Shown in pieces: positions 1-64,000 of a stretch of 64,000 nt of DNA. Source of the stretch: an uncultured Oscillospiraceae bacterium. GTDB taxonomy: Bacteria > Bacillota > Clostridia > Oscillospirales > Oscillospiraceae. The position numbers and the translations under genes were made by a program. The DNA lies in the NCBI GenBank assembly GCA_944385095.1, contig CALWVS010000002.1:62001-126000 (forward strand), given 5' to 3'. The notes under the pieces were generated by a model. That model was not told where the DNA came from. It worked only from the letters and a program-made list of their open reading frames with translations, and made no database searches. The first letter of the stretch is position 1; each line of letters begins with the position of its first letter.

Positions 1-1
1 C

Positions 2-181
2 AGTGATACTGTGGCTCGGCAGATTATTTCTGCACTCAACATGAATAAATCGTTTTATCTGCCAGCTCACAGTATCTGGATGGAAACAGCCAATGCACCA
101 GGAGAAGTGCTGCATAATCAGGGGTTGACCCAGCGGTTGGATCAGTTTGTCCATATCATTACAGAAACATTACAGAGATAA
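2..181 (+). CDS. C-terminal fragment of an unrecognised protein (gene starts before the window)
   Basis: An open frame runs from the window edge to a TAA at 179-181, giving 59 residues (ending HIITETLQR). I do not recognise the family. The fragment is mostly polar to amphipathic with no membrane segment. The stop lies directly before a strong hairpin, which supports it as a real gene end. The next gene is convergent. Confidence 0.5.
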   Translation, partial: SDTVARQIISALNMNKSFYLPAHSIWMETANAPGEVLHNQGLTQRLDQFVHIITETLQR

Positions 182-226
182 AAATTACAACCCTTTCACA
201 TGGTTATGTGAAAGGGTTGTAATTTT
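181..226. terminator. Bidirectional rho-independent terminator between convergent genes
   Basis: A perfect 21-bp inverted repeat with a 4-nt loop (AAAATTACAACCC...GGGTTGTAATTTT) lies between the partial plus-strand gene and the convergent minus-strand YihY gene. A/T runs on both sides give a U tract in either direction. It also overlaps the stop codon of the minus-strand gene. Confidence 0.85.
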
Positions 227-1082
227 ATCTACAATGCTGGGACCATATACGACCAATGATAGCACCAAACACAAAAATATTCCCGCAAAAATAGAGCCAG
301 GCAAGCAGAATCATGAGAGATGCTAAGGAACCATATACAAGAGAATAGCGGGTGGACATGTCAATAAACCAGGAAAAGAGAGCGGAACATGCCACCATAG
401 CAAGGGCAGAGAGGCAGGCAGTAGCACGCAAAATACCACGGTGTTGGCGTCGAATTGCAGTTGGGGTTCCTGCGCGATATACCATGAGGACCAAAAGGAA
501 CACAGATGAAAACAGCAAAAGATAGCGTAGCCACTGCCAAATAGAGGAGAAAGACGGCAATGGAATGGAAGAGGGGATAAATTGTTCTAAAACAAGAAAA
601 AACCACTCCCCTGTAAAAATAACAATGATAGAGAGATACACAGTTAACAGGAACAGGAGCGAGAGGGAGACACTAAAGAAAATCCGATGCAGAGAATGGG
701 AAAGGGGCACTTCATAGAGGTCATCCATCGTTTGCAGCAGTGTGCGCATACCAGCAGAGGCAGAAACCAGAATGGTGAATAGACTTGCAAAGAGCAGAGG
801 TGTGGTCTGTGCTTTGGGAATGGATGAGACGTAGTTGAGATAATCTGACATAATTTGAATGCTGTCTTGTGGCAAAAAGGGTTCCAATCCATTTAAAAGT
901 TCAGGGGCACCAATAGGTAGTAACCCAATTAGAAAATGAATACACATTAAAAGAGGAAACAGAGTGAGGACAAGAAAATAGGAAAGTGCAGCGGCGGCAC
1001 GGGAACCACCTATTCTACCGTGAGTTTCAGCAATTTCAAAAATCCATGTAATAGGTTGAGGAATCTTCCAGTTTATTCTCAT
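225..1082 (-). CDS. YihY/BrkB-family inner membrane protein
   Basis: 285 residues, the usual length for the YihY/UPF0761 family. The N-terminal motif GRIGGSRAAAALSYFLVLTLFPLL is the family signature of this group (seen around residues 22-45), followed by about six hydrophobic segments. Its molecular role is not settled: older annotations as ribonuclease BN are not supported, and a membrane transport or envelope role is usually assumed. A modest Shine-Dalgarno (AGGATG) precedes the ATG. It appears to be a single-gene unit closed by the shared terminator at 181-226. Confidence 0.85.
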   Translation of the reverse strand: MRINWKIPQPITWIFEIAETHGRIGGSRAAAALSYFLVLTLFPLLMCIHFLIGLLPIGAPELLNGLEPFLPQDSIQIMSDYLNYVSSIPKAQTTPLLFASLFTILVSASAGMRTLLQTMDDLYEVPLSHSLHRIFFSVSLSLLFLLTVYLSIIVIFTGEWFFLVLEQFIPSSIPLPSFSSIWQWLRYLLLFSSVFLLVLMVYRAGTPTAIRRQHRGILRATACLSALAMVACSALFSWFIDMSTRYSLVYGSLASLMILLAWLYFCGNIFVFGAIIGRIWSQHCR

Positions 1083-1144
1083 AACATCACATCCTGATGT
1101 GGTTGTGTAGTGAGTGTAGCAGAAAATGAAAGAGAAGGAAATAG

Positions 1145-1171
1145 AAAAAAGCCGTCTGCTATGCAGACGGC
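1145..1171 (-). terminator. rho-independent terminator of rpsT
   Basis: On the minus strand a 9-bp GC-rich stem (GCCGTCTGC/GCAGACGGC) with a 3-nt loop is followed by six T. It sits 28 bases past the rpsT stop codon, so it ends the rpsT transcript before the YihY gene. Confidence 0.9.
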
Positions 1172-1199
1172 TTATTCAGTGCCAGAAAAGAACAGACAA

Positions 1200-1463
1200 T
1201 CAAGCCAGCTTGTTCAGCTTAATGGTCATGCTGCTCTTCTTATGTGCAGCGTTGTTCTTGTGCAGAAGTCCCTTGACAACAGCCTTGTCAACAGCCTTAA
1301 CAGCGACCTTATAAGCTACATCGGCCTCGCTGCGGTTGCCTTCGGCTACAGCGGCCTCAAACTTCTTAATGTCGGTCTTCAGTGCAGACTTAGCGGCCTT
1401 GTTCTGCATAGCCTTGGTCTGAGAAACCAGAACACGCTTCTTAGCAGACTTAATATTTGGCAA
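1200..1463 (-). CDS. rpsT: 30S ribosomal protein S20
   Basis: 87 residues, beginning MPNIKSAKKRVLVSQ, the canonical S20 N-terminus, and rich in Lys and Ala throughout, as expected for this helical 16S rRNA-binding protein. The start is a TTG at 1461-1463 placed 8-9 bases after GGAGGAGG. The open frame extends further upstream, but that extension crosses the promoter and Shine-Dalgarno and is not coding. A TTG start for rpsT is also used in other bacteria. It is monocistronic, with its own promoter and terminator. Confidence 0.95.
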   Translation of the reverse strand: MPNIKSAKKRVLVSQTKAMQNKAAKSALKTDIKKFEAAVAEGNRSEADVAYKVAVKAVDKAVVKGLLHKNNAAHKKSSMTIKLNKLA

Positions 1464-1502
1464 ACCAAACACCTCCTCCGATTCTACCATCGTCAAATTT
1501 AG

Positions 1503-1519
1503 GCACAGAATCCCTGTGC
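1503..1519 (-). promoter_or_regulatory. Hairpin in the rpsT leader
   Basis: A perfect 6-bp stem (GCACAG/CTGTGC) with a 5-nt loop lies in the short 5' untranslated region of rpsT, between the promoter and the TTG start. S20 represses its own translation in some bacteria, so a role in that is possible, but only the hairpin itself is seen. Confidence 0.4.
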
Positions 1520-1527
1520 AGATATGT

Positions 1528-1556
1528 ATTATACCACCATGTTTTTTAAAATGCAA
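1528..1556 (-). promoter_or_regulatory. sigma-A-type promoter of rpsT
   Basis: On the minus strand TTGCAT (1551-1556) and a perfect TATAAT (1528-1533) are separated by 17 bases. The start point would fall near 1521, giving a leader of about 58 nt. Confidence 0.8.
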
Positions 1557-1596
1557 CTATAAATTTTGAAAAAGAGCAATTTTTTTTGAAGGGGAA

Positions 1597-2085
1597 TCAA
1601 TCCTTTTTCATAATCACAAACTTCATCATGGGGTAGTTAATCACAACCTGCAAGAAGATGTTGATGACATTGGCAACTGTAGCGGCAAAGCTACCTACAT
1701 ACTGGCTGAGAATGGGGGTAATGTAGCCAGGCAGTGCAATGCTGATGAGACCAGCCACAGTCACAGTGAGGATGTACCAGCCGATGGTTTTGGAAATGTC
1801 CACAGTGGCACCAAACACCAATTTGCGCTGCACAATGTAGTTCACAATCTGAGCGCAGATATAGGCAACCAGGAAGCCCAGAAAACCACCTAGACCGCCT
1901 GAGCCTTCTGCACTGTAATCAAAAATAAACCACTGGAAGGGTTCGTTTAAGTTGGCAAACAGAATGCCAGTGGTCAACCAGAGAACCACAAAGTTTGTAA
2001 CGGTGGCACAGTTGGACAAGATATTAAACAGGATAAACTCCCATAGATCAGGGTGTGCCGTTTTCCAGCGTCGAATGGCTTCCAT
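1597..2085 (-). CDS. GtrA-family membrane protein
   Basis: 162 residues with four hydrophobic segments, matching GtrA (PF04138) in length and layout. The family is linked to moving lipid-carried sugars across the membrane for cell-surface polysaccharide, or to binding their carriers. Landmarks are FILFNILSNCATVTNFVVLW near the N-terminus and the C-terminal FLQVVINYPMMKFVIMKK. The ATG overlaps the stop of the upstream GH3 gene by one base (TAATG), so it is translationally coupled as the last gene of the GH3 operon. The pairing hints that the glycosidases act in the organism's own surface glycan metabolism, which is inference. Confidence 0.85.
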   Translation of the reverse strand: MEAIRRWKTAHPDLWEFILFNILSNCATVTNFVVLWLTTGILFANLNEPFQWFIFDYSAEGSGGLGGFLGFLVAYICAQIVNYIVQRKLVFGATVDISKTIGWYILTVTVAGLISIALPGYITPILSQYVGSFAATVANVINIFLQVVINYPMMKFVIMKKD

Positions 2086-4505
2086 TAAATGCGCTCCTTT
2101 CGATCTTTCAGCTCTTTTTGGTTTTTAAAGTGTGCTTTGATCAACCGATGGCAGCCACCAAAGAAGTGACCATTTGCCATATATTGCATGGCTTGAGCCA
2201 TTTCAGTGGAAATCATACCACCTGTCATCTTAGCAAGACCACGGAAGGGCATATTATAAATGAACAATACATTTAAGTCAGGGGCACCATTTGCCTCACT
2301 TTTCTTCTGCATGTTCTGCAAAATTTTATACCCCATGCGGGCCAGTGGACTGCGGGCATACTGCATCTGAGACAGGCTATCGTTAAAGCCCAAAGGTGCA
2401 GTGCGGTCCCACTTTGTCTCTGGCAGAGGACGTCCCAGTAGAATGGTGAATTCTTGGTCAGAAACAGACTGCACTTTGGCGGAGTAGTAGGAGGGCATTA
2501 GAGAAGCATCATAGGGAATGGGGGCATCTGTACCAACAACAGAAAGTGTACCAGTCAACAGAATGTCCTGACAACTTGCCCCAATTTCAATCTGATAGGT
2601 ACCACCTTCCATTTCCCATTGGTCTGTCTGTACATTAAAATAACGGAATGCCTTGTCGTCCAGAGGAATGGTCACACGGGCAGAAGCACCTGGTTCCAGA
2701 TAGGTTTTGGAAAATCCCTTCAATTCCCGTACAGGACGGAACAGTTTACTATTGGGACAGGAGATATAGAGCTGGGATATTTCAGAGCCTGCCATATGCC
2801 CTGTGTTGGTCAGTGTAAACTGAACCTGTTCTGGTGTAATGGTCAGGTCAGAATAGGAGAATGTAGTATAGCTCAAACCATATCCAAAGGGGAAACGGAC
2901 AGGCTTTTGCACGGTTTCATAGTAGCGATAGCCCACATACAGACTTTCACGATATTCCGCAGTTTCTTCTTTACCAGGGAAATAGTGATAGTTGGGGGTG
3001 TCTGCGTAGGAGATAGGATAGGTTTCTGCTAACTTACCAGAAGGAGAGACTACACCAGTCAGCAGGTCAACCATAGCACCAGCCCCGGCTTGCCCGCCCA
3101 AATAACCATGAATCAGCCCCTTGCAGTGGTCAATCCAAGGCAATTCCACAGGAGAACCACCAGATAAAATCACAACAAGATTGGGATTGACTTGATAAAG
3201 TTCTTCCACAAGGGCATTTTGGTTGGAGGGAAGCTCCATATGGGTACGGTCAATGCCTTCACTTTCAAAAATCTCAGGCAGACCTAAATAGAGTAAGACC
3301 ACATCTGCCTGTTTTGCCAATGCAACAGCGGCTTGAGAGAGGGCGGCATCTGTTTTGCCATTTCGTAAATATCCCTGGGCATGTCCTACAATATTCAGAC
3401 TGCTTTTGCTCAGACAGTCAATGGGGCGGTCCAGCTGCGTGGGGTTGACCACAGAGGAGCCAGCACCCTGATAGCGTGGTTCCAGTGCCATATCACCAAT
3501 CAAAGCCACACGGGTTTCTTTGGAGAGAGGCAAGATACCATCCTGATTTTTCAGTAAGACAGCAGTTTCCAATGCGGTTTGTCGCGCAACAGCATGATGT
3601 GCCTCTTTGTCAAAAGAACCAGAGTGATTGGCTGTAGCGGCATGGGTGGAGAGGATGACATCAATCAGTTCATCTACCCGCTGGTCAATGACAGACTCCT
3701 GAATAGAGCCATTTTTCAATGCAGCCAAAAGTTCCCGATCGCTGTCTCCACCAGTGCCAGGCATTTCCAAATTGCTTCCAGCCAGTGTGCCAGCAACATG
3801 GTCATTAGAGCCACCCCAGTCTGTTACAACAAAGCCATCAAACCCCCACTCACCGCGTAGAATTTCTGTCAATAAGTGGGCACTCTCATTGGCATAGGTG
3901 CCATTGATGCGGTTATAGGAGGACATAATGGATTTTGGATGTCCCTCTTTGACTGCAATTTCAAATCCAGTCAGATAAAGTTCACGCAAAGTACGTTCAT
4001 CCAGTACGCTGTCACTGGTCATACGCAGATGTTCCTGACTATTTGCAGCAAAATGCTTTGGACATGCAGAAATTCCATTGGACTGGACACCGCGGATAAA
4101 AGCGGCAGCCATTTTGCCAGCCAGATAGGGGTCTTCAGAATAGTATTCAAAATTGCGTCCACCCAAGGGACTGCGTTTGATATTCAAACCAGGACCCAGC
4201 AAAACGTTCACCTGTTGACTGGCTGCTTCTGCTCCGATGGTTTGCCCAGCTTGTTCCGCCAGAGCTGGATTCCAACTGTTTGCAACACCGGCCGCCGTTG
4301 GGAAACAGGTGGCTGGTTGACTGGCGTTTAATCCCAGGTGATCGCCTTCACCCACTTGACGGCGTACACCGTGGGGACCATCAGAGAGAAACATGGCAGG
4401 CAGCCCTGCATGTTCAAATGGGTAGGTGCTCCAAATATCTCGACCAGAGAGAAGGGCAACCTTTTGCTCCAGTGTTAATTTGCTTAAAATAGATTGATGT
4501 TTCAC
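2085..4505 (-). CDS. GH3-family beta-glycosidase, normal domain order
   Basis: About 806 residues. Glycoside hydrolase family 3 cleaves terminal beta-linked sugars (usually glucosides) from non-reducing ends. The catalytic barrel comes first: SDGPHGVRR near residue 43, KHFAAN near 150, and the nucleophile aspartate in VVTDWGG near residue 229. The second domain (ETAVLLKNQDGILPL, then VVILSGGSPVELPW) and a fibronectin III-like domain follow. There is no signal peptide, so it is probably cytoplasmic. GTG at 4505 is preferred because GGAAGGAG lies 7 bases upstream; the TTG six bases earlier is too close. It sits between a membrane-anchored GH3 and gtrA. Confidence 0.92.
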   Translation of the reverse strand: MKHQSILSKLTLEQKVALLSGRDIWSTYPFEHAGLPAMFLSDGPHGVRRQVGEGDHLGLNASQPATCFPTAAGVANSWNPALAEQAGQTIGAEAASQQVNVLLGPGLNIKRSPLGGRNFEYYSEDPYLAGKMAAAFIRGVQSNGISACPKHFAANSQEHLRMTSDSVLDERTLRELYLTGFEIAVKEGHPKSIMSSYNRINGTYANESAHLLTEILRGEWGFDGFVVTDWGGSNDHVAGTLAGSNLEMPGTGGDSDRELLAALKNGSIQESVIDQRVDELIDVILSTHAATANHSGSFDKEAHHAVARQTALETAVLLKNQDGILPLSKETRVALIGDMALEPRYQGAGSSVVNPTQLDRPIDCLSKSSLNIVGHAQGYLRNGKTDAALSQAAVALAKQADVVLLYLGLPEIFESEGIDRTHMELPSNQNALVEELYQVNPNLVVILSGGSPVELPWIDHCKGLIHGYLGGQAGAGAMVDLLTGVVSPSGKLAETYPISYADTPNYHYFPGKEETAEYRESLYVGYRYYETVQKPVRFPFGYGLSYTTFSYSDLTITPEQVQFTLTNTGHMAGSEISQLYISCPNSKLFRPVRELKGFSKTYLEPGASARVTIPLDDKAFRYFNVQTDQWEMEGGTYQIEIGASCQDILLTGTLSVVGTDAPIPYDASLMPSYYSAKVQSVSDQEFTILLGRPLPETKWDRTAPLGFNDSLSQMQYARSPLARMGYKILQNMQKKSEANGAPDLNVLFIYNMPFRGLAKMTGGMISTEMAQAMQYMANGHFFGGCHRLIKAHFKNQKELKDRKERI

Positions 4506-4534
4506 AGGCAATCTCCTTCCCAGAAATAAGGGGT

Positions 4535-4564
4535 ACGGTCTCCCTGTTTTAACAGGGAGACCGT
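4535..4564 (-). promoter_or_regulatory. Stem-loop between the two GH3 genes
   Basis: A perfect 13-bp stem (ACGGTCTCCCTGT/ACAGGGAGACCGT) with a 4-nt loop fills most of the 66-base gap between the two glycosidase genes. No T run follows on the minus strand, so it is more likely an mRNA processing or stabilising element that sets different expression of the two genes than a full terminator. Confidence 0.5.
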
Positions 4565-4571
4565 GTTGGGG

Positions 4572-7475
4572 TTAAACCGCAATTTTTTTAGACTTTTTGT
4601 AGATTCCAGCTGCGCCGGCAATGATTGCAACACCGATGACAACATCAACAGCAATCAGCATCATCTGCCAGACCTGCATACCTGGATTCAGGTTTTCCTC
4701 AGCATAGGCACGGGAGTTGACCACAGTATACAGAATGTTCTTTGCAGCCTGACGCATTGCAAGAACAGAGGTAGCACTCTCGGTATCCTTAACGTGGTTG
4801 GTTGCAGTGTCATAGTTTACCAGACAGAAATCTGTACCATTCCGAATGGCTTGATCAGAATTCATGTAGCCATAGACACCGAAGTAATCGGTCAGAACCA
4901 TGCCCACAAAGCCCCACTCATCACGCAGGACAATATTACACAGTTCGTTGTTGCCGCCTGCCCACTCAGTACCAATGTAGTTGAAGGAGGACATGACAGC
5001 ATCAGCACCGCCCTCTTTGATGGAAATCTCAAAAGGCTTCAAATAAATTTCACGGATTGCTTGCTCATTAGACCAAGTACACAGCATGCTGTTGCGGTTG
5101 CCTTCTTGGTCGTTGAGTGCATAGTGTTTCACATAGGCATACACACCATACTCTTCCGCACCCTGAATTGCTTTGGCAGCCATTTTACCAGAAATTAAGC
5201 TGTCCTCGGAGTAGTACTCAAAGTTACGACCGGAGAATGCAGAACGATGAATATTCATAGCAGGTGCATACCAGCCAGAAGTATCCATTTCATCTGCCAT
5301 CTTACCAATACTGCGACCGAACTCGGTAGCGAGATCCTGATTCCAAGTGGCAGCAATCATCACACCAGCAGGGAAACCGACAGAGCCTTGACCAGTAAAG
5401 TTGTTGTTAATAGATGCAGGACCATCGCAGTCATAAGTCTGTACCTTGCCGATGCTGCTCACAGGTGCAGTCTGATAACCGCCGTAGGCGATGAGGGAGT
5501 CCATTTCATCAATGGTAAGCTGATCTAGGAGCTGATCCCATTTTGCATCTGTGTACTCCACACCACGCAGGTCAACCAACTGCAAGCCGTTGTTTGCACC
5601 AGTGGTTGGCATGACATCGTCTGGATTGTTGTGCTGGGTGGGGTCGTAGTTTGCGTTGAAAATAAAGGCTGCTTTCTGCTCATCACTCATGGAGAAATTG
5701 GTGGGAGCGGCAGTGGCTTCAGCATAATTTGCAAAGCCGTTGGCACGAGAGAGATAAGTTGCGTTCCCTTCTGCAAAGCCAAACTGATTGGTAGCAGGGG
5801 TAACATCAGTGCTGCGACCATCTACATAGGAGATTGTCTCTGCAACAGTATAGACCTGGGAGTCCAAGACAGTATGGGAGTCTGCATTCACAGAAATCAC
5901 ATAGTCCCCAGCTTCCAGCACATAGGCACCAACACCATAGGTATCATAGGAAGCCAGATCTTCCACATGAAAGGAAATAGTGATGGTCTCAGAAGCACCA
6001 GGCTCCAGTACATCGGTTTTGTCAAATGCAATCAGGTTTGCAGATGCCTTTTCAATACCACCATTGGTATAGGGAGGATTGAAGTAGACTTCCACTACAT
6101 CCTTACCAGCTACAGAGCCAGTATTGGTCACAGTGACATCAAAGCTAATCACACCATTTGCCTCGGAAATGGCACCCATCTCCTGAGTAAAGGAGGAGTA
6201 GCTCAAACCATAACCAAAGGGATACTGTACGGTACTATCATAATCAATGAGACCTTCAGCAGCAGCTGTTTCATAGAATTTGTAACCTACATAAATACCC
6301 TCTACATAGTTCACAAAGGCGGGCGTTGCATTTTTGTTGAAGGAACCTTCTGCAAAAAACTCCTCTGCGTTGTCATAGTAGAATGCACCAAAGTTATTCC
6401 AAGTTGGGGTGGTAGTCAGGTCATACACAAAGGTGTCAATCAAGCGACCAGAGGGATTTACAGTACCATTGAGGATATTGCCAAGACCGTTGAAGCCGCC
6501 TTGACCGGTACCAGCACACCAGATCACAGACTGAATCTGCTCATAATCCTCTACAAAACCCAGCTCAAAGGGGTTGGCGCCATTGTAAAGTACAATAACC
6601 TTGTCAAAGTTTGCACAGACCAGATCAAGCAGTTCTTCCTCACGGTTGGACAACTGGAGGAAGTGGTCTCCCTCGTCCCAGTCATTGCCCTCATTGAGGC
6701 TGTCATCATAAGTACCACGGAAGTAAGCGGAATCGCCGCCAATGGATTGTTCACTGTTCCATGTACCATCTACTACAGATGCCATGTCGGTTGGAAGGTC
6801 AGCACCTTCACCACCGACACGACCAATGACCACCATAGCGGTGTCAGAAAATGCCTTTGCATTCTCCATCATTTCATCGGTGTAGAGGTTGACATTGGGC
6901 TCAGGGAGTGTCCAGTCCTGACTGCTCATTCCAACAGAAGGACGGTCAGCCTTATAGTTTACATAAAACTGGCTCAATTCCTCATTGGTGGAAATGCCTG
7001 CATTGGCAAGTCCCTCCAACAGGGTGGTGGTGTGATAGGCATCATTCAGAGAACCAGAACCAGTACCACCATAGACAGGGTTGGTAGATGCCCAGCCAAA
7101 CAGATTTAAAGAGCTGCCAGAAGCCAAAGGCAGTAGCTGGTTTTTATTCTCCAGAAGAACTATACCCTCTTCTGCAATGTCCTCTACCAGACCAGAGGCC
7201 TCAGCAGAGGTTTCCTCACTGATTTTTCCGCCGCCAGTGGCAAGAGAAATCATGGTAAACATGGGTCCAGTACAGACCAGGTTGACAATAACGGTAATGG
7301 CAAGAATCATTGCCATGCCAGCCTCACCTCTGGCAAAAAAACGCTTGTTTTTGGGCAGATTGCGCACAGCGACCATAAACGCAATGCCGACCACCAGTAC
7401 GACAGCAAGTGCAATCAAGTGAAACTTGACAGAATCAAGCACTTTGAATACGTCGTCCATGTTGATACTTAACAT
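4572..7475 (-). CDS. Membrane-anchored GH3 glycosidase with swapped domain order
   Basis: About 967 residues. The usual GH3 order is reversed. After two N-terminal membrane segments (about 19-37 and 54-78) comes the normally second domain (EEGIVLLENKNQLLPL, about 102-117), then the fibronectin III-like domain. The catalytic barrel is last, with CDGPASINN, KHYALNDQE and the nucleophile aspartate in VLTDYFG near residue 863. A third membrane segment lies near 940-960 and a Lys-rich tail follows. The enzyme is therefore probably held on the outer face of the membrane. Swapped GH3 enzymes are known in rumen and gut clostridia. ATG 7475 has AAGGAGG 9 bases upstream. First gene of the GH3-GH3-gtrA operon. 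Confidence 0.9.
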   Translation of the reverse strand: MLSINMDDVFKVLDSVKFHLIALAVVLVVGIAFMVAVRNLPKNKRFFARGEAGMAMILAITVIVNLVCTGPMFTMISLATGGGKISEETSAEASGLVEDIAEEGIVLLENKNQLLPLASGSSLNLFGWASTNPVYGGTGSGSLNDAYHTTTLLEGLANAGISTNEELSQFYVNYKADRPSVGMSSQDWTLPEPNVNLYTDEMMENAKAFSDTAMVVIGRVGGEGADLPTDMASVVDGTWNSEQSIGGDSAYFRGTYDDSLNEGNDWDEGDHFLQLSNREEELLDLVCANFDKVIVLYNGANPFELGFVEDYEQIQSVIWCAGTGQGGFNGLGNILNGTVNPSGRLIDTFVYDLTTTPTWNNFGAFYYDNAEEFFAEGSFNKNATPAFVNYVEGIYVGYKFYETAAAEGLIDYDSTVQYPFGYGLSYSSFTQEMGAISEANGVISFDVTVTNTGSVAGKDVVEVYFNPPYTNGGIEKASANLIAFDKTDVLEPGASETITISFHVEDLASYDTYGVGAYVLEAGDYVISVNADSHTVLDSQVYTVAETISYVDGRSTDVTPATNQFGFAEGNATYLSRANGFANYAEATAAPTNFSMSDEQKAAFIFNANYDPTQHNNPDDVMPTTGANNGLQLVDLRGVEYTDAKWDQLLDQLTIDEMDSLIAYGGYQTAPVSSIGKVQTYDCDGPASINNNFTGQGSVGFPAGVMIAATWNQDLATEFGRSIGKMADEMDTSGWYAPAMNIHRSAFSGRNFEYYSEDSLISGKMAAKAIQGAEEYGVYAYVKHYALNDQEGNRNSMLCTWSNEQAIREIYLKPFEISIKEGGADAVMSSFNYIGTEWAGGNNELCNIVLRDEWGFVGMVLTDYFGVYGYMNSDQAIRNGTDFCLVNYDTATNHVKDTESATSVLAMRQAAKNILYTVVNSRAYAEENLNPGMQVWQMMLIAVDVVIGVAIIAGAAGIYKKSKKIAV

Positions 7476-7642
7476 CTCATTCATCCTCCTTACTTTGCTG
7501 CAACACAACAGGGTGTGTCTTATGGTGGAGACAGCATAACATATTTTTTACATAGAGGGAGGACACTTTCACAAAATGCTCGATTTTTTGCACAAACAGT
7601 TTTTCTTATTGTGTAAATCAACAAAAAAAGAAAAATGTATTT

Positions 7643-7703
7643 GTAAAAAAAATCAAAAGAAGGAAGTTGGCATATCTCCCAGTTAATGAGATATGCCAAC
7701 TTC
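7643..7703 (-). terminator. Terminator overlapping the 3' end of the GHKL kinase gene
   Basis: Perfect 16-bp arms at 7663-7678 and 7688-7703 are followed on the minus strand by a T-rich tract (TTTTGATTTTTTTT). The 5' arm is made of the last codons of the kinase gene and the stop codon lies in the loop, so the transcript ends within about 40 bases of the stop. It separates the two-component operon from the GH3 operon. Confidence 0.88.
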
Positions 7704-9011
7704 TGGATCTGCCTGCAATGGAATTAAAATATTCAAAACAAACCAGTTATCATTTAAGGACACACTGAGACTTCCACCATACTTTTGGGCAGTGTATCGA
7801 ATGCTTTTGATTCCATAGCCGTGATAATCCTGGTCCTGTTTGGTTGTAATGGGAACACCATCTTCAAAAGAGAGTGCATCTTGACAATAATTTTCACAGT
7901 GAATAATCAAAAAGTTCTTTTGTGAAAAAACTTCCAAATGGATGAGGCGAAGCTCTTTTTCTGCAATTTTCAGCTCACACTCAATAGCATTATCCAGAGC
8001 ATTGCCGAACAAGGTGCAAATATCCATCACATCCATAAAATCAAGCAGATGTCCATTTGCCACACAAGTCAGTTTAATTTTGTGTTTGGCACAGTAAAGG
8101 CTTTTTCCTGTCAGCACAGTATCAAGAACGGGGTTTCCTGTTTTGTTTTGTGCCTCATAGTGCTGAATTTCCTGCTCCATCTGGTCCAAAAAGGCAGCCC
8201 GTTTGGTTGGGTCTTTCTCTGCACGGAGGATGGCAATCTGGTGTTTTAAATCATGATATTTTCGGTTGATAAGGTCAATACTCTCCCGGGATTGGCGGTA
8301 TTGGACATATTGGTTTTGAAGGATGCTCTTAATCGCATCCAATTCCCGTTTTGTATGGAGTTCGGCACGTTGTACATGGTAAGCATACAGAATGACCACA
8401 CCAGATAAGTCAACCAGAGTCCGTATGGTAAAGATTTCCCGGATAAACGGGCTGCTAAATGGGGTATTGGTGGTAATAAAACTTAGGTTGCTAATGAGAA
8501 AAACAGCAGCTCCCATTACCACAGCGGACCATAGTTCATTCTGGGAGATCACCAGCCTAGTTTGATAGGAAGTGACATGTTTTTCCAATCGATACATGCC
8601 ATAGAATACAATTCCATACACAAAAAACAGGTAGAGCAGAGAGAGCACTGGATTATTCTGCTCCACTTGATAGGCAGTATAATAATAGAGTTGCCACTCT
8701 AAAGAGGCAGCAAATTCAGCCAGAAGGAAGGCACGAACGGTACAGTAAGCAGCACTTTTCCAATCCAGTTGGGAGCAAAGCAGGATGAGAATAAACATGC
8801 CTGCGATAGCAATGCTCATGGCAGGCATCCAGAATACAATGGAAAGGGTATCTGTGGATATGAGCCAGACACTTTGCAACAAAAGAAACAGCACCAAAAT
8901 TCCCGCAAGTTGAACACCATGGAACCTTCTGCGATATTGGAACAGATAGACAAGACAGGCAATCCACTCAGCCAATGCAGTAAATAGGCGAGGAATATTC
9001 TCATACATCAT
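7683..9011 (-). CDS. GHKL-domain sensor histidine kinase (AgrC/LytS-like)
   Basis: 442 residues. The N-terminal 200 residues hold about six hydrophobic segments (a sensor without a large extracellular loop). A helical linker and the phospho-acceptor box RKYHDLKHQIA follow, then the GHKL ATPase domain (LFGNALDNAIE as N box, YHGYGIKSIRYTAQKYGG as G box). This layout is typical of peptide- or envelope-sensing kinases paired with LytTR regulators. The ATG at 9011 overlaps the stop of the regulator gene as ATGA; the frame upstream of that is shadow of the regulator gene. Signal unknown. The GH3 operon just downstream is a possible but unproven target. Confidence 0.9.
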   Translation of the reverse strand: MMYENIPRLFTALAEWIACLVYLFQYRRRFHGVQLAGILVLFLLLQSVWLISTDTLSIVFWMPAMSIAIAGMFILILLCSQLDWKSAAYCTVRAFLLAEFAASLEWQLYYYTAYQVEQNNPVLSLLYLFFVYGIVFYGMYRLEKHVTSYQTRLVISQNELWSAVVMGAAVFLISNLSFITTNTPFSSPFIREIFTIRTLVDLSGVVILYAYHVQRAELHTKRELDAIKSILQNQYVQYRQSRESIDLINRKYHDLKHQIAILRAEKDPTKRAAFLDQMEQEIQHYEAQNKTGNPVLDTVLTGKSLYCAKHKIKLTCVANGHLLDFMDVMDICTLFGNALDNAIECELKIAEKELRLIHLEVFSQKNFLIIHCENYCQDALSFEDGVPITTKQDQDYHGYGIKSIRYTAQKYGGSLSVSLNDNWFVLNILIPLQADPEVGISH

Positions 9012-9715
9012 AAAGCACCACCAATATGTCTGGTCAGTGCGTCCAAGAAGGCAGCTTTTCGGCTTCGGCTGATTTGAAGCTTTTGACCATTGATAATGGC
9101 GCAGTTGTCTTGAATCCCATCGACACACTCTAAATTGAGTAGATAGCCCTTATTACTGCGGAAAAAATGCATTCCCTCCAGTGTACTTTCTGCCTCTGTA
9201 ATGGTGCCGGAACTAATATAATTGCCATTTTTGGTATAATAAATCAACCGATGTCCCTGACTTTCTACATACAAAATGTCATCTACAGCCAGCTTCATGG
9301 CTCCACCCTTAATGGGCACAGTAATAAAGTGCTTTACACGCTGTTTTAAGCGGCTTAATACTCGACCCATACGCTGACAGAATGTTGTGTAGCTGACAGG
9401 TTTCAACATGTAATCCATGGCATCGACTTCATAGCCACGGATTGCATACTGTGCCATATTGGTAATAAACAGAATTGCCACTTCAGAGTCCTGTTGACGG
9501 ATCAGTTTGGCAGTGGTCATACCGTCTAAAAAGCGCATTTGGACATCCAAAAAAATAATGTCATATTGAGCATGATAGTTTTGAAGGAGATCTTCACCAT
9601 CCTGAAATAGGGAGACAGAAAAATGATATTGATTGGAGGAACCATAGGTATCAATATAGCTTTGTAGCTGCTGTCCCCAAGTGAGGTCATCTTCCACAAT
9701 GGCAATGTGTATCAT
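9008..9715 (-). CDS. LytTR-family response regulator
   Basis: 235 residues. Receiver domain at about 1-120 with acidic pocket EDD near residue 9, phospho-acceptor Asp in IIFLDVQM near 56 and Lys in YMLKPVSY near 104. The C-terminal LytTR DNA-binding domain runs from about 138 to 230 (DDILYVESQGHRLIYYT, FFRSNKGYLLNLECV). LytTR proteins bind direct repeats upstream of target promoters. First gene of the pair with the GHKL kinase, overlapping it by 4 bases. Confidence 0.93.
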   Translation of the reverse strand: MIHIAIVEDDLTWGQQLQSYIDTYGSSNQYHFSVSLFQDGEDLLQNYHAQYDIIFLDVQMRFLDGMTTAKLIRQQDSEVAILFITNMAQYAIRGYEVDAMDYMLKPVSYTTFCQRMGRVLSRLKQRVKHFITVPIKGGAMKLAVDDILYVESQGHRLIYYTKNGNYISSGTITEAESTLEGMHFFRSNKGYLLNLECVDGIQDNCAIINGQKLQISRSRKAAFLDALTRHIGGAL

Positions 9716-9751
9716 AAAGCCACCTCATATTTGTACGTTAGATTTTTGGAA

Positions 9752-9783
9752 AAGCGAACCTGTCCAGGGACAAGTCCGCTTTT
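9752..9783 (-). terminator. Probable terminator after lepB
   Basis: An imperfect 14-bp stem (AAGCGGACTTGTCC paired with GGACAGGTTCGCTT) lies just past the lepB stop on the minus strand and is followed by a short T stretch. It is weaker than the other terminators in the window. Confidence 0.5.
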
Positions 9784-9790
9784 ATGAATC

Positions 9791-10372
9791 TTATATGGGA
9801 CCAAAATGAGAGAAGGGGAAAAAGGAGAATATGGCTTCTCCTAAAATATATCCCTCATCAATAAAGCCAATCCGACTGTCACGGCTGTCATCTGAATTGT
9901 TGCGGTTATCACCCATGACAAAAATAGAGCCTTCTGGTACCTCAAAATGGGTTTGAGAACGGTAAGGGTCTGCCAATGATACATCATACATGGGTTCCTT
10001 AATGTAAAATTCATCCAGAGGAGCCCCATCTACATAGACAGTGTTGGTACCATAATCAATATCAACTGTCTGTCCACCAGTGGCAATGACACGTTTTACA
10101 ATGGCATCCCCATTTAGATGTTCCACAGTTGTCTTATTCACAACAACGATGTCACCTTGTTGTGGTTGATAGCCCAAAGACCATACCAATAAAATTTGAC
10201 CATCTTCCAGTGTATGTTCCATCGAGGAGCCAGATACACGGGTCAAACGACCAAAAAAAGTAAAAACAAGTACCATACAGACCAGAGACAGGGTCAGTGC
10301 CCGCAGCCAATAGAAAAGGTCATTGGAGATAGGTTCTTCCTGTTCGGTCTCTTGGTTCCATGATTCGGACAT
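9791..10372 (-). CDS. lepB: Signal peptidase I
   Basis: 193 residues. One N-terminal membrane segment (about 22-42) is followed by the catalytic serine motif SGSSMEHTL (Ser near residue 50). Then come the lysine region VKRVIATGG and the family box GDNRNNSDDSRDSR. The enzyme cuts signal peptides from exported proteins on the outer face of the membrane by a Ser/Lys mechanism. The ATG at 10372 is preferred because GGGAGG lies 6 bases upstream. Monocistronic; rny lies upstream behind its own terminator. Confidence 0.93.
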   Translation of the reverse strand: MSESWNQETEQEEPISNDLFYWLRALTLSLVCMVLVFTFFGRLTRVSGSSMEHTLEDGQILLVWSLGYQPQQGDIVVVNKTTVEHLNGDAIVKRVIATGGQTVDIDYGTNTVYVDGAPLDEFYIKEPMYDVSLADPYRSQTHFEVPEGSIFVMGDNRNNSDDSRDSRIGFIDEGYILGEAIFSFFPFSHFGPI

Positions 10373-10451
10373 GTGGTACCTCCCAAATGTAGTTTTCACG
10401 ATTACGACTTATTATTATACTGGTTTTTGCAGGAAAAAGCAACCAGAGCAG

Positions 10452-10484
10452 AAAAAAAGACAGGATACCTTTTGGCATCCTGTC
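10452..10484 (-). terminator. rho-independent terminator of rny
   Basis: On the minus strand an 11-bp stem with one mismatch (GACAGGATGCC/GGTATCCTGTC), a 4-nt loop and seven T. It lies 20 bases past the rny stop. Confidence 0.9.
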
Positions 10485-10504
10485 GGAATCCTGTATACAG
10501 GCAA

Positions 10505-12061
10505 TTACTTTGCATACTCAATTGCTTTGGTTTCACGCAGTAGGTTAATCTTAATTTGACCTGGATATTCCAATTCATCCTCAATCTTTTTGGCAATATC
10601 TCGGGCCAGAATGACCATCTGATCTTCACTGACCTGTTCAGGCTTGACCATAATACGCACTTCACGTCCAGCCTGAATGGCAAAAGACTTATCCACACCG
10701 GGGAAAGAGGAAGTAATTTCTTCCAGCATCTCAAGACGCTTAATATAGTTTTCCAGATTTTCACGGCGAGCACCGGGACGGGCGGCAGAGATGGCATCAG
10801 CGGCCTGTACCAGACAGGCAACCACAGTTTGAGGCTCTACATCATTGTGGTGTGCATGGATAGCGTGAATCACGCCTTCACTTTCCCGATACTTACGAGC
10901 AAGTTCCACACCAATGGAAACATGGGAGCCCTCTACTTCATGGTCGATGGATTTTCCCAAATCATGCAGCAAACCAGCACGTTTTGCCTCTGCCACATTG
11001 GCACCAATTTCTGCTGCCAAAAGACCAGCAATGTGGGAGACTTCAATAGAATGATTCAGAACATTTTGACCATAACTGGTGCGGTAGCGCATACGCCCCA
11101 GAAGCTTGACCAGTTCAGGGTGGAGACCATGCACATTTGTCTCAAAAATAGCACGTTCACCTTCTGATTTAATGGTGCTGTCCACTTCACGTTTTGCCTT
11201 TTCCACCATTTCTTCAATGCGAGTGGGATGGATACGACCATCTAAAATCAATTTTTCCAGTGCAAGACGGGCAATTTCACGACGGACTGGGTCAAAACAG
11301 GATACTGTAATGGCTTCTGGTGTGTCATCAATAATCAAATCCACCCCGGTGAGGGTTTCCAGAGTGCGAATATTGCGACCTTCGCGACCAATAATGCGCC
11401 CCTTCATTTCATCGTTGGGAAGGGCAACCACAGAGACAGTAGCCTCTGCCACATGGTCAGCAGCACAGCGTTGAATGGCAAGAGAAATAATCTCACGGGC
11501 TTTGGTATCAGCTTCATCCTTAAAGCGTGCCTCAATCTCTTTGATTTTCATGGCAGACTCATGGGTGACATCGGCTTCCAACTGATTCAGAAGGTAGGTT
11601 TTGGCCTCGTCTGCAGTAAAGCCAGAAATACGCTCCAAAACTTCCAGATGTTGATGTTTAATCTGGTCTGCCTCCGCCTGTGTTGCCTCCAGCTTTGCAA
11701 GGCGGTGGGAAAGATGTTCCTCTTTCTTTTCCATGTTCTCTGTTTTGCGGTCCAGATTTTCTTCTTTTTGTTGCAGTCTGCGCTCCTGCTTTTGCAGGTC
11801 TGCACGACGCTCTTTCTCCTCACGCTCGTATTCGTTGCGGGCCTTTAAAATTTCTTCTTTTGCCTCTACCAACGCTTCACGCTTTTTGCTTTCCGCACTT
11901 TTGTAGGCCTCGTTGACAATTCGAGTGGCCTCTTCTTCAGCGGAGCCAATTTCGTGCTCGGCCACCCGTTTGCGTCGATTCCATCCCAGATACATGCCAA
12001 CTGCAATACCAATGGCAAGGGCAAAAATGGCAGCAACAGCCACCAAAATTTCAGGGGTCAT
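10505..12061 (-). CDS. rny: Ribonuclease Y
   Basis: 518 residues, the normal length for RNase Y, a membrane-bound endonuclease that starts mRNA decay. An N-terminal membrane anchor (about 4-26) is followed by a long charged coiled coil (about 30-150, repeated [21 protein letters not shown]-type sequence), a KH RNA-binding domain ([15 protein letters not shown] near 215) and the HD metal-dependent phosphohydrolase domain ([12 protein letters not shown] near 365). The ATG has GGAGG upstream. A TTGACA/TACAAT promoter lies about 190 bases upstream, leaving a leader of about 175 nt. Confidence 0.96.
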
Positions 12062-12244
12062 TGCGTAGATACACCTCCATCAAACAAAATTTTTTCTTTG
12101 TCAACACACGCTGCTTCAGGTAGGAAGCAGAGACAGTTTCTGACATAAAAGGAGCCGCAAGGCACATGACCCATCCCAAATGAGCCACAAACCCTGCGAC
12201 AATAGAAAAACAACCCTCTCGTTTTTCATATTTGTCCTTTTTGT

Positions 12245-12273
12245 ATTGTAAAGGCAAGTGGATTCTATGTCAA
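12245..12273 (-). promoter_or_regulatory. sigma-A-type promoter of rny
   Basis: On the minus strand TTGACA (12268-12273) and TACAAT (12245-12250) with a 17-base spacer. Transcription would begin near 12238. I see no further gene between it and rny; the rest of the 12062-12347 gap is leader and AT-rich spacer. Confidence 0.82.
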
Positions 12274-12347
12274 GAATTATTCATACTAATCCCTAGCACT
12301 TTCAAAATTTTCTTGCGAATTTGAAAATAATTTGGCATGCTTACAGG

Positions 12348-12833
12348 TTAGTCAAGCCCATCGGGCAGAGAATCATCTTGCTCAATCCATTCTTCCACCG
12401 ATACGGTTTCATATTCTGTTGGCGTGGTTCGGATGACAACTTTGGAAATACCTGCGTTGATAATCAGGCGTCTGCACATAGAACAGGAGGTAGCATGTTC
12501 TAAGAGAGCCCCAGTTTTTGCATCCCGACCGGCAAGGTATAAAGTGGAATCCAGAGAGTCACGACGGGCAGCAGAAATAATGGCGTTCATCTCGGCGTGG
12601 ACAGAGCGGCACAGTTCGTAACGCTGACCACTGGGGACGTTCATGGCGTCTCTGGTACAGTAGCCCAAGTCCATACAGTTTTTTCTCCCCCGAGGGGCAC
12701 CATTGTATCCAGTGGAAACAATTTCATCATGTTTGACCAAAATGGCACCATACTGCCGACGCAGACAGGTAGAACGCTCTAAAACGGTCTCTGCAATGTC
12801 TAAGTAATAATTTTCTTTATCGATTCGTTTCAT
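12348..12833 (-). CDS. Deoxycytidylate (dCMP) deaminase, ComEB type
   Basis: 161 residues. The zinc-dependent cytidine/deoxycytidylate deaminase signature is complete: CRSVHAEMNAI supplies the zinc histidine and the proton-shuttle glutamate, and ATSCSMCRR supplies the two zinc cysteines. TGYNGAPRGRKNC is the nucleotide-binding loop of dCMP deaminases. The enzyme makes dUMP for thymidylate synthesis. The ATG at 12833 follows GGAGG at a slightly long spacing of 11 bases. Single gene. Confidence 0.9.
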   Translation of the reverse strand: MKRIDKENYYLDIAETVLERSTCLRRQYGAILVKHDEIVSTGYNGAPRGRKNCMDLGYCTRDAMNVPSGQRYELCRSVHAEMNAIISAARRDSLDSTLYLAGRDAKTGALLEHATSCSMCRRLIINAGISKVVIRTTPTEYETVSVEEWIEQDDSLPDGLD

Positions 12834-13007
12834 AACAACAATTTCCTCCAAAAGTGGTGGTACTATTGTGTCAGTATAACCGATTTTGAAATGTGTCGCA
12901 AGTAGGAGGAGGAGGGGTTTTACCCAATCAATCTGTGAAAGTCAGACAAAATGTGACAATCTGTCAGTGTGTGGGGCACAATTTACATTTTGTTTACGAT
13001 TGATTCC

Positions 13008-13036
13008 TTGACGAGTTCACACTATTTCGATATGAT
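13008..13036 (+). promoter_or_regulatory. Promoter of the zinc-ribbon membrane protein gene
   Basis: TTGACG (13008-13013) and TATGAT (13031-13036) are separated by 17 bases, about 115 bases before the start codon of the following gene. Confidence 0.65.
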
Positions 13037-13152
13037 ATGATACACAATGGGTTTGAAATTGTGTAGTAAATTGAAAAATCCATTGTAAGGAACATTTCGT
13101 CTGGGAAAAGGGTCTCATTGTGCAAGACCCCGCACAGATAAGGAGGCACCTT

Positions 13153-13548
13153 ATGATCCGGAATGCAATACAGAGACTGATGTATGGGCGGTATGGCAAT
13201 GACCAGCTTAATACCTGTCTGGTGGCAGCTTATCTGATTCTGTATCTCCTCTACATGGTAACAGGTTTGGATTTGCTGTACTGGGTTTCTCTTGTGGTAA
13301 TTGTTGTGGTTATTTTCCGCCTGCTTTCTCGCAACCATGCCAAACGGCGGGCAGAAAACAGCAAATTTCTACAGGCAGCAGAACCAGTTGTAAAGTGGTA
13401 TCGTCTTAGAAAAACCATCTGGAAAGACAAGGAGCACTGCTATTTTAAATGCCCCAGTTGTGGGCAGCAGCTGCGAGTACCCAAAGGAAAGGGACGTATT
13501 ACGGTAACCTGTCGTGGCTGTGGAGCATCATTTGAAGAAAAAAGCTGA
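13153..13548 (+). CDS. Small membrane protein with C-terminal zinc ribbon
   Basis: 131 residues. Two adjacent hydrophobic segments (about 20-55) are followed by a basic stretch (SRNHAKRRAE) and a C-terminal four-cysteine zinc ribbon, CPSCGQQLRVPKGKGR...CRGCGASF (about 100-128). The cytoplasmic domain probably binds one zinc. Function unknown; similar proteins in Clostridia are annotated only as zinc-ribbon proteins. The ATG at 13153 follows AAGGAGG by 6 bases. Single-gene unit with its own promoter and a strong shared terminator. Confidence 0.8.
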   Translation: MIRNAIQRLMYGRYGNDQLNTCLVAAYLILYLLYMVTGLDLLYWVSLVVIVVVIFRLLSRNHAKRRAENSKFLQAAEPVVKWYRLRKTIWKDKEHCYFKCPSCGQQLRVPKGKGRITVTCRGCGASFEEKS

Positions 13549-13581
13549 CCATGAGATGAAAAATAATTCAATATGAAACTG

Positions 13582-13629
13582 AAAAATCCTAGCAAAAGTC
13601 AAAATGATTGACTGTTTGCTAGGATTTTT
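13582..13629. terminator. Bidirectional terminator between the zinc-ribbon gene and aroQ
   Basis: A 21-bp stem with one bulged base (AAAAATCCTAGCAAA...TTTGCTAGGATTTTT) and a short loop. T runs on both strands serve the plus-strand zinc-ribbon gene and the end of the minus-strand aromatic operon. Confidence 0.9.
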
Positions 13630-13634
13630 ATTGT

Positions 13635-14063
13635 TTAGTATTTCTTTACCAGATATTCGATGGCTTTTCGATACCCTTCAAAGCCAAGACCAATGAAAGA
13701 AGCTTCACACGCCATACCAGCATAAGAAACCTGACGGAATGGCTCACGTTGTCTAACATCAGAGAGATGAACCTCAACACAGGGCAATGCAACCGCCTTT
13801 AGAGCATCTAAAATTGCAACACTGGTGTGGGTATAAGCCGCTGGATTGATGACAATACCATCCATTTTCCCATATGCCCACTGAATTTTATCTACAATCG
13901 TCCCTTCATGATTGGATTGAAATACCTCAACTTGGATTCCACATTCCGCAGCTACATGGTGGATAAATCCTTCCAGATCAGCATAGGTCTGACTGCCATA
14001 AATGTCTGGCTCTCGAATTCCCAGCATATTTAGGTTGGGACCATTGATGACAAGCAATCTCAT
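13635..14063 (-). CDS. aroQ: 3-dehydroquinate dehydratase, type II
   Basis: 142 residues, typical of the dodecameric type II enzyme that converts 3-dehydroquinate to 3-dehydroshikimate (shikimate step 3). Motifs: NGPNLNMLG with the flexible catalytic loop after it, QSNHEG, NPAAYTHTSVAI and EVHLSDVRQREPFR. The ATG overlaps the stop of the aroE/K fusion gene by 4 bases. Last gene of the aromatic operon. Confidence 0.96.
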   Translation of the reverse strand: MRLLVINGPNLNMLGIREPDIYGSQTYADLEGFIHHVAAECGIQVEVFQSNHEGTIVDKIQWAYGKMDGIVINPAAYTHTSVAILDALKAVALPCVEVHLSDVRQREPFRQVSYAGMACEASFIGLGFEGYRKAIEYLVKKY

Positions 14064-15289
14064 GGATGGAGCCTCCCAACAATTTTGGCAGCCACATAGA
14101 TTGGCTTGGTGTTGTTCTCTACAGTAAGCTGTGCCAGAGACTCATAGAGGGGCGCACGCTGGGCATACAACTTTTCTAAAGGCACAGACTGAGAGATGGG
14201 GCGATCTTCTGTCGCAAGCTGTGAAAGGTCACGTTTTAGGTAGACTACAAAGGAATTTTGCAAAATAGGGTCGTGATTTTCCGGTTTTGTTACAATGCCG
14301 CCACCACAGGCGATAATTTGCCCAGAACGTTTGGCAATATCACAAAGTACCTGATGTTCACACTCCCGAAACCCATCTTCCCCCTTTTGGTCGAACAGCT
14401 CTGGAATGGAACAGCCACACATTTCCTCAATTTTTTTGTCCAAATCTACAAAGGGACGGTGTAAAAAGTCTGCTACAGCCTCACCCACAGCACTTTTTCC
14501 ACAGCCGGGCATGCCAATGAGGATAATATTTTTTGTTTCCCATTCAATCAGACGTGTAATTTCATCAATCCGCTGAGGTGGGTAAGCCACATTGAAAAAA
14601 CGTTCAGATGCGGCTTTTGCCTGTGCAACCAGCATAGAAAGCCCATTGATATAGGGGATTCCCAATTTTTTTGCGTCCAGCAAAAGCTGTGTGGCAGCAG
14701 GGTTATAGATAATATCAATGACCCCTTCACAGGCTGGGAATTGCGCTAGACAAACAGGAGCAACGCCTACATTTGGGTACATGCCGACAGGTGTAGTGTT
14801 TACAATCACCTGTGCATCAGCATGCAGATGTAAATTTTCGTAGTTATCTTTTCCGGTACGGGAAATCACCACAATTTCTCCTGCCTGTAAATCGGTCAAT
14901 ACCGTTTTTACGGTGAGGGAGGAGCCACCACTGCCCAAAATCAATACTTTTTTTCCTGTAATGGAAATGCCAGACTTTTGCACCAGATATAAAAATCCGT
15001 CGTAATCTGTATTATCTCCATATAAGGAACCATCTGGACGGCGAATAATGGTATTGACACTGCCAATGCGTTCTGCAATAGGAGAGAGCTGGGTACAGTA
15101 GGGAATGACTGTTTTTTTGTAGGGGACCGTTACATTGATGCCTTGAAAGGTACCATTGGATAGAAAATTACCTACTTCATCTGGTGGGAGAGGGATGAGC
15201 TGATAGTTGGGGTTGTCCAACAGGCGGTGGATGAGAGGAGAAAAACTGTGAGACAGTTTTTCTCCCAGCAGTCCATAGGTTGCATTCAT
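14060..15289 (-). CDS. aroE/aroK fusion: Fused shikimate dehydrogenase / shikimate kinase
   Basis: 409 residues covering shikimate steps 4 and 5 in one chain. The N-terminal half (about 1-250) is AroE: KLSHSFSP, NVTVPYKK with the catalytic lysine near residue 58, DNTDYDG, nucleotide loop GSGGSS, and VNTTPVGM. The C-terminal half (about 255-409) is AroK: P-loop GMPGCGKS at about 259-266, DLDKKIEE, FRECE, CGGGIV and the lid arginine in TEDRPIS. No stop or frameshift lies between the halves. The ATG at 15289 has GAGGTG 6 bases upstream. It follows pheA closely and is coupled to aroQ. Confidence 0.94.
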   Translation of the reverse strand: MNATYGLLGEKLSHSFSPLIHRLLDNPNYQLIPLPPDEVGNFLSNGTFQGINVTVPYKKTVIPYCTQLSPIAERIGSVNTIIRRPDGSLYGDNTDYDGFLYLVQKSGISITGKKVLILGSGGSSLTVKTVLTDLQAGEIVVISRTGKDNYENLHLHADAQVIVNTTPVGMYPNVGVAPVCLAQFPACEGVIDIIYNPAATQLLLDAKKLGIPYINGLSMLVAQAKAASERFFNVAYPPQRIDEITRLIEWETKNIILIGMPGCGKSAVGEAVADFLHRPFVDLDKKIEEMCGCSIPELFDQKGEDGFRECEHQVLCDIAKRSGQIIACGGGIVTKPENHDPILQNSFVVYLKRDLSQLATEDRPISQSVPLEKLYAQRAPLYESLAQLTVENNTKPIYVAAKIVGRLHP

Positions 15290-15305
15290 TGTAATCACCT
15301 CAAAA

Positions 15306-16457
15306 TTAACAAATCATCTCACTATAGCTGCCCAAATATCTGAAGTGTTCACTTTCTGCCTCTAAATCTCGGAACAGAGCCTGCAATTCTGGAGCATAGA
15401 CAGGGCATTCCAAATCAAAGTAGAAACGGAATTCAAACTCCTGATCAGGAATGGGACGGCTCTCCAATTTGCGCAGATTGATGCCAAGGGCGTAGAATTT
15501 GGAGAGAATGTGGTAGAGGGTACCAGGCTTATGAGGCAGGGTCATCATGAGGGAAGTGCGGTCTGCGCCTGGATAGATTTCAGGTTGCTTGGAAATGCAG
15601 ATGAACCGAGTGTAGTTGTTGTCCTGATCCTGTACATTTGCTTCCAAAATATTGAGACCATATAGTTCACCACAGAAACGGGAAGAAAGAGCAGCCAGAT
15701 CGGTGCGGTCAGACTCAGCCACCATGCGGGCAGCCACAGCAGTGTTTTCTACAACTGTAATTTTAACATCTTTTAATCCAGATAGATAGTAGGAACTTTG
15801 TCTCAAAGCCTGCTCATGAGAATAAATTTCACGGATGTCTTCTTTTTTCACACCGTGGTGTGCCATAAGATTGTGATTTACTTTCAAACGGGCAGAACGT
15901 ACAATATAAAAATTGTGCTTTGCCATCAGGTCATAAATCACATTCACAGAACCAGCAGAGCTATTTTCCACAGGAAGCACACCATATTGACACATGCCAG
16001 TCTCTACCGCACGAAATACATGTTCAAAGGTGCTGAAATACAGAATATTTGGGGACTTGAACATGCTGTCACAGGCAATCTGGGAATAGGCACCCTCAAT
16101 GCCCTGACAGGCAACCGAGGCACGTTGTGGGAACAGGTTTTGTGTGTTGGTCACAGCCTGAGAAATCACATCCCAAATAGGAGATGGAGTTTGGTTACAT
16201 AAATTTTGATAGGAGCGACCAGCCGCAAAAATACTGCGATAGACAGATTGAACATAGTCAGAAAATTCATCCCCTGCCTGCTGGGCAACACGGGAAAGGA
16301 GGGCACGTTCACGACCGGCATCTAAGGTGGGCATCTGGTGCGCTTTTTTAAAGGCAGCAATATCTTTTGATACCCCCATACGTTCTACAAACAGATCAAC
16401 CATCTGCTTGTCAATGGAGTCAATGTGTTCACGCAGGCGATTCAGTTCTTCATTCAT
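15306..16457 (-). CDS. pheA: Chorismate mutase / prephenate dehydratase (P-protein)
   Basis: 383 residues, bifunctional enzyme of phenylalanine synthesis. The chorismate mutase domain is at about 1-85 (LREHIDSIDKQMVDLFVERM). Prephenate dehydratase follows at about 110-290 (GIEGAYSQIACDSMF, GVLPVENSSAGSV, and YTRFICIS, whose Thr-Arg-Phe is the catalytic motif). A C-terminal ACT domain (about 300-375, PHKPGTLYHILSKF, LRKLESRP) normally binds phenylalanine for feedback control. GGAGG lies upstream of the ATG. Fused N-terminal mutase plus ACT is the proteobacterial-style P-protein layout, less usual in Bacillus relatives. Confidence 0.95.
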   Translation of the reverse strand: MNEELNRLREHIDSIDKQMVDLFVERMGVSKDIAAFKKAHQMPTLDAGRERALLSRVAQQAGDEFSDYVQSVYRSIFAAGRSYQNLCNQTPSPIWDVISQAVTNTQNLFPQRASVACQGIEGAYSQIACDSMFKSPNILYFSTFEHVFRAVETGMCQYGVLPVENSSAGSVNVIYDLMAKHNFYIVRSARLKVNHNLMAHHGVKKEDIREIYSHEQALRQSSYYLSGLKDVKITVVENTAVAARMVAESDRTDLAALSSRFCGELYGLNILEANVQDQDNNYTRFICISKQPEIYPGADRTSLMMTLPHKPGTLYHILSKFYALGINLRKLESRPIPDQEFEFRFYFDLECPVYAPELQALFRDLEAESEHFRYLGSYSEMIC

Positions 16458-16475
16458 GGGAATTACCTCCTAAGG

Positions 16476-17582
16476 TCAATTTATTTTGTTGATTTGGTCT
16501 GTATTGCGGTCAAGTAGAGCATCCAGCAGCACAATGGCAACAGCTGCTTCTACCACAGGAACTGCACGGGGCACAATACAGGGGTCGTGACGTCCCACAA
16601 CATTCAGTGGAATGTTCTTTTGTTGGGACAGGCTGATGCTCTGTTGTTCTTTGGAAATGGATGGGGTTGGTTTAAAAGCTGCACGCAACAGAAGGGGCAT
16701 TCCATTGGAAATTCCACCCAAAATACCGCCGCTATGATTGGTGCGGGTGCGAACTGTGGTGCCATCCAGATAGAATGGGTCGTTGTTTTGAGAACCAAAT
16801 AATGTTGCGCTTTCAAATCCTGCCCCAAATTCTACCCCCTTTACCGCTGGAATAGAAAACAGCATAGAGGCAAGACGACTTTCCAAGCCTTCAAACATGG
16901 GATTTCCCAGTCCCACAGGCAGCCCTGTTGCCATACATTCCACCACACCACCCACAGAATCTCCTTGATTGCGGGCAGACTCGATGATAGACTTCATGTC
17001 AGTTTCTGTTTTTTTGTTGATGACAGGAAAAGAAGATGATTTGAGATGTACAAAGGTGCTGTCAGGTTCCCCCAGAGGGCAAAAAGGGGTATCAGACACG
17101 GAGCCAACAGAGGCAATGTGTGCCCCGATTTCAATTCCGTAGCGGGACAGAATTTGAAGACAAATACCACCTGCAATACACAGTGGAGCAGTCAATCTGC
17201 CAGAAAAATGACCGCCACCGGCTACATCCTGATACCCTCTGTATTTGACATGGGCAGTATAATCTGCATGAGCAGGTCTAGGACAGTCTTTTAATTTGGA
17301 GTAATCCTGAGAGCGTGTGTTTGTGTTGTGAATGATTGCGGTCAGCGGTGCCCCACAGGTGGTGTGGTCCACCATGCCACACAAAAACTCAGGTAAGTCA
17401 GCCTCTTTACGAGGGGTGGAAAGAGGGCTGTTGCCGGGAGCTCGACGTTTCAGAAAGAGAGAGAGAGCATCCAAATCAATGGATTCACCAGCGGGTAGCC
17501 CATCTATGGTAACACCAATGGCAGCAGAATGGGATTGCCCAAAAATAGAAATGTGAATATGTTTACCCCAATAAGAAGCCAT
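16476..17582 (-). CDS. aroC: Chorismate synthase
   Basis: 368 residues, the usual length. It makes chorismate from EPSP and needs reduced FMN. Family signatures: GQSHSAAIGVTIDGLPAG, KRRAPG, RPAHADYT...KYRGYQDVAGGGHFSGR, and the C-terminal RHDPCIVPRAVPVVEAAVA. Its first codons overlap the aroA end by 20 bases, so the two are translationally coupled. GGGAGG precedes the ATG. Confidence 0.97.
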   Translation of the reverse strand: MASYWGKHIHISIFGQSHSAAIGVTIDGLPAGESIDLDALSLFLKRRAPGNSPLSTPRKEADLPEFLCGMVDHTTCGAPLTAIIHNTNTRSQDYSKLKDCPRPAHADYTAHVKYRGYQDVAGGGHFSGRLTAPLCIAGGICLQILSRYGIEIGAHIASVGSVSDTPFCPLGEPDSTFVHLKSSSFPVINKKTETDMKSIIESARNQGDSVGGVVECMATGLPVGLGNPMFEGLESRLASMLFSIPAVKGVEFGAGFESATLFGSQNNDPFYLDGTTVRTRTNHSGGILGGISNGMPLLLRAAFKPTPSISKEQQSISLSQQKNIPLNVVGRHDPCIVPRAVPVVEAAVAIVLLDALLDRNTDQINKIN

Positions 17583-18789
17583 CTAAAATCCCTCCCAGCT
17601 GTTGATAATGTGCCCAGAAATTTGGATAGGATTTTTTGACACACTCTGCCCCTGTCAAAGTGATGGGCTGTTGGCATGCTGTGGCAGCAATAGCAGCCAT
17701 CATGGCAATCCGGTGGTCATTGCAACAATCTATGGTGACACCACCAGAAAGATGACTGACACCTTGAATGGTCAGTGAATCTGTCTGTTCCTCTACATGC
17801 CCACCAAGAGCATTTAAAGTAATCGCAACGGTATGGAGACGGTCACTTTCTTTCATGCGCAATCTGGCTGCGTTGACAAGATGGGTGGTACCAGAGCGCA
17901 GTGCAGCCATCAACGCCAGAGGGGGGACAAGGTCGGGACATTGAGATACATCCAGTTCTACGGTGGTGTTAGGTCTTGCCAGTGTCCAATAGTACTGTGC
18001 CACCTGTCTGTCTCCCTGTTTGGAGGTGGTGTTTAGTCCCTGTAAGGTCACTTGATTGTCTAAAAAATTGGCTGCATACCAGAATCCAGCCTGAGACCAA
18101 TCCCCTTCTACGGTCTGATTCTGTGCCTGATAGGTTTGATTGCCTTTGATTTTAAAATGACCAGTGGAAGATTCCTCAATCTCAATCCCAAAGGTAGAAA
18201 GGGTGTCCAAGGTCAAATCTACATAGCCACGGGACTCCAATGCACTGGTCAAAATCAGTTCAGAATCTCCATTCAAAAGAGGAAGCGCATACAAAAGACC
18301 AGTGACAAATTGACTGGATACATCCCCAGGCAGAGAGTAGGAACCAGAGGTTAATTGCCCCTGTAGTGTGAGGATATCCTGTTCCTGCTGCCACAAAATT
18401 CCCTTATTTTCAAATAAGATTTGATAAGGGGTTTGTGGACGCTTCATCAACCGTCCTCGACCGGTAAAAGAGCCACCACTGCACAGAGCCAATGCAATGG
18501 GAATGAAAAAACGCAGTGTAGAACCAGATTCCCCACAATCAAAGTGTGGTTTGGAAGTGTAGCTTTGGTGAGGAGACAGCGTGACACAGTCAGAACCCTG
18601 TTGGAATGGAATGCCCATAGCACTTAAACAGGAGAGAGTAGCAGAAATGTCCTCTGAAAAAGACAGATTGGAAATGGTACAGGTTTTTTGAGACAACCCT
18701 GCTGCCAAAAGAAGACGGTGCGCCTGACTTTTGCTGGGTGGGATGGTAAGAGTACCAGACAATTTGTGGGGATGAATCGTCAAATCCAA
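17563..18789 (-). CDS. aroA: 3-phosphoshikimate 1-carboxyvinyltransferase (EPSP synthase)
   Basis: 408 residues. Joins shikimate 3-phosphate with phosphoenolpyruvate (shikimate step 6). Motifs: IPPSKSQAHRLLLAAGLS at the N-terminus, DCGESGSTLRFFIPIALAL near residue 85, RLRMKESDRL near 310 and DHRIAMMAAIAA near 350. The loop DCGESGSTLRF has alanine-free GESGST where class I enzymes have LGNAGTA, pointing to a class II-like EPSP synthase. A TTG at 18789 is preferred as start (AGGAGG 7 bases upstream); the GTG at 18798 is part of that ribosome-binding site. aroB ends inside the same site. Confidence 0.93.
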   Translation of the reverse strand: MDLTIHPHKLSGTLTIPPSKSQAHRLLLAAGLSQKTCTISNLSFSEDISATLSCLSAMGIPFQQGSDCVTLSPHQSYTSKPHFDCGESGSTLRFFIPIALALCSGGSFTGRGRLMKRPQTPYQILFENKGILWQQEQDILTLQGQLTSGSYSLPGDVSSQFVTGLLYALPLLNGDSELILTSALESRGYVDLTLDTLSTFGIEIEESSTGHFKIKGNQTYQAQNQTVEGDWSQAGFWYAANFLDNQVTLQGLNTTSKQGDRQVAQYYWTLARPNTTVELDVSQCPDLVPPLALMAALRSGTTHLVNAARLRMKESDRLHTVAITLNALGGHVEEQTDSLTIQGVSHLSGGVTIDCCNDHRIAMMAAIAATACQQPITLTGAECVKKSYPNFWAHYQQLGGILDGFLLG

Positions 18790-18794
18790 AGGGA

Positions 18795-19877
18795 TCACCT
18801 CCTGAATGTTGGAGCCAGAAGCTCCAAAAGTTGTTCTTTTTTCATAGGATGGGGAACTGCATGTCCCAACTGCTCTAGTAAAATTAAGGTAATCTGGTCA
18901 CCAGAACGTTTTTTATCCAATCCCACCGCTTCTTCCAGAGTAGACCAGGGGCAGGGAATTTGTGTGGGTAGATGGTACTGCTCCAAAATAGAAGTAACCA
19001 TCGGTTTGATTTCCTTTGGAGTAACACCCAAAGCAATGCCCAAATCAATGGCACAACACATACCCGCTGCAACCCCTTGACCGTGGGTATAGGTCACATA
19101 GTGACCAGCCAATTCAAAGGCATGACCAATGGTGTGCCCAAAATTTAAGGTCATACGCAGTCCAGTATCTCGCTCATCCTGTAAAACCACCTGTCTTTTT
19201 TGGTCACAACAGGTATAAATGACTTCCTCAATGTGAGCCATCACACCAGAACGACCGCCACACTGAGCCAAAAAAGAAAAGAAATCTGCATTTCCAATGC
19301 ACCCATATTTAATCACTTCTGCCATGCCATCGGAGAATGTGGCATCTGACAGGGTTTGCAATACATTGGGGTCGATAAATACTGCTTTAGGCTGCCAGAA
19401 TGCGCCAGCCAGATTTTTGCCAGCCTGTAAGTCCACCGCCACCTTGCCGCCAACAGAGGAATCTACTTGGGAGAGCAGTGTAGTGGGAATTTGAATGTAA
19501 GCCACGCCGCGTAAAATGGTAGCTGCTGCAAAACCAGCCAAATCTCCCACAACACCACCGCCCAACGCAATCACAGCATCTGTGCGGGTGAGCCCCAAAG
19601 ACATCATTTCTTCCCAAAGTGCCACCAGATGTTCTGTGGATTTGGAGGACTCTCCAGCAGGAACAACTGAGATATGGACAGCAAAGCCTGCATTTTGGAG
19701 AGATGTGTTGACCTGTGCTCCATAGAGGTCATAGACAGTCTGGTCAGTCACAACAAACAGCCGCTGTGCTTTGGGTAGCAGCTCTTTACAGCGCAGACCA
19801 ACAGAAGAAAGCAATCCTCGCTCTATTTCAATCTCATAGGAGCGACCTGGCAGGTCAACTGTCAATGTCTTTTTCAT
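18795..19877 (-). CDS. aroB: 3-dehydroquinate synthase
   Basis: 360 residues. NAD- and metal-dependent enzyme for shikimate step 2. Motifs: GGGVVGDLAGFAAATILRG, IPTTLLSQVDSSVGGKVAVD, EVIKYG, and the metal histidines in NFGHTIGHAFE and THGQGVAAGM. ATG at 19877 follows AAAGGTGG and overlaps the tyrA stop by 4 bases. The TGA stop lies within the aroA Shine-Dalgarno. Confidence 0.96.
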   Translation of the reverse strand: MKKTLTVDLPGRSYEIEIERGLLSSVGLRCKELLPKAQRLFVVTDQTVYDLYGAQVNTSLQNAGFAVHISVVPAGESSKSTEHLVALWEEMMSLGLTRTDAVIALGGGVVGDLAGFAAATILRGVAYIQIPTTLLSQVDSSVGGKVAVDLQAGKNLAGAFWQPKAVFIDPNVLQTLSDATFSDGMAEVIKYGCIGNADFFSFLAQCGGRSGVMAHIEEVIYTCCDQKRQVVLQDERDTGLRMTLNFGHTIGHAFELAGHYVTYTHGQGVAAGMCCAIDLGIALGVTPKEIKPMVTSILEQYHLPTQIPCPWSTLEEAVGLDKKRSGDQITLILLEQLGHAVPHPMKKEQLLELLAPTFRR

Positions 19878-20707
19878 TCTGCATCCACCTTTTCTTTGCA
19901 AATTCGACCTTCAGCCAACAGGGTACACAGCCGGTCCCCATTGCCCTGTTCCAGCGCAGTGCGATATTCCTGCAAAGCACCAATCACCTGATCCAACTCT
20001 GTCAGAAGATAGTCCCGATTCTCCAAAAACAGGTCTGTCCACATGTGTTCATTGAGCCATGCCACTCTGGTTAAGTCCAAGTAACTGCCAGCAGAGTATC
20101 CCTTGTGCATTTGTGCACGGGGGCTTTTGACATAGGCATTGGATAGAATGTGGCACATCTGGGAGGTATAAGCAATCATTTCATCGTGATGCTCTGCTGT
20201 CGTCACGGTCAGATGGGCAAAACCGGCAGGAGCTAACATTTTTTTCACCCGATCCAGCAGCATAATGTCATCCCGATTTTGTGGAACAATGACCATAGGT
20301 GCACCCTGAAACAGGTCTGCCTTACTGTTGGCAAAGCCAGAATACTGTGTGCCTGCCATGGGATGACCACCTACAAATGTGAAACCATACTGTTCCGCAA
20401 GAGAAAAACCAACACGACAAATTTCACGTTTCACACCACAACAGTCCATGACTAAAGTGGTGGGGGAGATGTAGGGGGCAATTCGTTCCAGATAATCCAC
20501 GGAAATTTCTGGATAGAGGGCAATTAGGAGCAAGTCACAGGTAGAAATGGTGGTTTCATCCAAATCTCCACTGAGTGTGCCTTGCAGTTTAGCAAAATCC
20601 TGCACCACACGGTTGCCATCATAGCCATATACCGTTGCACCACTTTTTTCATAGGCTTTTGCAAGAGAACCACCAATGAGACCAAGTCCAGCTACGCCAA
20701 CAATCAT
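19874..20707 (-). CDS. tyrA: Prephenate dehydrogenase
   Basis: 277 residues. Oxidative decarboxylation of prephenate to 4-hydroxyphenylpyruvate for tyrosine. The NAD-binding loop GLGLIGGSLAKAYE is at the N-terminus, with DCCGVKREI and VGGHPMAGTQYSGF as the prephenate dehydrogenase signatures. There is no C-terminal ACT domain, unlike many Gram-positive TyrA proteins, so tyrosine feedback would have to act elsewhere, for example on the operon attenuator. AAGGAGG precedes the ATG at 20707. It lies 11 bases after aroF. Confidence 0.94.
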   Translation of the reverse strand: MIVGVAGLGLIGGSLAKAYEKSGATVYGYDGNRVVQDFAKLQGTLSGDLDETTISTCDLLLIALYPEISVDYLERIAPYISPTTLVMDCCGVKREICRVGFSLAEQYGFTFVGGHPMAGTQYSGFANSKADLFQGAPMVIVPQNRDDIMLLDRVKKMLAPAGFAHLTVTTAEHHDEMIAYTSQMCHILSNAYVKSPRAQMHKGYSAGSYLDLTRVAWLNEHMWTDLFLENRDYLLTELDQVIGALQEYRTALEQGNGDRLCTLLAEGRICKEKVDAE

Positions 20708-20718
20708 GGGATACCTCC

Positions 20719-21729
20719 TTACTGCTGAGGGCAAACAATGTTGCGAATCTGACGAACCGCCTCTGCCACATCTTCAAATTGTTCAGGGCGCAGAGACTGA
20801 GGACCGTCACACAGGGCACGGGCAGGGTCGTTGTGCACCTCAATAATCAGACCATCTGCCCCACAGGCAGCGGCAGCCAGTGCCATAGGCTTTACATAGC
20901 GGGCTACTCCTGTAGCGTGGCTGGGGTCAACCACAACAGGAAGGTGGGTTAATTCATGGAGCACTGTAACAGCAGATAAATCCAAAGTATTGCGTGTGGC
21001 AGTTTCAAAGGTACGAATGCCACGCTCACAGAGAATCACATTGCTATTGCCACCAGCCATTACATATTCTGCACTCATCAGCAGTTCCTTAATGGTATTG
21101 GCAAGACCACGCTTAATCAGAATAGGTTTTTGTGTTTTGCCCAGTTCCTTCAAAAGCTCAAAGTTCTGCATATTGCGTGCTCCAACCTGAATCACATCCA
21201 CGTCTTCAAAAAGGGGCAAATGGTTGGCGTTCATGATTTCTGTTACAATGGGAAGTCCAGTTTCACGCTTTGCTTCCAACAGCAAATCAATGCCATCTGC
21301 CTTCAGTCCCTGGAAGTCGTAGGGAGAAGTGCGGGGCTTGAATGCACCGCCACGCAGCATGGTAGCACCAGCAGCCTTTACACTTTTGGCAACAGTAATA
21401 ATTTGCTCACGACTCTCCACAGAGCAGGGACCAGCAATCATAGCAAAATGACCGCCGCCAATTTTTTCCTCACCGACTTCAATGATAGAATCCATAGGAT
21501 GGAATTTGCGGTTACTGCTTTTGTATGGCTCAGATACTCGCTTGACGCCATCTACAATATCCAGACTGGACAACAGCTCCTCATCCAGACGGCTGGTATC
21601 ACCAATGATGCCAATGATGGTAGCATAATCACCAGAGGAGATGTGGGTACGAAGGTTTTGAGATTCAATCCACTGAATTAAGTCACGAATGCGAGCCTCA
21701 CTGGCACTTTGTTTTAAAATGATAACCAT
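20719..21729 (-). CDS. aroF: 3-deoxy-7-phosphoheptulonate (DAHP) synthase
   Basis: 336 residues. First committed enzyme of aromatic synthesis (phosphoenolpyruvate plus erythrose 4-phosphate). The N-terminal about 70 residues form the ferredoxin-like regulatory domain of type I-beta enzymes (MVIILKQSASEARIRDLI). The barrel follows: IAGPCSVESREQI, RGGAFKPRTSPYDFQG, QVGARNMQNF, LIKRGLANTIKE, and VVDPSHATG. The ATG at 21729 has AAAGGAC upstream. First structural gene of the operon, directly behind the attenuator hairpin. Confidence 0.95.
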   Translation of the reverse strand: MVIILKQSASEARIRDLIQWIESQNLRTHISSGDYATIIGIIGDTSRLDEELLSSLDIVDGVKRVSEPYKSSNRKFHPMDSIIEVGEEKIGGGHFAMIAGPCSVESREQIITVAKSVKAAGATMLRGGAFKPRTSPYDFQGLKADGIDLLLEAKRETGLPIVTEIMNANHLPLFEDVDVIQVGARNMQNFELLKELGKTQKPILIKRGLANTIKELLMSAEYVMAGGNSNVILCERGIRTFETATRNTLDLSAVTVLHELTHLPVVVDPSHATGVARYVKPMALAAAACGADGLIIEVHNDPARALCDGPQSLRPEQFEDVAEAVRQIRNIVCPQQ

Positions 21730-21760
21730 AAGAAACGTCCTTTCTGGGAACTCCCAATGA

Positions 21761-21811
21761 ATAAAAATACAAAAGAGCCTGTGGTGAAGTGCTTCTTCAC
21801 CACAGGCTCTT
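21761..21811 (-). terminator. Attenuator terminator before aroF
   Basis: Perfect 17-bp arms at 21773-21789 and 21795-21811 with a 5-nt loop, followed on the minus strand by TTTTGTATTTTTAT. It lies between the leader-peptide stop and aroF, 30-80 bases before the start codon, so it would stop transcription ahead of the operon. The segment 21847-21860 in the leader can pair with the 5' arm as an antiterminator. Confidence 0.85.
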
Positions 21812-21831
21812 AACATCCCGTATCATTCCAG

Positions 21832-21942
21832 TTACACTGGGGAGGGAAGCCGATTCTGTGCAGCAGAAAACACTTCTACCTGTTTGACACTGAAGCCAAA
21901 AAAGTAAAAGTAGCTAAAAAAGAATGCTGCAAACAAATACAT
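21832..21942 (-). CDS. Phe/Tyr-rich leader peptide of the aromatic operon
   Basis: 36 codons from ATG at 21942 to TAA at 21832. The peptide starts MYLFAAFFFSYFYFFGF: 11 of residues 2-17 are Phe or Tyr (12 of all 36 residues), with no Trp. A good Shine-Dalgarno (GAGGAG, 8 bases upstream) and a promoter about 50 bases upstream support expression. The stop lies about 20 bases before the terminator hairpin, and codons 28-32 overlap the proposed antiterminator strand. Ribosome stalling at uncharged Phe or Tyr codons would free that strand and allow read-through. Function is inferred from architecture. Confidence 0.8.
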   Translation of the reverse strand: MYLFAAFFFSYFYFFGFSVKQVEVFSAAQNRLPSPV

Positions 21943-21984
21943 AATCGGAACTCCTCTCTTTACAGGAATAAAGTCTACGCCCCT

Positions 21985-22014
21985 ATGTTAGCACCAGAAA
22001 AGCCGTTCTGTCAA
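21985..22014 (-). promoter_or_regulatory. Promoter of the aromatic operon
   Basis: On the minus strand a perfect TTGACA (22009-22014) and TAACAT (21985-21990) with an 18-base spacer. Transcription would start near 21978, about 35 bases before the leader-peptide ATG. Confidence 0.72.
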
Positions 22015-22080
22015 TGAAAAATCAAGATTATATTTGATAAAATCTACAAGAGAATAAGTTTATTTTTATACAAAAATTAC

Positions 22081-22115
22081 AAAACTGGGCACTGCCAGAA
22101 ACAGTGCCCAGTTTT
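22081..22115 (-). terminator. rho-independent terminator of rnj
   Basis: A 14-bp stem (AAAACTGGGCACTG/CAGTGCCCAGTTTT) with a 7-nt loop, then TTTTGTAATTTTTG on the minus strand. The rnj stop codon lies two bases before it, at 22117-22119. Confidence 0.88.
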
Positions 22116-22116
22116 C

Positions 22117-23775
22117 TTATACTTCCATAATAACCGGTAAAATCATGGGTGAACGTTTGGTTTTCTTATAGAGATAGCTGGAAAGTTCATTTTTGACAGA
22201 CTGTTTGATGGCTGACCAATCAGTAGCATAGCGGGCATCTACATTCATAATCCCATCCAATGCCACCTGACGCAGTTCTTCCATCAGACCTTCTGATTCC
22301 TTTACATACACAAAGCCACGGGTGATAATATCAGGACCGGAGACCAGTGCACCATCTTCACCAGACATGGATACTACAACTACCACCATACCATCCTGTG
22401 CCAGATGTCTGCGGTCACGCAGCACAACACTGCCCACATCTCCCACACCAGAGCCATCCACAAATACTTTACCTGCGGTAACAGTACCTGCCAGTTTACA
22501 GCCTTTGGCAGTAATTTCAATGACCCGACCAATGTCAGAAATAATGACATTGTTGGCGGGCATTCCCATATCACGGGCAAGTTTGGCATGAATTTGGAGC
22601 ATACGTTGTTCGCCATGGATCGGAATAAAGTATTTGGGTTTAATGAGGGCATGAATGATTTTCAGTTCGTCCTGGCAGGCGTGACCGGACACATGCAGGG
22701 CACGTTCCCGTTCATTGAGCACCTCAGCCCCTTTTCGATACAGTTCATTGATGACATTGCCAATGGAATTTTCATTGCCAGGAATGGCAGAGGCAGACAT
22801 AATAATGCGGTCTCCGGGCAAAATTTCCACCTGACGATGGGTAGAAAAAGCCATACGGGACAAAGCAGACATGGTTTCTCCCTGACTGCCAGTGGTAATA
22901 ATACAGACTTTATGCTTTGGCAGGGATTTAATCTGGTTTAAGTCCATCAGAATACCATCTGGGATGTTCATATAGCCCAGTTCTGTGGACACTTTCATGG
23001 CGTTTTCCATGGAACGACCAGTGACAGCCACCCGTCTGCCGTAGCGGGCAGCCACATCAATAATTTGCTGGAGGCGGTCTACATTGGAGGCAAAGGTAGT
23101 GACAATGATGCGCTCCTGACACCCCTTAAACAGTGCATCAAAAGAGGCTCCCACACTGCGTTCTGTGCGTGTGAAGCCAGGACGTTCCACATTGGTGGAG
23201 TCTGCCAGAAGAGCAAGAACCCCTTCATTTCCCAGTGCACCCAGACGGGCAAGGTCAATCATACCGCCCTGAATGGGGGTTGCATCAATTTTGAAGTCGC
23301 CGGTATGAATACACACACCCAATGGGCAGCGAATGGCAAAACCCACCGCATCTGCAATGGAGTGATTTACATGGATAAATTCAATGGAGAACTTTCCTAC
23401 TTTTACTACATCGCCCGCTTCACATGTAATCAATTTTGTTTTGGAAAGCAGACGATGCTCCTCTAATTTCAGTTGAATGAGACCTGCACTCATTCTTGTG
23501 GCATAAATGGGGGCATTGATGGAGCGCAGAACGTAGGGAAGTGCGCCAATATGGTCCTCATGTCCATGGGTAATAAAAATGCCACGGATTTTACTCTGAT
23601 TTTTGATGAGGTAACTTACATCTGGAATCACCACATCAATACCATACATATCATCGTCTGGAAATCCCATACCGCAGTCAATCACTACAATATCATTTCC
23701 ATATTCAAATACGGTAAGGTTTTTGCCAATCTCATTCAATCCACCTAAGGATATAATTTTTAGTTTTTCAGCCAT
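22117..23775 (-). CDS. rnj: Ribonuclease J
   Basis: About 552 residues. Metallo-beta-lactamase/beta-CASP RNase with 5'-3' exo- and endonuclease activity. The metal site is ITHGHEDHIGALPYVL near residue 70, with IHTGDFKID and the beta-CASP motifs ADSTN, TTFASNVDR and SGHACQDELKIIHALIKPKYFIPIHGE. A C-terminal RNase J domain ends in KRSPMILPVIMEV. ATG at 23775 begins MAEKLKIISLGGLNEIGKN, the normal N-terminus. Its Shine-Dalgarno AAGGAG is 13 bases away, and a TTG four codons upstream is too close, so the exact start is uncertain. A long structured leader precedes it. Confidence 0.93.
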   Translation of the reverse strand: MAEKLKIISLGGLNEIGKNLTVFEYGNDIVVIDCGMGFPDDDMYGIDVVIPDVSYLIKNQSKIRGIFITHGHEDHIGALPYVLRSINAPIYATRMSAGLIQLKLEEHRLLSKTKLITCEAGDVVKVGKFSIEFIHVNHSIADAVGFAIRCPLGVCIHTGDFKIDATPIQGGMIDLARLGALGNEGVLALLADSTNVERPGFTRTERSVGASFDALFKGCQERIIVTTFASNVDRLQQIIDVAARYGRRVAVTGRSMENAMKVSTELGYMNIPDGILMDLNQIKSLPKHKVCIITTGSQGETMSALSRMAFSTHRQVEILPGDRIIMSASAIPGNENSIGNVINELYRKGAEVLNERERALHVSGHACQDELKIIHALIKPKYFIPIHGEQRMLQIHAKLARDMGMPANNVIISDIGRVIEITAKGCKLAGTVTAGKVFVDGSGVGDVGSVVLRDRRHLAQDGMVVVVVSMSGEDGALVSGPDIITRGFVYVKESEGLMEELRQVALDGIMNVDARYATDWSAIKQSVKNELSSYLYKKTKRSPMILPVIMEV

Positions 23776-23821
23776 AATACCATTCAAACTCCTTTTTTAT
23801 CATTTTTAAGAGAGAACAGCC

Positions 23822-24075
23822 CTGTTAAGAAAACAGCACGCAAACCGGACGAAGAACACAACTGCTCCTAGACCCTGCCTCGTCTGGAGAATATTGTGCT
23901 TTCTTCGTCTTTCTCAAAAGGGAACTGTGTCTAAGGACACCAAATTGGTCATACTACCAACAGGGAAGTCCTCTGTGTGATTTAAACGCAACAGGAAACT
24001 GAGTGTTTGACTGATGCGTATAAATGAAACTTTAATGCCCATTTCTACTTTGGGCAAATCTCAGGAAGTAATCTG
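23822..24075 (-). promoter_or_regulatory. Long structured 5' leader of rnj
   Basis: No gene is visible in 23776-24115. On the minus strand the region holds several hairpins in series. GCCCA/TGGGC is at 24037-24055 and GTGTC-CTTA-GACAC at 23927-23940. A compound stem at 23848-23909 has outer arms GACGAAGAA/TTCTTCGTC and inner pairs CACAA/TTGTG, CTCC/GGAG and AGAC/GTCT, and CTGTT/AACAG is at 23822-23836. A TATACT-type -10 near 24082-24087 could start the transcript. RNases often control their own mRNA through such leaders; that role is inference, and an independent small RNA is also possible. Confidence 0.5.
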
Positions 24076-24324
24076 TAACAGTATACCATACTTTTGTGAT
24101 TCTGTATACCACAAAGATGATTGGTCCCTTTTCAAGATAAGTAGTGATGGCCCAAACTCCGGCAGTTTCACTAAACAGCAGGAATGAACAGTTACCGCTG
24201 TCTTTTGGAAAGGCATTTTGATATTTGAAAAGAGAAAGATAATATGGATTTGTTCACAGGTTTGTGCTATATTTTAGCCAAGTAGCAGATCAATAAATCA
24301 GCATTGACAAAGGAGTGTGATTGT

Positions 24325-24561
24325 ATGAAAATTACAAAAATCATTTTATCTATAATAACAATGCTTTTCGCTGTATTAGGATTAGTAAAAATTCTTCCTT
24401 TTGACATGGCAAACCCGATTATGCTTGTATCACTTGCCACTCTTTTACTATTAAGAAGTGTAGAATATAAAAATAATCGAGATAAAAGTGGTTTTATTAT
24501 GACCTGTTTAACCGCAGTATTTGTCTATGTTGTAGTGATTTACAATGTTTTTATTGGATAG
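24325..24561 (+). CDS. Small two- to three-segment membrane protein inside the element
   Basis: 78 residues, almost entirely hydrophobic: segments at about 5-22, 27-43 and 57-76, separated by short loops (YKNNRDKSG). AAAGGAG lies 10 bases before the ATG at 24325. It resembles small DUF3953-type membrane proteins in length and layout, but I cannot confirm that. It is more AT-rich than the flanking genes, consistent with arrival on the element. Confidence 0.6.
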   Translation: MKITKIILSIITMLFAVLGLVKILPFDMANPIMLVSLATLLLLRSVEYKNNRDKSGFIMTCLTAVFVYVVVIYNVFIG

Positions 24562-24572
24562 GAAAATTCCCA

Positions 24573-24698
24573 TTTATCGGGGAGTTTGACGTCAACTTAA
24601 ATGACAGAATACATCAACCGAGAGAGAAAACCCGCAAGGAATCGACCACCGAGATTGAGGAAAACAAGAAGAAAATACAGCAGCATAAGGAGTTTTAA
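24573..24698 (+). pseudogene. Remnant resembling the C-terminus of a large serine recombinase
   Basis: An open stretch without a start codon reads FIGEFDVNLNDRIHQ and ends IEENKKKIQQHKEF before TAA at 24696. 'FIGEFD' followed by a Lys-rich tail resembles the C-termini of transposon-type serine recombinases (commonly YYNFIG-type endings). No upstream portion is present, so this would be a decayed fragment. The assignment rests on a short motif and is tentative. Confidence 0.35.
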
Positions 24699-24848
24699 TA
24701 AGCTGTCGGGATTCCCGTCAAATTGACGGAAATTTTCAATTTCCCTTGAAATCACTACTTATCTTAAAAAGGGAGGATGATTGAGAGGAGAGAAGTAGAA
24801 AATATGTTAGTTATAGTTTCCTAATTTGCTGAATTTCAACTGGAACAC

Positions 24849-24877
24849 TTGTGATGAATACACAAATATGATATACT
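24849..24877 (+). promoter_or_regulatory. Promoter of the DUF1653 gene
   Basis: TTGTGA (24849-24854) and TATACT (24872-24877) with a 17-base spacer, 36 bases before the DUF1653 start codon. Confidence 0.65.
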
Positions 24878-24912
24878 TTCTATGAGAATACATACAGGAA
24901 AGGGGGGGCAAT

Positions 24913-25134
24913 ATGGATAGAATTCCATTGGGTCGATACCGCCACTTTAAAGGGGGGCTCTATCAGGTCATTGGGATCGCATCCCACTCAGAAACCTTGG
25001 AACCTATGGTGGTGTATCAGGCATTATATGGAGAAAAGGGGCTCTGGGTGCGACCAGCCACCATGTGGAATGCGTGGGTGGAGCGGGATGGCTACCAAGG
25101 TCCTCGCTTTTCTCTTGTGGAGGATGAGGAATGA
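24913..25134 (+). CDS. DUF1653 domain protein
   Basis: 73 residues that are almost all one DUF1653 domain: GRYRHFKGGLYQVIGIASHSETLEPMVVY and the later WVRPATMWNAWVE. The fold is a small beta barrel of unknown function, common as a stand-alone protein in Firmicutes. AGGAAAGGGGGG precedes the ATG. Its stop overlaps the next gene start (ATGA), so the two are co-translated. Confidence 0.85.
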   Translation: MDRIPLGRYRHFKGGLYQVIGIASHSETLEPMVVYQALYGEKGLWVRPATMWNAWVERDGYQGPRFSLVEDEE

Positions 25135-25463
25135 ACATTCAGATTTTCGGAAAATCAAAAAGTTTTGACACAAAAAAGGCAGAGCGATGGTTTAAGGAGA
25201 GACGCATTCGGGTGCAGATGGTAGACCTGAAAAAATATGGGATGAGTCGTGGGGAATTGAACAGTGTAAAACAGGCAGTTGGATTGGAGGCAATGCTGGA
25301 CCCTACACATCCAGACTATACATTGATACAATATCTGGCGTCGGAACAGGCAAAAATGGAGAAACTGTTTGAAGATCCTTCCCTGCTCAATGCCCCTATT
25401 GTTCGCAACGGGAAGCAGGCAACGGTAGGTTACTGTCCACAGGTGTGGGAGAATTGGTCTTAG
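25131..25463 (+). CDS. ArsC/Spx-family protein lacking the catalytic cysteine
   Basis: 110 residues. The thioredoxin-like ArsC fold is recognisable from MNIQIFGKSKSFDTKKAERWFKER at the N-terminus, the central LKKYGMSRGELNSVKQAVG, and the C-terminal LLNAPIVRNGKQATVGY. In arsenate reductases and Spx the N-terminal loop is C-x-x-C/S-R-K; here it is GKSKSF, with no cysteine. Classical arsenate reduction is therefore unlikely, and a regulatory or binding role is more plausible. Translationally coupled to the DUF1653 gene. Confidence 0.8.
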   Translation: MNIQIFGKSKSFDTKKAERWFKERRIRVQMVDLKKYGMSRGELNSVKQAVGLEAMLDPTHPDYTLIQYLASEQAKMEKLFEDPSLLNAPIVRNGKQATVGYCPQVWENWS

Positions 25464-25535
25464 ATAACTTGTGTGTATGATGCTTTCTGAACAATTTGTG
25501 AGATGGGGTATCGCCTGGAACAGGAGGTACTATAG

Positions 25536-26225
25536 ATGAAACATATCCTGATTGCAGACTGTGATATGGCTGTACGCAGTGAGGTGGGACGGTGTGCCCG
25601 TCTGGAGGGATATGAGGTTGCAGAAACAGGGGATGGTCACACTGCAATCGCCCTCTGTAGGCAGACAGGGTTTGATTTTGTCATTTTGTCCACGGTGTTA
25701 TATGGACTGGATGGTTATTCAGTTTGTCAAACAGTGCGCAGCTTTTCACAGGTTCCAATTCTGATTCTAACAGAAGGGATAGATGAATCTGCTCGAATAC
25801 GGGGACTGGAGCTGGGAGCAGATGATTGTATGGATAAGCCCCTCAACAGTCGAGAACTGATGCTGAGAATTGCAGCAATTTTGAGACGGGGAACACTTTC
25901 CTGTGTACAATGTCCAAGACAAATTGAACGGGATGGGATTCTCATAGATTTGCCATCAAGACAGGTGACAGTCAATGGTACGCTAGCAAATCTTACCCCA
26001 AAAGAATTCGATTTATTGGTGTTATTAGCAGCACAACCCAATGTGGTGTTTTCAAGAAAAAAACTTTTAGATGCAGTGTGGGGAGGCTCTCTGCCAGAAG
26101 ATACCCGCACGTTAGATACCCATATTAAGCAGATTAGACGGGCAATTTCCCCCTACAATGACCGTATTGTTACACTTAGGGGGATTGGCTATCGGTTTGA
26201 ATTGGAAAAACAACCTGTATCTTAG
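25536..26225 (+). CDS. Orphan OmpR/PhoB-type response regulator without phospho-acceptor Asp
   Basis: 229 residues. Receiver domain at about 1-118 and winged-helix DNA-binding domain at about 135-225 (LTPKEFDLLVLLAAQPNVVFSRKKLLDAVWG, DTHIKQIRRAI, TLRGIGYRFE). The beta-3 segment reads FVILSTVLYGLDG; Ser52 stands where the conserved Asp of LLDxxLPxxDG should be. Other receiver landmarks (ADCD near residue 7, KPLNSREL near 103) remain. No kinase gene is adjacent. It probably works without phosphorylation. AGGAGG precedes the ATG. Confidence 0.88.
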   Translation: MKHILIADCDMAVRSEVGRCARLEGYEVAETGDGHTAIALCRQTGFDFVILSTVLYGLDGYSVCQTVRSFSQVPILILTEGIDESARIRGLELGADDCMDKPLNSRELMLRIAAILRRGTLSCVQCPRQIERDGILIDLPSRQVTVNGTLANLTPKEFDLLVLLAAQPNVVFSRKKLLDAVWGGSLPEDTRTLDTHIKQIRRAISPYNDRIVTLRGIGYRFELEKQPVS

Positions 26226-26231
26226 CAATAT

Positions 26232-26267
26232 GACAAAAGACCTCGGTTTACACCGAGGTCTTTTGTC
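26232..26267 (+). terminator. Terminator of the orphan response regulator gene
   Basis: A 15-bp perfect stem (GACAAAAGACCTCGG/CCGAGGTCTTTTGTC) with a 6-nt loop and weak T content, 7 bases past the stop codon. Confidence 0.8.
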
Positions 26268-26371
26268 TGTGTGTGTTGTAAAAGGAGAGAGAAATGGGAG
26301 ATAATGTATGATTACTGGGTACGCACATATCATACCCAAAAATTAAGACAAAATCATGAAGTTAATGTGAA
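26268..26371. repeat. Dispersed intergenic repeat, copy A
   Basis: About 105 bases that closely match 59818-59924 (copy B). Shared blocks include TGTGTGTTGTAAA, GAAATGGGAGATA, TGTATGATTA and GGGTACGCA followed by CATACC, then a shared CATGAAGTTA further on. GGGTA and TACCC can pair as a small stem. Both copies follow a terminator hairpin of a plus-strand gene directly. Confidence 0.7.
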
Positions 26372-26437
26372 TATTTTGCAAATAATCCAAGAAGTTTTAT
26401 GAACAAATCAAGAACAGAGGGCAAAATACACAAAAAT

Positions 26438-27313
26438 TTACACTCCGGTTAGGTCAAAAGGAGGAGTGTACTCCTCTTTGGCACTGGTCCTCTCCTGATA
26501 GAAGCCATCCAGCCCTAAATTCTGCATGTAAGAGATAGCACTGTTGATTTCACCATGCCTCAGACGGCGGTTCAGCTCAGGAGTGGTGTCCAAATTGTTC
26601 CAAGGTGTATACTGGCTCATGAGGGAAAAGAGGACAGTGTGAGGGGGAAATGTGTCTGCAACCCAATCCATCACCCGTTTTGCCTGTGATACCTGACCTG
26701 GTAAAACGAGATGGCGAATGATGACCCCCTGTGTCAACAGCCCATTTCCATCCAGTTGATAGGGACCTGTCTGATGTACCATCTCTTGAATGGCAGCCAT
26801 AGCAACAGATGGATAGGAGTGGGCATTGGAGTAGCGCAAAGAGGTGGAAGTATCTACATATTTTAGGTCTGGTAAATAAATTTGAACAGCACCGGAGAGA
26901 GATTGCAGGGTTTCCACGCTGTCAAAGCCACCAGAGTTCCACACAACAGGGACAGGCAGTGGGGTTTGCAACAGTTCTAAAATTACATGGGCATAGTGGG
27001 TGGGATTGACTAAATTGATGTTGTGTGCCCCTTGTGCCACCAACGAAAGACAGATTTCATATAATCTATGCACAGTGATTGGTTTTCCATAGTCCTGATG
27101 GCTGATTTTTTCATTTTGACAGAAAATGCAGTCCAAAGAGCAGCCAGAAAAAAAGATAGTGCCTGAACCTGCGGTACCAGAAATGGGAGGTTCTTCCCAA
27201 TGGTGAAGGGCAGCCCGTGCAACCACAGGCACACTGGGCATACGACAGTGCCCATACCCTGTATCGCTGTTGCGCAGAGCATGGCATTGTCTGGGACATA
27301 TGGAGCAAATCAT
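26438..27313 (-). CDS. Radical SAM protein (PflA/PflX-like)
   Basis: 291 residues. CSLDCIFCQN (near residue 58) is the C-x3-C-x2-C cluster that binds the radical SAM 4Fe-4S centre. An extra N-terminal cysteine group (CSICPRQCHAL, GHCRMP) is typical of the uncharacterised COG1313 proteins. NSGGFDSVETL and YLPDLKYVD fit the same barrel. Substrate unknown; annotation as pyruvate formate-lyase activating enzyme homologue should not be read literally. Its ATG overlaps the mutY stop by 4 bases. Confidence 0.85.
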   Translation of the reverse strand: MICSICPRQCHALRNSDTGYGHCRMPSVPVVARAALHHWEEPPISGTAGSGTIFFSGCSLDCIFCQNEKISHQDYGKPITVHRLYEICLSLVAQGAHNINLVNPTHYAHVILELLQTPLPVPVVWNSGGFDSVETLQSLSGAVQIYLPDLKYVDTSTSLRYSNAHSYPSVAMAAIQEMVHQTGPYQLDGNGLLTQGVIIRHLVLPGQVSQAKRVMDWVADTFPPHTVLFSLMSQYTPWNNLDTTPELNRRLRHGEINSAISYMQNLGLDGFYQERTSAKEEYTPPFDLTGV

Positions 27314-28359
27314 AGTGGATGCACCTCCATAGAGAGCAGATGGGAGGTAATGAAACTTTGGAAGTCCTGAAATGCGTTGGGGATGGCATAGGAGTGGGCA
27401 AGGGTTTCCAAGTCAGCCCACACCCAGCCAGATGGAAGGGCAGGAGAGTTGGTATCTGCCCAAAAGGCGGACATGTGCCACTCAATATGGGTGAAAATAT
27501 GCTTTCCAGCGCCTGCTTCATGCCAGTATGGCTGTAATGTGTTCAGGTCTGACTGTGTATCCAGTTCATTGGGATACTCCCAAAGCCCAGCCAACAGTCC
27601 TTTTTTGGGACGCTGCCGGATTGCCACATGCCCATTCCAAAAGAGAAGATAGACCTGTCTATGCTCAATTTTTCTAGGTTTTTTGGGGGCTTTTACAGGT
27701 AGTTTGTGTGTCAGGTTCTTTTGTCTTGCAATACAAAAGGAAAAGGCAGGGCATGTATCACAGAGAGGGGCACCATTGGGCAGACAGACGGTAGCACCCA
27801 GTTCCATCATAGCTTGGTTAAAATCTCCGGGATTGTCCAGTGGTATTATGGTTTGCAGGGCAGTTGTGACCTTTTTTTTCATGGCAGCGGTAGAAATATC
27901 TCCTTCGTCCCCTGTGATACGGGCAACCACACGCAAAACATTACCGTCTACGGCTGGTGTAGGCAAATGAAAGGCAATAGAACAAATAGCTCCAGCAGTA
28001 TAATCACCAATACCAGGGAGATTGTGAATTTTGTCATAACTATTTGGGAATACTCCACCGTATTCTGACATGAGAATTTGAGCCGCTTTTTGCATATTGC
28101 GGGCACGATTGTAGTATCCCAATCCCTGCCACAATTTCATTAGCTCATCTTCTGGAAGCTGTGCCAGTGCTTCAATGGTAGGAACCGCGGATAAAAACCG
28201 CTGATAATAGCCCAAAACTGCTGCAACTCTAGTCTGTTGCAGCATTATTTCGGAAATCCAAACATGGTAGGGGGTGGGGGAGGTACGCCAAGGCAAATTT
28301 CGAGCCTGTTTTTGGTACCAGAGTAGAAGTGGTGTGGAAAGTTGTTGTAAAGGATTCAT
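27310..28359 (-). CDS. mutY: A/G-specific adenine glycosylase
   Basis: 349 residues. Removes adenine mispaired with 8-oxoguanine. Helix-hairpin-helix LPGIGDYTAGAICSIAF with the catalytic Asp in TPAVDGNVLRV, EIMLQQTRV at the N-terminus, and the 4Fe-4S loop CLPNGAPLCDTCPAFSFC. A C-terminal MutT-like domain (VYLLFWNGHVAIRQRPKKGLLAGLWEYPNE) recognises the oxidised guanine. The ATG at 28359 follows AGGAG. Forms an operon with the radical SAM gene. Confidence 0.95.
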   Translation of the reverse strand: MNPLQQLSTPLLLWYQKQARNLPWRTSPTPYHVWISEIMLQQTRVAAVLGYYQRFLSAVPTIEALAQLPEDELMKLWQGLGYYNRARNMQKAAQILMSEYGGVFPNSYDKIHNLPGIGDYTAGAICSIAFHLPTPAVDGNVLRVVARITGDEGDISTAAMKKKVTTALQTIIPLDNPGDFNQAMMELGATVCLPNGAPLCDTCPAFSFCIARQKNLTHKLPVKAPKKPRKIEHRQVYLLFWNGHVAIRQRPKKGLLAGLWEYPNELDTQSDLNTLQPYWHEAGAGKHIFTHIEWHMSAFWADTNSPALPSGWVWADLETLAHSYAIPNAFQDFQSFITSHLLSMEVHPL

Positions 28360-28492
28360 GAATAAACTCCTATTTTTATACAGATTCACAAAACAGAAGA
28401 ACTAGACCGAAATCATAATAAAATAGTTATGTTTTGTATAATGAATTTGGGAATAGTATTTTATCAGAAATGGTGGTAAAGTTCTACTTGTC

Positions 28493-28559
28493 CAAAGGTT
28501 AAAAAATTAACGAACCTGTCGAATGCCGCTCTTATCGGCATGTTCGTGAAAAACCTTTG
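28493..28559. other. Compound stem-loop of unknown role
   Basis: Nested complementary segments over 67 bases: outer CAAAGGTT/AACCTTTG, middle CGAAC/GTTCG, inner ATGCCG/CGGCAT with a 7-nt loop. It lies in the 283-base gap between mutY and the C_GCAxxG_C_C gene, whose own terminator is separate at 28590-28639. It could be a small RNA or part of the mutY leader. No other gene is visible in the gap. Confidence 0.4.
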
Positions 28560-28589
28560 TAACTCGATTTTCCATTCCTTCCTTCTCAC

Positions 28590-28639
28590 AAAACAGTCAA
28601 AAGCGGAAGTCCGGCGGGACTTCCGCTTTTGACTGTTTT
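28590..28639 (-). terminator. Terminator after the C_GCAxxG_C_C gene
   Basis: A perfect 23-bp stem (AAAACAGTCAAAAGCGG.../...CCGCTTTTGACTGTTTT) with a 4-nt GC loop, directly after the stop codon on the minus strand. It ends the recG operon. Confidence 0.88.
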
Positions 28640-28642
28640 TAT

Positions 28643-29032
28643 TTAGCTTTGAGTAAAGAGGGTCTCCAATTGTTCCGCCATTTCCAGCACCAGGTCATCA
28701 CAGTGCTGTTTTTTGGGAATGTTTTCTTCTTTTGCAAAAGTGAGCAGAGTAGCACAGTCAGTGGCACGATGGGCGTTACGAAAGGTTTGAATCAGAGTAT
28801 TTGCAGTTTTGGTGTCATATCCTTTCATGCCTGCTAGCATCAAAGCGGCACTTAAGGCACCACAGGCAGAGCCATGTAACATACCAGAACCGAAGCAGGA
28901 ACCCAGGGCATGTGCCTGCTCTTTGGTCAATCCAACTTCCTGAGCAAAAGGAATGAGCAGGGATTGGGCACAGTTGTAATGTACACCATCAGGATTACTG
29001 CGTAAATACTGGACTTCTTCTAAATGGGTCAT
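28643..29032 (-). CDS. C_GCAxxG_C_C family redox protein
   Basis: 129 residues with the conserved pattern of the PF09719 family: NCAQSLL, GSCFGSGM, SACGALSAALM (the GCAxxG-like core), a C in ATDCATLL and HCDDLVLEMAE. Such proteins are thought to be redox-active, often encoded near oxidoreductases or transporters; the exact role is unknown. The N-terminus starts MTHLEEVQYL. AAAGGATG precedes the ATG. It follows recG by 39 bases and shares its transcript. Confidence 0.88.
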   Translation of the reverse strand: MTHLEEVQYLRSNPDGVHYNCAQSLLIPFAQEVGLTKEQAHALGSCFGSGMLHGSACGALSAALMLAGMKGYDTKTANTLIQTFRNAHRATDCATLLTFAKEENIPKKQHCDDLVLEMAEQLETLFTQS

Positions 29033-29071
29033 GGGTTAGCATCCTTTCTTTTTGGGCAGATTTTCTGCCAA

Positions 29072-31165
29072 TCAATTAAATATATCTGGTGTATCAGCAA
29101 AAAGCCGACGAACCCCTTGTAAAACAGGTAGATTGTCTGGTTGGCTGAGGGAGGGATCTGTGGACAGAAGGGAACGGGCAGCATCCTGAGCTTGACGCAA
29201 AAGACGCATATCACCAGTCAAATCAGCCAGTGCCATCTGTGGAAGACCGTGTTGGCGTTGACCAAAAAAGTCACCTGGTCCCCGTAGTTTTAAATCTTCT
29301 TCTGAGATGTGAAATCCATCTGTGGAACCTGCCAGAATTTTTAAACGTGTCATGGTGTCAGAATTGCGTGTACTGGTCATCAAAATACAATAAGAGGCAT
29401 ATTGACCACGTCCTACACGACCACGAAGCTGATGGAGCTGACTTAGCCCAAAACATTCCGCGTTTTCTATGATAATGAGAGAGGCATTGGGTACATCCAC
29501 ACCTACTTCCACTACAGTGGTGGACACCAGCACATCAATTTCTCCCATAGCAAAAGAGTGCATAATTTGTTCTTTTTCCTTGGGTTTCATCTTACCATGT
29601 AGATAGGAAATACGCAAATCAGGAAACCACTCTGTCTGTAGTGTGGTAGAAAATGTGGTGACAGCCTTTCGTTCCACAGATGCAGATTGAGCAAAAGGGG
29701 CAGAGGATGGCTCCTGTTCTTCCACAGAGGGGCAGATAATATAGACCTGTCTGCCCTCTTGTACTTGTTTGCGAATGAAACCATACATGCGTACACGCTT
29801 ATCTTCACCCACCACATAGGTGGAAATGGGGGTGCGCCCTGGTGGCAGTTGGTCAATCACAGAAATATCCAAATCGCCATAGACAATCAGTGCCAATGTT
29901 CTGGGGATAGGGGTAGCAGACATCACTAGAACATGTGGGGACAGAGGTTCTGTGTTGCTTGCTTTCCCTGCCAAAGTGGCACGTTGGGCAACGCCAAAGC
30001 GGTGCTGTTCATCTGCTACAATCAGGGCGAGACGTTGAAAGGAAACTTTGGGAGAAATCAGGGCATGGGTACCAATCACAAAGTCAATTTCACCATTTGC
30101 CAAAGCAGTTTGCAGCTTTTTTTTATTGGCAGGCGTAAGGGAACCGGTGAGCAGTCCCAGACGAATCCCAGTAGTGGACAACAAGTTGGATAGAGACTGG
30201 AAGTGCTGTTCAGCTAGTACCTCTGTAGGAACCATAAGAGCAGCCTGAAAGCCACTTTTACAGGCAAGCCAAGCAGCAAAGGCGGCAACCACCGTTTTTC
30301 CAGAACCTACATCCCCTTGTACCAACCGATTCATAGACTTTTTAGAAGTGACATCCTGCAAGATTTCTTCCATCACCCGCAGTTGGGCATCCGTGGGTGG
30401 AAAGGGCAGCAGAGAGAGAAACTCCTCCATAGGCTGTGGAGAGAGTGGATAGCCAGAAGTTTCCGTTCGTCGTCCCTTTAGCATGGTCAAACCAGCCGAC
30501 AGAAAAAACAGTTCCTCAAAACTCAGACGTCTGCGGGCAAGTTCCATTGCCTCAAAGGATTCAGGGAAATGAATGTTGCGGCAGGCAAATTCTATCTGTG
30601 CCAGTTGGTGGTCAAGTCGAACCTGTCTTGGCAATGTCTCTGGTAAATCTTTGGCACAGGGCAGGGCATGGCGTACCAGAGAACAGAGAAAATGATTGGT
30701 AATGCCTGCGGTGAGAGCATATTTTGGAATAATGCAGCCAGTAAAAGAGGTTTTATGGACTGGTTCAAAAATGGGATTGGTCATTGTAAAACGACTGTTG
30801 GACAGGTCTACTACTCCATAAAAAATATAGTCTTGTCCCAGATGGAGAGACTGTGCCACATAGTATTGATTAAAAAACGTGAGATAGAGACGGATATTTT
30901 CATTGATAACCGTGACTTTCACAAGGTCAAGCCCTTTGCGCAGCATAGTATAGACAGGGCGATCTGCCACAGTAGCGCAAATACACACTTTTTCCCCCAG
31001 GGGTGCATCTGTCAGGTTATATAATTTACTGCGGTCTTCATAATCTCTGGGATAATATTTGAGCAAATCAACACATTTTGACAGTCCCAACTTCTCCAGT
31101 TTTTTTGCCTTTACCTCACCCACACCGGAAAATTCCAGCAATGGGGTTTGAAGGGTAATATCCAA
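29072..31165 (-). CDS. recG: ATP-dependent DNA helicase RecG
   Basis: 697 residues, the normal size. Rescues stalled replication forks by fork reversal. An N-terminal wedge/OB domain (VGEVKAKKLEKLGLSKCVDLLKYYPRDYED) is followed by superfamily 2 helicase motifs: Walker A VQGDVGSGKTVVAA, IVADEQHRFGV (DEQH box), VMSATPIPRTLAL, and C-terminal RVGRGQYASYCIL. The start is TTG at 31165 with GGAGG 8 bases upstream. Confidence 0.96.
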   Translation of the reverse strand: MDITLQTPLLEFSGVGEVKAKKLEKLGLSKCVDLLKYYPRDYEDRSKLYNLTDAPLGEKVCICATVADRPVYTMLRKGLDLVKVTVINENIRLYLTFFNQYYVAQSLHLGQDYIFYGVVDLSNSRFTMTNPIFEPVHKTSFTGCIIPKYALTAGITNHFLCSLVRHALPCAKDLPETLPRQVRLDHQLAQIEFACRNIHFPESFEAMELARRRLSFEELFFLSAGLTMLKGRRTETSGYPLSPQPMEEFLSLLPFPPTDAQLRVMEEILQDVTSKKSMNRLVQGDVGSGKTVVAAFAAWLACKSGFQAALMVPTEVLAEQHFQSLSNLLSTTGIRLGLLTGSLTPANKKKLQTALANGEIDFVIGTHALISPKVSFQRLALIVADEQHRFGVAQRATLAGKASNTEPLSPHVLVMSATPIPRTLALIVYGDLDISVIDQLPPGRTPISTYVVGEDKRVRMYGFIRKQVQEGRQVYIICPSVEEQEPSSAPFAQSASVERKAVTTFSTTLQTEWFPDLRISYLHGKMKPKEKEQIMHSFAMGEIDVLVSTTVVEVGVDVPNASLIIIENAECFGLSQLHQLRGRVGRGQYASYCILMTSTRNSDTMTRLKILAGSTDGFHISEEDLKLRGPGDFFGQRQHGLPQMALADLTGDMRLLRQAQDAARSLLSTDPSLSQPDNLPVLQGVRRLFADTPDIFN

Positions 31166-31232
31166 TCACCACACCTCCAATACATGGGAATTGCATCATT
31201 CTATCATAAGTTTGCCATTCCGTAAAGGCGAA

Positions 31233-31261
31233 AACAGATGGGAGAATGTCTCCCATCTGTT
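31233..31261 (-). terminator. Terminator of the metal efflux operon
   Basis: A perfect 13-bp stem (AACAGATGGGAGA/TCTCCCATCTGTT) with a 3-nt loop that overlaps the last bases of the ATPase stop codon, followed by TTTTCG. Confidence 0.78.
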
Positions 31262-33143
31262 ATTTTCTTGACGATTGATAGAGCAATCGTGCAGAATTCA
31301 AGATAGCAAGAACGGATACCCCTACATCTGCGAAAACTGCCAACCACAAATTGGCATAACCAAAAATAGAAAGAGCCAATACCAGTAATTTAATACCCAA
31401 AGCAAAGACAATATTCTGCCTTACAATTCTCATGGTCTTTTTGGCAATGGCGAGGGCTTTTGGCAGTGCTGACAGGCTGTCATCCATCAATACCACATCT
31501 GCTGCTTCAATGGCAGCATCAGAACCCATGGCACCCATCGCAATTCCCACATCGGAGCGAGAGAGAACAGGGGCATCATTGATTCCATCTCCCACAAAGG
31601 CAAGCAACTGCCCATCCTGTTTGGAGTGGAGCAGAGTTTCCACACAGGAGACTTTATCTTGGGGCAATAATTGGCTGTGTACTTCATCAAAACCCAGATA
31701 GGAACTGACTTTATCTGCAATAGAAGCACCATCCCCAGTCAGCATGACCAGTTTGGAAATACCCTGTTCCTTTAATTGTCTGAGTTCCTCTTTTGCCTGT
31801 GGCTTGATTTGGTCCTCTACCACAAGGGAACCGAGGAATTGACCATCTTGGGCAACATAGACAGCACTGCCCAGAGGATTTTTCAAAGAGGTTGCCTCAA
31901 TTTGGTGTTGCTGCATCAGGGAGAGATTACCAACCAGTACAGTTTTTCCATCTACAACTGCCTGTATTCCCAACCCTGCCAGTTCCTGTACATGGGAGAC
32001 ACGATTTGCATCGGGGGGTTTTCCATAGTGCTGTAAAATAGCCTGTGCAATGGGATGGGGGCTAAACTGTTCAGCTAGGGCGGTAAGTTCCACCAATTCC
32101 TCAGAGGAACAGGCGGAGGGGTATAGTTGGGAAACAGAAAAATGCCCCAGAGTTAATGTGCCTGTTTTGTCAAATACCATGGTCTTTACATGGGATAACG
32201 CCTCTAAATAGTTGCCGCCTTTGATTAAAATACCATTTCTGGATGCACCACCAATTCCACCAAAAAAAGCCAATGGCACAGAGATGACAAGGGCACAGGG
32301 GCAGGATACCACCAAAAAATTCAGACTGCGCTGTACCCACATCAAGACAGGACCAAAACCCAGCAGTGGGGGCAAAAAAGCGAGAAAAAGTGCAGAGACA
32401 ACTACAACTGGAGTGTAATATCGGGCGAATTTGGTGATAAACTGTTCCGTTTTAGCCTTTTTAGAGCTGGCATTTTCCACAAGCTCCAATATTTTGGATA
32501 CAGTGGAGGTCTCATAGGAGTTAGTAACCTGTATGCGTAAAACACCAGTGAGGTTGATACAACCGCTGACAATTTCCTGACCGGGCTGGACATTGCGTTG
32601 ATAACTTTCACCCGTCAAAGCGGAAGTATCTAATTGGGAGGAACCATCCAACACAATACCATCCAATGGCACACGTTCTCCAGGTTTCACAACGATTTGT
32701 TCGCCAGATGAAACTTGAGAGGGGTCTACTTCTATTAGGGTGCCATTTCGCTCCACATTGGCGTGGTCGGGACGAATATCCATCAGAGCAGCAATGGAGG
32801 ACCGGCTTCTATGCACTGCAACACTTTGAAACAATTCACCAATTTGATAGAACAGCATGACTGCCACTGCCTCGGCAGTTTCTCCACATCCAAATGCACC
32901 AACAGTGGCGAGAGCCATGAGAAAGTTCTCATCGAAAACTTGCCCCTGTTTGATGTTAAGTGCCGCTTTTTTCAATACATCCCAACCAATGATACCATAC
33001 GGAACCAAATACAGAAAAAATTTCAGCCATCCGTGCAGGGGAAGGAGTGCAAACAGCAAAAATAAAATGCCTGCAATCACAATGCGGTTTCTGGCTTTCT
33101 TCTGCTTCTTGGTGAGCTTGTAGTTCTGTTCTGTTTTACTCAT
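31260..33143 (-). CDS. Heavy-metal P1B-type ATPase (Cd/Zn/Pb type)
   Basis: 627 residues. Pumps divalent soft-metal ions out of the cell. The metal-site motif is SCPCALVIS in membrane helix 6, the phosphorylation site DKTGTLTLG, the phosphatase motif TGES, the HP motif in SPHPIAQAIL, and the hinge GDGINDAPVLSRSDVGIAMG. CPC plus the basic N-terminus fits the CadA/ZntA subgroup. It has no N-terminal HMA domain; instead a separate 73-residue HMA protein is encoded just upstream and overlaps it as ATGA. Confidence 0.93.
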   Translation of the reverse strand: MSKTEQNYKLTKKQKKARNRIVIAGILFLLFALLPLHGWLKFFLYLVPYGIIGWDVLKKAALNIKQGQVFDENFLMALATVGAFGCGETAEAVAVMLFYQIGELFQSVAVHRSRSSIAALMDIRPDHANVERNGTLIEVDPSQVSSGEQIVVKPGERVPLDGIVLDGSSQLDTSALTGESYQRNVQPGQEIVSGCINLTGVLRIQVTNSYETSTVSKILELVENASSKKAKTEQFITKFARYYTPVVVVSALFLAFLPPLLGFGPVLMWVQRSLNFLVVSCPCALVISVPLAFFGGIGGASRNGILIKGGNYLEALSHVKTMVFDKTGTLTLGHFSVSQLYPSACSSEELVELTALAEQFSPHPIAQAILQHYGKPPDANRVSHVQELAGLGIQAVVDGKTVLVGNLSLMQQHQIEATSLKNPLGSAVYVAQDGQFLGSLVVEDQIKPQAKEELRQLKEQGISKLVMLTGDGASIADKVSSYLGFDEVHSQLLPQDKVSCVETLLHSKQDGQLLAFVGDGINDAPVLSRSDVGIAMGAMGSDAAIEAADVVLMDDSLSALPKALAIAKKTMRIVRQNIVFALGIKLLVLALSIFGYANLWLAVFADVGVSVLAILNSARLLYQSSRK

Positions 33144-33361
33144 TTTGTCAAAATACAGCAGTCTGGCTCATACTTTTTGCAGATTTTCTGTGCCTGCTTT
33201 AAAATGTGCTCCAACTGGCTGTCCTCCGCTTCCAGTGTCATTTTTTGGGTCAGAAAATTGACAGAAACCTTGTGCACGCCAGGTAAAACGCTGATGTCCC
33301 GCTCCATCTTTGCGGCACAGTTGGCACATTCTAAATCTTCCATTTCAAATACATACTTCAT
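33140..33361 (-). CDS. Stand-alone heavy-metal-associated (HMA) domain protein
   Basis: 73 residues with the HMA fold and metal site ECANCAAKMERDI near residue 12. A second cysteine pair is at the C-terminus (PDCCILTK), as in ZntA/CadA-type HMA domains. It probably delivers metal to, or regulates, the ATPase. The ATG at 33361 follows AAAAGGGAG. Encoded between the ArsR regulator and the ATPase, overlapping the latter by 4 bases. Confidence 0.88.
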   Translation of the reverse strand: MKYVFEMEDLECANCAAKMERDISVLPGVHKVSVNFLTQKMTLEAEDSQLEHILKQAQKICKKYEPDCCILTK

Positions 33362-33381
33362 ACAAAGCACTCCCTTTTACC

Positions 33382-33741
33382 TTATTCTGTTAAATGATCC
33401 ATGCCCTGATTCAAAATACTCAAAACATGGTCATCCGCCAAAGAATAGTATAATACCTTGCCTTCACGACGAAACTTGACCAATTTGCTGCCCTTCAAAA
33501 CCCGAAGCTGATGGGATACGGCTGACTGGCTCACTTCCATCAGTTTTGCCAAGTCACAGACACACAGTTCTGACTCCAGAAGTGCATACAAAATTTTAAT
33601 GCGTGTACTATCTCCAAAGATTTTAAATAGTTCTGCCAAATCATACAGAATTTCATCCTGCGGAAGCTGGCTGCGTACCTGTTCCACCAAGTCCATATGA
33701 ATTTCTGTGGTATCACAGCAGAGAGGTTGATTTGATTCCAT
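33382..33741 (-). CDS. ArsR/SmtB-family metalloregulator (CadC/CzrA-like)
   Basis: 119 residues. The winged helix is clear: LAELFKIFGDSTRIKILYALL, the alpha-3 metal-site motif ELCVCDL and recognition helix VSQSAVSHQLRVLKGSKLV, then RREGKVLYYSLADDHV. ELCVCDL with N-terminal CC (QPLCCDT) fits Cd/Pb/Zn-sensing CadC-type proteins. They bind DNA without metal and leave the operator when metal binds. The ATG at 33741 is used (TAGGTGG upstream); the longer frame upstream would read through the operator and promoter. First gene of the operon. Confidence 0.92.
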   Translation of the reverse strand: MESNQPLCCDTTEIHMDLVEQVRSQLPQDEILYDLAELFKIFGDSTRIKILYALLESELCVCDLAKLMEVSQSAVSHQLRVLKGSKLVKFRREGKVLYYSLADDHVLSILNQGMDHLTE

Positions 33742-33756
33742 ACTACACCACCTAAC

Positions 33757-33809
33757 ATATGAATAACTGTTCATGTGTTCATTATACAACAAAGGGAAGA
33801 TTCTGTCAA
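33757..33809 (-). promoter_or_regulatory. Promoter and ArsR operator of the metal efflux operon
   Basis: On the minus strand a consensus TTGACA (33804-33809), 17-base spacer and TATAAT (33781-33786). Immediately downstream is an imperfect inverted repeat ATATGAAT...CTGTTCAT (33757-33776) with a further GAACA half site. The ATGAA-N6-TTCAT form matches the class of operator bound by ArsR/SmtB repressors, so the repressor would block the start site. Confidence 0.82.
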
Positions 33810-33839
33810 GGAAAAATACTGGCTTTTTTGAAAAACAAC

Positions 33840-33848
33840 TGATATAAT
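33840..33848 (+). promoter_or_regulatory. Extended -10 promoter of the lipoprotein operon
   Basis: TGATATAAT gives a TGn-extended -10 box with no convincing -35. It lies about 120 bases before the lipoprotein start and directs transcription of the plus-strand operon, divergent from the metal operon. Confidence 0.5.
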
Positions 33849-33969
33849 GATGCGGCTTTGGAAGTGTTCCAAAGTAGGGATGGAACTTTTTTAGAAATAT
33901 ATCGTCCAACAGAAACAGAACAAGCAATTGATGATGTTCCATTTACTTTGAGAATAAGGAGAATTTTAT

Positions 33970-35010
33970 ATGAAACGTCGTACCTATGCAATGATGATAT
34001 CTCTGGCTCTGTCAGCATCTCTGCTGGTTGCCTGTGGGTCTAACAAAGAGGACAACGGCAGTCAGTCCACAGAAAGTGGGATTACATCCAGCCAGGATGT
34101 TACAAGTCAAGGCAGTAGTTCTACATCAGATGTGAGTACCCCAGATGTCAGTACATCCAACCCAGATGAAAGTGTGTCTGCTCCAGATGTGTCTCAGGAA
34201 CAGCCAGCAGATTCCTCTGAGGAAAAGCCGGTGGAAGAACCACAGGTGAAGGCATCCCTCACTTTGGATACCACAGATTTTTCCCTCTTTCAGGCAGGTT
34301 CCAGCCATACCCTGAAACCAACTGTACAGGGAGTGGCAGATGGAACAAAAGTGACCTTCCAGTCTGGCAATGAGGCAGTGGCTACTGTGGACGAGACAGG
34401 AAAGGTAACTGCGGTTGCCCCTGGCACTGCAAAGATTACTGTGACAGCAGGAGACCTGAAAGCCACCTGTATTGTGCGTTGTAAGTTTGAGGTTGAAACA
34501 CCATCTGAAGGTGGCAACACAGATTCCTCCAGTGGCTCTGGCAGCTCCAGCAGCTCCGGTTCCAGCAGTTCTGGGTCTGGAAGTTCCAGCAGCACCCCCT
34601 CTGATGGTCAGGTGAATCTGGCTGATTTTTATAACAGTGTGATTTCCAGTTATGAGATGCCCAACCTTTCCAAGGCAGATTCCACCATTATGGACAATAA
34701 CTATGCTGGACTGAGTGCCATTGCTATGGAGCAGACAGAGGTATATGTGAACTTTATGTCTATGAACAATGGTGAAATTGCTCTGGTACAGGTGAAGGAT
34801 GCAGGGGATGTGGACAAGGTAAAGGCAATTTTCCAGGCACGCATTGACTATATGGTAGGTGATGGAAATGGTCCTGGAGGTGCATGGTATCCAGAACCCA
34901 CCCAGATTTGGGAGGAAAATTCCCGTGTGGTGTCCAATGGCAACTATGTGATGATGGTAGTTGGAACTGACTGTGATGCCATTGTGAACGATTTTAATGC
35001 ACTGTTTTAA
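33970..35010 (+). CDS. Lipoprotein with bacterial Ig-like and DUF4358-type domains
   Basis: 346 residues. The signal peptide ends in the lipobox LLVAC (Cys near 22). A Ser/Thr/Asp/Pro-rich linker (about 25-90) precedes a BIG2-type Ig domain (about 95-175: TKVTFQSGNEAVATVDETGKVTAVAPGTAKITVTAG). A Ser/Gly linker follows, then a C-terminal domain resembling DUF4358 (LADFYNSVISSYEMPNLSKAD). It is anchored on the outer membrane face and reaches the wall. AAGGAG precedes the ATG. First gene of an operon with an MBOAT acyltransferase and a DHHW protein; DUF4358 proteins often accompany these. Confidence 0.82.
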   Translation: MKRRTYAMMISLALSASLLVACGSNKEDNGSQSTESGITSSQDVTSQGSSSTSDVSTPDVSTSNPDESVSAPDVSQEQPADSSEEKPVEEPQVKASLTLDTTDFSLFQAGSSHTLKPTVQGVADGTKVTFQSGNEAVATVDETGKVTAVAPGTAKITVTAGDLKATCIVRCKFEVETPSEGGNTDSSSGSGSSSSSGSSSSGSGSSSSTPSDGQVNLADFYNSVISSYEMPNLSKADSTIMDNNYAGLSAIAMEQTEVYVNFMSMNNGEIALVQVKDAGDVDKVKAIFQARIDYMVGDGNGPGGAWYPEPTQIWEENSRVVSNGNYVMMVVGTDCDAIVNDFNALF

Positions 35011-35077
35011 TCAACATTTGACAGGTGAGTAGATGTGTTCTACCCACCTGATTGTACTAAGACAGGAGGATGGGCAG

Positions 35078-36481
35078 ATGGTTTTTTCCACACCTACCTT
35101 TTTATTTTACTTTCTGGTGATCACATTACTGGTCTACTATGTTGTACCCAGAAAACTGAGGAATGGAGTTATTTTACTGTCCTCCCTCTTTTTCTACTTC
35201 TGGGGAGAACAGCTCTATGTTGCCATTATGCTTCTCTCCACAGCCATAGACTATACCCACGGTCTGTTGGTGGAGAAATTTCTTGCCAAAGGAGAGCGAC
35301 GACATGCCCAAATGGCAGTGGCGTCCTCCATTGTGTTCAATCTGGCACTGTTGCTGTTTTTTAAATACTGGGATTTTCTTGCAGGTTCCTTGCAGGCGAT
35401 TGGATTGACCTTTGTACCAGTGTTGGGTGTCCATTTGCCCATAGGCATTTCCTTCTATACCTTCCAAACCATGAGTTATACCATTGATGTATACCGTGGA
35501 GATGCCAGAGCACAGAGAAATATCATCAACTTTAGCACCTTTGTCACACTGTTTCCCCAACTGATTGCAGGTCCCATTATTAAGTATAAGGATTTGGGAG
35601 ACCAGATTGACCAACGAACCACTTCCGTGGAGAAATTTGCCTCCGGTGTCCAGATGTTTATGATTGGCATGGGGAAAAAGGTGCTGATTGCCAACAATGT
35701 GGGCATGCTTTGGGACAGCTATAAGGTGATGGCAGTGGGAGAGTTGACTGTAGCAGGGGCATGGCTGGGTGTTTTGGCGTTTGCCTTCCAGCTTTACTTT
35801 GACTTTTCTGGTTATTCTGATATGGCGGTAGGACTGGGACGTATGCTTGGATTTGAGTTTCTGCCCAACTTCAACTATCCCTATATCTCAAGGTCCATTA
35901 CAGAGTTTTGGAGAAGGTGGCACATTTCCCTTTCTACCTGGTTTAAGGAATACCTCTATATCCCTTTGGGGGGAAACCGCTGCTCTAAGGGACGGCAAAT
36001 TTTTAACTTGCTGGTGGTATGGGCAGCCACAGGCATTTGGCATGGAGCCAGTTGGAATTTTCTCATTTGGGGACTTTATTTCTGGGCAATTTTGATGGTG
36101 GAAAAATTGTGGCTGTTAAAATGGTTGGAACGACTTCCAAGGGTGTTCCAGCATGTGTATGCCCTGTTTCTGATTTTGGTCAGCTGGGGTATTTTTGCCA
36201 TAGAAGATTTTGGTCAACTGGGTGGCTACCTCAAGGTAATGTTTGGATTGGGTGATGTGCCACTGGCAGACGCCACATTTGGATACTATTTGACCAGCTA
36301 TCTGCCTGTATTGTGTGTGGCTGCCATTGCATCCACTCCCACAGGGGTGGCACTTTACCGCTCTGTCCCTCGAAAGGTTGCCAATGGAGTGGGTGCAGTG
36401 CTGATTTTAGCAGGTTTGGTGATTTGTACCGCCTATCTGGTGGATGGTACTTACAATCCTTTCTTGTATTTCCGATTCTAA
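35078..36481 (+). CDS. MBOAT-family membrane O-acyltransferase (AlgI/DltB-like)
   Basis: 467 residues, about 11-12 hydrophobic segments. The N-terminus (MVFSTPTFLFYFLVITLLVYYVVPRKLRN) and motifs FNYPYISRSITEFWRRWHISLSTWF and NLLVVWAATGIWHGASWNFLIWG are those of AlgI-like MBOAT proteins; the catalytic His is in GIWHG. They pass acyl groups across the membrane to a surface polysaccharide or protein. The ATG at 35078 follows AGGAGG by 8 bases. The partner DHHW protein is downstream. Confidence 0.93.
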   Translation: MVFSTPTFLFYFLVITLLVYYVVPRKLRNGVILLSSLFFYFWGEQLYVAIMLLSTAIDYTHGLLVEKFLAKGERRHAQMAVASSIVFNLALLLFFKYWDFLAGSLQAIGLTFVPVLGVHLPIGISFYTFQTMSYTIDVYRGDARAQRNIINFSTFVTLFPQLIAGPIIKYKDLGDQIDQRTTSVEKFASGVQMFMIGMGKKVLIANNVGMLWDSYKVMAVGELTVAGAWLGVLAFAFQLYFDFSGYSDMAVGLGRMLGFEFLPNFNYPYISRSITEFWRRWHISLSTWFKEYLYIPLGGNRCSKGRQIFNLLVVWAATGIWHGASWNFLIWGLYFWAILMVEKLWLLKWLERLPRVFQHVYALFLILVSWGIFAIEDFGQLGGYLKVMFGLGDVPLADATFGYYLTSYLPVLCVAAIASTPTGVALYRSVPRKVANGVGAVLILAGLVICTAYLVDGTYNPFLYFRF

Positions 36482-36496
36482 GAAAGCAGGTGCAAT

Positions 36497-37630
36497 ATGG
36501 ATAAGAAATACAGCATTTTTTTGGTTTTGCTATTTTCTCTGTTTGTAGGCGGTATTTTTGTGGGGACTGTGGTGAACAGTGTGACTGCACCAGAGCAGGA
36601 ATTTTCTGAACTGGAAAACAGATATTTGGCAAAGCCCCCCAAATTATCGGTAGAAACTGTGTTAATAAATGGTTCCTTTATGACGAATGCAGAAAAGTAT
36701 ATCAATGACCATGTGGTAGGGCGTGACCTGTGGGTGGAATGGAAGGCATGGTGTGAACGACTCAGTGGAAAAAAGGAGAACAACGGGGTTTATCTGGGCA
36801 GTCAGGAAACACTCATTAACCGGCTTGAGGAACCAGACAAAGAGCAATTGGAAAAAAATGTAGGATATGTGAATCAACTGGTCAATAATGTGGAGATTCC
36901 CGTCTATTTTGGGTTGATTCCTTCCTCTGCTGCTATCTGGCAGGACAGGCTGCCCAAAGGTGCACCTACCGCAGATGAACTGGAAATTATCACAGAGTTA
37001 TATGAGCAGGTGCAGACGCACACCATAGACTTGTATACCAATCTGAACAATCACAATCAGGAGGAAATTTATTATCGTACAGACCACCACTGGACCAGTT
37101 TGGGTGCATATTATGGCTATAAAGCCATCATGCAGTCTCTGGGTATGACAGCCCTGCCACTGGATGAAGCAAACAAGGTGACAGTTTCAGAGGACTTTTA
37201 TGGAACCATCTTCTCTACCTCTGGAGTGCGATGGGTTGCACCAGACCACATTGACCGATATATTTCAGGGGATGGACTAAAGGTCACAGCCTATCCAGAG
37301 GGAACACCAGTGGACAGCACATTATATGTGGACAGTTATCTGGAAGTGAAAGACAAGTATTCCTCTTTTTTGGGTGGCAACCAACCCCTATGTGTGATTG
37401 AAACCCAGTTGACAGATGCCCCCAAAGTGCTCATCATTCGAGATTCCTATACAGACAGTCTGGCTCCCTTCCTGACACAGAATTTTTCAGAAATTCATCT
37501 CTTTGACCCTAGAATGAATTTAACCAGTGTGAAGGACTATGTAGTACAGAACGAAATTGATACTGTGATTGTACTGTACAGTATTTCTAACTTTGTCTCA
37601 GCAGACAACCTTTTTGTATTAGCACGTTAA
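36497..37630 (+). CDS. DHHW-family (AlgJ/AlgX-like) extracellular protein
   Basis: 377 residues with one N-terminal membrane anchor (about 6-28). The family motif is RTDHHWTSLGAYYGY near residue 195, and RDSYTDSLAPFL near 315 carries the putative active serine of the SGNH-like fold. Such proteins work with MBOAT partners to move an acyl group (often acetyl) onto an exported polymer. It starts 15 bases after the MBOAT stop. The acceptor polymer is not identifiable from the window. Confidence 0.88.
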   Translation: MDKKYSIFLVLLFSLFVGGIFVGTVVNSVTAPEQEFSELENRYLAKPPKLSVETVLINGSFMTNAEKYINDHVVGRDLWVEWKAWCERLSGKKENNGVYLGSQETLINRLEEPDKEQLEKNVGYVNQLVNNVEIPVYFGLIPSSAAIWQDRLPKGAPTADELEIITELYEQVQTHTIDLYTNLNNHNQEEIYYRTDHHWTSLGAYYGYKAIMQSLGMTALPLDEANKVTVSEDFYGTIFSTSGVRWVAPDHIDRYISGDGLKVTAYPEGTPVDSTLYVDSYLEVKDKYSSFLGGNQPLCVIETQLTDAPKVLIIRDSYTDSLAPFLTQNFSEIHLFDPRMNLTSVKDYVVQNEIDTVIVLYSISNFVSADNLFVLAR

Positions 37631-37641
37631 GAAAAAACGAT

Positions 37642-37685
37642 AAAACAAAAGGAGAGCTCCATCTTTGGAACTCTCCTTTTGTTTT
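37642..37685 (+). terminator. First terminator after the MBOAT/DHHW operon
   Basis: A long stem with one mismatch (AAAACAAAAGGAGAG.../...CTCTCCTTTTGTTTT) 12 bases past the DHHW stop. Confidence 0.82.
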
Positions 37686-37709
37686 GGAAAACTATGGTTC
37701 AAACAGATC

Positions 37710-37752
37710 AATACCTTACAGACAGGAAAATCCTGCTGTAAGGTATTTTTTA
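37710..37752 (+). terminator. Second terminator, facing the acyl-CoA ligase gene
   Basis: An imperfect stem (AATACCTTACAG...CTGTAAGGTATT) followed by TTTTTT on the plus strand. It blocks read-through into the convergent acyl-CoA ligase gene and may end that gene too. Confidence 0.78.
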
Positions 37753-37754
37753 GA

Positions 37755-39389
37755 TTATGCTCTGTTTTGGGCTTCCACGAGACGAACACCACAATACTGT
37801 TCTCTCAATTTTGGTTTTTCTATTTTGCCGGTGGGATTGCGTGGAATGTCGGCAAAAATAATTTTTCTGGGGCGTTTATAACGGGGGAGCTCTGTACAGA
37901 ACTGAATAATTTCACTTTCTGTGCAGTTCATACCGTCCTTAACTTGAATGATGGCGGCAGCAATTTCTCCTAGCCGCTGGTCAGGAAGACCAATGACAGC
38001 TACATCATGTACTTTGGGGTAGGCAGATAGAAAATCCTCAATTTGGACAGGATATAGGTTTTCACCGCCAGAAATAATCACATCTTTTTTACGGTCAACC
38101 AGAAAATAGAATCCATCCTTGTCCTGCATTGCCATATCTCCAGTATGAAGCCAGCCATCCTGTAAAACCGCATTGGTAGCCGCTTCATCATGGTAATAAC
38201 ACACCATAACGCCGGGACCTTTGACACACAGCTCACCTACTTCTCCCTGTGAAACAGTGTTTCCATCCTCGTCTACAATCTTTAACTCCCAGCCATATCC
38301 AGCCACACCAATGGCTCCAACTTTGTCCAGATGGTCCATACCCAGATGGACACAGCCCGGACCAGTGGACTCAGACAGCCCATAGTTGGTATCGTATTTG
38401 TGATGTGGGAAGTATTGCATCCAATGTTTGATGAGAGATGGGGGTACTGGTTGCGCTCCTATGTGCATCAGTCTCCACTGAGACAGAGTGTAGTCATCCA
38501 TAGACAACTCACCACGATCCAGAGCAGCCAAAATATCCTGACACCAAGGCACCAACAGCCAGACAATGGTACAATGTTCTCTGGAAACAGCGTCAAAAAT
38601 AGCTTTTGGGGTGTTACCTTTCAGCAAAACAGCCTTTCCACCTGTAAAGAGGGAACCAAACCAGTGCATTTTGGCACCAGTATGATAGAGGGGTGGAATA
38701 CATAGAAATACATCTTCATGGGTGGTCTCATGGTGCATTGCCTCCATGCGTGCAGCATGGAGCAAAGAGGAATGGCGCAGTAAAATCGCTTTGGGAAAAC
38801 CAGTGGTACCAGAGGAATAGTAGATGGCTGCATCATCTGCATCATCTACAAGCACCTTGGGAGCCATAGAGGAGCAATTTGCAGTTGCTCGATGGTAGTC
38901 CTCAGCGAAAGTGGGACAGGTATCACCTACAAAAAATAACAGACGTTCTTTCCCAATGGATGGCACAATATCTTCTACACGCCCAATAAATTCAGGACCA
39001 AAAAACAAAATATCCACATCAGCCAGTTTTACACAATACTCAATCTCCTGAGCAGTATAGCGGAAATTCAAAGGCACAGCCACAGCACCAGCCTTTAAAA
39101 TACCAAAGTAAATAGGCAGCCATTCCAGTCCATTCATCAATAAAATAGCAACCTTTTGTCCCTTTTTAATGCCTCGCCCAAGCAGAAGATTGGCGACCCG
39201 ATTGGCTTTTTCATCAAAAATGGACCAGGTAATTTCTCTGCGATAGGGGGCAGTAGAGGAGGGTTGAATCAATTCATATTCCTTCCATGTGACCCTCTGT
39301 GTCTCCTGCACTTCAGGATTGATTTCTACCAGTGCCACCTCATCGCCATATAGCTTGCTGTTTCTCTCTAACAAATCTGTAATTGGCAC
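37755..39389 (-). CDS. AMP-forming acyl-CoA ligase
   Basis: 544 residues, class I adenylate-forming enzyme. Motifs in order: YYSSGTTGFPKAI (P-loop A3), YGLSEST (A5), GWLHTGDMA (A7), DRKKDVIISGGENLYPVQIE (A8), and NPTGKIEKPKLRE with the catalytic lysine (A10). An unusual N-terminal insertion (about 36-55, LIQPSSTAPYRREITW) falls in the first strand pair. Substrate cannot be read from sequence; medium/long-chain or aryl acids are options, the latter because the arylacetate operon starts next door on the other strand. GTG start with AAGGGAAGGGG upstream. Confidence 0.88.
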   Translation of the reverse strand: MPITDLLERNSKLYGDEVALVEINPEVQETQRVTWKEYELIQPSSTAPYRREITWSIFDEKANRVANLLLGRGIKKGQKVAILLMNGLEWLPIYFGILKAGAVAVPLNFRYTAQEIEYCVKLADVDILFFGPEFIGRVEDIVPSIGKERLLFFVGDTCPTFAEDYHRATANCSSMAPKVLVDDADDAAIYYSSGTTGFPKAILLRHSSLLHAARMEAMHHETTHEDVFLCIPPLYHTGAKMHWFGSLFTGGKAVLLKGNTPKAIFDAVSREHCTIVWLLVPWCQDILAALDRGELSMDDYTLSQWRLMHIGAQPVPPSLIKHWMQYFPHHKYDTNYGLSESTGPGCVHLGMDHLDKVGAIGVAGYGWELKIVDEDGNTVSQGEVGELCVKGPGVMVCYYHDEAATNAVLQDGWLHTGDMAMQDKDGFYFLVDRKKDVIISGGENLYPVQIEDFLSAYPKVHDVAVIGLPDQRLGEIAAAIIQVKDGMNCTESEIIQFCTELPRYKRPRKIIFADIPRNPTGKIEKPKLREQYCGVRLVEAQNRA

Positions 39390-39639
39390 GGCTACCCCTT
39401 CCCTTCTCTCAATACTTCAACAGTTTTAACCTTTAAACCACTAAAGTAGAATACAGCACTTTCTCTATTCTGTCAAGTAGTTTCTCCATAAGATTATGAA
39501 GGAAAATTTAGAAAAAATTTATGCCATAAGGTGTTTACCTCAACGCTTTAATGTGTTAACATATACAGTAGGCTTCCTATCCGCCCTAAGAGATAGCATA
39601 TCAACTGGTGCAGCCAGCAGATCAGGAAGGAGTTGTCAT

Positions 39640-39957
39640 ATGACAAAGACAGAGCGAAAGGAACATAGCATGGCTCTCTATGAGACCATCTTGAAATTAA
39701 AAGATTTGGACGAGTGCCGCCGTTTTTTTGAGGATCTGTGTACCCCAACTGAGCTGCAATCTATGGAACAACGTTTTGATGTGGCAGTTTATTTACAGCA
39801 GGGGCTTGTCTATTTGGATATTTTGGAGAGAACAGGGGCAAGCAGTGCCACCATCAGCCGTGTACGCCGTTCCCTTCTGGAGAATGGGGCAGGTGGAGTG
39901 ATTCAGGAGATTATTACCCGCGAGGGATTGGATCAGGTAAAAGAAGCGGCAGAATGA
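39640..39957 (+). CDS. YerC/YecD-type TrpR-family regulator
   Basis: 105 residues. The TrpR-like helix bundle is recognisable: ALYETILKLKDLDECRRFFEDLCTPTELQSMEQRF and the helix-turn-helix TGASSATISRVRRSL. In Firmicutes this family is usually annotated YerC; its effector is not established. The ATG at 39640 has AAGGAG 7 bases upstream. Being first in an operon for aromatic 2-oxoacid breakdown, it may sense an aromatic amino acid as TrpR does; this is inference. Confidence 0.88.
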   Translation: MTKTERKEHSMALYETILKLKDLDECRRFFEDLCTPTELQSMEQRFDVAVYLQQGLVYLDILERTGASSATISRVRRSLLENGAGGVIQEIITREGLDQVKEAAE

Positions 39958-40011
39958 GGACTGCCACACTTTTTCAAAAATAGAAAACCAAAAGCAGGGA
40001 GAAGATTCAAA

Positions 40012-41754
40012 ATGAAACAACTTATGTTGGGTAATGCAGCAGTTGCCCGTGGTTTGTACGAGGCAGGGTGTGCCGTGGTTTCCAGCTATCCCGGAACCCC
40101 CAGCACAGAAATTACAGAGGAAGCAGCCAAGTATGATGAGATATACTGTGAGTGGGCACCCAATGAGAAGGTGGCAATGGAAGTGGCATTTGGTGCCGCA
40201 CTGGCAGGAAAACGTTCCTTCTGTGGTATGAAGCATGTGGGATTGAATGTAGCAGCGGACCCACTGTTCACCGTGTCCTATACCGGAATCAACGCTGGTA
40301 TGGTCATTGCAGTGGCAGACGACCCCGGTATGCACTCCTCTCAAAATGAGCAGGATTCCCGCCACTATGCCATTGGTGCCAAAATACCCATGTTGGAGCC
40401 AGCAGATTCTAAGGAGGCACTGGAATTTACTAAGCGTGCCTATGAAATTTCAGAGGAGTTTGACACCCCTGTGTTGCTGAAGATGTGTACCCGTGTGGCC
40501 CACTCCCAATCCATTGTCAACATCGGGGAGCGGGCAGGGACCCCTAAAAAACCCTATGAAAAGAACATTGCAAAATATGTCATGATGCCAGGCAATGCCA
40601 AACGCCGTCACCCCTTTGTAGAGGACAGAACACGCAGACTGACAGAGTATGCAGAACACTGTGACTTAAACCGTATGGAGTTGGGCGGCACAGAGATGGG
40701 TGTCATTACATCCAGCACCTGTTATCAGTATGTAAAAGAGGTCTTTGGAGATACCGTTTCTGTATTGAAGTTGGGTATGGTGTATCCTCTGCCTGTGAAG
40801 CTGATTCTGGATTTTGCATCCCATGTGGACCATCTGATTGTGGTGGAGGAGTTGGACCCCATCATTGAAAATCACTGCCGTCAGTTGGGACTGAAGGTTT
40901 CAGGGAAAAATATTCTGCCTATGGAAGATGAGTTCTCACAGAACCTGGTGGCTGAAAAGCTGGGTGGCACTGTCCATCGGGGCGTCAGTTTGGAGGATAC
41001 CATTCCCCCACGTCCCCCTGTGATGTGTGCAGGCTGCCCCCACCGTGGTCTTTTCTACACACTGAATAAAAATAAGTGTACCGTAATGGGTGACATTGGA
41101 TGCTATACGTTGGGGGCAGTGGCTCCTCTGTCTGCCATTGATATGACCCTGTGTATGGGTGCTTCCATCAGTGGAATACATGGATTTAATAAGGCACTGG
41201 GTCAGGAGAGCGAGGGCAAAACTGTGGCAGTCATTGGTGACTCCACCTTTATGCACTCTGGTATGACTGGTCTTGCAAATATTGCATACAACCAATCCAA
41301 CTCTACTGTGATTATTTTGGATAACTCCATTACTGGTATGACTGGGCACCAGCACAACCCCACCACTGGTTACAACATTAAGGGGGACCCTGCCGGAAAA
41401 ATTGATTTGGAACAGCTCTGCCGTGCTATGGGCTTCCAGCGTGTACGGGTAGTAGACCCATACAACCTGAAAGAATGTGATGAGGCAGTGAAAGAGGAGC
41501 TGGCAGCTCCAGAGCCTTCTGTCATTATCAGCCGCCGCCCCTGTGCTTTGTTGAAATATGTAAAACATAATCCTCCTCTGGTGGTGAATGAGGAAAAGTG
41601 TGTGGGCTGTAAGTCCTGTATGAAAATCGGCTGTCCTGCTATTTCCATTCGGGATGGAAAGGCACATGTAGACAGTACCCTGTGTGTGGGCTGTGGTGTG
41701 TGTGAGCAGCTCTGCCCAGTTGGGGCATTTGAAAGCACTGGCAAGGAGGGTTAA
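40012..41754 (+). CDS. iorA: Indolepyruvate:ferredoxin oxidoreductase, alpha subunit
   Basis: 580 residues. Oxidative decarboxylation of indolepyruvate, phenylpyruvate and 4-hydroxyphenylpyruvate to arylacetyl-CoA, with reduction of ferredoxin. N-terminal pyruvate-binding domain (GNAAVARGLYEAGCAVVSSYPGTPSTEI). Thiamine diphosphate domain with GDIGCYTLG and GDSTFMHSGMTGLANIAYN...LDNSITGMTGHQ. Two C-terminal 4Fe-4S clusters: CVGCKSCMKIGCP and CVGCGVCEQLCPVGAF. First enzyme gene after yerC; iorB follows 3 bases after the stop. Confidence 0.96.
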   Translation: MKQLMLGNAAVARGLYEAGCAVVSSYPGTPSTEITEEAAKYDEIYCEWAPNEKVAMEVAFGAALAGKRSFCGMKHVGLNVAADPLFTVSYTGINAGMVIAVADDPGMHSSQNEQDSRHYAIGAKIPMLEPADSKEALEFTKRAYEISEEFDTPVLLKMCTRVAHSQSIVNIGERAGTPKKPYEKNIAKYVMMPGNAKRRHPFVEDRTRRLTEYAEHCDLNRMELGGTEMGVITSSTCYQYVKEVFGDTVSVLKLGMVYPLPVKLILDFASHVDHLIVVEELDPIIENHCRQLGLKVSGKNILPMEDEFSQNLVAEKLGGTVHRGVSLEDTIPPRPPVMCAGCPHRGLFYTLNKNKCTVMGDIGCYTLGAVAPLSAIDMTLCMGASISGIHGFNKALGQESEGKTVAVIGDSTFMHSGMTGLANIAYNQSNSTVIILDNSITGMTGHQHNPTTGYNIKGDPAGKIDLEQLCRAMGFQRVRVVDPYNLKECDEAVKEELAAPEPSVIISRRPCALLKYVKHNPPLVVNEEKCVGCKSCMKIGCPAISIRDGKAHVDSTLCVGCGVCEQLCPVGAFESTGKEG

Positions 41755-41757
41755 AAC

Positions 41758-42330
41758 ATGGAAACCAAAAATATTATGATTGTTGGTGTAGGTGGACAAG
41801 GTTCCCTGTTGGCAAGTAAGCTGCTAGGGCATCTGTTGATGGAACAGGGCTATGATGTGAAAGTATCAGAAGTACACGGCATGTCCCAGCGTGGCGGGAG
41901 CGTTGTCACCTATGTACGATATGGAGATAGGGTAAACTCTCCAGTGATTGACAAGGGAGAAGCTGATTATATTGTATCCTTTGAATTGCTGGAGGCTGCA
42001 CGCTGGCTCAACTATCTGCGCCCCAATGGGCAGATTGTGACCAGCACCCAGCAGATTGACCCCATGCCTGTGATTACTGGGGCAGCCCAGTATCCAGAAA
42101 ATCTGGTGGAGAAAATGCGTGCCAAAGGGATAAAGGTAGATGCACTGGATTGTCTTGCCCTTGCGGAGGAAGCAGGGTCTTCAAAGGCAGTGAATATTGT
42201 ACTGATGGGGCGTCTGTCCCACTACTTTGACCTGCCAGAGGAAGCATGGCAGAAATCCATCGAGGCATGTGTGCCCACGAAATTCCTTGAACTAAACAAG
42301 AAAGCATTTGAACTGGGTAAAAATGCCTAA
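41758..42330 (+). CDS. iorB: Indolepyruvate:ferredoxin oxidoreductase, beta subunit
   Basis: 190 residues, the gamma-type domain of 2-oxoacid oxidoreductases (GVGGQGSLLASKLLGHLL at the N-terminus, EVHGMSQRGGSVVTYVRYG near 40-60). It completes the two-subunit enzyme with IorA. Confidence 0.95.
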   Translation: METKNIMIVGVGGQGSLLASKLLGHLLMEQGYDVKVSEVHGMSQRGGSVVTYVRYGDRVNSPVIDKGEADYIVSFELLEAARWLNYLRPNGQIVTSTQQIDPMPVITGAAQYPENLVEKMRAKGIKVDALDCLALAEEAGSSKAVNIVLMGRLSHYFDLPEEAWQKSIEACVPTKFLELNKKAFELGKNA

Positions 42331-42357
42331 TTTTGGGAACAGTAGGGAGAGATACCA

Positions 42358-43659
42358 ATGGAGAGATATTACCAACCAGAAATTGAATGCGCATCCAGAG
42401 AACAGATTCGTGCATGGCAGGATGAGAGACTGGTCAAACAGGTGAGACATGCCTATGACCATGTACCCTACTACAAAAAGCTCATGGATGACAAGGGCGT
42501 GAAGCCAGAGGACATTCAATCTGTAGATGATTTGTACAAGCTGCCCTTTACTTACAAAAAAGACCTGAGAGACACCTATCCCTATGGACTGTTTGCAGTA
42601 CCTATGAAAGATGTGGTTCGTCTCCATGCCTCTTCCGGCACCACAGGAAAGCAAATTGTGGTAGGCTACACAAGAGAGGATTTGGATATTTGGGATGACA
42701 TTGTTGCCCGTCAGTTGGTGGCAGTGGGTGCAACAGAGGAAGATAAGGTACATATTTCCTATGGATATGGTCTTTTTACAGGTGGCTTGGGGCTGCATGG
42801 CGGCGCAACCAAATTGGGAGCAACTGTGATTCCTGTATCTTCTGGCAATACCCAAAGACAAATCACCATTCTGCGAGATTTTGGCTCTACTGTGCTGTGT
42901 TGTACCCCTTCTTATGCGGCATTTATTGGTGAAACCCTTCATGAAATGGGACTGACTGGAAAAGACATTCCATTGAAGGCTGGTATTTTTGGCGCAGAGG
43001 CATGGAGCGAGGAAATGCGCAAAGATATTGAGGAAAAGCTGGGTATCAAGGCCTATGATATCTATGGGCTGACTGAAATTATGGGTCCCGGTGTTGCCTA
43101 TGAGTGTTCTGCACAACAGGGTATGCATGTGAATGAGGACCATTTCATTATTGAAATCATCGACCCTGAAACAGGAGAGGTACTGCCAGAGGGGCAACAG
43201 GGAGAGATTGTGTTCTCCTGTATTACCCGTCAAGCATTCCCCTTGCTGCGCTATCGTACCCGTGATATTGGTGTCATTCACAGGGGAACTTGCTCCTGTG
43301 GTCGTACCTTTGTAAAAATGAGCAAGCCAATGGGACGCAGTGATGATATGCTCATTATTCGTGGTGTCAATGTGTTCCCCTCTCAAATTGAAACTGTATT
43401 GCTGAACCATGGTTATTCTGCCAACTATCAGATTATTGTTGACCGTGTCAAATCTACCGATACCCTGGAAGTACAGGTGGAAATGACCCCAGAAATGTTT
43501 ACTGATAACATGGGCGAAATTGAACGCCGCCAGAGAGAACTGGTAGAGGGTATGCGCTCTCTGTTGGGGTTGGCTGCAAAAGTAAAACTGGTTGCACCAA
43601 AATCCATTGTCCGTAGTGAGGGTAAGGCTGTGCGTGTGATTGATAAGCGCAAAATTTAA
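42358..43659 (+). CDS. paaK: Phenylacetate-CoA ligase
   Basis: 433 residues, typical of AMP-forming PaaK. Motifs: VRHAYDHVPYYKKLMDDKGV, LHASSGTTGKQIVVGYT (P-loop), GAEAWSEEMRKDIEEKLGIKAYDIYGLTEIMGPG, RYRTRDIGVI, and GRSDDMLIIRGVNVFPSQIE. It links arylacetate and arylacetyl-CoA. In this operon, downstream of iorAB, it could run toward arylacetate with energy gain or activate arylacetate taken up; direction is not decided by sequence. GGGAGAG precedes the ATG. Confidence 0.93.
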   Translation: MERYYQPEIECASREQIRAWQDERLVKQVRHAYDHVPYYKKLMDDKGVKPEDIQSVDDLYKLPFTYKKDLRDTYPYGLFAVPMKDVVRLHASSGTTGKQIVVGYTREDLDIWDDIVARQLVAVGATEEDKVHISYGYGLFTGGLGLHGGATKLGATVIPVSSGNTQRQITILRDFGSTVLCCTPSYAAFIGETLHEMGLTGKDIPLKAGIFGAEAWSEEMRKDIEEKLGIKAYDIYGLTEIMGPGVAYECSAQQGMHVNEDHFIIEIIDPETGEVLPEGQQGEIVFSCITRQAFPLLRYRTRDIGVIHRGTCSCGRTFVKMSKPMGRSDDMLIIRGVNVFPSQIETVLLNHGYSANYQIIVDRVKSTDTLEVQVEMTPEMFTDNMGEIERRQRELVEGMRSLLGLAAKVKLVAPKSIVRSEGKAVRVIDKRKI

Positions 43660-43673
43660 GGAGGGCAGGAAGG

Positions 43674-44108
43674 ATGAGCATTAAGCAGATTTCTGTTTTT
43701 GTGGAAAATACCCCTGGTGCTTTGTATGGTCTGACTGGTGTGCTGGCACAGCATCAGGTGGACTTGCGGGCTCTGTCTCTGGCAGAAACCAGCGAGTTTG
43801 GAATTGTGCGTATGATTGTGGACAATGTCTATCAGGCAACCACAGTACTGAAAGATGCAGGCTATGTCCACAGCCTAACCCCTGTGGTTGGGGTAGCCAT
43901 TCCTGATGTGCCTGGTGGATTGAATCGGGTGCTTCAGGTGCTGACAGATGCCAAAGTCAACATTGAGTATATGTATGCCTTCTTAGGTGGCAAAAATGTG
44001 AACCACGCCTATATGATTTTCCGTGTTGCAGATGAGGCTGCCGCAACGGCTGCCCTGGCTGCAAGGGGGATTCAGACACTGGAACAGGATGCCATTGCAT
44101 CCCTCTAA
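43674..44108 (+). CDS. Tandem ACT-domain protein
   Basis: 144 residues made of two ACT domains (about 1-70, ISVFVENTPGALYGLTGVLAQHQVDLRALSLA; about 72-140, GVAIPDVPGGLNRVLQVLTDAKVNIEYMYAF). ACT domains bind amino acids. Such a protein is conserved beside ior and paaK genes and probably senses an aromatic amino acid for this pathway. Last gene of the operon, 14 bases after paaK. Confidence 0.9.
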   Translation: MSIKQISVFVENTPGALYGLTGVLAQHQVDLRALSLAETSEFGIVRMIVDNVYQATTVLKDAGYVHSLTPVVGVAIPDVPGGLNRVLQVLTDAKVNIEYMYAFLGGKNVNHAYMIFRVADEAAATAALAARGIQTLEQDAIASL

Positions 44109-44149
44109 TCAGACGAAGTACAAGGGGCTGTAAAAAAGCCCCAAAAAGC

Positions 44150-44189
44150 AAGAGGAAAGTTCCGAAGCAGGAGCTTTCCTCTTTTTTTT
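44150..44189 (+). terminator. Terminator of the ior/paaK operon
   Basis: Stem AAGAGGAAAG(TT)CC...GGAGCTTTCCTCTT followed by eight T. A smaller stem (GGGGCT/AGCCCC) lies just before it. From here to 44361 I see no gene, only AT-rich sequence with a short stem (AGAGTA/TACTCT near 44227-44244). Confidence 0.88.
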
Positions 44190-44361
44190 GAACATACTGT
44201 TTATAGATCTAACATTCTCCTAAAAAGAGTATAGTCCTACTCTTATAGACTTTAATATTATGAGAGCAGCTCACAGAAAGATAGCTGCTTATCAACAGTT
44301 CTTCTTTTGGAAAAACATTGTCTCATTATGATTCCGCTCACTATCTGTATCCTAATAGGTA

Positions 44362-44886
44362 TTAGACATAGCGACCTTTTGGGTTTAAAGACTCATTTAG
44401 TGATTTATGTGTAATTCTGCTAATGTAATCTGGAAAGATAGCTTCATTCCCGTTGTTCAGTTCTGTTAGTAAGAGCTCCAAACTTTTCCCTTGTGTCTCT
44501 ACAAAACAATTTAATATATTTTCCCCAACACTATCAACGAGGAATTCTACTACACCAAGCTGGGGAGGAACATCCGTAAAGGCAGCGATTAGTTCATCTT
44601 CCCATCTTTCATAGAGATCATTTGCATCTAATCCAATACCGGTCAGACCAGGAGAAGTGTATTGCTGATAGAGTTCCTGTGGAGTCATCGCTTCATAGCT
44701 TACAGAGTGTCCTGCCACTACCAGATTTTTACGGTAATAAACTTCTAGTTTCTGGACAGGGTACATGGGTTTCCAGCCGGAAGTCCAATAGCAGACATGC
44801 TGTTGCCCACTCATTACACCTTGGATTATGTTATTGACATAGTAAAGGGAACTGGTTGGTACTTGTAGTGTAGACTTGTTTGCCAT
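44362..44886 (-). CDS. Unrecognised protein in AT-rich island
   Basis: 174 residues (start MANKSTLQVPTSSLYYVNNI), no signal peptide or membrane segment, no family recognised. It contains an aromatic-rich region, HVCYWTSGWKPMYPVQKLEVYYRKN (near 30-55), and an acidic helix DLYERWEDELIAAF. GAGGG lies upstream of the ATG. Codon use is AT-rich compared with the flanking genes, suggesting it was acquired. It and the following gene lie on the same strand with an AT-rich gap between them. Confidence 0.6.
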   Translation of the reverse strand: MANKSTLQVPTSSLYYVNNIIQGVMSGQQHVCYWTSGWKPMYPVQKLEVYYRKNLVVAGHSVSYEAMTPQELYQQYTSPGLTGIGLDANDLYERWEDELIAAFTDVPPQLGVVEFLVDSVGENILNCFVETQGKSLELLLTELNNGNEAIFPDYISRITHKSLNESLNPKGRYV

Positions 44887-44998
44887 AATAATCCCTCATT
44901 CCAATTAAATTACTGGGTTTGTTATGTCTCCCATGTATATACAATAACATAAATATTCGTAAAAGTCAAGTTTATTTTAAAGTATTTGTAAGTGTAAA

Positions 44999-45514
44999 TT
45001 AAGTTTGTTTCAAGCTAACAAGATGCTCTCTTATGTAGAAGACATCCCAAGGATGAGGATTGCATGTAACAATACGCTGATAAAGTTCATACTCAGTTAT
45101 AGGCTTTGGATCAGATGCTAATAAAAAGACAAACGCATTCTGGGCAAAGCTTGATTTGTTCCAGTTCAGTTGTCGTCCCAATTTATCATAGACTGATTGA
45201 ATAGAAATTCCTAGTTTTTCTGCTACTTGTCCAATTGCTACACTTAAAATTCGGTCAAAGCCAACTTTATCACAGTTTTTTTCCATATGGTACTGCTGTA
45301 ATAGTTTTTTGGTTGTTTCCAAAACCAATATAATCTGCTGAACTCGTTTAGAAGGTTCTTTGCCCCCTATAATTGGTGAAGTGGTCTGTTTTTCCACTTC
45401 TCCAAAATACTTCTGACAAAAATCAAGAGCTTGCTTCAAGGAGTAAATTGGGGTCTGCTCCAGTGCCCCATTGGTATCTATTACTGTGAAAATTAGCGTG
45501 GAATGCTCTTTCAT
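44999..45514 (-). CDS. Unrecognised protein with a possible helix-turn-helix
   Basis: 171 residues. The middle segment IGQVAEKLGISIQSVYDKLGRQLN (near 90-112) looks like a helix-turn-helix, which suggests DNA binding. The N-terminal part (LIFTVIDTNGALEQTPIYSLKQALDFCQ) could be a small sensing domain. GGAGG lies 9 bases before the ATG at 45514. AT-rich, same strand as the previous unknown gene, 112 bases upstream of it. Function unknown. Confidence 0.6.
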   Translation of the reverse strand: MKEHSTLIFTVIDTNGALEQTPIYSLKQALDFCQKYFGEVEKQTTSPIIGGKEPSKRVQQIILVLETTKKLLQQYHMEKNCDKVGFDRILSVAIGQVAEKLGISIQSVYDKLGRQLNWNKSSFAQNAFVFLLASDPKPITEYELYQRIVTCNPHPWDVFYIREHLVSLKQT

Positions 45515-45529
45515 AATTCGTACCTCCAA

Positions 45530-46002
45530 GGTTTATTTTTAATTAACTACAAACTAACTAATAATATACTATCATATAGTTTTGAAACATGTCAATTAAA
45601 AATATGTATGGTATTATACAATGAAATTACAAACATAAAAGGGCTTTTTCTTTTTGCCTTAAAATGAGCCTTAGTTTGGGGTTTACACTCTGTTTTTGTG
45701 GTTGTAGTTTCTATGAATAAATACCACAACAAATTATAGTTTAAAAAATTGTCTGATTGTCACTATATAAAAAATAACTTATAAAATTATGTGAATTATA
45801 TGAAACTTATGATGATCAATTTCTTATACGCATATTTAACAGAGGTGTATCTTTATTACTGCCATATTGCCATTTTACTAGAAACTAAGAGAAAACTTCG
45901 ATTTGAAACATCACTTCCCCATTTTGGAACATTTTTATAATCTGCTTTTCAAAAAGTCTCAACATAATTCCATTAAATTCTACAGAAATTTCAGAGATGG
46001 AA
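45530..46002. other. AT-rich gap without recognisable gene
   Basis: About 470 bases of very AT-rich sequence. I see no open frame with a Shine-Dalgarno and no strong hairpin. It would contain the promoter of the minus-strand unknown genes (TATAAT-like stretches near 45555-45580), but none can be picked with confidence. Confidence 0.4.
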
Positions 46003-46031
46003 TTGTAATTGCAGCAGAGTTGTGCTATACT
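46003..46031 (+). promoter_or_regulatory. Promoter of the HAD phosphatase gene
   Basis: TTGTAA (46003-46008) and TATACT (46026-46031) with a 17-base spacer, about 100 bases before the start codon. Confidence 0.65.
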
Positions 46032-46132
46032 CGAAAATGCAGTGTAAAAACAGAAAACTTGCATTTTTTGAAATTCAAAGATGATAGAATGAACCAACTG
46101 AATCCGTTTACTTTTATGTGAGGAGAAAAACT

Positions 46133-46786
46133 ATGAATATCTATTCTGCTGTCTGTTTCGATTTTGACTACACCCTAGGAGACTCTACGGATGCCATTGT
46201 GGCAGGGTTTGAACATGCCTTTCAAAAATTAGGGCAACCAAAGCCAGAGCGAGAGGCAGTGCGAGGCACCATTGGCTATCTGTTAGAGGACGCCTATTCC
46301 AATTTAACAGGGGACTATGATGCAGGTCATCGCGCTCTTTTCCGCAAATATTTTGTAGAGACGGCAAGACCCAGAATGCTGGAGGAAACTGTGTTACTGC
46401 CCGGTGCAGTGGAACTGTTAAAAGGGTTAAAGGCAAAAGGGATTCGTTTGGGCATTGTCAGTACAAAGGCAAAAAATACCATTGAAGAGATTATGGAGCG
46501 GCATGGATTGTTGGAAGATTTGGATTTTATCATTGGAACCTTTGATGTAACACACCACAAACCAGACCCAGAAGGCTTGCTGATGGCTCTTGAGAAAATG
46601 GGCACAACAAAAAGCAAATTTCTATACTGTGGAGATACCGTGCTGGATGCAGAAGCAGCTCAACGTGCAGGGGTAGATTTTGCTCCAGTTTTGAATGGCA
46701 CAACCCCAGCAGAGGATTTTGTTGATTGGTCCAATGTACATATTGCCAAAGACTTGTACGATTTGGCTGCATACTTACAGGTATAA
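46133..46786 (+). CDS. HAD-superfamily phosphatase (phosphoglycolate phosphatase-like)
   Basis: 217 residues. HAD motifs: FDFDYTLGDS (nucleophile Asp near 12; Tyr replaces the usual Gly of DxDGT), LGIVSTKAKN (motif II), KPDPEGLL (motif III Lys) and CGDTVLDAEAAQRAGV (motif IV). A helical C1 cap lies between motifs I and II. Likely hydrolyses a small phosphorylated metabolite; the substrate is unknown. GAGGAG precedes the ATG at 46133. Single gene. Confidence 0.9.
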   Translation: MNIYSAVCFDFDYTLGDSTDAIVAGFEHAFQKLGQPKPEREAVRGTIGYLLEDAYSNLTGDYDAGHRALFRKYFVETARPRMLEETVLLPGAVELLKGLKAKGIRLGIVSTKAKNTIEEIMERHGLLEDLDFIIGTFDVTHHKPDPEGLLMALEKMGTTKSKFLYCGDTVLDAEAAQRAGVDFAPVLNGTTPAEDFVDWSNVHIAKDLYDLAAYLQV

Positions 46787-46829
46787 ATGATTCTGTCCTG
46801 TGATGGAGTAGCTTTGTCGATTTTCTCAA

Positions 46830-46866
46830 AAAAATAGGCTTGCAAAAATGCAAGCCTATTTTCTTT
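46830..46866. terminator. Bidirectional terminator between HAD gene and Gx transporter gene
   Basis: Perfect 12-bp stem (AATAGGCTTGCA/TGCAAGCCTATT) with a 4-nt loop and A/T runs on both sides, overlapping the end of the minus-strand gene. Confidence 0.85.
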
Positions 46867-47380
46867 TGTTTTGAACGTGAGAGAGACGCTGTAAGAGAAA
46901 TTGAGTACAAATTCCAGTAAATAAACCGGTTAAAATACCGGATAGCAACAGATAGGGGAGATAGGCAAAGACAGACCAGCTTTTCAGGAACAGAGCAGCC
47001 ACCAACAGTTGCCCAATATTGTGAAATATGGCAGAAAGTGGGCTGCAAAGCCACAACTCTTTGATGGTGAAAAGACGTTTGCACAGACATAAGCTGAGCC
47101 AGCAACACAATCCACCGCCTAGGCTATAAAAGAAAATCATCATCTGCCCAGAAAATACACTGCCTAGAAAAATACGAACCAATAAAATCAACAGGGTATC
47201 CACAGGGGACAGGGCAAACATCCCATAGACTGTGACAATATTGGCAAGCCCCAATTTTACGCCTGGAATGGGGATTGGGACTGGGATTTGTGCCTCTATC
47301 ATAAAAATAGTCAGGGCAATGGTACTGAGAAGGGAGAGGCGGGTGAGTTTTTGGGTGGAATTACCCCGCAATGGTGTCAA
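46856..47380 (-). CDS. Gx transporter family membrane protein
   Basis: 174 residues with five to six hydrophobic segments. IEAQIPVPIPIPGVKLGLANIVTVYGMFALSP is the signature of the Gx transporter family (COG4769, often misnamed heptaprenyl diphosphate synthase component I). Probably the membrane S-component-like partner of the adjacent NusG-II and ApbE proteins. TTG start at 47380 with AGGAGGAGGGG upstream, inside the end of the NusG-II gene (20-base overlap). Confidence 0.83.
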   Translation of the reverse strand: MTPLRGNSTQKLTRLSLLSTIALTIFMIEAQIPVPIPIPGVKLGLANIVTVYGMFALSPVDTLLILLVRIFLGSVFSGQMMIFFYSLGGGLCCWLSLCLCKRLFTIKELWLCSPLSAIFHNIGQLLVAALFLKSWSVFAYLPYLLLSGILTGLFTGICTQFLLQRLSHVQNKRK

Positions 47381-47738
47381 GGTCTGCCCCTCCTCCTGTA
47401 ATTTCTAAAATAACTTCATTGGGGAGACAGACAATCGGCAGTGTACTGTCAGAAATCCAGCCCTGATGTACACAGACTTGATCTGGGCAGGAGGCATGGG
47501 AGATACAGACACGACCAGATTCTATGGAAATGGTATTGTAAGCGCCGTTTTCTCCCTTCAATTCAATGGTGTATGCCTCTTGTACATGGGCAAGGTCAAT
47601 GGTTTGAATTAACGTGCCATGTTGATAAATCTGGAGTTGTTGAGCAGATGTCTGTGTGGATGCTCGAAAAATATACAGACTACACACAGCAGCAACCACC
47701 AAGAGAAGGATGACAACCAATTTTGTGGTGCGGTTCAT
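47361..47738 (-). CDS. NusG domain II-containing exported protein
   Basis: 125 residues. One N-terminal membrane anchor (about 7-25), then an extracellular NusG_II domain with a CxxxxCPDQVC motif (RVCISHASCPDQVCVHQGWIS) and a third cysteine in PIVCLPNEV. It is not the transcription factor NusG. These proteins occur with ApbE and Gx transporters in flavin-dependent extracellular redox loci. It overlaps apbE by 4 bases. Confidence 0.88.
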   Translation of the reverse strand: MNRTTKLVVILLLVVAAVCSLYIFRASTQTSAQQLQIYQHGTLIQTIDLAHVQEAYTIELKGENGAYNTISIESGRVCISHASCPDQVCVHQGWISDSTLPIVCLPNEVILEITGGGADLDTIAG

Positions 47739-48769
47739 GGGGCAATCACCGTCACTTCCCGGTCAGATTGTGCTTCTGTCAGTTGAAATGTTGTTTCTAG
47801 TCCAGAAGTTATGGTCACATTTCCAGATTCCTCCACCCAAATAATGTCGAGATCCAGTTCTGGGTGTTGTTTCCAGAAAGAAATACCATCCTCTAAACCC
47901 ATGACGAAAAGGGCTGTGGACAGCCCATCACAGATGGTTCCATTTTCTCCAATCACTGTTACAGAAGTGAGTCCACTTCTGGCAGGGGCAGCAGTTTCAG
48001 GGTCGAGAATATGCCAATAAGTCTCCCCGTTTTCTTCAAAATAGCGCTGATAACTGCCAGAAGTCACTACCGCCTTTTGGGATACTTCTACAACCCCTAA
48101 TGCAGCTTGTTCTGGGTCAGAAGGGTCCTGAATTCCAACACGCCAGAGACTGCCATCTGGTTTACTGCCAATGGTCTGCACATTGCCGCCCAAATACAGA
48201 AGGGCAGAAGTAATGCCCTGATTTTGTAATTGTTCTGAAAGAATAGCACCCAAATCTCCCTTTGCAACAGAGCCAAAATCCAAGCGCATGCCATCAGGGA
48301 GAGTGGCGGTTTGTTCTTCCAAATTCAAAGATAGTTGGGTATAGTCAATTTGTGTTTTCAAAGCATCCAATTCCGACTGAGAGGGGACACGATAATCACC
48401 TGTGGTAAACCCCCAGGCAGACACTGCAAAATAGGCGGTCAAATCCAATGCACCATCTGTAAGCTGAGAAAGTCCTTTGCTTTGGTCCAATAGTGTGGCA
48501 GTTTCAGGGGAGATAGGGACTGGTTGCCCCTGGCTTTGGTTGATGGCGGAGACTTCACTGTCCTCCTCGGTCACATCCCATAAATCTTCCAGATGGTAAA
48601 TGGTAGATACAGCATTGTCTAAGGCGGCCTGTGCCCCATCCCCATAGACTTCTAAAGACATAACAGTGTCCATTGCAAAGATTTGGCTAGAGGCAGATGG
48701 GGTCTGGGTAGTGACACAGCCAGTCAGTAAGCCCATAGTTAACACTGGTAAAATGAAAACAGGTTTCAT
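47735..48769 (-). CDS. apbE: FAD:protein FMN transferase (lipoprotein)
   Basis: 344 residues. The signal peptide ends in the lipobox LLTGC (Cys near 18). ApbE motifs: AMDTVMSLEVYG, DFGSVAKGDLGAILSEQL, ALLYLGGNVQTIGSKPDG and YWHILDPETAAP. It transfers FMN from FAD to Thr residues of exported redox proteins; no substrate flavoprotein is in this window. AAGGAG precedes the ATG at 48769. First gene of apbE-nusG_II-Gx. Confidence 0.93.
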   Translation of the reverse strand: MKPVFILPVLTMGLLTGCVTTQTPSASSQIFAMDTVMSLEVYGDGAQAALDNAVSTIYHLEDLWDVTEEDSEVSAINQSQGQPVPISPETATLLDQSKGLSQLTDGALDLTAYFAVSAWGFTTGDYRVPSQSELDALKTQIDYTQLSLNLEEQTATLPDGMRLDFGSVAKGDLGAILSEQLQNQGITSALLYLGGNVQTIGSKPDGSLWRVGIQDPSDPEQAALGVVEVSQKAVVTSGSYQRYFEENGETYWHILDPETAAPARSGLTSVTVIGENGTICDGLSTALFVMGLEDGISFWKQHPELDLDIIWVEESGNVTITSGLETTFQLTEAQSDREVTVIAP

Positions 48770-48788
48770 GTTCGCTCCTTGGATTGGT

Positions 48789-49031
48789 TTATAAAACTTC
48801 CTGATACATGGCAGAAGCATCTGCTTTTCCCACATTGTCTGCAACCACCATTACCTCAACTTTTACTGTCTTTTCCCCAAAGCGGAGTTCCAAAATGTCA
48901 CCCACTTTGACATCATAGCTGGCTTTGACGGGTCTGCCGTTGGCAGTGACTCTGGCATTGTCGCAAGCCTCATTGGCTATGGTTCGTCTTTTGATGAGAC
49001 GGGATACTTTTAACCACTTATCTAAACGCAT
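48789..49031 (-). CDS. S4-domain RNA-binding protein (RqcP/Hsp15-like)
   Basis: 80 residues that are one S4 domain: MRLDKWLKVSRLIKRRTIANEACDNARVTANGRPVKASYDVKVGDILEL. In Firmicutes the gene beside mazG (B. subtilis yabO) encodes RqcP, which helps ribosome quality control by C-terminal tailing. The surrounding order (flippase, mazG, S4) matches that locus, with HU inserted between mazG and this gene. GAGGTG precedes the ATG. Confidence 0.9.
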   Translation of the reverse strand: MRLDKWLKVSRLIKRRTIANEACDNARVTANGRPVKASYDVKVGDILELRFGEKTVKVEVMVVADNVGKADASAMYQEVL

Positions 49032-49051
49032 AAGAACACCTCATTATAAAA

Positions 49052-49090
49052 TAAAAATTGGGGGTACAGATGTTGCTGCACCCCCATCAA
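49052..49090 (-). terminator. Terminator after the HU gene
   Basis: GGGGGT/ACCCCC stem with flanking TTG/CAA pairs and a 14-nt loop, then TTTTTATTTT on the minus strand, directly past the HU stop. The S4 gene behind it would get read-through only or have its own start (TATAAT at 49041-49046). Confidence 0.72.
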
Positions 49091-49097
49091 ATTGTTT

Positions 49098-49382
49098 TTA
49101 GTTGGTTGTCTGAGCTACAGCATCCTTCAAAGCCTTGCCAGGCTTAAAGACAGGGGTATTGACCGCAGGAATTTCCATTTCCTCACCTGTTTTCAGGTTG
49201 CGACCCACTCTGGCAGCGCGGTATTTAACTTCAAAAGAGCCAAAGCCAACCAGTTGCACTTTTTCCCCTTGGGAAAGAGCCTCTGTAATGGCATCTAATA
49301 CAGCGGTAATGACCACATCAGCATCTTTACGGGACATCTGTGTAGAGTCAGAGACAACAGAAATCAAATCGTTTTTATTCAT
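49098..49382 (-). CDS. hup: DNA-binding protein HU
   Basis: 94 residues. MNKNDLISVVSDSTQMSRKDADVV, the beta-arm region GFGSFEVKYRAARVGRNLKTGEEMEIPA and VPVFKPGK-type end (NTPVFKPGKALKDAV) are standard HU. A nucleoid protein that bends DNA. AGGAGG precedes the ATG at 49382; the gene overlaps the mazG 3' end by 8 bases. Confidence 0.96.
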   Translation of the reverse strand: MNKNDLISVVSDSTQMSRKDADVVITAVLDAITEALSQGEKVQLVGFGSFEVKYRAARVGRNLKTGEEMEIPAVNTPVFKPGKALKDAVAQTTN

Positions 49383-50211
49383 AGTTATCCTCCTGAATGG
49401 TTGAAACGCCCAATCCATCCCCTTGGGCTTCCTGTTCTTTCGCGGAACGCCAGAGTGCTTCTAATTCAGACAGGGACATCTGAGAGAGGGCGCGTCCATT
49501 GGAAAGCTGTTCTACGGTTTGAAATCGACGAATGAATTTTTCACATGTTTGGGAGAGGGCTTGTTCACTGTCTAGGTGCAGAAAACGAGATACCTTCACA
49601 GTGGCAAACAGGAGATCCCCCAATTCTTCCTGTGGGTCTCCATCCCCATGGATGGCCCGATGCAGTTCTTCTGCTTCTTCCATCAATTTGTCAAAAGCAG
49701 GGTCAATATTGGACCAATCAAACCCCGCTTTTGCTGCTTTGCTTTGAATTTTCTCTGCACGAATGAGGGCAGGAAGGGCACGAGACACAGCGTTTAGTGA
49801 ATCTGTGACGGTATTCTGTTTCTTTTCCTGTCGCTTTTGTGCCTCCCAAGTGTCCAATGCCTGAACAGTGTCTTTCGCCTGTTGGGTTCCAAATACATGG
49901 GGATGACGAAACACCATCTTTTGTGCAATTCCATTGACTACATCATCAAAGGAGAAAAGTCCCTGTTCCTGTGCCATTTGGGCATGAAAGATTACCTGTA
50001 ACAGTACATCCCCCAGTTCTTCCTTCAGATGGTCTGGGTTCTTTTCATCAATGGCTTCTACAGCCTCATAGGCTTCCTCCAACATATTACGGCGAATGCT
50101 CTCATGGGTCTGTTCCTGATCCCAGGGACAGCCGCCTGGAGAACGCAGCAGTGCCACAATTTGAACCAAATCATGTATGTTGTAGCAATCCATACATTCA
50201 AAATCTACCAC
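49375..50211 (-). CDS. mazG: Nucleoside triphosphate pyrophosphohydrolase MazG
   Basis: 278 residues, two MazG domains in tandem: LRSPGGCPWDQEQTHESIRRNMLEEAYEAVEAI (EExxE near 45, second set ELGDVLLQV) and later KLMEEAEELHRAIHGDGDPQEELGDLLFATVKV. It hydrolyses noncanonical NTPs, removing damaged nucleotides. GTG at 50211 is preferred (GAGGAG 5 bases upstream); an ATG six codons later is the alternative. It starts 37 bases after the flippase gene. Confidence 0.94.
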   Translation of the reverse strand: MVDFECMDCYNIHDLVQIVALLRSPGGCPWDQEQTHESIRRNMLEEAYEAVEAIDEKNPDHLKEELGDVLLQVIFHAQMAQEQGLFSFDDVVNGIAQKMVFRHPHVFGTQQAKDTVQALDTWEAQKRQEKKQNTVTDSLNAVSRALPALIRAEKIQSKAAKAGFDWSNIDPAFDKLMEEAEELHRAIHGDGDPQEELGDLLFATVKVSRFLHLDSEQALSQTCEKFIRRFQTVEQLSNGRALSQMSLSELEALWRSAKEQEAQGDGLGVSTIQEDNYE

Positions 50212-50248
50212 AGTATCTCCTCTTTCGCAAGTATTTTTTCCGTTTTGT

Positions 50249-52114
50249 TCAGGAAAGATGCAAAATACGGGCAATTTTTTCGCCCTTTGGCATGAGCATC
50301 AAATCCTCTTTTGTAATGGCATGAAACAGAATGACAAGCACACCATAAATGATTGCACCAACCAAAATAGAACTCATAGTGGCTAAAATCATGCCCAGAT
50401 GAGAGGGGGATGCTCCAGTCGTGGAACAGAGAGCAGAGTATCCCTTACTAACAAGACCATAGACAGCCCATACAGCAAGACCCATGACAAGGGAGGCTGT
50501 CACTGGTTTCACAAACATGGAGAAATAGGCAGGGCGATGGGGAATCACACGGGCGATGACCAATAGACACAACACAAGACAGAGAGCAAAACAGACAATG
50601 TTGCCCATTGGTGCGCCATAGATACCCACAGAGGGCAAAATGACAACATTGTAGTTGATGATGATTTTTGCAATGCCGCCAATTAACATAATAAAGACAG
50701 GTAAATTGACAAAACCATAGGACTGTAGAATGGAGTTCGATACCAACATCATACAGACGAACAAAGTGGCAAGCCCCAGCGTGGAGAGGAGAGGACCAGC
50801 TAAGGAGGCGTTTAGGCTTGGGAAAATCATTGCCATAATGGGTTCTCCCAGCACAAAAAGCCCCACTGCCATAGGACATGCCAACAGGGCAGTAATACGC
50901 AGAGCAGAGCCAGCAATTTGAGAAGCTCCACGGTGGTCATGGCGGGCAATGGCACCAGAGACCGCCGGAATGACAGCAGCAGTGATGGCTGCCATCAAGG
51001 AGGTGGGCAAATTGTAGATGTTGAGTGCACCACTGTAGTTACCATAGAGGGAGCGGCTGATGGACTCCAGAACCTCATGCAAAGTGAGAGAAGTTTGCTC
51101 TAAAGTGGACAGAACTGCTCCAGAAGCCTGACTGGCTTCTGCTATGTTTACCTGTTGGGAAAGGAGAGAGACAGAGACAGAACTGCCGTTGGGGAGCGCA
51201 GCTTTCCACGCCTCCAGGGCTGTTTCCAACTTGGTAATGTCTACAAAGTTTGCATAGAGATTCCATGTGTCTGGCTGTTCCAGCAATGCTCTTTGCAGTT
51301 GCCCCTGCACAAGAGAGGTATCTACCACAGTGACAATTCCCACCATGGAGGAACTAATGGTAATGGGAATGGCAATTTTCAGCAAATGCCTCAAAATCCT
51401 ACGGCTAGACTGTGGACGGTCAGTTAAAGGAACATTCCCTTGTTGTCCCTGAAACAAAAAGTTGAGAATCATGTAGGCAAGTGCCACAATGGTACCAACA
51501 GTCACACCAGTAATGGCACCAGCAGCGGCATGACTGGCATCCTGTCCTGCTTTGATGAGCCAGAAGGCAAGCCCCAGACCTACTGTGAGTTTACATAATG
51601 CCTCAATAATTTGGGATACAGCCGTGGGGGTCATTCTCCCATTGCCCTGTGCATATCCTCGAAACGCAGAGAGACAGCCTACACAGATGACAGCAGGGGC
51701 AAGGGCACGAATACCAGGAGCAGCTTTGTCGTCATTCATCAGACCAGCAAGCTGGTCGGCACCAAAAAACATAACAAGAAAGGAGAGAACACCCAAAGTC
51801 AAAAAAACAGCCAAAGAGAGACGGAAAATTTTCCGTACCTGCTGATAGCGACCTAGAGCGTTGGCTTCACTGACCAACTTAGAGACAGCGACAGGCAGCC
51901 CAGCGGTGGAGACCGTAAGCAGGACTGCATAAATGTTGTAGGCATTATTGAAATCGGCAGCACCCTGGTCACCAATAATGTTGATGAGGGGAATTTTATA
52001 AAACATGCCGATGAGTTTCACAATCATAATACCGACAGCGAGCACAGCGGCTCCGCCAAAAAAGGTATTTTGTTTTTGTGCAGTGCGTCGAGGGGGCTGA
52101 CTGCTTTGCGCCAT
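50249..52114 (-). CDS. SpoVB/YabM-type polysaccharide flippase (MOP superfamily)
   Basis: 621 residues with about 14 hydrophobic segments. The start region (TFFGGAAVLAVGIMIVKLIGMFYKIPLINIIGD) and ALAPAVICVGCLSAFRGYAQGNGRMTPTAVSQIIEAL are typical of the spore cortex flippase SpoVB and B. subtilis YabM, which move lipid-linked cell-wall precursors. An unusually long hydrophilic loop (about 272-356) separates two membrane segments. Neighbour mazG supports the YabM locus. AAAGGAGG precedes the ATG, within a possible hairpin. Confidence 0.9.
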   Translation of the reverse strand: MAQSSQPPRRTAQKQNTFFGGAAVLAVGIMIVKLIGMFYKIPLINIIGDQGAADFNNAYNIYAVLLTVSTAGLPVAVSKLVSEANALGRYQQVRKIFRLSLAVFLTLGVLSFLVMFFGADQLAGLMNDDKAAPGIRALAPAVICVGCLSAFRGYAQGNGRMTPTAVSQIIEALCKLTVGLGLAFWLIKAGQDASHAAAGAITGVTVGTIVALAYMILNFLFQGQQGNVPLTDRPQSSRRILRHLLKIAIPITISSSMVGIVTVVDTSLVQGQLQRALLEQPDTWNLYANFVDITKLETALEAWKAALPNGSSVSVSLLSQQVNIAEASQASGAVLSTLEQTSLTLHEVLESISRSLYGNYSGALNIYNLPTSLMAAITAAVIPAVSGAIARHDHRGASQIAGSALRITALLACPMAVGLFVLGEPIMAMIFPSLNASLAGPLLSTLGLATLFVCMMLVSNSILQSYGFVNLPVFIMLIGGIAKIIINYNVVILPSVGIYGAPMGNIVCFALCLVLCLLVIARVIPHRPAYFSMFVKPVTASLVMGLAVWAVYGLVSKGYSALCSTTGASPSHLGMILATMSSILVGAIIYGVLVILFHAITKEDLMLMPKGEKIARILHLS

Positions 52115-52121
52115 TGCTTGA

Positions 52122-52137
52122 CCTCCTTTAATGGAGG
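52122..52137 (-). promoter_or_regulatory. Hairpin masking the flippase Shine-Dalgarno
   Basis: On the minus strand CCTCC-ATTAAA-GGAGG: the flippase ribosome-binding site AGGAGG can pair with CCTCC six bases upstream. This 5-bp all-important stem could lower translation when folded. Confidence 0.4.
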
Positions 52138-52184
52138 AATGTCAACAATACCATGTTCCGCCAAACAATTGGTATTGAGGCATT
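52138..52184 (-). promoter_or_regulatory. Stem-loop between MTA deaminase and flippase genes
   Basis: Imperfect arms AATGCC-CAATACCA/TGGTATTG-CATT with a 16-nt loop fill most of the 78-base gap. No T run follows, so it is more likely a processing or stability element than a terminator. Confidence 0.4.
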
Positions 52185-52192
52185 CCTAAAAA

Positions 52193-53494
52193 TCACTTCT
52201 GAAAAATACGGGGGAGTGCATAATCTGTCAATTCATGCCGGATTTGTTCTAAGTCAATGGTAAGGAACTGACCATTTTCGTATAAAATCTGACCCATTGC
52301 CATCGTCAGTTGTACATGGGAGCCGTTAGAGGAAAATACCAGATTTTCTTCTACATCATGACAGGGGGTCAATGCAGGTGCGGTAAAGTCAAGCAGAATC
52401 AAATCTGCCTGTTTCCCTTCTGCAATCATACCAGTGTTGCGCTTAAGAGCGGTAGCACCATTGACAGTTGCCATAGACAGGGCTTCATGGGCAGTTACTG
52501 CCATTGGGTCACAGGTCACACCTTTGTGCAGTGTAGCTGCCAGTTTGATTTCTTCAAACATGTCATGACTGTTGTTGGATGCCACACCATCTGTACCAAG
52601 AGCAACATTGACACCATGTTGGAGCAGGGCAGGAACTCTGGCAATGCCAGATGCCAGCTTGAGATTGGATACAGGGTTGTGAACGGCAGTAATACCACGT
52701 TGAGCCATCCGTTCCATATCTTCCTCTGAGACATAGACACAGTGGGCAGCCACACCGCCAGTTTGCCAAAGCCCATACTGGTCAAACAGGGCAATGGGGG
52801 TTTTTCCATGGCGATGAATACAGTCCTCATGTTCGCTCTGTGTCTCTGAGATGTGTACCTGCATATTACAGTGGTGATTCACAGCCCAGTCTCCCAACTT
52901 TTCCCACAGGGCAGGGCAGGCAAAGGAGGTATATTCCGCATGAACAGAGGTGTCTACTAAAATACGACCGTGGTCATATCCATTCCATTTTTCATAAAGT
53001 GCCTCCATCTCCTTCCATGACTCCATTTTTGTGGGGTCCTGTTCCTGGAAACATACCAAGGAGCGGCTGAGATTGGCACTGATACCAGCCGTATCCACAC
53101 ACTGGGCAATATCATCACAAAAATAGTACATATCAGCCACACAGGTGGTACCACTGGCAATCAGTTCTGCTAGAGCCAGCATGGTACCAACCTTGACAGA
53201 GCGGCTGTCCAGCTTGTCTTCTGCGGGGAAGATGTAGTCATTGAGCCAGTGCTGTAAATCACAGCCGCCGCCATAGCCCCGCATTAAAGTCATAGGAAGG
53301 TGGGTATGGGCATTGACAAGACCGGGCATTAAAACTTTTCCAGCACCGGAAATGGTGCGGGTGAATGTGCCTTCAGGGGGCTGTGTTCCCACATAGGAAA
53401 TGGAATTGCCCTCCACTGCTACATAGGCGTTGTGGAGAATGGGCTGGGAGGGGTCCATTGTAACAGCAGTGACTTGTTCAAATAAAATAGCCAT
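52193..53494 (-). CDS. mtaD: 5-methylthioadenosine/S-adenosylhomocysteine deaminase
   Basis: 433 residues, amidohydrolase fold. Metal ligands: NAHTHLPMTLMRG near residue 62, VHISETQSEHEDC near 213, AAHCVYVS near 245, and GTDGVASNNSHDMFEEIK near 302. These are the markers of the MtaD/SsnA group that deaminates methylthioadenosine, S-adenosylhomocysteine and adenosine. It follows pnp by 20 bases, so product inosines can go straight to phosphorolysis. Confidence 0.9.
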   Translation of the reverse strand: MAILFEQVTAVTMDPSQPILHNAYVAVEGNSISYVGTQPPEGTFTRTISGAGKVLMPGLVNAHTHLPMTLMRGYGGGCDLQHWLNDYIFPAEDKLDSRSVKVGTMLALAELIASGTTCVADMYYFCDDIAQCVDTAGISANLSRSLVCFQEQDPTKMESWKEMEALYEKWNGYDHGRILVDTSVHAEYTSFACPALWEKLGDWAVNHHCNMQVHISETQSEHEDCIHRHGKTPIALFDQYGLWQTGGVAAHCVYVSEEDMERMAQRGITAVHNPVSNLKLASGIARVPALLQHGVNVALGTDGVASNNSHDMFEEIKLAATLHKGVTCDPMAVTAHEALSMATVNGATALKRNTGMIAEGKQADLILLDFTAPALTPCHDVEENLVFSSNGSHVQLTMAMGQILYENGQFLTIDLEQIRHELTDYALPRIFQK

Positions 53495-53514
53495 TGTCAG
53501 ATTACCTCATTTCA

Positions 53515-54339
53515 TCAAAGCATTTGTAGACAGGTACGAATGAGGGAAGAAAAGGTCCCTTTGGCTGTTTCGGCGGCATCCAATACTTCCTGCTCACTGA
53601 GAGGCTGGTCTAAAATACCGGCAGCCATATTGGAAAGAAGGGTAATACCCAATACCTGCATACCACAGTGCCCTGCCACAATTACTTCAGGAGCAGTGGA
53701 CATACCAACCGCATCACCACCTAACAGACGGGCGGCACGAATTTCAGCAGGTGTCTCATACTGGGGACCATAACAGTAGAAATATACGCCCTCACGCAGA
53801 GAAATATTCAGCTTTTTGGCAGCGCTTCGAGCAAGGGTGCGCAGTTTAGGGGTGTATAGCTGGGAGGCATCAGGAAAACGGGTGCCAAACGCAGGAAGGT
53901 TTTCCCCACGCAGGGGAGATTCAGAAAACATTTTGATATGGTCAGTAATCAACATCAAGTCCCCAGCCTGCCATTGGGTATTGATACAGCCTGCTGCATT
54001 GGTGACAATCAGGGTATCGCAGCCCAAAAGACGAAGTACACGAATGGCATAGGTGACTTCTTCATAGGAATAGCCCTCATAGTGGTGCATTCTGCCCTGC
54101 ATAACAGCCACATTTTGACCTTCCAAAAGACCAAAGACCAGGCGACCTCTGTGACCGGGGGCAGTGGAGGACTTGAAGTGGGGAATATTCTGGTAGTCTA
54201 CATAAATGGGTTGCTCAACCTGATCCCCCAGATAGCCCAGACCTGAGCCAAGCACCATGGCAACTTTGGGGACAAATCCACCCAGTTGTTCTCTCAAATA
54301 ATTGGCACTTTGCTGATATTGTTCCATAGAGAAATTCAT
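53515..54339 (-). CDS. Purine nucleoside phosphorylase (trimeric type)
   Basis: 274 residues, close to family length. Motifs: LGSGLGYLGDQV with the phosphate-binding serine, TAPGHRGRLVFG, MQGRMHHYEGYS, TNAAGCIN, and GGDAVGMSTAPEVIVAGHCGM with Met/Ser/Thr of the base and phosphate site. The second ATG (54339) is preferred because AAGGAG lies 7 bases upstream; the open frame continues far upstream but only as antisense of the dehydrogenase gene. Forms an operon with mtaD. Confidence 0.93.
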   Translation of the reverse strand: MNFSMEQYQQSANYLREQLGGFVPKVAMVLGSGLGYLGDQVEQPIYVDYQNIPHFKSSTAPGHRGRLVFGLLEGQNVAVMQGRMHHYEGYSYEEVTYAIRVLRLLGCDTLIVTNAAGCINTQWQAGDLMLITDHIKMFSESPLRGENLPAFGTRFPDASQLYTPKLRTLARSAAKKLNISLREGVYFYCYGPQYETPAEIRAARLLGGDAVGMSTAPEVIVAGHCGMQVLGITLLSNMAAGILDQPLSEQEVLDAAETAKGTFSSLIRTCLQML

Positions 54340-54507
54340 ATCCATGCTCCTTCCACTGTGAAGATTTTCCTCTAAGTGTACACCAAAGTAAGAAAAAAAG
54401 CAATTCCACACAGGAAAAATCACAAGATAACACAAAAAATCAATGACAAAACAGAAATAATTTGTTACCATACAGGAAAGAATCGGAATATTTGAGGTGA
54501 AGAAGTG

Positions 54508-55452
54508 ATGAAATTTGTCATGCTGGATGGATTTCTTCCAAATTTTGATGAAATTGGATTGGATTTGGGGGAACATGAACAAATATGGTATGACCAAACA
54601 AAGCCAGAACAGGTTGTGGAACGGATTGGGGATGCAGATGGCATTGTGGTCAATCGGGTAATCATTTCCAAGGAAACTATGCAACATTGCCCCAACTTGA
54701 AGTACATTGGAACATTTGGAACAGGGTATAATAATGTAGATGTTCAGGCAGCACAGGAACTGGGGATTGTGGTATGTAATGCACCGGGGTATAGTACCAT
54801 GGCAGTGGCACAGCACACCATTGCATTGTTGCTGGAAGTTGTGGGACGAGTGGGGCAATTTGATACCTTTGTGCACAGTGGAACATGGGGAAAAGAGGGG
54901 TATGCAAATATTGCTACTATGCCCACCTATGAACTGTGTGGAAAAACTTTGGGTATTTTGGGAGCGGGAGAGATTGGCAGACAGGTGGCACATCTGGGGC
55001 AGGCATTTGGGATGCACATACTGGCATACCGCCGCACACCGCCAAAAGAGTCTGCCATCACCTATGTGGATTTGGATACCCTGCTGTCACAGTCAGATGT
55101 ACTTAGTCTCCACTGTCCTTTGACACCAGAAACTCATCACATCATCAATGCCAATACTTTGCAGAAAATGAAACATGGAGCCATTTTACTCAACACGGCT
55201 AGGGGGGATTTGTTGGACGAACAGGTAGTGGCGCAGGCTTTGGACTGTGGAACTCTGCTGGGGCTTGGAGTGGATGTGCTGAGCAAAGAGCCACCAGAGG
55301 AGGGGCATCCATTTTATCGCCATCCCCATGCAGTTGTCACCCCACACATAGCATGGATTCCCCACGAGACCAGAAAAAGGTTGTTGCACATGGTTGAGGA
55401 GAACATTTTACAGTTCATTAAAGGAACCCCTCAGAATGTAGTGACAAAATAA
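54508..55452 (+). CDS. D-isomer 2-hydroxyacid dehydrogenase
   Basis: 314 residues. NAD loop LGILGAGEIGRQVAHLGQAFGMHILAY near residue 150, substrate region FGTGYNNVDV, catalytic arginine in NTARGDLLDE, Glu in LGVDVLSKEPPEEG and His in TPHIAWIPHETR. The layout is closest to hydroxypyruvate/glyoxylate reductases of Clostridia, substrate uncertain. The ATG at 54508 follows GAGGTGAAG. Divergent from the purine operon. Confidence 0.9.
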   Translation: MKFVMLDGFLPNFDEIGLDLGEHEQIWYDQTKPEQVVERIGDADGIVVNRVIISKETMQHCPNLKYIGTFGTGYNNVDVQAAQELGIVVCNAPGYSTMAVAQHTIALLLEVVGRVGQFDTFVHSGTWGKEGYANIATMPTYELCGKTLGILGAGEIGRQVAHLGQAFGMHILAYRRTPPKESAITYVDLDTLLSQSDVLSLHCPLTPETHHIINANTLQKMKHGAILLNTARGDLLDEQVVAQALDCGTLLGLGVDVLSKEPPEEGHPFYRHPHAVVTPHIAWIPHETRKRLLHMVEENILQFIKGTPQNVVTK

Positions 55453-55486
55453 AAGCACTGTGCCCACAGAGACTGGGCACAGTGCT
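55451..55486. terminator. Terminator between dehydrogenase and chromate transporter genes
   Basis: Perfect 13-bp stem (AGCACTGTGCCCA/TGGGCACAGTGCT) with a 7-nt loop; TTTTATTTTG follows on the minus strand, so it is strongest for the transporter operon and overlaps the end of the plus-strand gene. Confidence 0.85.
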
Positions 55487-55505
55487 GAATATGGAAAATT
55501 TGATT

Positions 55506-56075
55506 TTAGAAAAGTCCCATGACAAGATAAATGACAGTACCCACCACACCAGAACCGAAGATAATGGCAATGGCATTGACATGATAGCGACGTAACAGGA
55601 ACAGAGAGCCAAGAAAGAGAATGCCTTCTACCATATGAATACTGGAGAGACCTGCCACACCTGTGGGGAACAAAGCGAGAGTTAAAATTGACAATCCAGC
55701 GGAGGCAATCAATGCAACCACAGCGGGACGCAGGGCAGAGAGTACCGTCTGCACCCCTTGAAAATTGCGGTACTTATAATAGAAGTGAGCCAAAAGCAGA
55801 CAGATGAAAAAGGAGGGCAGAATACAGCCCAGCGTACACAGTAACACACCAGGGACACCAGCAAGACGCATTCCCACAAAGGTGGCAGAGTTGATGGAAA
55901 TAGGACCAGGTGTCATTTCAGCAATGGTAATCAAATCTGTAAACTCAGCCAAGGTCATCAGACCATGTACATCTACAATTTGATTTTGAATCAGAGGAAT
56001 GGCTGCATACCCTCCACCTACACTGAATAATCCCACCTGAATAAAGGAGAAAAATAATTGCATCAATGTATTCAT
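55506..56075 (-). CDS. Chromate transporter half-protein (second of pair)
   Basis: 189 residues, one CHR domain: SFIQVGLFSVGGGYAAIPLIQNQIV near the start and IAEMTPGPISINSATFVGMRLAG, with six or so membrane segments. Short CHR proteins act in pairs; this one overlaps its partner by 4 bases. The family exports chromate by proton or sulfate antiport, but clostridial members may move other anions. Confidence 0.9.
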   Translation of the reverse strand: MNTLMQLFFSFIQVGLFSVGGGYAAIPLIQNQIVDVHGLMTLAEFTDLITIAEMTPGPISINSATFVGMRLAGVPGVLLCTLGCILPSFFICLLLAHFYYKYRNFQGVQTVLSALRPAVVALIASAGLSILTLALFPTGVAGLSSIHMVEGILFLGSLFLLRRYHVNAIAIIFGSGVVGTVIYLVMGLF

Positions 56076-56671
56076 GCCTGTACCTCCGTTGCACGTTTCT
56101 TCTGACCTGCTTTTAAGTGAACCAGCAAATCACCAATACCAACTGCAAGACATACCAAAATGAGAACCATTGCTTCCACACCAAAGAATACCTTTGCAAC
56201 AAATGCACCTGCCATCAATCCAATGTAAAGCCAACGTTTTGTTTTAATGACGTTTTTTGCTAAATTGAGTACCACATCAAAAATGACTGCTGCCACACCA
56301 GCACGCATCACCTGTAAAGCAAGGGCAATGATGGCATTACTGCGAAATTGGGCGTAGAAAAAGGAAATGACGGAAATGATAATCATTGGGGGGAGGGCTG
56401 TACCCAAAATTGCCACCAGTGTTCCAGCCAGCCCACACATCCGATAGCCCAAAATGACAGAGGCATTGATAGGAATGGGACCTGGGGACGACTGTGCAAT
56501 GGCTGTGACGTCCAACATCTCATTTTCTTCCAGCCAGCCTAATTCCTCTACAAATTTTTTCTTCATCAAAGACACAATGACAAATCCGCCACCGAAGGTA
56601 GATGCACTGAGGAGGAACGTGGCCTTGAATAGCTGCCACAAAGTCTGGGCTTTGTTTCTTGGATGGTTCAT
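56072..56671 (-). CDS. Chromate transporter half-protein (first of pair)
   Basis: 199 residues, a CHR domain of its own: FKATFLLSASTFGGGFVIVSLMKKKFVEELGWL and AIAQSSPGPIPINASVILGYRMCG. Topology is expected to be opposite to its partner. A basic C-terminus (LKAGQKKRATEVQA) is cytoplasmic by the positive-inside rule. AAGGAG precedes the ATG. Divergent from a LysR regulator gene that probably controls it. Confidence 0.9.
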   Translation of the reverse strand: MNHPRNKAQTLWQLFKATFLLSASTFGGGFVIVSLMKKKFVEELGWLEENEMLDVTAIAQSSPGPIPINASVILGYRMCGLAGTLVAILGTALPPMIIISVISFFYAQFRSNAIIALALQVMRAGVAAVIFDVVLNLAKNVIKTKRWLYIGLMAGAFVAKVFFGVEAMVLILVCLAVGIGDLLVHLKAGQKKRATEVQA

Positions 56672-56816
56672 AAGAGCTACACTCCTTTTTCTTTCATCAA
56701 GTTTGACCTGTTGGGTTTGTGTCTCTACAATACCATAAAATTTTGATAAAGAAAAATTATTTATCTTTATTTACTTATAAATTTAATTTATGATAAGGGG
56801 AGTGAAAATTGACACC

Positions 56817-57704
56817 ATGTTGGATTTTCGATTGGAAAGCTTTTTGGCAGTATGCCGGCATATGAATTACACGAGGGCGGCAGAAGAATTAAACTTGACA
56901 CAGCCAGCGGTTTCTCAACATATCCGATGGCTAGAGGAGCGGTATGGTACAACCCTGTTTCGATATACCAACAGGCGGCTCTCTCTGACCAAGGCGGGAG
57001 AGCTGTTGCGCAGTGCAGCCATTACCATACAACATGATGACAGGCACTTGATGGAGCAGATGCAGCAGGTTGCATTGAGTCCCCATGATTTGAAATTTGG
57101 TGTAACCCCCACCATTGGAATGTATCTGGTTCCAAAACCACTTTCCCAATATCATGCCATGTTTCCAGATGCTAACATTACCATGCAGGTAGACAATACA
57201 CAGGCACTGTGTCAGGCACTGGATGCAGGGAAGCTGGATTTTGCCATTGTAGAGGGGTATGTGCACAAAAGCGACTATGATTCTATGCTTTATCAATCCC
57301 AACCCTATTTTGCGGTTTGTGCTGCCAGTTATCCATTTACAAAGGAACCAACCAAAATTGCGCACCTGTTAGGGGAGACCTTGTTGGTACGAGAACAGGG
57401 GTCTGGCAATCGTGAAATTGTACGCAGAAGTTTGAGCCGCAGTAATATCGCGCTCACTGATTTTCAAAGTCTGATGGAAATTAGTGATATGAATGTATTA
57501 AAAGAAATGTTAAAATTGGGCTGCGGTGTGGCATTCTTATATGAGGCAGCAGTACAAGAGGACATCAAAGTTGGAAAAATCAGAAAACTGTATCTGGAAG
57601 ATGTACAAGAACAGCATGAAATGACCTTTATATGGCGTAAGGGCAGTCTGTTTGCCCAGCAATATCAACAGATTTATGAACTGCTGAAACCGATAGAAAA
57701 CTAG
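56817..57704 (+). CDS. LysR-family transcriptional regulator
   Basis: 295 residues. The N-terminal winged helix is typical (FLAVCRHMNYTRAAEELNLTQPAVSQHIRWLEERYGTTLFRYTNRRLSLTKAGE), followed by a two-lobed effector domain (about 90-290). The ATG at 56817 is the conventional start, though the Shine-Dalgarno (AAGGGGAG) sits rather far upstream, so a GTG at 56805 is possible. Divergent arrangement with the chromate transporter pair suggests it regulates them. Confidence 0.9.
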   Translation: MLDFRLESFLAVCRHMNYTRAAEELNLTQPAVSQHIRWLEERYGTTLFRYTNRRLSLTKAGELLRSAAITIQHDDRHLMEQMQQVALSPHDLKFGVTPTIGMYLVPKPLSQYHAMFPDANITMQVDNTQALCQALDAGKLDFAIVEGYVHKSDYDSMLYQSQPYFAVCAASYPFTKEPTKIAHLLGETLLVREQGSGNREIVRRSLSRSNIALTDFQSLMEISDMNVLKEMLKLGCGVAFLYEAAVQEDIKVGKIRKLYLEDVQEQHEMTFIWRKGSLFAQQYQQIYELLKPIEN

Positions 57705-57794
57705 AAAATTATTCCATATATTTCAATCTGAATTTTAGAAACTTGCAGGATATTTTGACAAAATTCATGAATATTTGTGATTTTTTTGTCGAAA

Positions 57795-57839
57795 CGCAAG
57801 AGAAGTTCTCTTGCGCTTTCATGTATCGTGTTTTATAAT
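57795..57839 (+). promoter_or_regulatory. Transketolase promoter with overlapping palindrome
   Basis: TTGCGC (57811-57816), 17-base spacer, TATAAT (57834-57839). A perfect palindrome CGCAAGAGAA-G-TTCTCTTGCG (57795-57815) covers the -35 box. It may be a repressor site, or a weak terminator of the LysR gene. Confidence 0.62.
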
Positions 57840-57917
57840 AAAAAGGAACACATATTGACAGGGGAAACCCGAAAAGATAATACAACACAATATGGAACAA
57901 TACGAAGGGAGTACACT

Positions 57918-58763
57918 ATGACAGCCAATGAAAAAAAGCAGTTGATGATTACTGCATGTAAGGTACGCATGGGAGTCATTGAGGGCACTCATGCAGCCAA
58001 GGCCGGTCATCCTGGTGGAAGTCTGTCTGCTGCTGACTTATTCACCTATCTCTATTTCAAGGAACTGAATGTTGATCCCCAAAATCCCAATATGGAAACA
58101 AGGGATCGCTTTGTTTTGTCCAAAGGACATACAGCACCTGGGCTTTATTCTGTTTTGGCACAGCGGGGATTTTTCCCAGAAAGCGACCTGTTAACCCTGC
58201 GTCACATTGGAAGCCACCTTCAGGGGCATCCCACTTTGGGCAAGACCCCAGGTATTGACATGTCCACAGGTTCTTTGGGTCAGGGCATTTCTGCTGCCGC
58301 TGGCATGGCACTGGCTGCCAAACATACTGGAAACCCCTGCCGGGTGTATACTCTGTTGGGAGATGGTGAGATTCAGGAGGGGCAGCCCTGGGAGGCAATG
58401 ATGTTTGCCCACCACTACAAGCTGGACAACCTGTGTATCATCATTGACAACAATGGGTTACAGATTGATGGAAACATTGCAGACGTAATGAGCCCATACC
58501 CCATTGTGGATAAACTCCAGGCATTTGGATTTGAAGTAGCACAGATTGATGGGCACAGTTTTGAGGAAATGGAAGCTGCCTTTGCAAAAGCAAGAGAGAC
58601 AAAGGGTGTTCCATTTGCCATTGTCATGAAAACAGTGAAGGGCAAGGGTGTCAGTTATATGGAGAACAATGCAGACTGGCATGGTAAGGCACCCAACGAT
58701 GCAGAATACGAACAGGCAATGGCAGAGCTGAAGGCACAGTTGGCAGAAGTGGAGGCGATGTAA
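57918..58763 (+). CDS. Transketolase, N-terminal (thiamine-binding) subunit
   Basis: 281 residues. GGSLSAADLFTYLYF, SKGHTAPGLYSVLA and the thiamine diphosphate motif GDGEIQEGQPWEAMMFAHHYKLDNLCIIIDNN. Split transketolases made of two half-length chains are common in Clostridia and archaea. It takes part in the non-oxidative pentose phosphate pathway and supplies erythrose 4-phosphate, a DAHP synthase substrate. GGGAG precedes the ATG. The partner gene starts one base after the stop. Confidence 0.95.
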   Translation: MTANEKKQLMITACKVRMGVIEGTHAAKAGHPGGSLSAADLFTYLYFKELNVDPQNPNMETRDRFVLSKGHTAPGLYSVLAQRGFFPESDLLTLRHIGSHLQGHPTLGKTPGIDMSTGSLGQGISAAAGMALAAKHTGNPCRVYTLLGDGEIQEGQPWEAMMFAHHYKLDNLCIIIDNNGLQIDGNIADVMSPYPIVDKLQAFGFEVAQIDGHSFEEMEAAFAKARETKGVPFAIVMKTVKGKGVSYMENNADWHGKAPNDAEYEQAMAELKAQLAEVEAM

Positions 58764-58764
58764 G

Positions 58765-59709
58765 ATGGCAGAAGTGAAGAAAATTGCAACCCGTGATGGC
58801 TATGGTGCTGCACTCAAAGAGCTGGGAGAACTCCATGACGATGTGATTGTGTTTGATGCTGACCTTGCAGGCTCTACCAAAACAGGTGTATTCCGCAAAG
58901 CATTTCCAAACCGCCACTTTAACTGTGGCATTGCAGAGGCGAACATGATGGCAGTGGCAGCTGGTGCAGCTACTATGGGTCTGGTTCCATTTGCATCCAG
59001 CTTTGCTATGTTTGCAGCTGGTCGCCCCTATGAGCAGATTCGCAATTCCATCGGTTATCCCCATCTCAATGTGAAAATTGGTGCCACACATGGCGGTATT
59101 TCTGTGGGAGAGGATGGAGCTTCTCACCAGTGCTGTGAGGACTTTGCACTGATGCGCTCCATTCCCGGTATGGTAGTCATGTCTCCAGCCGACGATGTGG
59201 AGGCACGGGCTATGGTGAAAGCAGCCTATGAGCATCAGGGACCTGTGTATATGCGCTTTGGTCGCTCTGCCGTTCCTGTGTTCCATGATGAGGCGACCTA
59301 TACCTTCCAGATTGGCAAGGGAGAGGTCATGCAAGAAGGTACAGATGTTGCCATTATTGCCAATGGACTACTGGTAGCAGAGGCAGTAGAAGCAGGTAAA
59401 GTTTTGAAAGAAGCTGGCATTTCTGCCCGTATTATCAACATGGCTACGATTAAGCCATTGGACGAAGAACTGATTTTAAAGGCAGCACAGGACTGTGGTA
59501 AGATTATCACTTGTGAGGAACACAGCATCATTGGTGGACTGGGTGAAGCTGTGTGCTCCCTGCTGTCCGAGAAGTATCCTGTACCTGTACGACGGATTGG
59601 TGTGGAGGATCAGTTTGGATTCTCCGGTCCTGCTGCGGCACTCTTGAAGGAATTTGGGCTGTGTGCAGAGCATATTGTAGAAGTAACAAAGGAATTCTGC
59701 CACAGATGA
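58765..59709 (+). CDS. Transketolase, C-terminal subunit
   Basis: 314 residues. Pyrimidine-binding domain (NCGIAEANMMAVAAGAATMGLVPFASSFAMFAAGRPYEQIRNSIGY) and C-terminal transketolase domain (GTDVAIIANGLLVAEAVEAGKVL). It forms the full enzyme with the N-terminal subunit encoded immediately upstream. Confidence 0.95.
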   Translation: MAEVKKIATRDGYGAALKELGELHDDVIVFDADLAGSTKTGVFRKAFPNRHFNCGIAEANMMAVAAGAATMGLVPFASSFAMFAAGRPYEQIRNSIGYPHLNVKIGATHGGISVGEDGASHQCCEDFALMRSIPGMVVMSPADDVEARAMVKAAYEHQGPVYMRFGRSAVPVFHDEATYTFQIGKGEVMQEGTDVAIIANGLLVAEAVEAGKVLKEAGISARIINMATIKPLDEELILKAAQDCGKIITCEEHSIIGGLGEAVCSLLSEKYPVPVRRIGVEDQFGFSGPAAALLKEFGLCAEHIVEVTKEFCHR

Positions 59710-59723
59710 CACATAGGCTTCCA

Positions 59724-59757
59724 AAAATGCCGAAAACCAGAGGGTTTTCGGCATTTT
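59724..59757 (+). terminator. First terminator after transketolase
   Basis: Perfect 15-bp stem (AAAATGCCGAAAACC/GGTTTTCGGCATTTT) with a 4-nt loop, 14 bases past the stop. Confidence 0.88.
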
Positions 59758-59784
59758 GTGTCTTTGTAATTGCTGAGGAAAGAC

Positions 59785-59814
59785 AAACGCCTCAGTCTGC
59801 TGACTGAGGCGTTT
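59785..59814 (+). terminator. Second hairpin after transketolase
   Basis: Perfect 13-bp stem (AAACGCCTCAGTC/GACTGAGGCGTTT) with a 4-nt loop, directly before repeat copy B. It backs up the first terminator. Confidence 0.78.
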
Positions 59815-59817
59815 ATC

Positions 59818-59924
59818 CTGTGTGTGTTGTAAAGGAGAGGGAGAAATGGGAGATATTTTGTATGATTATCGGGTACGCAAATAGCATACCTGAGAAATAA
59901 GAAAAAAACATGAAGTTACTATGA
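59818..59924. repeat. Dispersed intergenic repeat, copy B
   Basis: About 107 bases matching copy A (26268-26371) over most of their length. Besides the two hairpins and this repeat, the 349-base gap before the next gene holds only AT-rich sequence and a Shine-Dalgarno. Confidence 0.7.
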
Positions 59925-60058
59925 ACTTTCTGTAAACAGTATGCGAAAAATGATAATATTTTATAGACTAAAGTCTGATTTATAAGACAAATCAATAAAT
60001 TCTTAAAACTTTTTTAAGAATTTAGAAAATGATAACTGTTGTGGGAGGTTAGACAGGT

Positions 60059-61246
60059 GTGATTCAGTATCTCATCAATCGATGGCTCAAAGGGACTGAC
60101 CCAAAGGAGCCTGCGGTGCGCCAGAGGTGTGGAACAGGGGCAGGACTGGTAGGAATTGTTTTGAATACAGTTCTGTGCTTGGGGAAACTTTTGGCAGGGC
60201 TGGTATCAGGTTCTGTGGCAATGATTGCAGATGCCATCAACAATCTTTCAGATGCAGCATCGTCTGTTGTAACATTGGTTGGATTTCGGCTTGCTGGTCA
60301 GCAGGCAGACCAAGAACACCCATTTGGACATGGACGTATGGAATATCTGGCAGGACTGATTGTATCTATGGCAATTATTTTAATGGGGTTTGAATTGGGG
60401 AAATCCTCTGTAGAAAAGATTTTCCATCCAGAAACCTTAACTTTTTCTTGGGTTGCCATTGCTATTTTGATGTTGTCCATTTTAGTAAAGTTGTGGATGT
60501 TTCGCTTTCAAAGAACATTGGGAGAGGCAATCCAGTCCGAAGCCATGTATGCCACAGCAGCAGATTCCCTTTCTGACTCCATTGCCACCTCTGTGGTGCT
60601 GATTGCCACTATTTTGGGACACTTCTTTTCACTCCAAATTGATGGGTTTGCAGGATTGTTGGTGGCAGTTTTTATTTTAAAGACTGGTTGGGAATCTGCA
60701 AAGGATACATTGGACCCATTGCTGGGGCGACCAATGGATGGAGCACTTGCCAAAGATATTGACCAACTGGTGGTATCTCATCCCTATATTTTAGGGATTC
60801 ATGACTTAGTTTATCATGATTATGGACCAGGTAGAGCCATGATGTCATTTCATGCTGAGGTACCAGCAGATGGTGATTTATTGGAAATCCATGATATGAT
60901 TGACCACATTGAACGGGAACTAAAGGAAAAACACAATATAGAAACCGTGATTCATATGGACCCTGTGGTCAACGATGAAAGGACAACTGCCCTGCGCACA
61001 CAAGTTACAGCCATTGTGAAAGATATAGATGATCGTCTAACATTGCATGACTTTCGTATGACAGCGGGACCGTGCCACACCAACCTTCTGTTTGATGTCA
61101 TGGTTCCCTATGATTTTCCTATGTCAGACACACAGGTCATTGCGGTGTTACAGGAAAAAATTCACTATTTATCCCCTGACTATACAGCCATAATTGAAAT
61201 AGACCATGCCTTTGTGGACCATACTATGGGGGAAAAGGGAGGCTAA
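60059..61246 (+). CDS. Cation diffusion facilitator (CDF) transporter
   Basis: 395 residues. Six membrane segments with metal sites DAINNLSDAASS and DSLSDSIATS, the loop HPFGHGRMEYL, and a C-terminal cytoplasmic domain (HDLVYHDYGPGRAMMSFHAEVPADGDLLEIHDMIDHIE) followed by a further tail. Exports divalent metals (Zn, Mn, Fe or Co) by proton exchange; DNLSD-type sites as here (N-x-x-x-D) are often Mn-selective, but I do not assign the metal. GTG start with GGGAGG upstream. Single gene. Confidence 0.92.
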   Translation: MIQYLINRWLKGTDPKEPAVRQRCGTGAGLVGIVLNTVLCLGKLLAGLVSGSVAMIADAINNLSDAASSVVTLVGFRLAGQQADQEHPFGHGRMEYLAGLIVSMAIILMGFELGKSSVEKIFHPETLTFSWVAIAILMLSILVKLWMFRFQRTLGEAIQSEAMYATAADSLSDSIATSVVLIATILGHFFSLQIDGFAGLLVAVFILKTGWESAKDTLDPLLGRPMDGALAKDIDQLVVSHPYILGIHDLVYHDYGPGRAMMSFHAEVPADGDLLEIHDMIDHIERELKEKHNIETVIHMDPVVNDERTTALRTQVTAIVKDIDDRLTLHDFRMTAGPCHTNLLFDVMVPYDFPMSDTQVIAVLQEKIHYLSPDYTAIIEIDHAFVDHTMGEKGG

Positions 61247-61335
61247 TTTACAAATTATTCACCCCGTTTTTCTGAAATTAAGGTATAATACAAACTAAAA
61301 TGGATACGGACGAATTATGAATGGAGGGATTTCTT

Positions 61336-62025
61336 GTGCCAAAGAAGGTATTGATTGTAGAAGATGACAGCAATATTGCAGAGTTGTTGCACCTGTATTT
61401 GGAAAAAGAGGGGTTTGAAACAAAGGTTGCAAAGGATGGAGGGCGTGGAGTAGAGTATTTTCATGCATTCCAGCCTTCTCTGGTGCTTTTGGATATTATG
61501 CTCCCCATTATGGATGGGTGGTCTGTGTTAAAGAAAATTCGCGAGGAGAGCAGTGTGCCTGTGATTATGCTGACAGCCAAAGGCGAGACAGAGGACAAAG
61601 TCACAGGGCTTGAGTCAGGTGCAGATGACTACATTGTGAAACCATTTGAAATGAAGGAAGTTTTGGCCCGTATCCATGCAGTGTTACGCCGCACAGGGCA
61701 GGAGGAAGAAACCACAGCCAAAAAGCTGAGTTTTGATAAGTTGGTCATCAACTTGGACTCCTATGAACTTCTGGTGGATGGAAAAAGAGTGGATACACCT
61801 CCAAAGGAACTGGAGCTGCTGTTTCATCTTGCCTCGGCACCCAATCGTGTTTTTACCAGAAATCAGCTATTAGATGAAGTGTGGGGGTTTGACTACTTTG
61901 GAGATTCCCGTACTGTAGATGTGCATGTGAAACGGCTGCGTGAAAAACTGGAAGGGGTCAGCGACCAATGGAGGCTCAAGACTGTTTGGGGTGTCGGCTA
62001 TAAATTTGAAGTAGTTACCACATAG
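61336..62025 (+). CDS. OmpR/PhoB-type response regulator
   Basis: 229 residues. Receiver with EDD near residue 8, phospho-acceptor Asp in LLDIMLPIMDG near 51, Lys in IVKPFEMKEV near 100. The winged helix follows (PPKELELLFHLASAPNRVFTRNQLLDEVWGF, DVHVKRLREKLEG). The GTG at 61336 is taken as start because GGAGG lies 8 bases upstream and gives MPKKVLIVEDD. First gene of a regulator-kinase-HtrA operon. Confidence 0.94.
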   Translation: MPKKVLIVEDDSNIAELLHLYLEKEGFETKVAKDGGRGVEYFHAFQPSLVLLDIMLPIMDGWSVLKKIREESSVPVIMLTAKGETEDKVTGLESGADDYIVKPFEMKEVLARIHAVLRRTGQEEETTAKKLSFDKLVINLDSYELLVDGKRVDTPPKELELLFHLASAPNRVFTRNQLLDEVWGFDYFGDSRTVDVHVKRLREKLEGVSDQWRLKTVWGVGYKFEVVTT

Positions 62026-62049
62026 CCCAAAGAAAAAGGGGGGATATCC

Positions 62050-63471
62050 TTGCGGAGCTTGTACAAACGACAACTGATTATGATGGTTGGAATTGTTGCA
62101 CTATCATTTACTTTGTTGTCTACTGCATTCATGCTGTTGTCTTACCGCTATATCCTGTCGGAGACCAGGGATAGACTGGAACAGAATGCCAAATATATTG
62201 CAGACCTGACCTCTATATATTATCAGGCGTTTAGTGGGATTGGGGATGAGATGTATCGTTCCAATGTAGAGGTGATTGCAGCTGTGTCAGATGCTTCTGT
62301 CATTGTAGCAAACCCAGATGGGGAAATCTTGTATGCCTCAGATGAGCGATTACAACACAGACGTGTACCTGATTCTGTGGTTGATCAGGTGTTGACACGG
62401 GGTAGTTTTGCTGGGATTACCAGCTTGAATGGATTGTATGCTTCAGGACAGTACATTGCAGGGCTTCCCATCTCTACCAAGGTAGGTGATTTCACCATCT
62501 ATCAAGGTTTGGTGCTGATGTCTGGTGATACCAATGGGCTTTCGGAGATGTGGCGTGCCACAGCGACGATTTTCTTTTTTGCAGCGGTTGTGGTACTGCT
62601 CATTGCAGTAGTTGCCAGTTCGATTACTTCCGCACATCAAACACGCCCACTGATTGAAATGGCAGAGGCAGCCCGTCGATTTGGACGGGGTGAATTTGAA
62701 GTGCGTGTCTGTGGGTATAAAGACCGCTGTGATGAAATTGGAGAATTGGCAGAGGCATTTAATTCTATGGCAGCTTCCCTTGCTAAAGTGGAGAGCCAGA
62801 GGGCAGAGTTTATTGCCAATGTATCCCATGAATTAAAAACCCCTATGACTACTATTTCTGGTTTTGCAGAGGGAATTTTAGACGGTACCATTTCTCCAGA
62901 AAAGGAGCGGGACGCCCTAAATGTGATTGTGTCAGAGACAAGACGCCTTTCCCGTCTGGTACGGAGGATGCTGGATTTATCACGGCTCAATGCCCTCTCT
63001 GAAACAGTGACAGCACAGGAACAGTTTGACATTGTGGAACTGATGTCCCGTGTGCTGATTAGTCTGGAGGGACGTATTACAGAACGGGGATTGGATGTAG
63101 ATGCACAGTTTCCAGAGGGACCAGTGATGGTCTGGGGTGAACCAGATTCCGTCACACAGGTCTGCTATAATCTGTTGGATAATGCAGCAAAGTTTGCGGC
63201 ACAGGGCACAGATATTACAGTTTCGATTGTAAAGAAAGATGGAAAAGCACTGGTTTCTATCCGTAATTTAGGGGCCACCATTCCAGCAGATGAACTGCCC
63301 TTGCTGTTTGACCGATTCCATAAAGCAGATTATTCTCGCAGCATGGACCGAGAAGGCGTGGGATTAGGGCTTTATATTGTGAAAACTATTATAGGAAATC
63401 TGAAAGAAAAAATTACAGTAACCAGTGAGGATGGTGTAACTCAGTTTACCTTTACCCTGACATTGGCATAA
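62050..63471 (+). CDS. Membrane sensor histidine kinase
   Basis: 473 residues. Two membrane segments (about 12-35 and 170-195) enclose an extracellular sensor of about 135 residues, followed by HAMP (PLIEMAEAARRFGRGEFEVRV). The dimerisation box is FIANVSHELKTPMTTISGFAEGIL with the phosphorylated His, and the ATPase boxes are NLLDNAAKFA (N) and REGVGLGLYIVKTII (G2). TTG start with GGGGGG upstream. Partner of the preceding regulator. Confidence 0.94.
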   Translation: MRSLYKRQLIMMVGIVALSFTLLSTAFMLLSYRYILSETRDRLEQNAKYIADLTSIYYQAFSGIGDEMYRSNVEVIAAVSDASVIVANPDGEILYASDERLQHRRVPDSVVDQVLTRGSFAGITSLNGLYASGQYIAGLPISTKVGDFTIYQGLVLMSGDTNGLSEMWRATATIFFFAAVVVLLIAVVASSITSAHQTRPLIEMAEAARRFGRGEFEVRVCGYKDRCDEIGELAEAFNSMAASLAKVESQRAEFIANVSHELKTPMTTISGFAEGILDGTISPEKERDALNVIVSETRRLSRLVRRMLDLSRLNALSETVTAQEQFDIVELMSRVLISLEGRITERGLDVDAQFPEGPVMVWGEPDSVTQVCYNLLDNAAKFAAQGTDITVSIVKKDGKALVSIRNLGATIPADELPLLFDRFHKADYSRSMDREGVGLGLYIVKTIIGNLKEKITVTSEDGVTQFTFTLTLA

Positions 63472-63492
63472 TAGGCAGTTTGGAGTGTTATC

Positions 63493-64000
63493 ATGGCAAA
63501 GGAAGAACCAAAGCTTTGGACAGGAGGACAGTGGGAGCATCCGGAAACTCCTTTTGTGCTGCCTCCAAAAGTGACCATTCCAGTGGCGCATCCCCCTGTA
63601 TTCCGAAAAAAAAGACGGATGACAGAGAGAAAAAAAGCATTGTTTTTATTTCTGGTCACAATCTTACTGGTATTGGGTATCAGTGTAGGGAGTTTTATTA
63701 CACAGTATCTGTTACCCAAGGAGGGAACAGGAGAACATGAGATATCCCTGCTCTATGAGGATGAGGATCCCTTTGGGCAGATAGAGCAGGCGGACATTGG
63801 AACAGGTGTAACGCTGGCAATTTCCACAAATAATGAAAACAGTTTGAGCACATCAGAAATTTACAAAAAGTGTGTTCCCTCCATTGTGTCCATTCAATCA
63901 ATGGGGACAGATGGGATTAGTACAGGAACAGGGATTTTGATGACCGAGGATGGATATTTAATTACCAATGCCCATGTGGTGTCAGGTGCCTTTGCTGTAG
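63493..64000 (+). CDS. HtrA/DegP-family membrane-anchored serine protease (N-terminal part)
   Basis: 169 codons to the window edge, no stop. A cytoplasmic proline-rich N-terminus, a basic stretch (FRKKRRMTERKK) and one membrane anchor (about 50-70) precede an acidic linker and the start of the S1C protease domain: SIVSIQ and GTGILMTEDGYLITNAHVV, which carries the catalytic His. GGAG lies upstream of the ATG. Envelope quality-control proteases of this type are commonly co-encoded with two-component systems that sense envelope stress. Confidence 0.9.
   Translation, partial: MAKEEPKLWTGGQWEHPETPFVLPPKVTIPVAHPPVFRKKRRMTERKKALFLFLVTILLVLGISVGSFITQYLLPKEGTGEHEISLLYEDEDPFGQIEQADIGTGVTLAISTNNENSLSTSEIYKKCVPSIVSIQSMGTDGISTGTGILMTEDGYLITNAHVVSGAFAV

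Follow-up and report, generated by a model that had tools for sequence, protein, structure and literature searches.

Background

In the pheA (PheL) and trp leaders of enterobacteria, a short peptide with many residues of the product amino acid is encoded together with alternative RNA segments and a terminator that stands before the first gene. T-box RNAs bind tRNA directly without translation, sense its charging and control a terminator before amino acid genes. According to the available text of two papers (PMC1262725, PMC2965389), peptide attenuators are usually regarded as the device of Proteobacteria and Actinobacteria, and T-boxes as that of Firmicutes. Peptide attenuators of Firmicutes for which descriptions are available in part are the his-leaders of his operons in 17 genomes (PMC9413887), those of hisS/hisZ in bacilli (PMC2965389; cited in PMC4833913) and the Leu-rich attenuator peptide of the Staphylococcus aureus ilv-leu operon, which has mutational support (PMC5794164). 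Upstream of aroF itself, the uORFC-13-1 motif comprises 24 sequences from Acholeplasma and the environment with at least one Phe residue, and the available portion of its description proposes attenuation and notes an extra base-paired element (PMC8632094).

The leader described here precedes an aromatic operon of an uncultured Oscillospiraceae bacterium, within a stretch of 64,000 nucleotides (the window) that was analysed as a whole. Like the pheA and trp leaders, the clostridial leader has a product-rich peptide, alternative segments and an intrinsic terminator; unlike them, its peptide is rich in both Phe and Tyr, its antiterminator includes the terminator loop, it precedes shikimate and Phe/Tyr genes together, and it belongs to another phylum. 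Whole-Rfam scans gave no sequence match to the enterobacterial leader families at gathering score. The T-box (RF00230) and the leader are both tRNA-charging sensors found before aroF, the T-box being absent at the operon of the window. As far as the partly available descriptions go, the leader would resemble the his-leaders in being a classical peptide attenuator in Firmicutes, where T-boxes serve elsewhere, and S. aureus ilv-leu in being a peptide attenuator of a Firmicute amino acid operon, but those respond to histidine and to leucine, and the latter belongs to Bacilli. The nearest match among those listed in the literature search is uORFC-13-1, which has a uORF with a U-run coding for Phe directly before a terminator and upstream of aroF; the comparison is one of descriptions only, and the available text on that motif names neither Tyr codons nor Clostridia (PMC8632094). 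The literature matches listed, which covered few subscription papers, included no Phe/Tyr leader attenuator for a clostridial aromatic operon. Lopatovskaya et al. (2010) and Panina et al. (2003) may contain related predictions. The mechanism is of a known kind, the family is apparently new and unnamed, and its spread in Clostridia and proposed exchange with the T-box are undescribed in the literature searched.

The leader and the genes that follow it

The leader is a minus-strand feature located between rnjA (22117-23787) and the first of eight minus-strand genes (aroF-tyrA-aroB-aroA-aroC-pheA-aroEK-aroQ) that are separated by short gaps or overlap (Table 1) and, from their spacing and common strand, probably form one operon. 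No trp genes occur among the eight. The ACT domain match of pheA is slightly below the Pfam cut-off (26.4 versus 27 bits). Judged from its sequence, the locus has the features of a classical attenuator, namely a Shine-Dalgarno sequence and start codon, a run of end-product codons (11 Phe/Tyr and no Trp among residues 2-17) and a terminator before the first gene. These counts and the presence of the promoter, Shine-Dalgarno sequence, 36-codon frame and 17-bp terminator with its U-rich tail agree with the first-pass annotation of this DNA, which had proposed a classical attenuator with a Phe/Tyr leader peptide, a proposal that both the anatomy and the relatives support. A promoter scan of the whole region found three sites where 2.2 were expected, which is not significant; the promoter call is supported not by its scan score but because TTGACA and a TAxxAT-like -10 hexamer were found again at the matching place in 18 aligned leaders. 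The region at 22081-22115, at the end of rnjA and adjoining the leader promoter upstream, forms a strong hairpin with a terminator score on both strands.

With the whole library of Rfam 15, no match was found in the window at gathering score, T-box RF00230 included, and a relaxed scan of the site gave five sub-threshold matches, the lowest E-value (0.052) being that of isrC on the other strand. Control by a T-box or another element known to Rfam was therefore rejected for this site; the operon has no T-box match, though T-boxes occur elsewhere in the genome.

Table 1. Coordinates in the window of the leader features and of the aromatic genes
Feature	Position	Strand	Remarks
Promoter-like site	21985..22014	-	TTGACA 22014-22009; TAACAT 21990-21985; 18-nt spacer; TG before -10
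Leader Shine-Dalgarno sequence AGAGAGGAG	21951..21959	-	
Leader peptide ORF MYLFAAFFFSYFYFFGFSVKQVEVFSAAQNRLPSPV	21832..21942	-	36 codons; stop codon 21834-21832
Segment 1	21904..21933	-	UUUGCAGC (21933-21926) and UACUUUUAC (21912-21904), Phe/Ala/Tyr codons
Segment 2	21847..21879	-	GUAGAAGUG (21879-21871) pairs with segment 1
Segment 2, inner antiterminator strand GUGUUUUCUGCUGCA	21873-21859	-	conserved; codons 24-28
Segment 2, outer antiterminator strand GGCUU	21851-21847	-	
Possible Shine-Dalgarno mask CGGCUUCCCUCC	21841..21852	-	window duplex with 21959-21951, p 0.057
Segment 3 (terminator 5' arm, 21811-21795, and loop)	21789..21811	-	21804-21789 pairs with inner strand of segment 2
Intrinsic terminator (3:4)	21773..21811	-	17 bp, 5-nt loop; U-rich tail 21772-21763; covaries among relatives
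aroF, 3-deoxy-7-phosphoheptulonate synthase	20719..21729	-	first gene; DAHP synthase model matches
tyrA, prephenate dehydrogenase	19874..20734	-	
aroB, 3-dehydroquinate synthase	18795..19877	-	open frame listed from 19901
aroA, 3-phosphoshikimate 1-carboxyvinyltransferase	17563..18798	-	
aroC, chorismate synthase	16476..17582	-	
pheA, chorismate mutase and prephenate dehydratase	15306..16457	-	
aroE-aroK fusion, shikimate dehydrogenase and shikimate kinase	14060..15298	-	
aroQ, type II 3-dehydroquinate dehydratase	13635..14063	-	last gene

Alternative RNA structures and the proposed mechanism

Close relatives have all four classical segments, which can form a 1:2 hairpin, a 2:3 antiterminator and the 3:4 terminator. 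Alignment A1 holds 21 close leaders: 18 of the genus, together with L020, L080 and L092. Its coding region contains two almost invariant stretches, synonymous positions included, and two Val codons of segment 2 (GUA and GUG) have an unvarying third base in all 21. The 1:2 pairing joins UUUGCRGC and UACUUUUAC to GUAAAAGUG and GCUGCAAA, with 97.5% of cells paired. The 2:3 pairing joins GUGyUUUUyUGCUGCA to UGCGGUGAAAAACAC in the 5' arm and loop of the terminator, with 94.7% paired compared to 33.5-65.9% when slid by one to three columns, although the structure was drawn from L005, an A1 member, which favours the drawn register over the slid ones. The 3:4 terminator is 98.5% paired and covaries, its measures being reached by 0-3 of 500 shuffles. 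No pair of 1:2 or 2:3 changed on both sides in A1, and shuffles were not exceeded, because both pairings hardly vary. In a second clade of the genus, the architecture is kept with different letters (GGUUUGGCUG pairing with CGGCCGAAC), and an outer pairing of GUGGGC with ACCCGC is separated from the inner one by an A-rich bulge.

The first-pass annotation had drawn the antiterminator from 21860-21847, its downstream portion. Those pairs exist (-9.0 kcal/mol for the blocks alone) and are right for the window, but the description is incomplete, since the conserved inner strand (-10.0 kcal/mol alone) also pairs, with the 5' arm and loop together. The best joint duplex of the window (-15.7 kcal/mol) combines the CACA:UGUG and GGCUU blocks with GUG and UUUUC paired to the loop side. 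Absent from the same description was the 1:2 hairpin between the Phe/Tyr codons and segment 2. A ribosome at the stop codon, which had been proposed to cover the antiterminator, could touch the outer strand but, from the positions, would stand downstream of the inner strand; the latter would be covered as the ribosome passes, or partly recaptured by 1:2.

The leader is thus very probably, on the evidence of these sequences, a classical ribosome-mediated transcription attenuator, with charged tRNA-Phe and tRNA-Tyr as its signals and the eight aromatic genes under its control. The basis of this assignment lies in the anatomy, the conservation and the complementarity of the alternative structures in relatives, as read from sequence; a single transcript, translation of the leader, stalling, coupling and a response to Phe/Tyr are predicted. 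A ribosome would translate the Phe/Tyr-rich peptide while RNA polymerase makes the leader. When Phe and Tyr are plentiful, the ribosome would clear codons 2-17 and cover segment 2, which segment 1 could recapture behind the passing ribosome; with segment 2 covered or recaptured, segment 3 would pair with segment 4 and transcription would end before aroF. If charged tRNA-Phe or tRNA-Tyr is scarce, the ribosome would stall in the codon run with segment 1 hidden, segment 2 would pair with the 5' arm and loop of the terminator, the terminator would form too late, and the operon would be read. Such a mechanism would work only where translation follows closely on transcription, and for some Firmicutes this coupling is disputed.

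The peptide is strongly hydrophobic and much of its sequence is common to close relatives, as would suit a functional small hydrophobic protein (e.g. a membrane peptide) followed by a terminator that merely lowers read-through. Across the order, however, mostly the Phe/Tyr run is kept while the remainder of the peptide and its length (16-42 residues among 127 leaders) vary, the fixed synonymous positions of segment 2 track the RNA pairing, and the ORF ends near the terminator (median 35 nt), so that a small protein is very improbable as the function of the frame. The KVKV-FAAN tail that follows the run and is conserved in close relatives could point to a TnaC-like arrest of the nascent peptide by free Phe/Tyr or another small molecule, in place of a stall for want of charged tRNA. 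This tail overlaps segment 2, so RNA pairing explains its conservation, and tails differ in other clades; moreover, arrest of this kind would presumably open the operon when Phe/Tyr is abundant, which is the wrong sign for biosynthesis, and it is given an equally slim chance.

Recurrence of the leader upstream of aroF

Recurrence of the proposed attenuator was assessed at 150 aroF loci, ranked by aroF similarity. The search set of 149 genomes (own genome, genus, family and order), in which aroF was matched in 109, was supplemented with the 80 best of 588 confirmed stretches in genome contigs, so that 70 loci came from the genome set and 80 from contigs; near-duplicates inside the set are the window's own locus and the pairs L017/L079 and L129/L130. 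The leader test called for an ORF of 10-60 codons preceded by a Shine-Dalgarno sequence, with at least five Phe/Tyr in 12 codons, and a terminator before aroF. It was passed by 127 of the 150 loci (65/70 from the genome set and 62/80 from the contig set), representing 126 distinct leaders; the peptide and hairpin of the first-pass annotation thus recur before aroF in related genomes, and the aromatic codons are conserved. By comparison, of 1329 ORF starts belonging to other genes in the contig set, five passed the test, and one of the five (L125) opens an aromatic operon whose first gene is pheA. At L125, the Phe/Tyr leader is at 7778, before the pheA gene (from 7969) that heads the aromatic genes, and none was found before aroF. 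Among the 23 loci that failed, L007 has a Phe/Tyr-rich leader lying over 500 nt upstream, the Phe/Tyr-rich frames of L103 and L152 lack a recognised Shine-Dalgarno sequence, and the upstream DNA of L123 is just 57 nt long. Records with the leader include those of the cultured relatives Sporobacter termitidis (L121), Yanshouia hominis (L113), Angelakisella massiliensis (L130) and Aminicella lysinilytica (L099).

A set of 97 non-redundant leaders, selected for Phe/Tyr, has 410 Phe and 350 Tyr codons in its codon runs, and six of the 97 contain Trp; the occurrence of both Phe and Tyr in the runs fits genes that make both amino acids. Phe codons are U-rich, and a Phe/Tyr-rich frame might arise by chance in U-rich DNA beside an ordinary terminator, the true regulator being a T-box, a riboswitch or a protein. 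Eight of 1500 dinucleotide shuffles of the upstream regions do pass the leader test, but the pass rate of the natural loci, the near parity of Tyr with Phe codons, and the finding of no Rfam family at gathering score, with sub-threshold matches only in the relaxed scan, make a chance frame hardly credible. That leader translation chiefly shields RNA or allows reinitiation at aroF, with no attenuation, can likewise be dismissed almost entirely: leader genes near structural genes may aid reinitiation according to the available text of PMC4833913, but the distance there peaks at about 10-16 bp, and here the leader stop is about 100 nt upstream of the aroF start with a strong terminator in between.

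Of the 64 genus genomes, 18 contain the segment 2 pattern GTARRAGTGNTTTYTGCTGCA exactly once each, always 118-420 nt upstream of aroF of the same genome, and the reversed control pattern has no match in the 64. Phe/Tyr-rich leaders were also seen at L097, L120 and L154, in records labelled Treponema or Lentisphaerae; either these bins are mislabelled, or operon and leader were transferred.

Pairing statistics and folding with ribosomes

Across the 97 non-redundant leaders, the letters vary and the pairing persists. The shuffle and swap tests covered just the 45 nt that follow the Phe/Tyr run. In the former, 1:2 was better than shuffles (p<=0.05) in 70 of the 97 leaders and 2:3 in 41. When partners were swapped among the 97 leaders, 1:2 gave -22.11 kcal/mol with its own partner versus -15.65 with those of other leaders, and 2:3 gave -14.66 versus -11.05 kcal/mol, an advantage to which differences in composition between genomes may contribute. 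An unrestricted duplex search of the whole post-run region reached p<=0.05 in 46 of 127 leaders; for the window it returned a composite pairing that differs from the conserved one and does no better than shuffles (p 0.33).

Ribosome states were folded using only the RNA downstream of the ribosome, as far as the end of the terminator loop. Segment 3 was held upstream at a mean over the 97 leaders of 0.71 with a stalled ribosome, about 0.31-0.32 with no ribosome and 0.34 with a ribosome nine codons past the run, and the stalled value exceeded the past-the-run value by >0.1 in 82 leaders, with the reverse in four. With the post-run region shuffled, the values were 0.47 stalled and 0.28 with no ribosome, and a stalling gain of >0.3, found in 65 of the 97 natural leaders, was also found in 277 of 970 shuffled ones. 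The change of RNA state that the first-pass annotation had suggested looking for by folding is seen in most of the 97 leaders; for the window's own leader, which has the segments, folding shows no clean switch. Its downstream-only fold gives 0.56 stalled and 0.49 with the ribosome nine codons past the run, and among 20 close leaders it alone shows no clear drop past the run. In simulation of its full leader, 2:3 formed at 0.11-0.33 for stalls at codons 4-17, at 0.09 for codon 20 and at 0 from codon 25, the terminator winning in every state of the full-length fold.

Distribution in Clostridia and proposed exchange with T-boxes

For a class-wide sample, 148 genomes were drawn evenly, aroF was matched in 108, and 109 loci were taken from 102 genomes (one each and a second copy for seven), leaving out the own genome (counted among the 150 loci above), G102, G180, G181, G283, G287 and further second copies. 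The leader was found at 54 of the 109 loci and in 53 of the 102 genomes, so the arrangement, which the first-pass annotation had called rarely described for complete shikimate operons in Clostridia, is common. Rfam models run on all 55 leader-negative loci gave nine T-boxes that exceed the cut-off and are oriented like aroF (L202, L214, L240, L242, L245, L246, L247, L250 and L254), and none among 20 of the 54 leader-positive loci. With a leader at 54 of 109 loci and a T-box at nine of the remaining 55, one gene in one class is thus served by two different tRNA-charging sensors. A second type of leader in the class has GYYFSAGYF-like motifs and often CUCAU-containing terminators (L191, L201, L206, L209-L211, L219, L221, L224-L226, L228 and L232).

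The own genome has 12 T-box matches, seven of them over the cut-off; one below the cut-off (C2:149116) is on the contig of the window, outside the window. The genes after eight of the 12 include asnB, leuA, ilvB and pheS (NCBIfam matches over the curated cut-off), a fifth that is TrpX-like but below the NCBIfam cut-off, and three named from their reading frames (valS, ileS and glyS). The element before pheS (L078; C40:5464-5675, minus strand) is T-box-like, scoring 84.8 bits where the Rfam cut-off is 93. In this bacterium, Phe seems to be sensed through a T-box at pheS and through a peptide at aroF.

The evidence leans modestly toward a class-wide and probably old family of Phe/Tyr attenuators at the aromatic operon of Clostridia, exchanging with the T-box in evolution and having a Shine-Dalgarno mask as a side feature. 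If this is true, many Clostridia would couple transcription and translation tightly enough for the position of the ribosome to decide termination. Coupling of transcription and translation in Clostridia is debated, and because the device needs a ribosome close to RNA polymerase, it would be a natural reporter for coupling in this class. With a peptide attenuator before aroF in about half of the class sample and a T-box in some others, the presence of two sensors means that a sensor swap can be studied on one gene.

Possible masking of the Shine-Dalgarno sequence

RNA beyond segment 2 may, mainly in close relatives, mask the Shine-Dalgarno sequence of the leader, in which case later ribosomes could not reopen the switch; the sequences are suggestive in this respect. 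Masking by CU-rich RNA after segment 2 reached p<=0.05 in 21 of 97 leaders, with a median p of 0.28. In many close relatives, a stretch that pairs with the Shine-Dalgarno sequence (GGAGCC with GGCUCC, and variants) lies 40-47 nt after the run.
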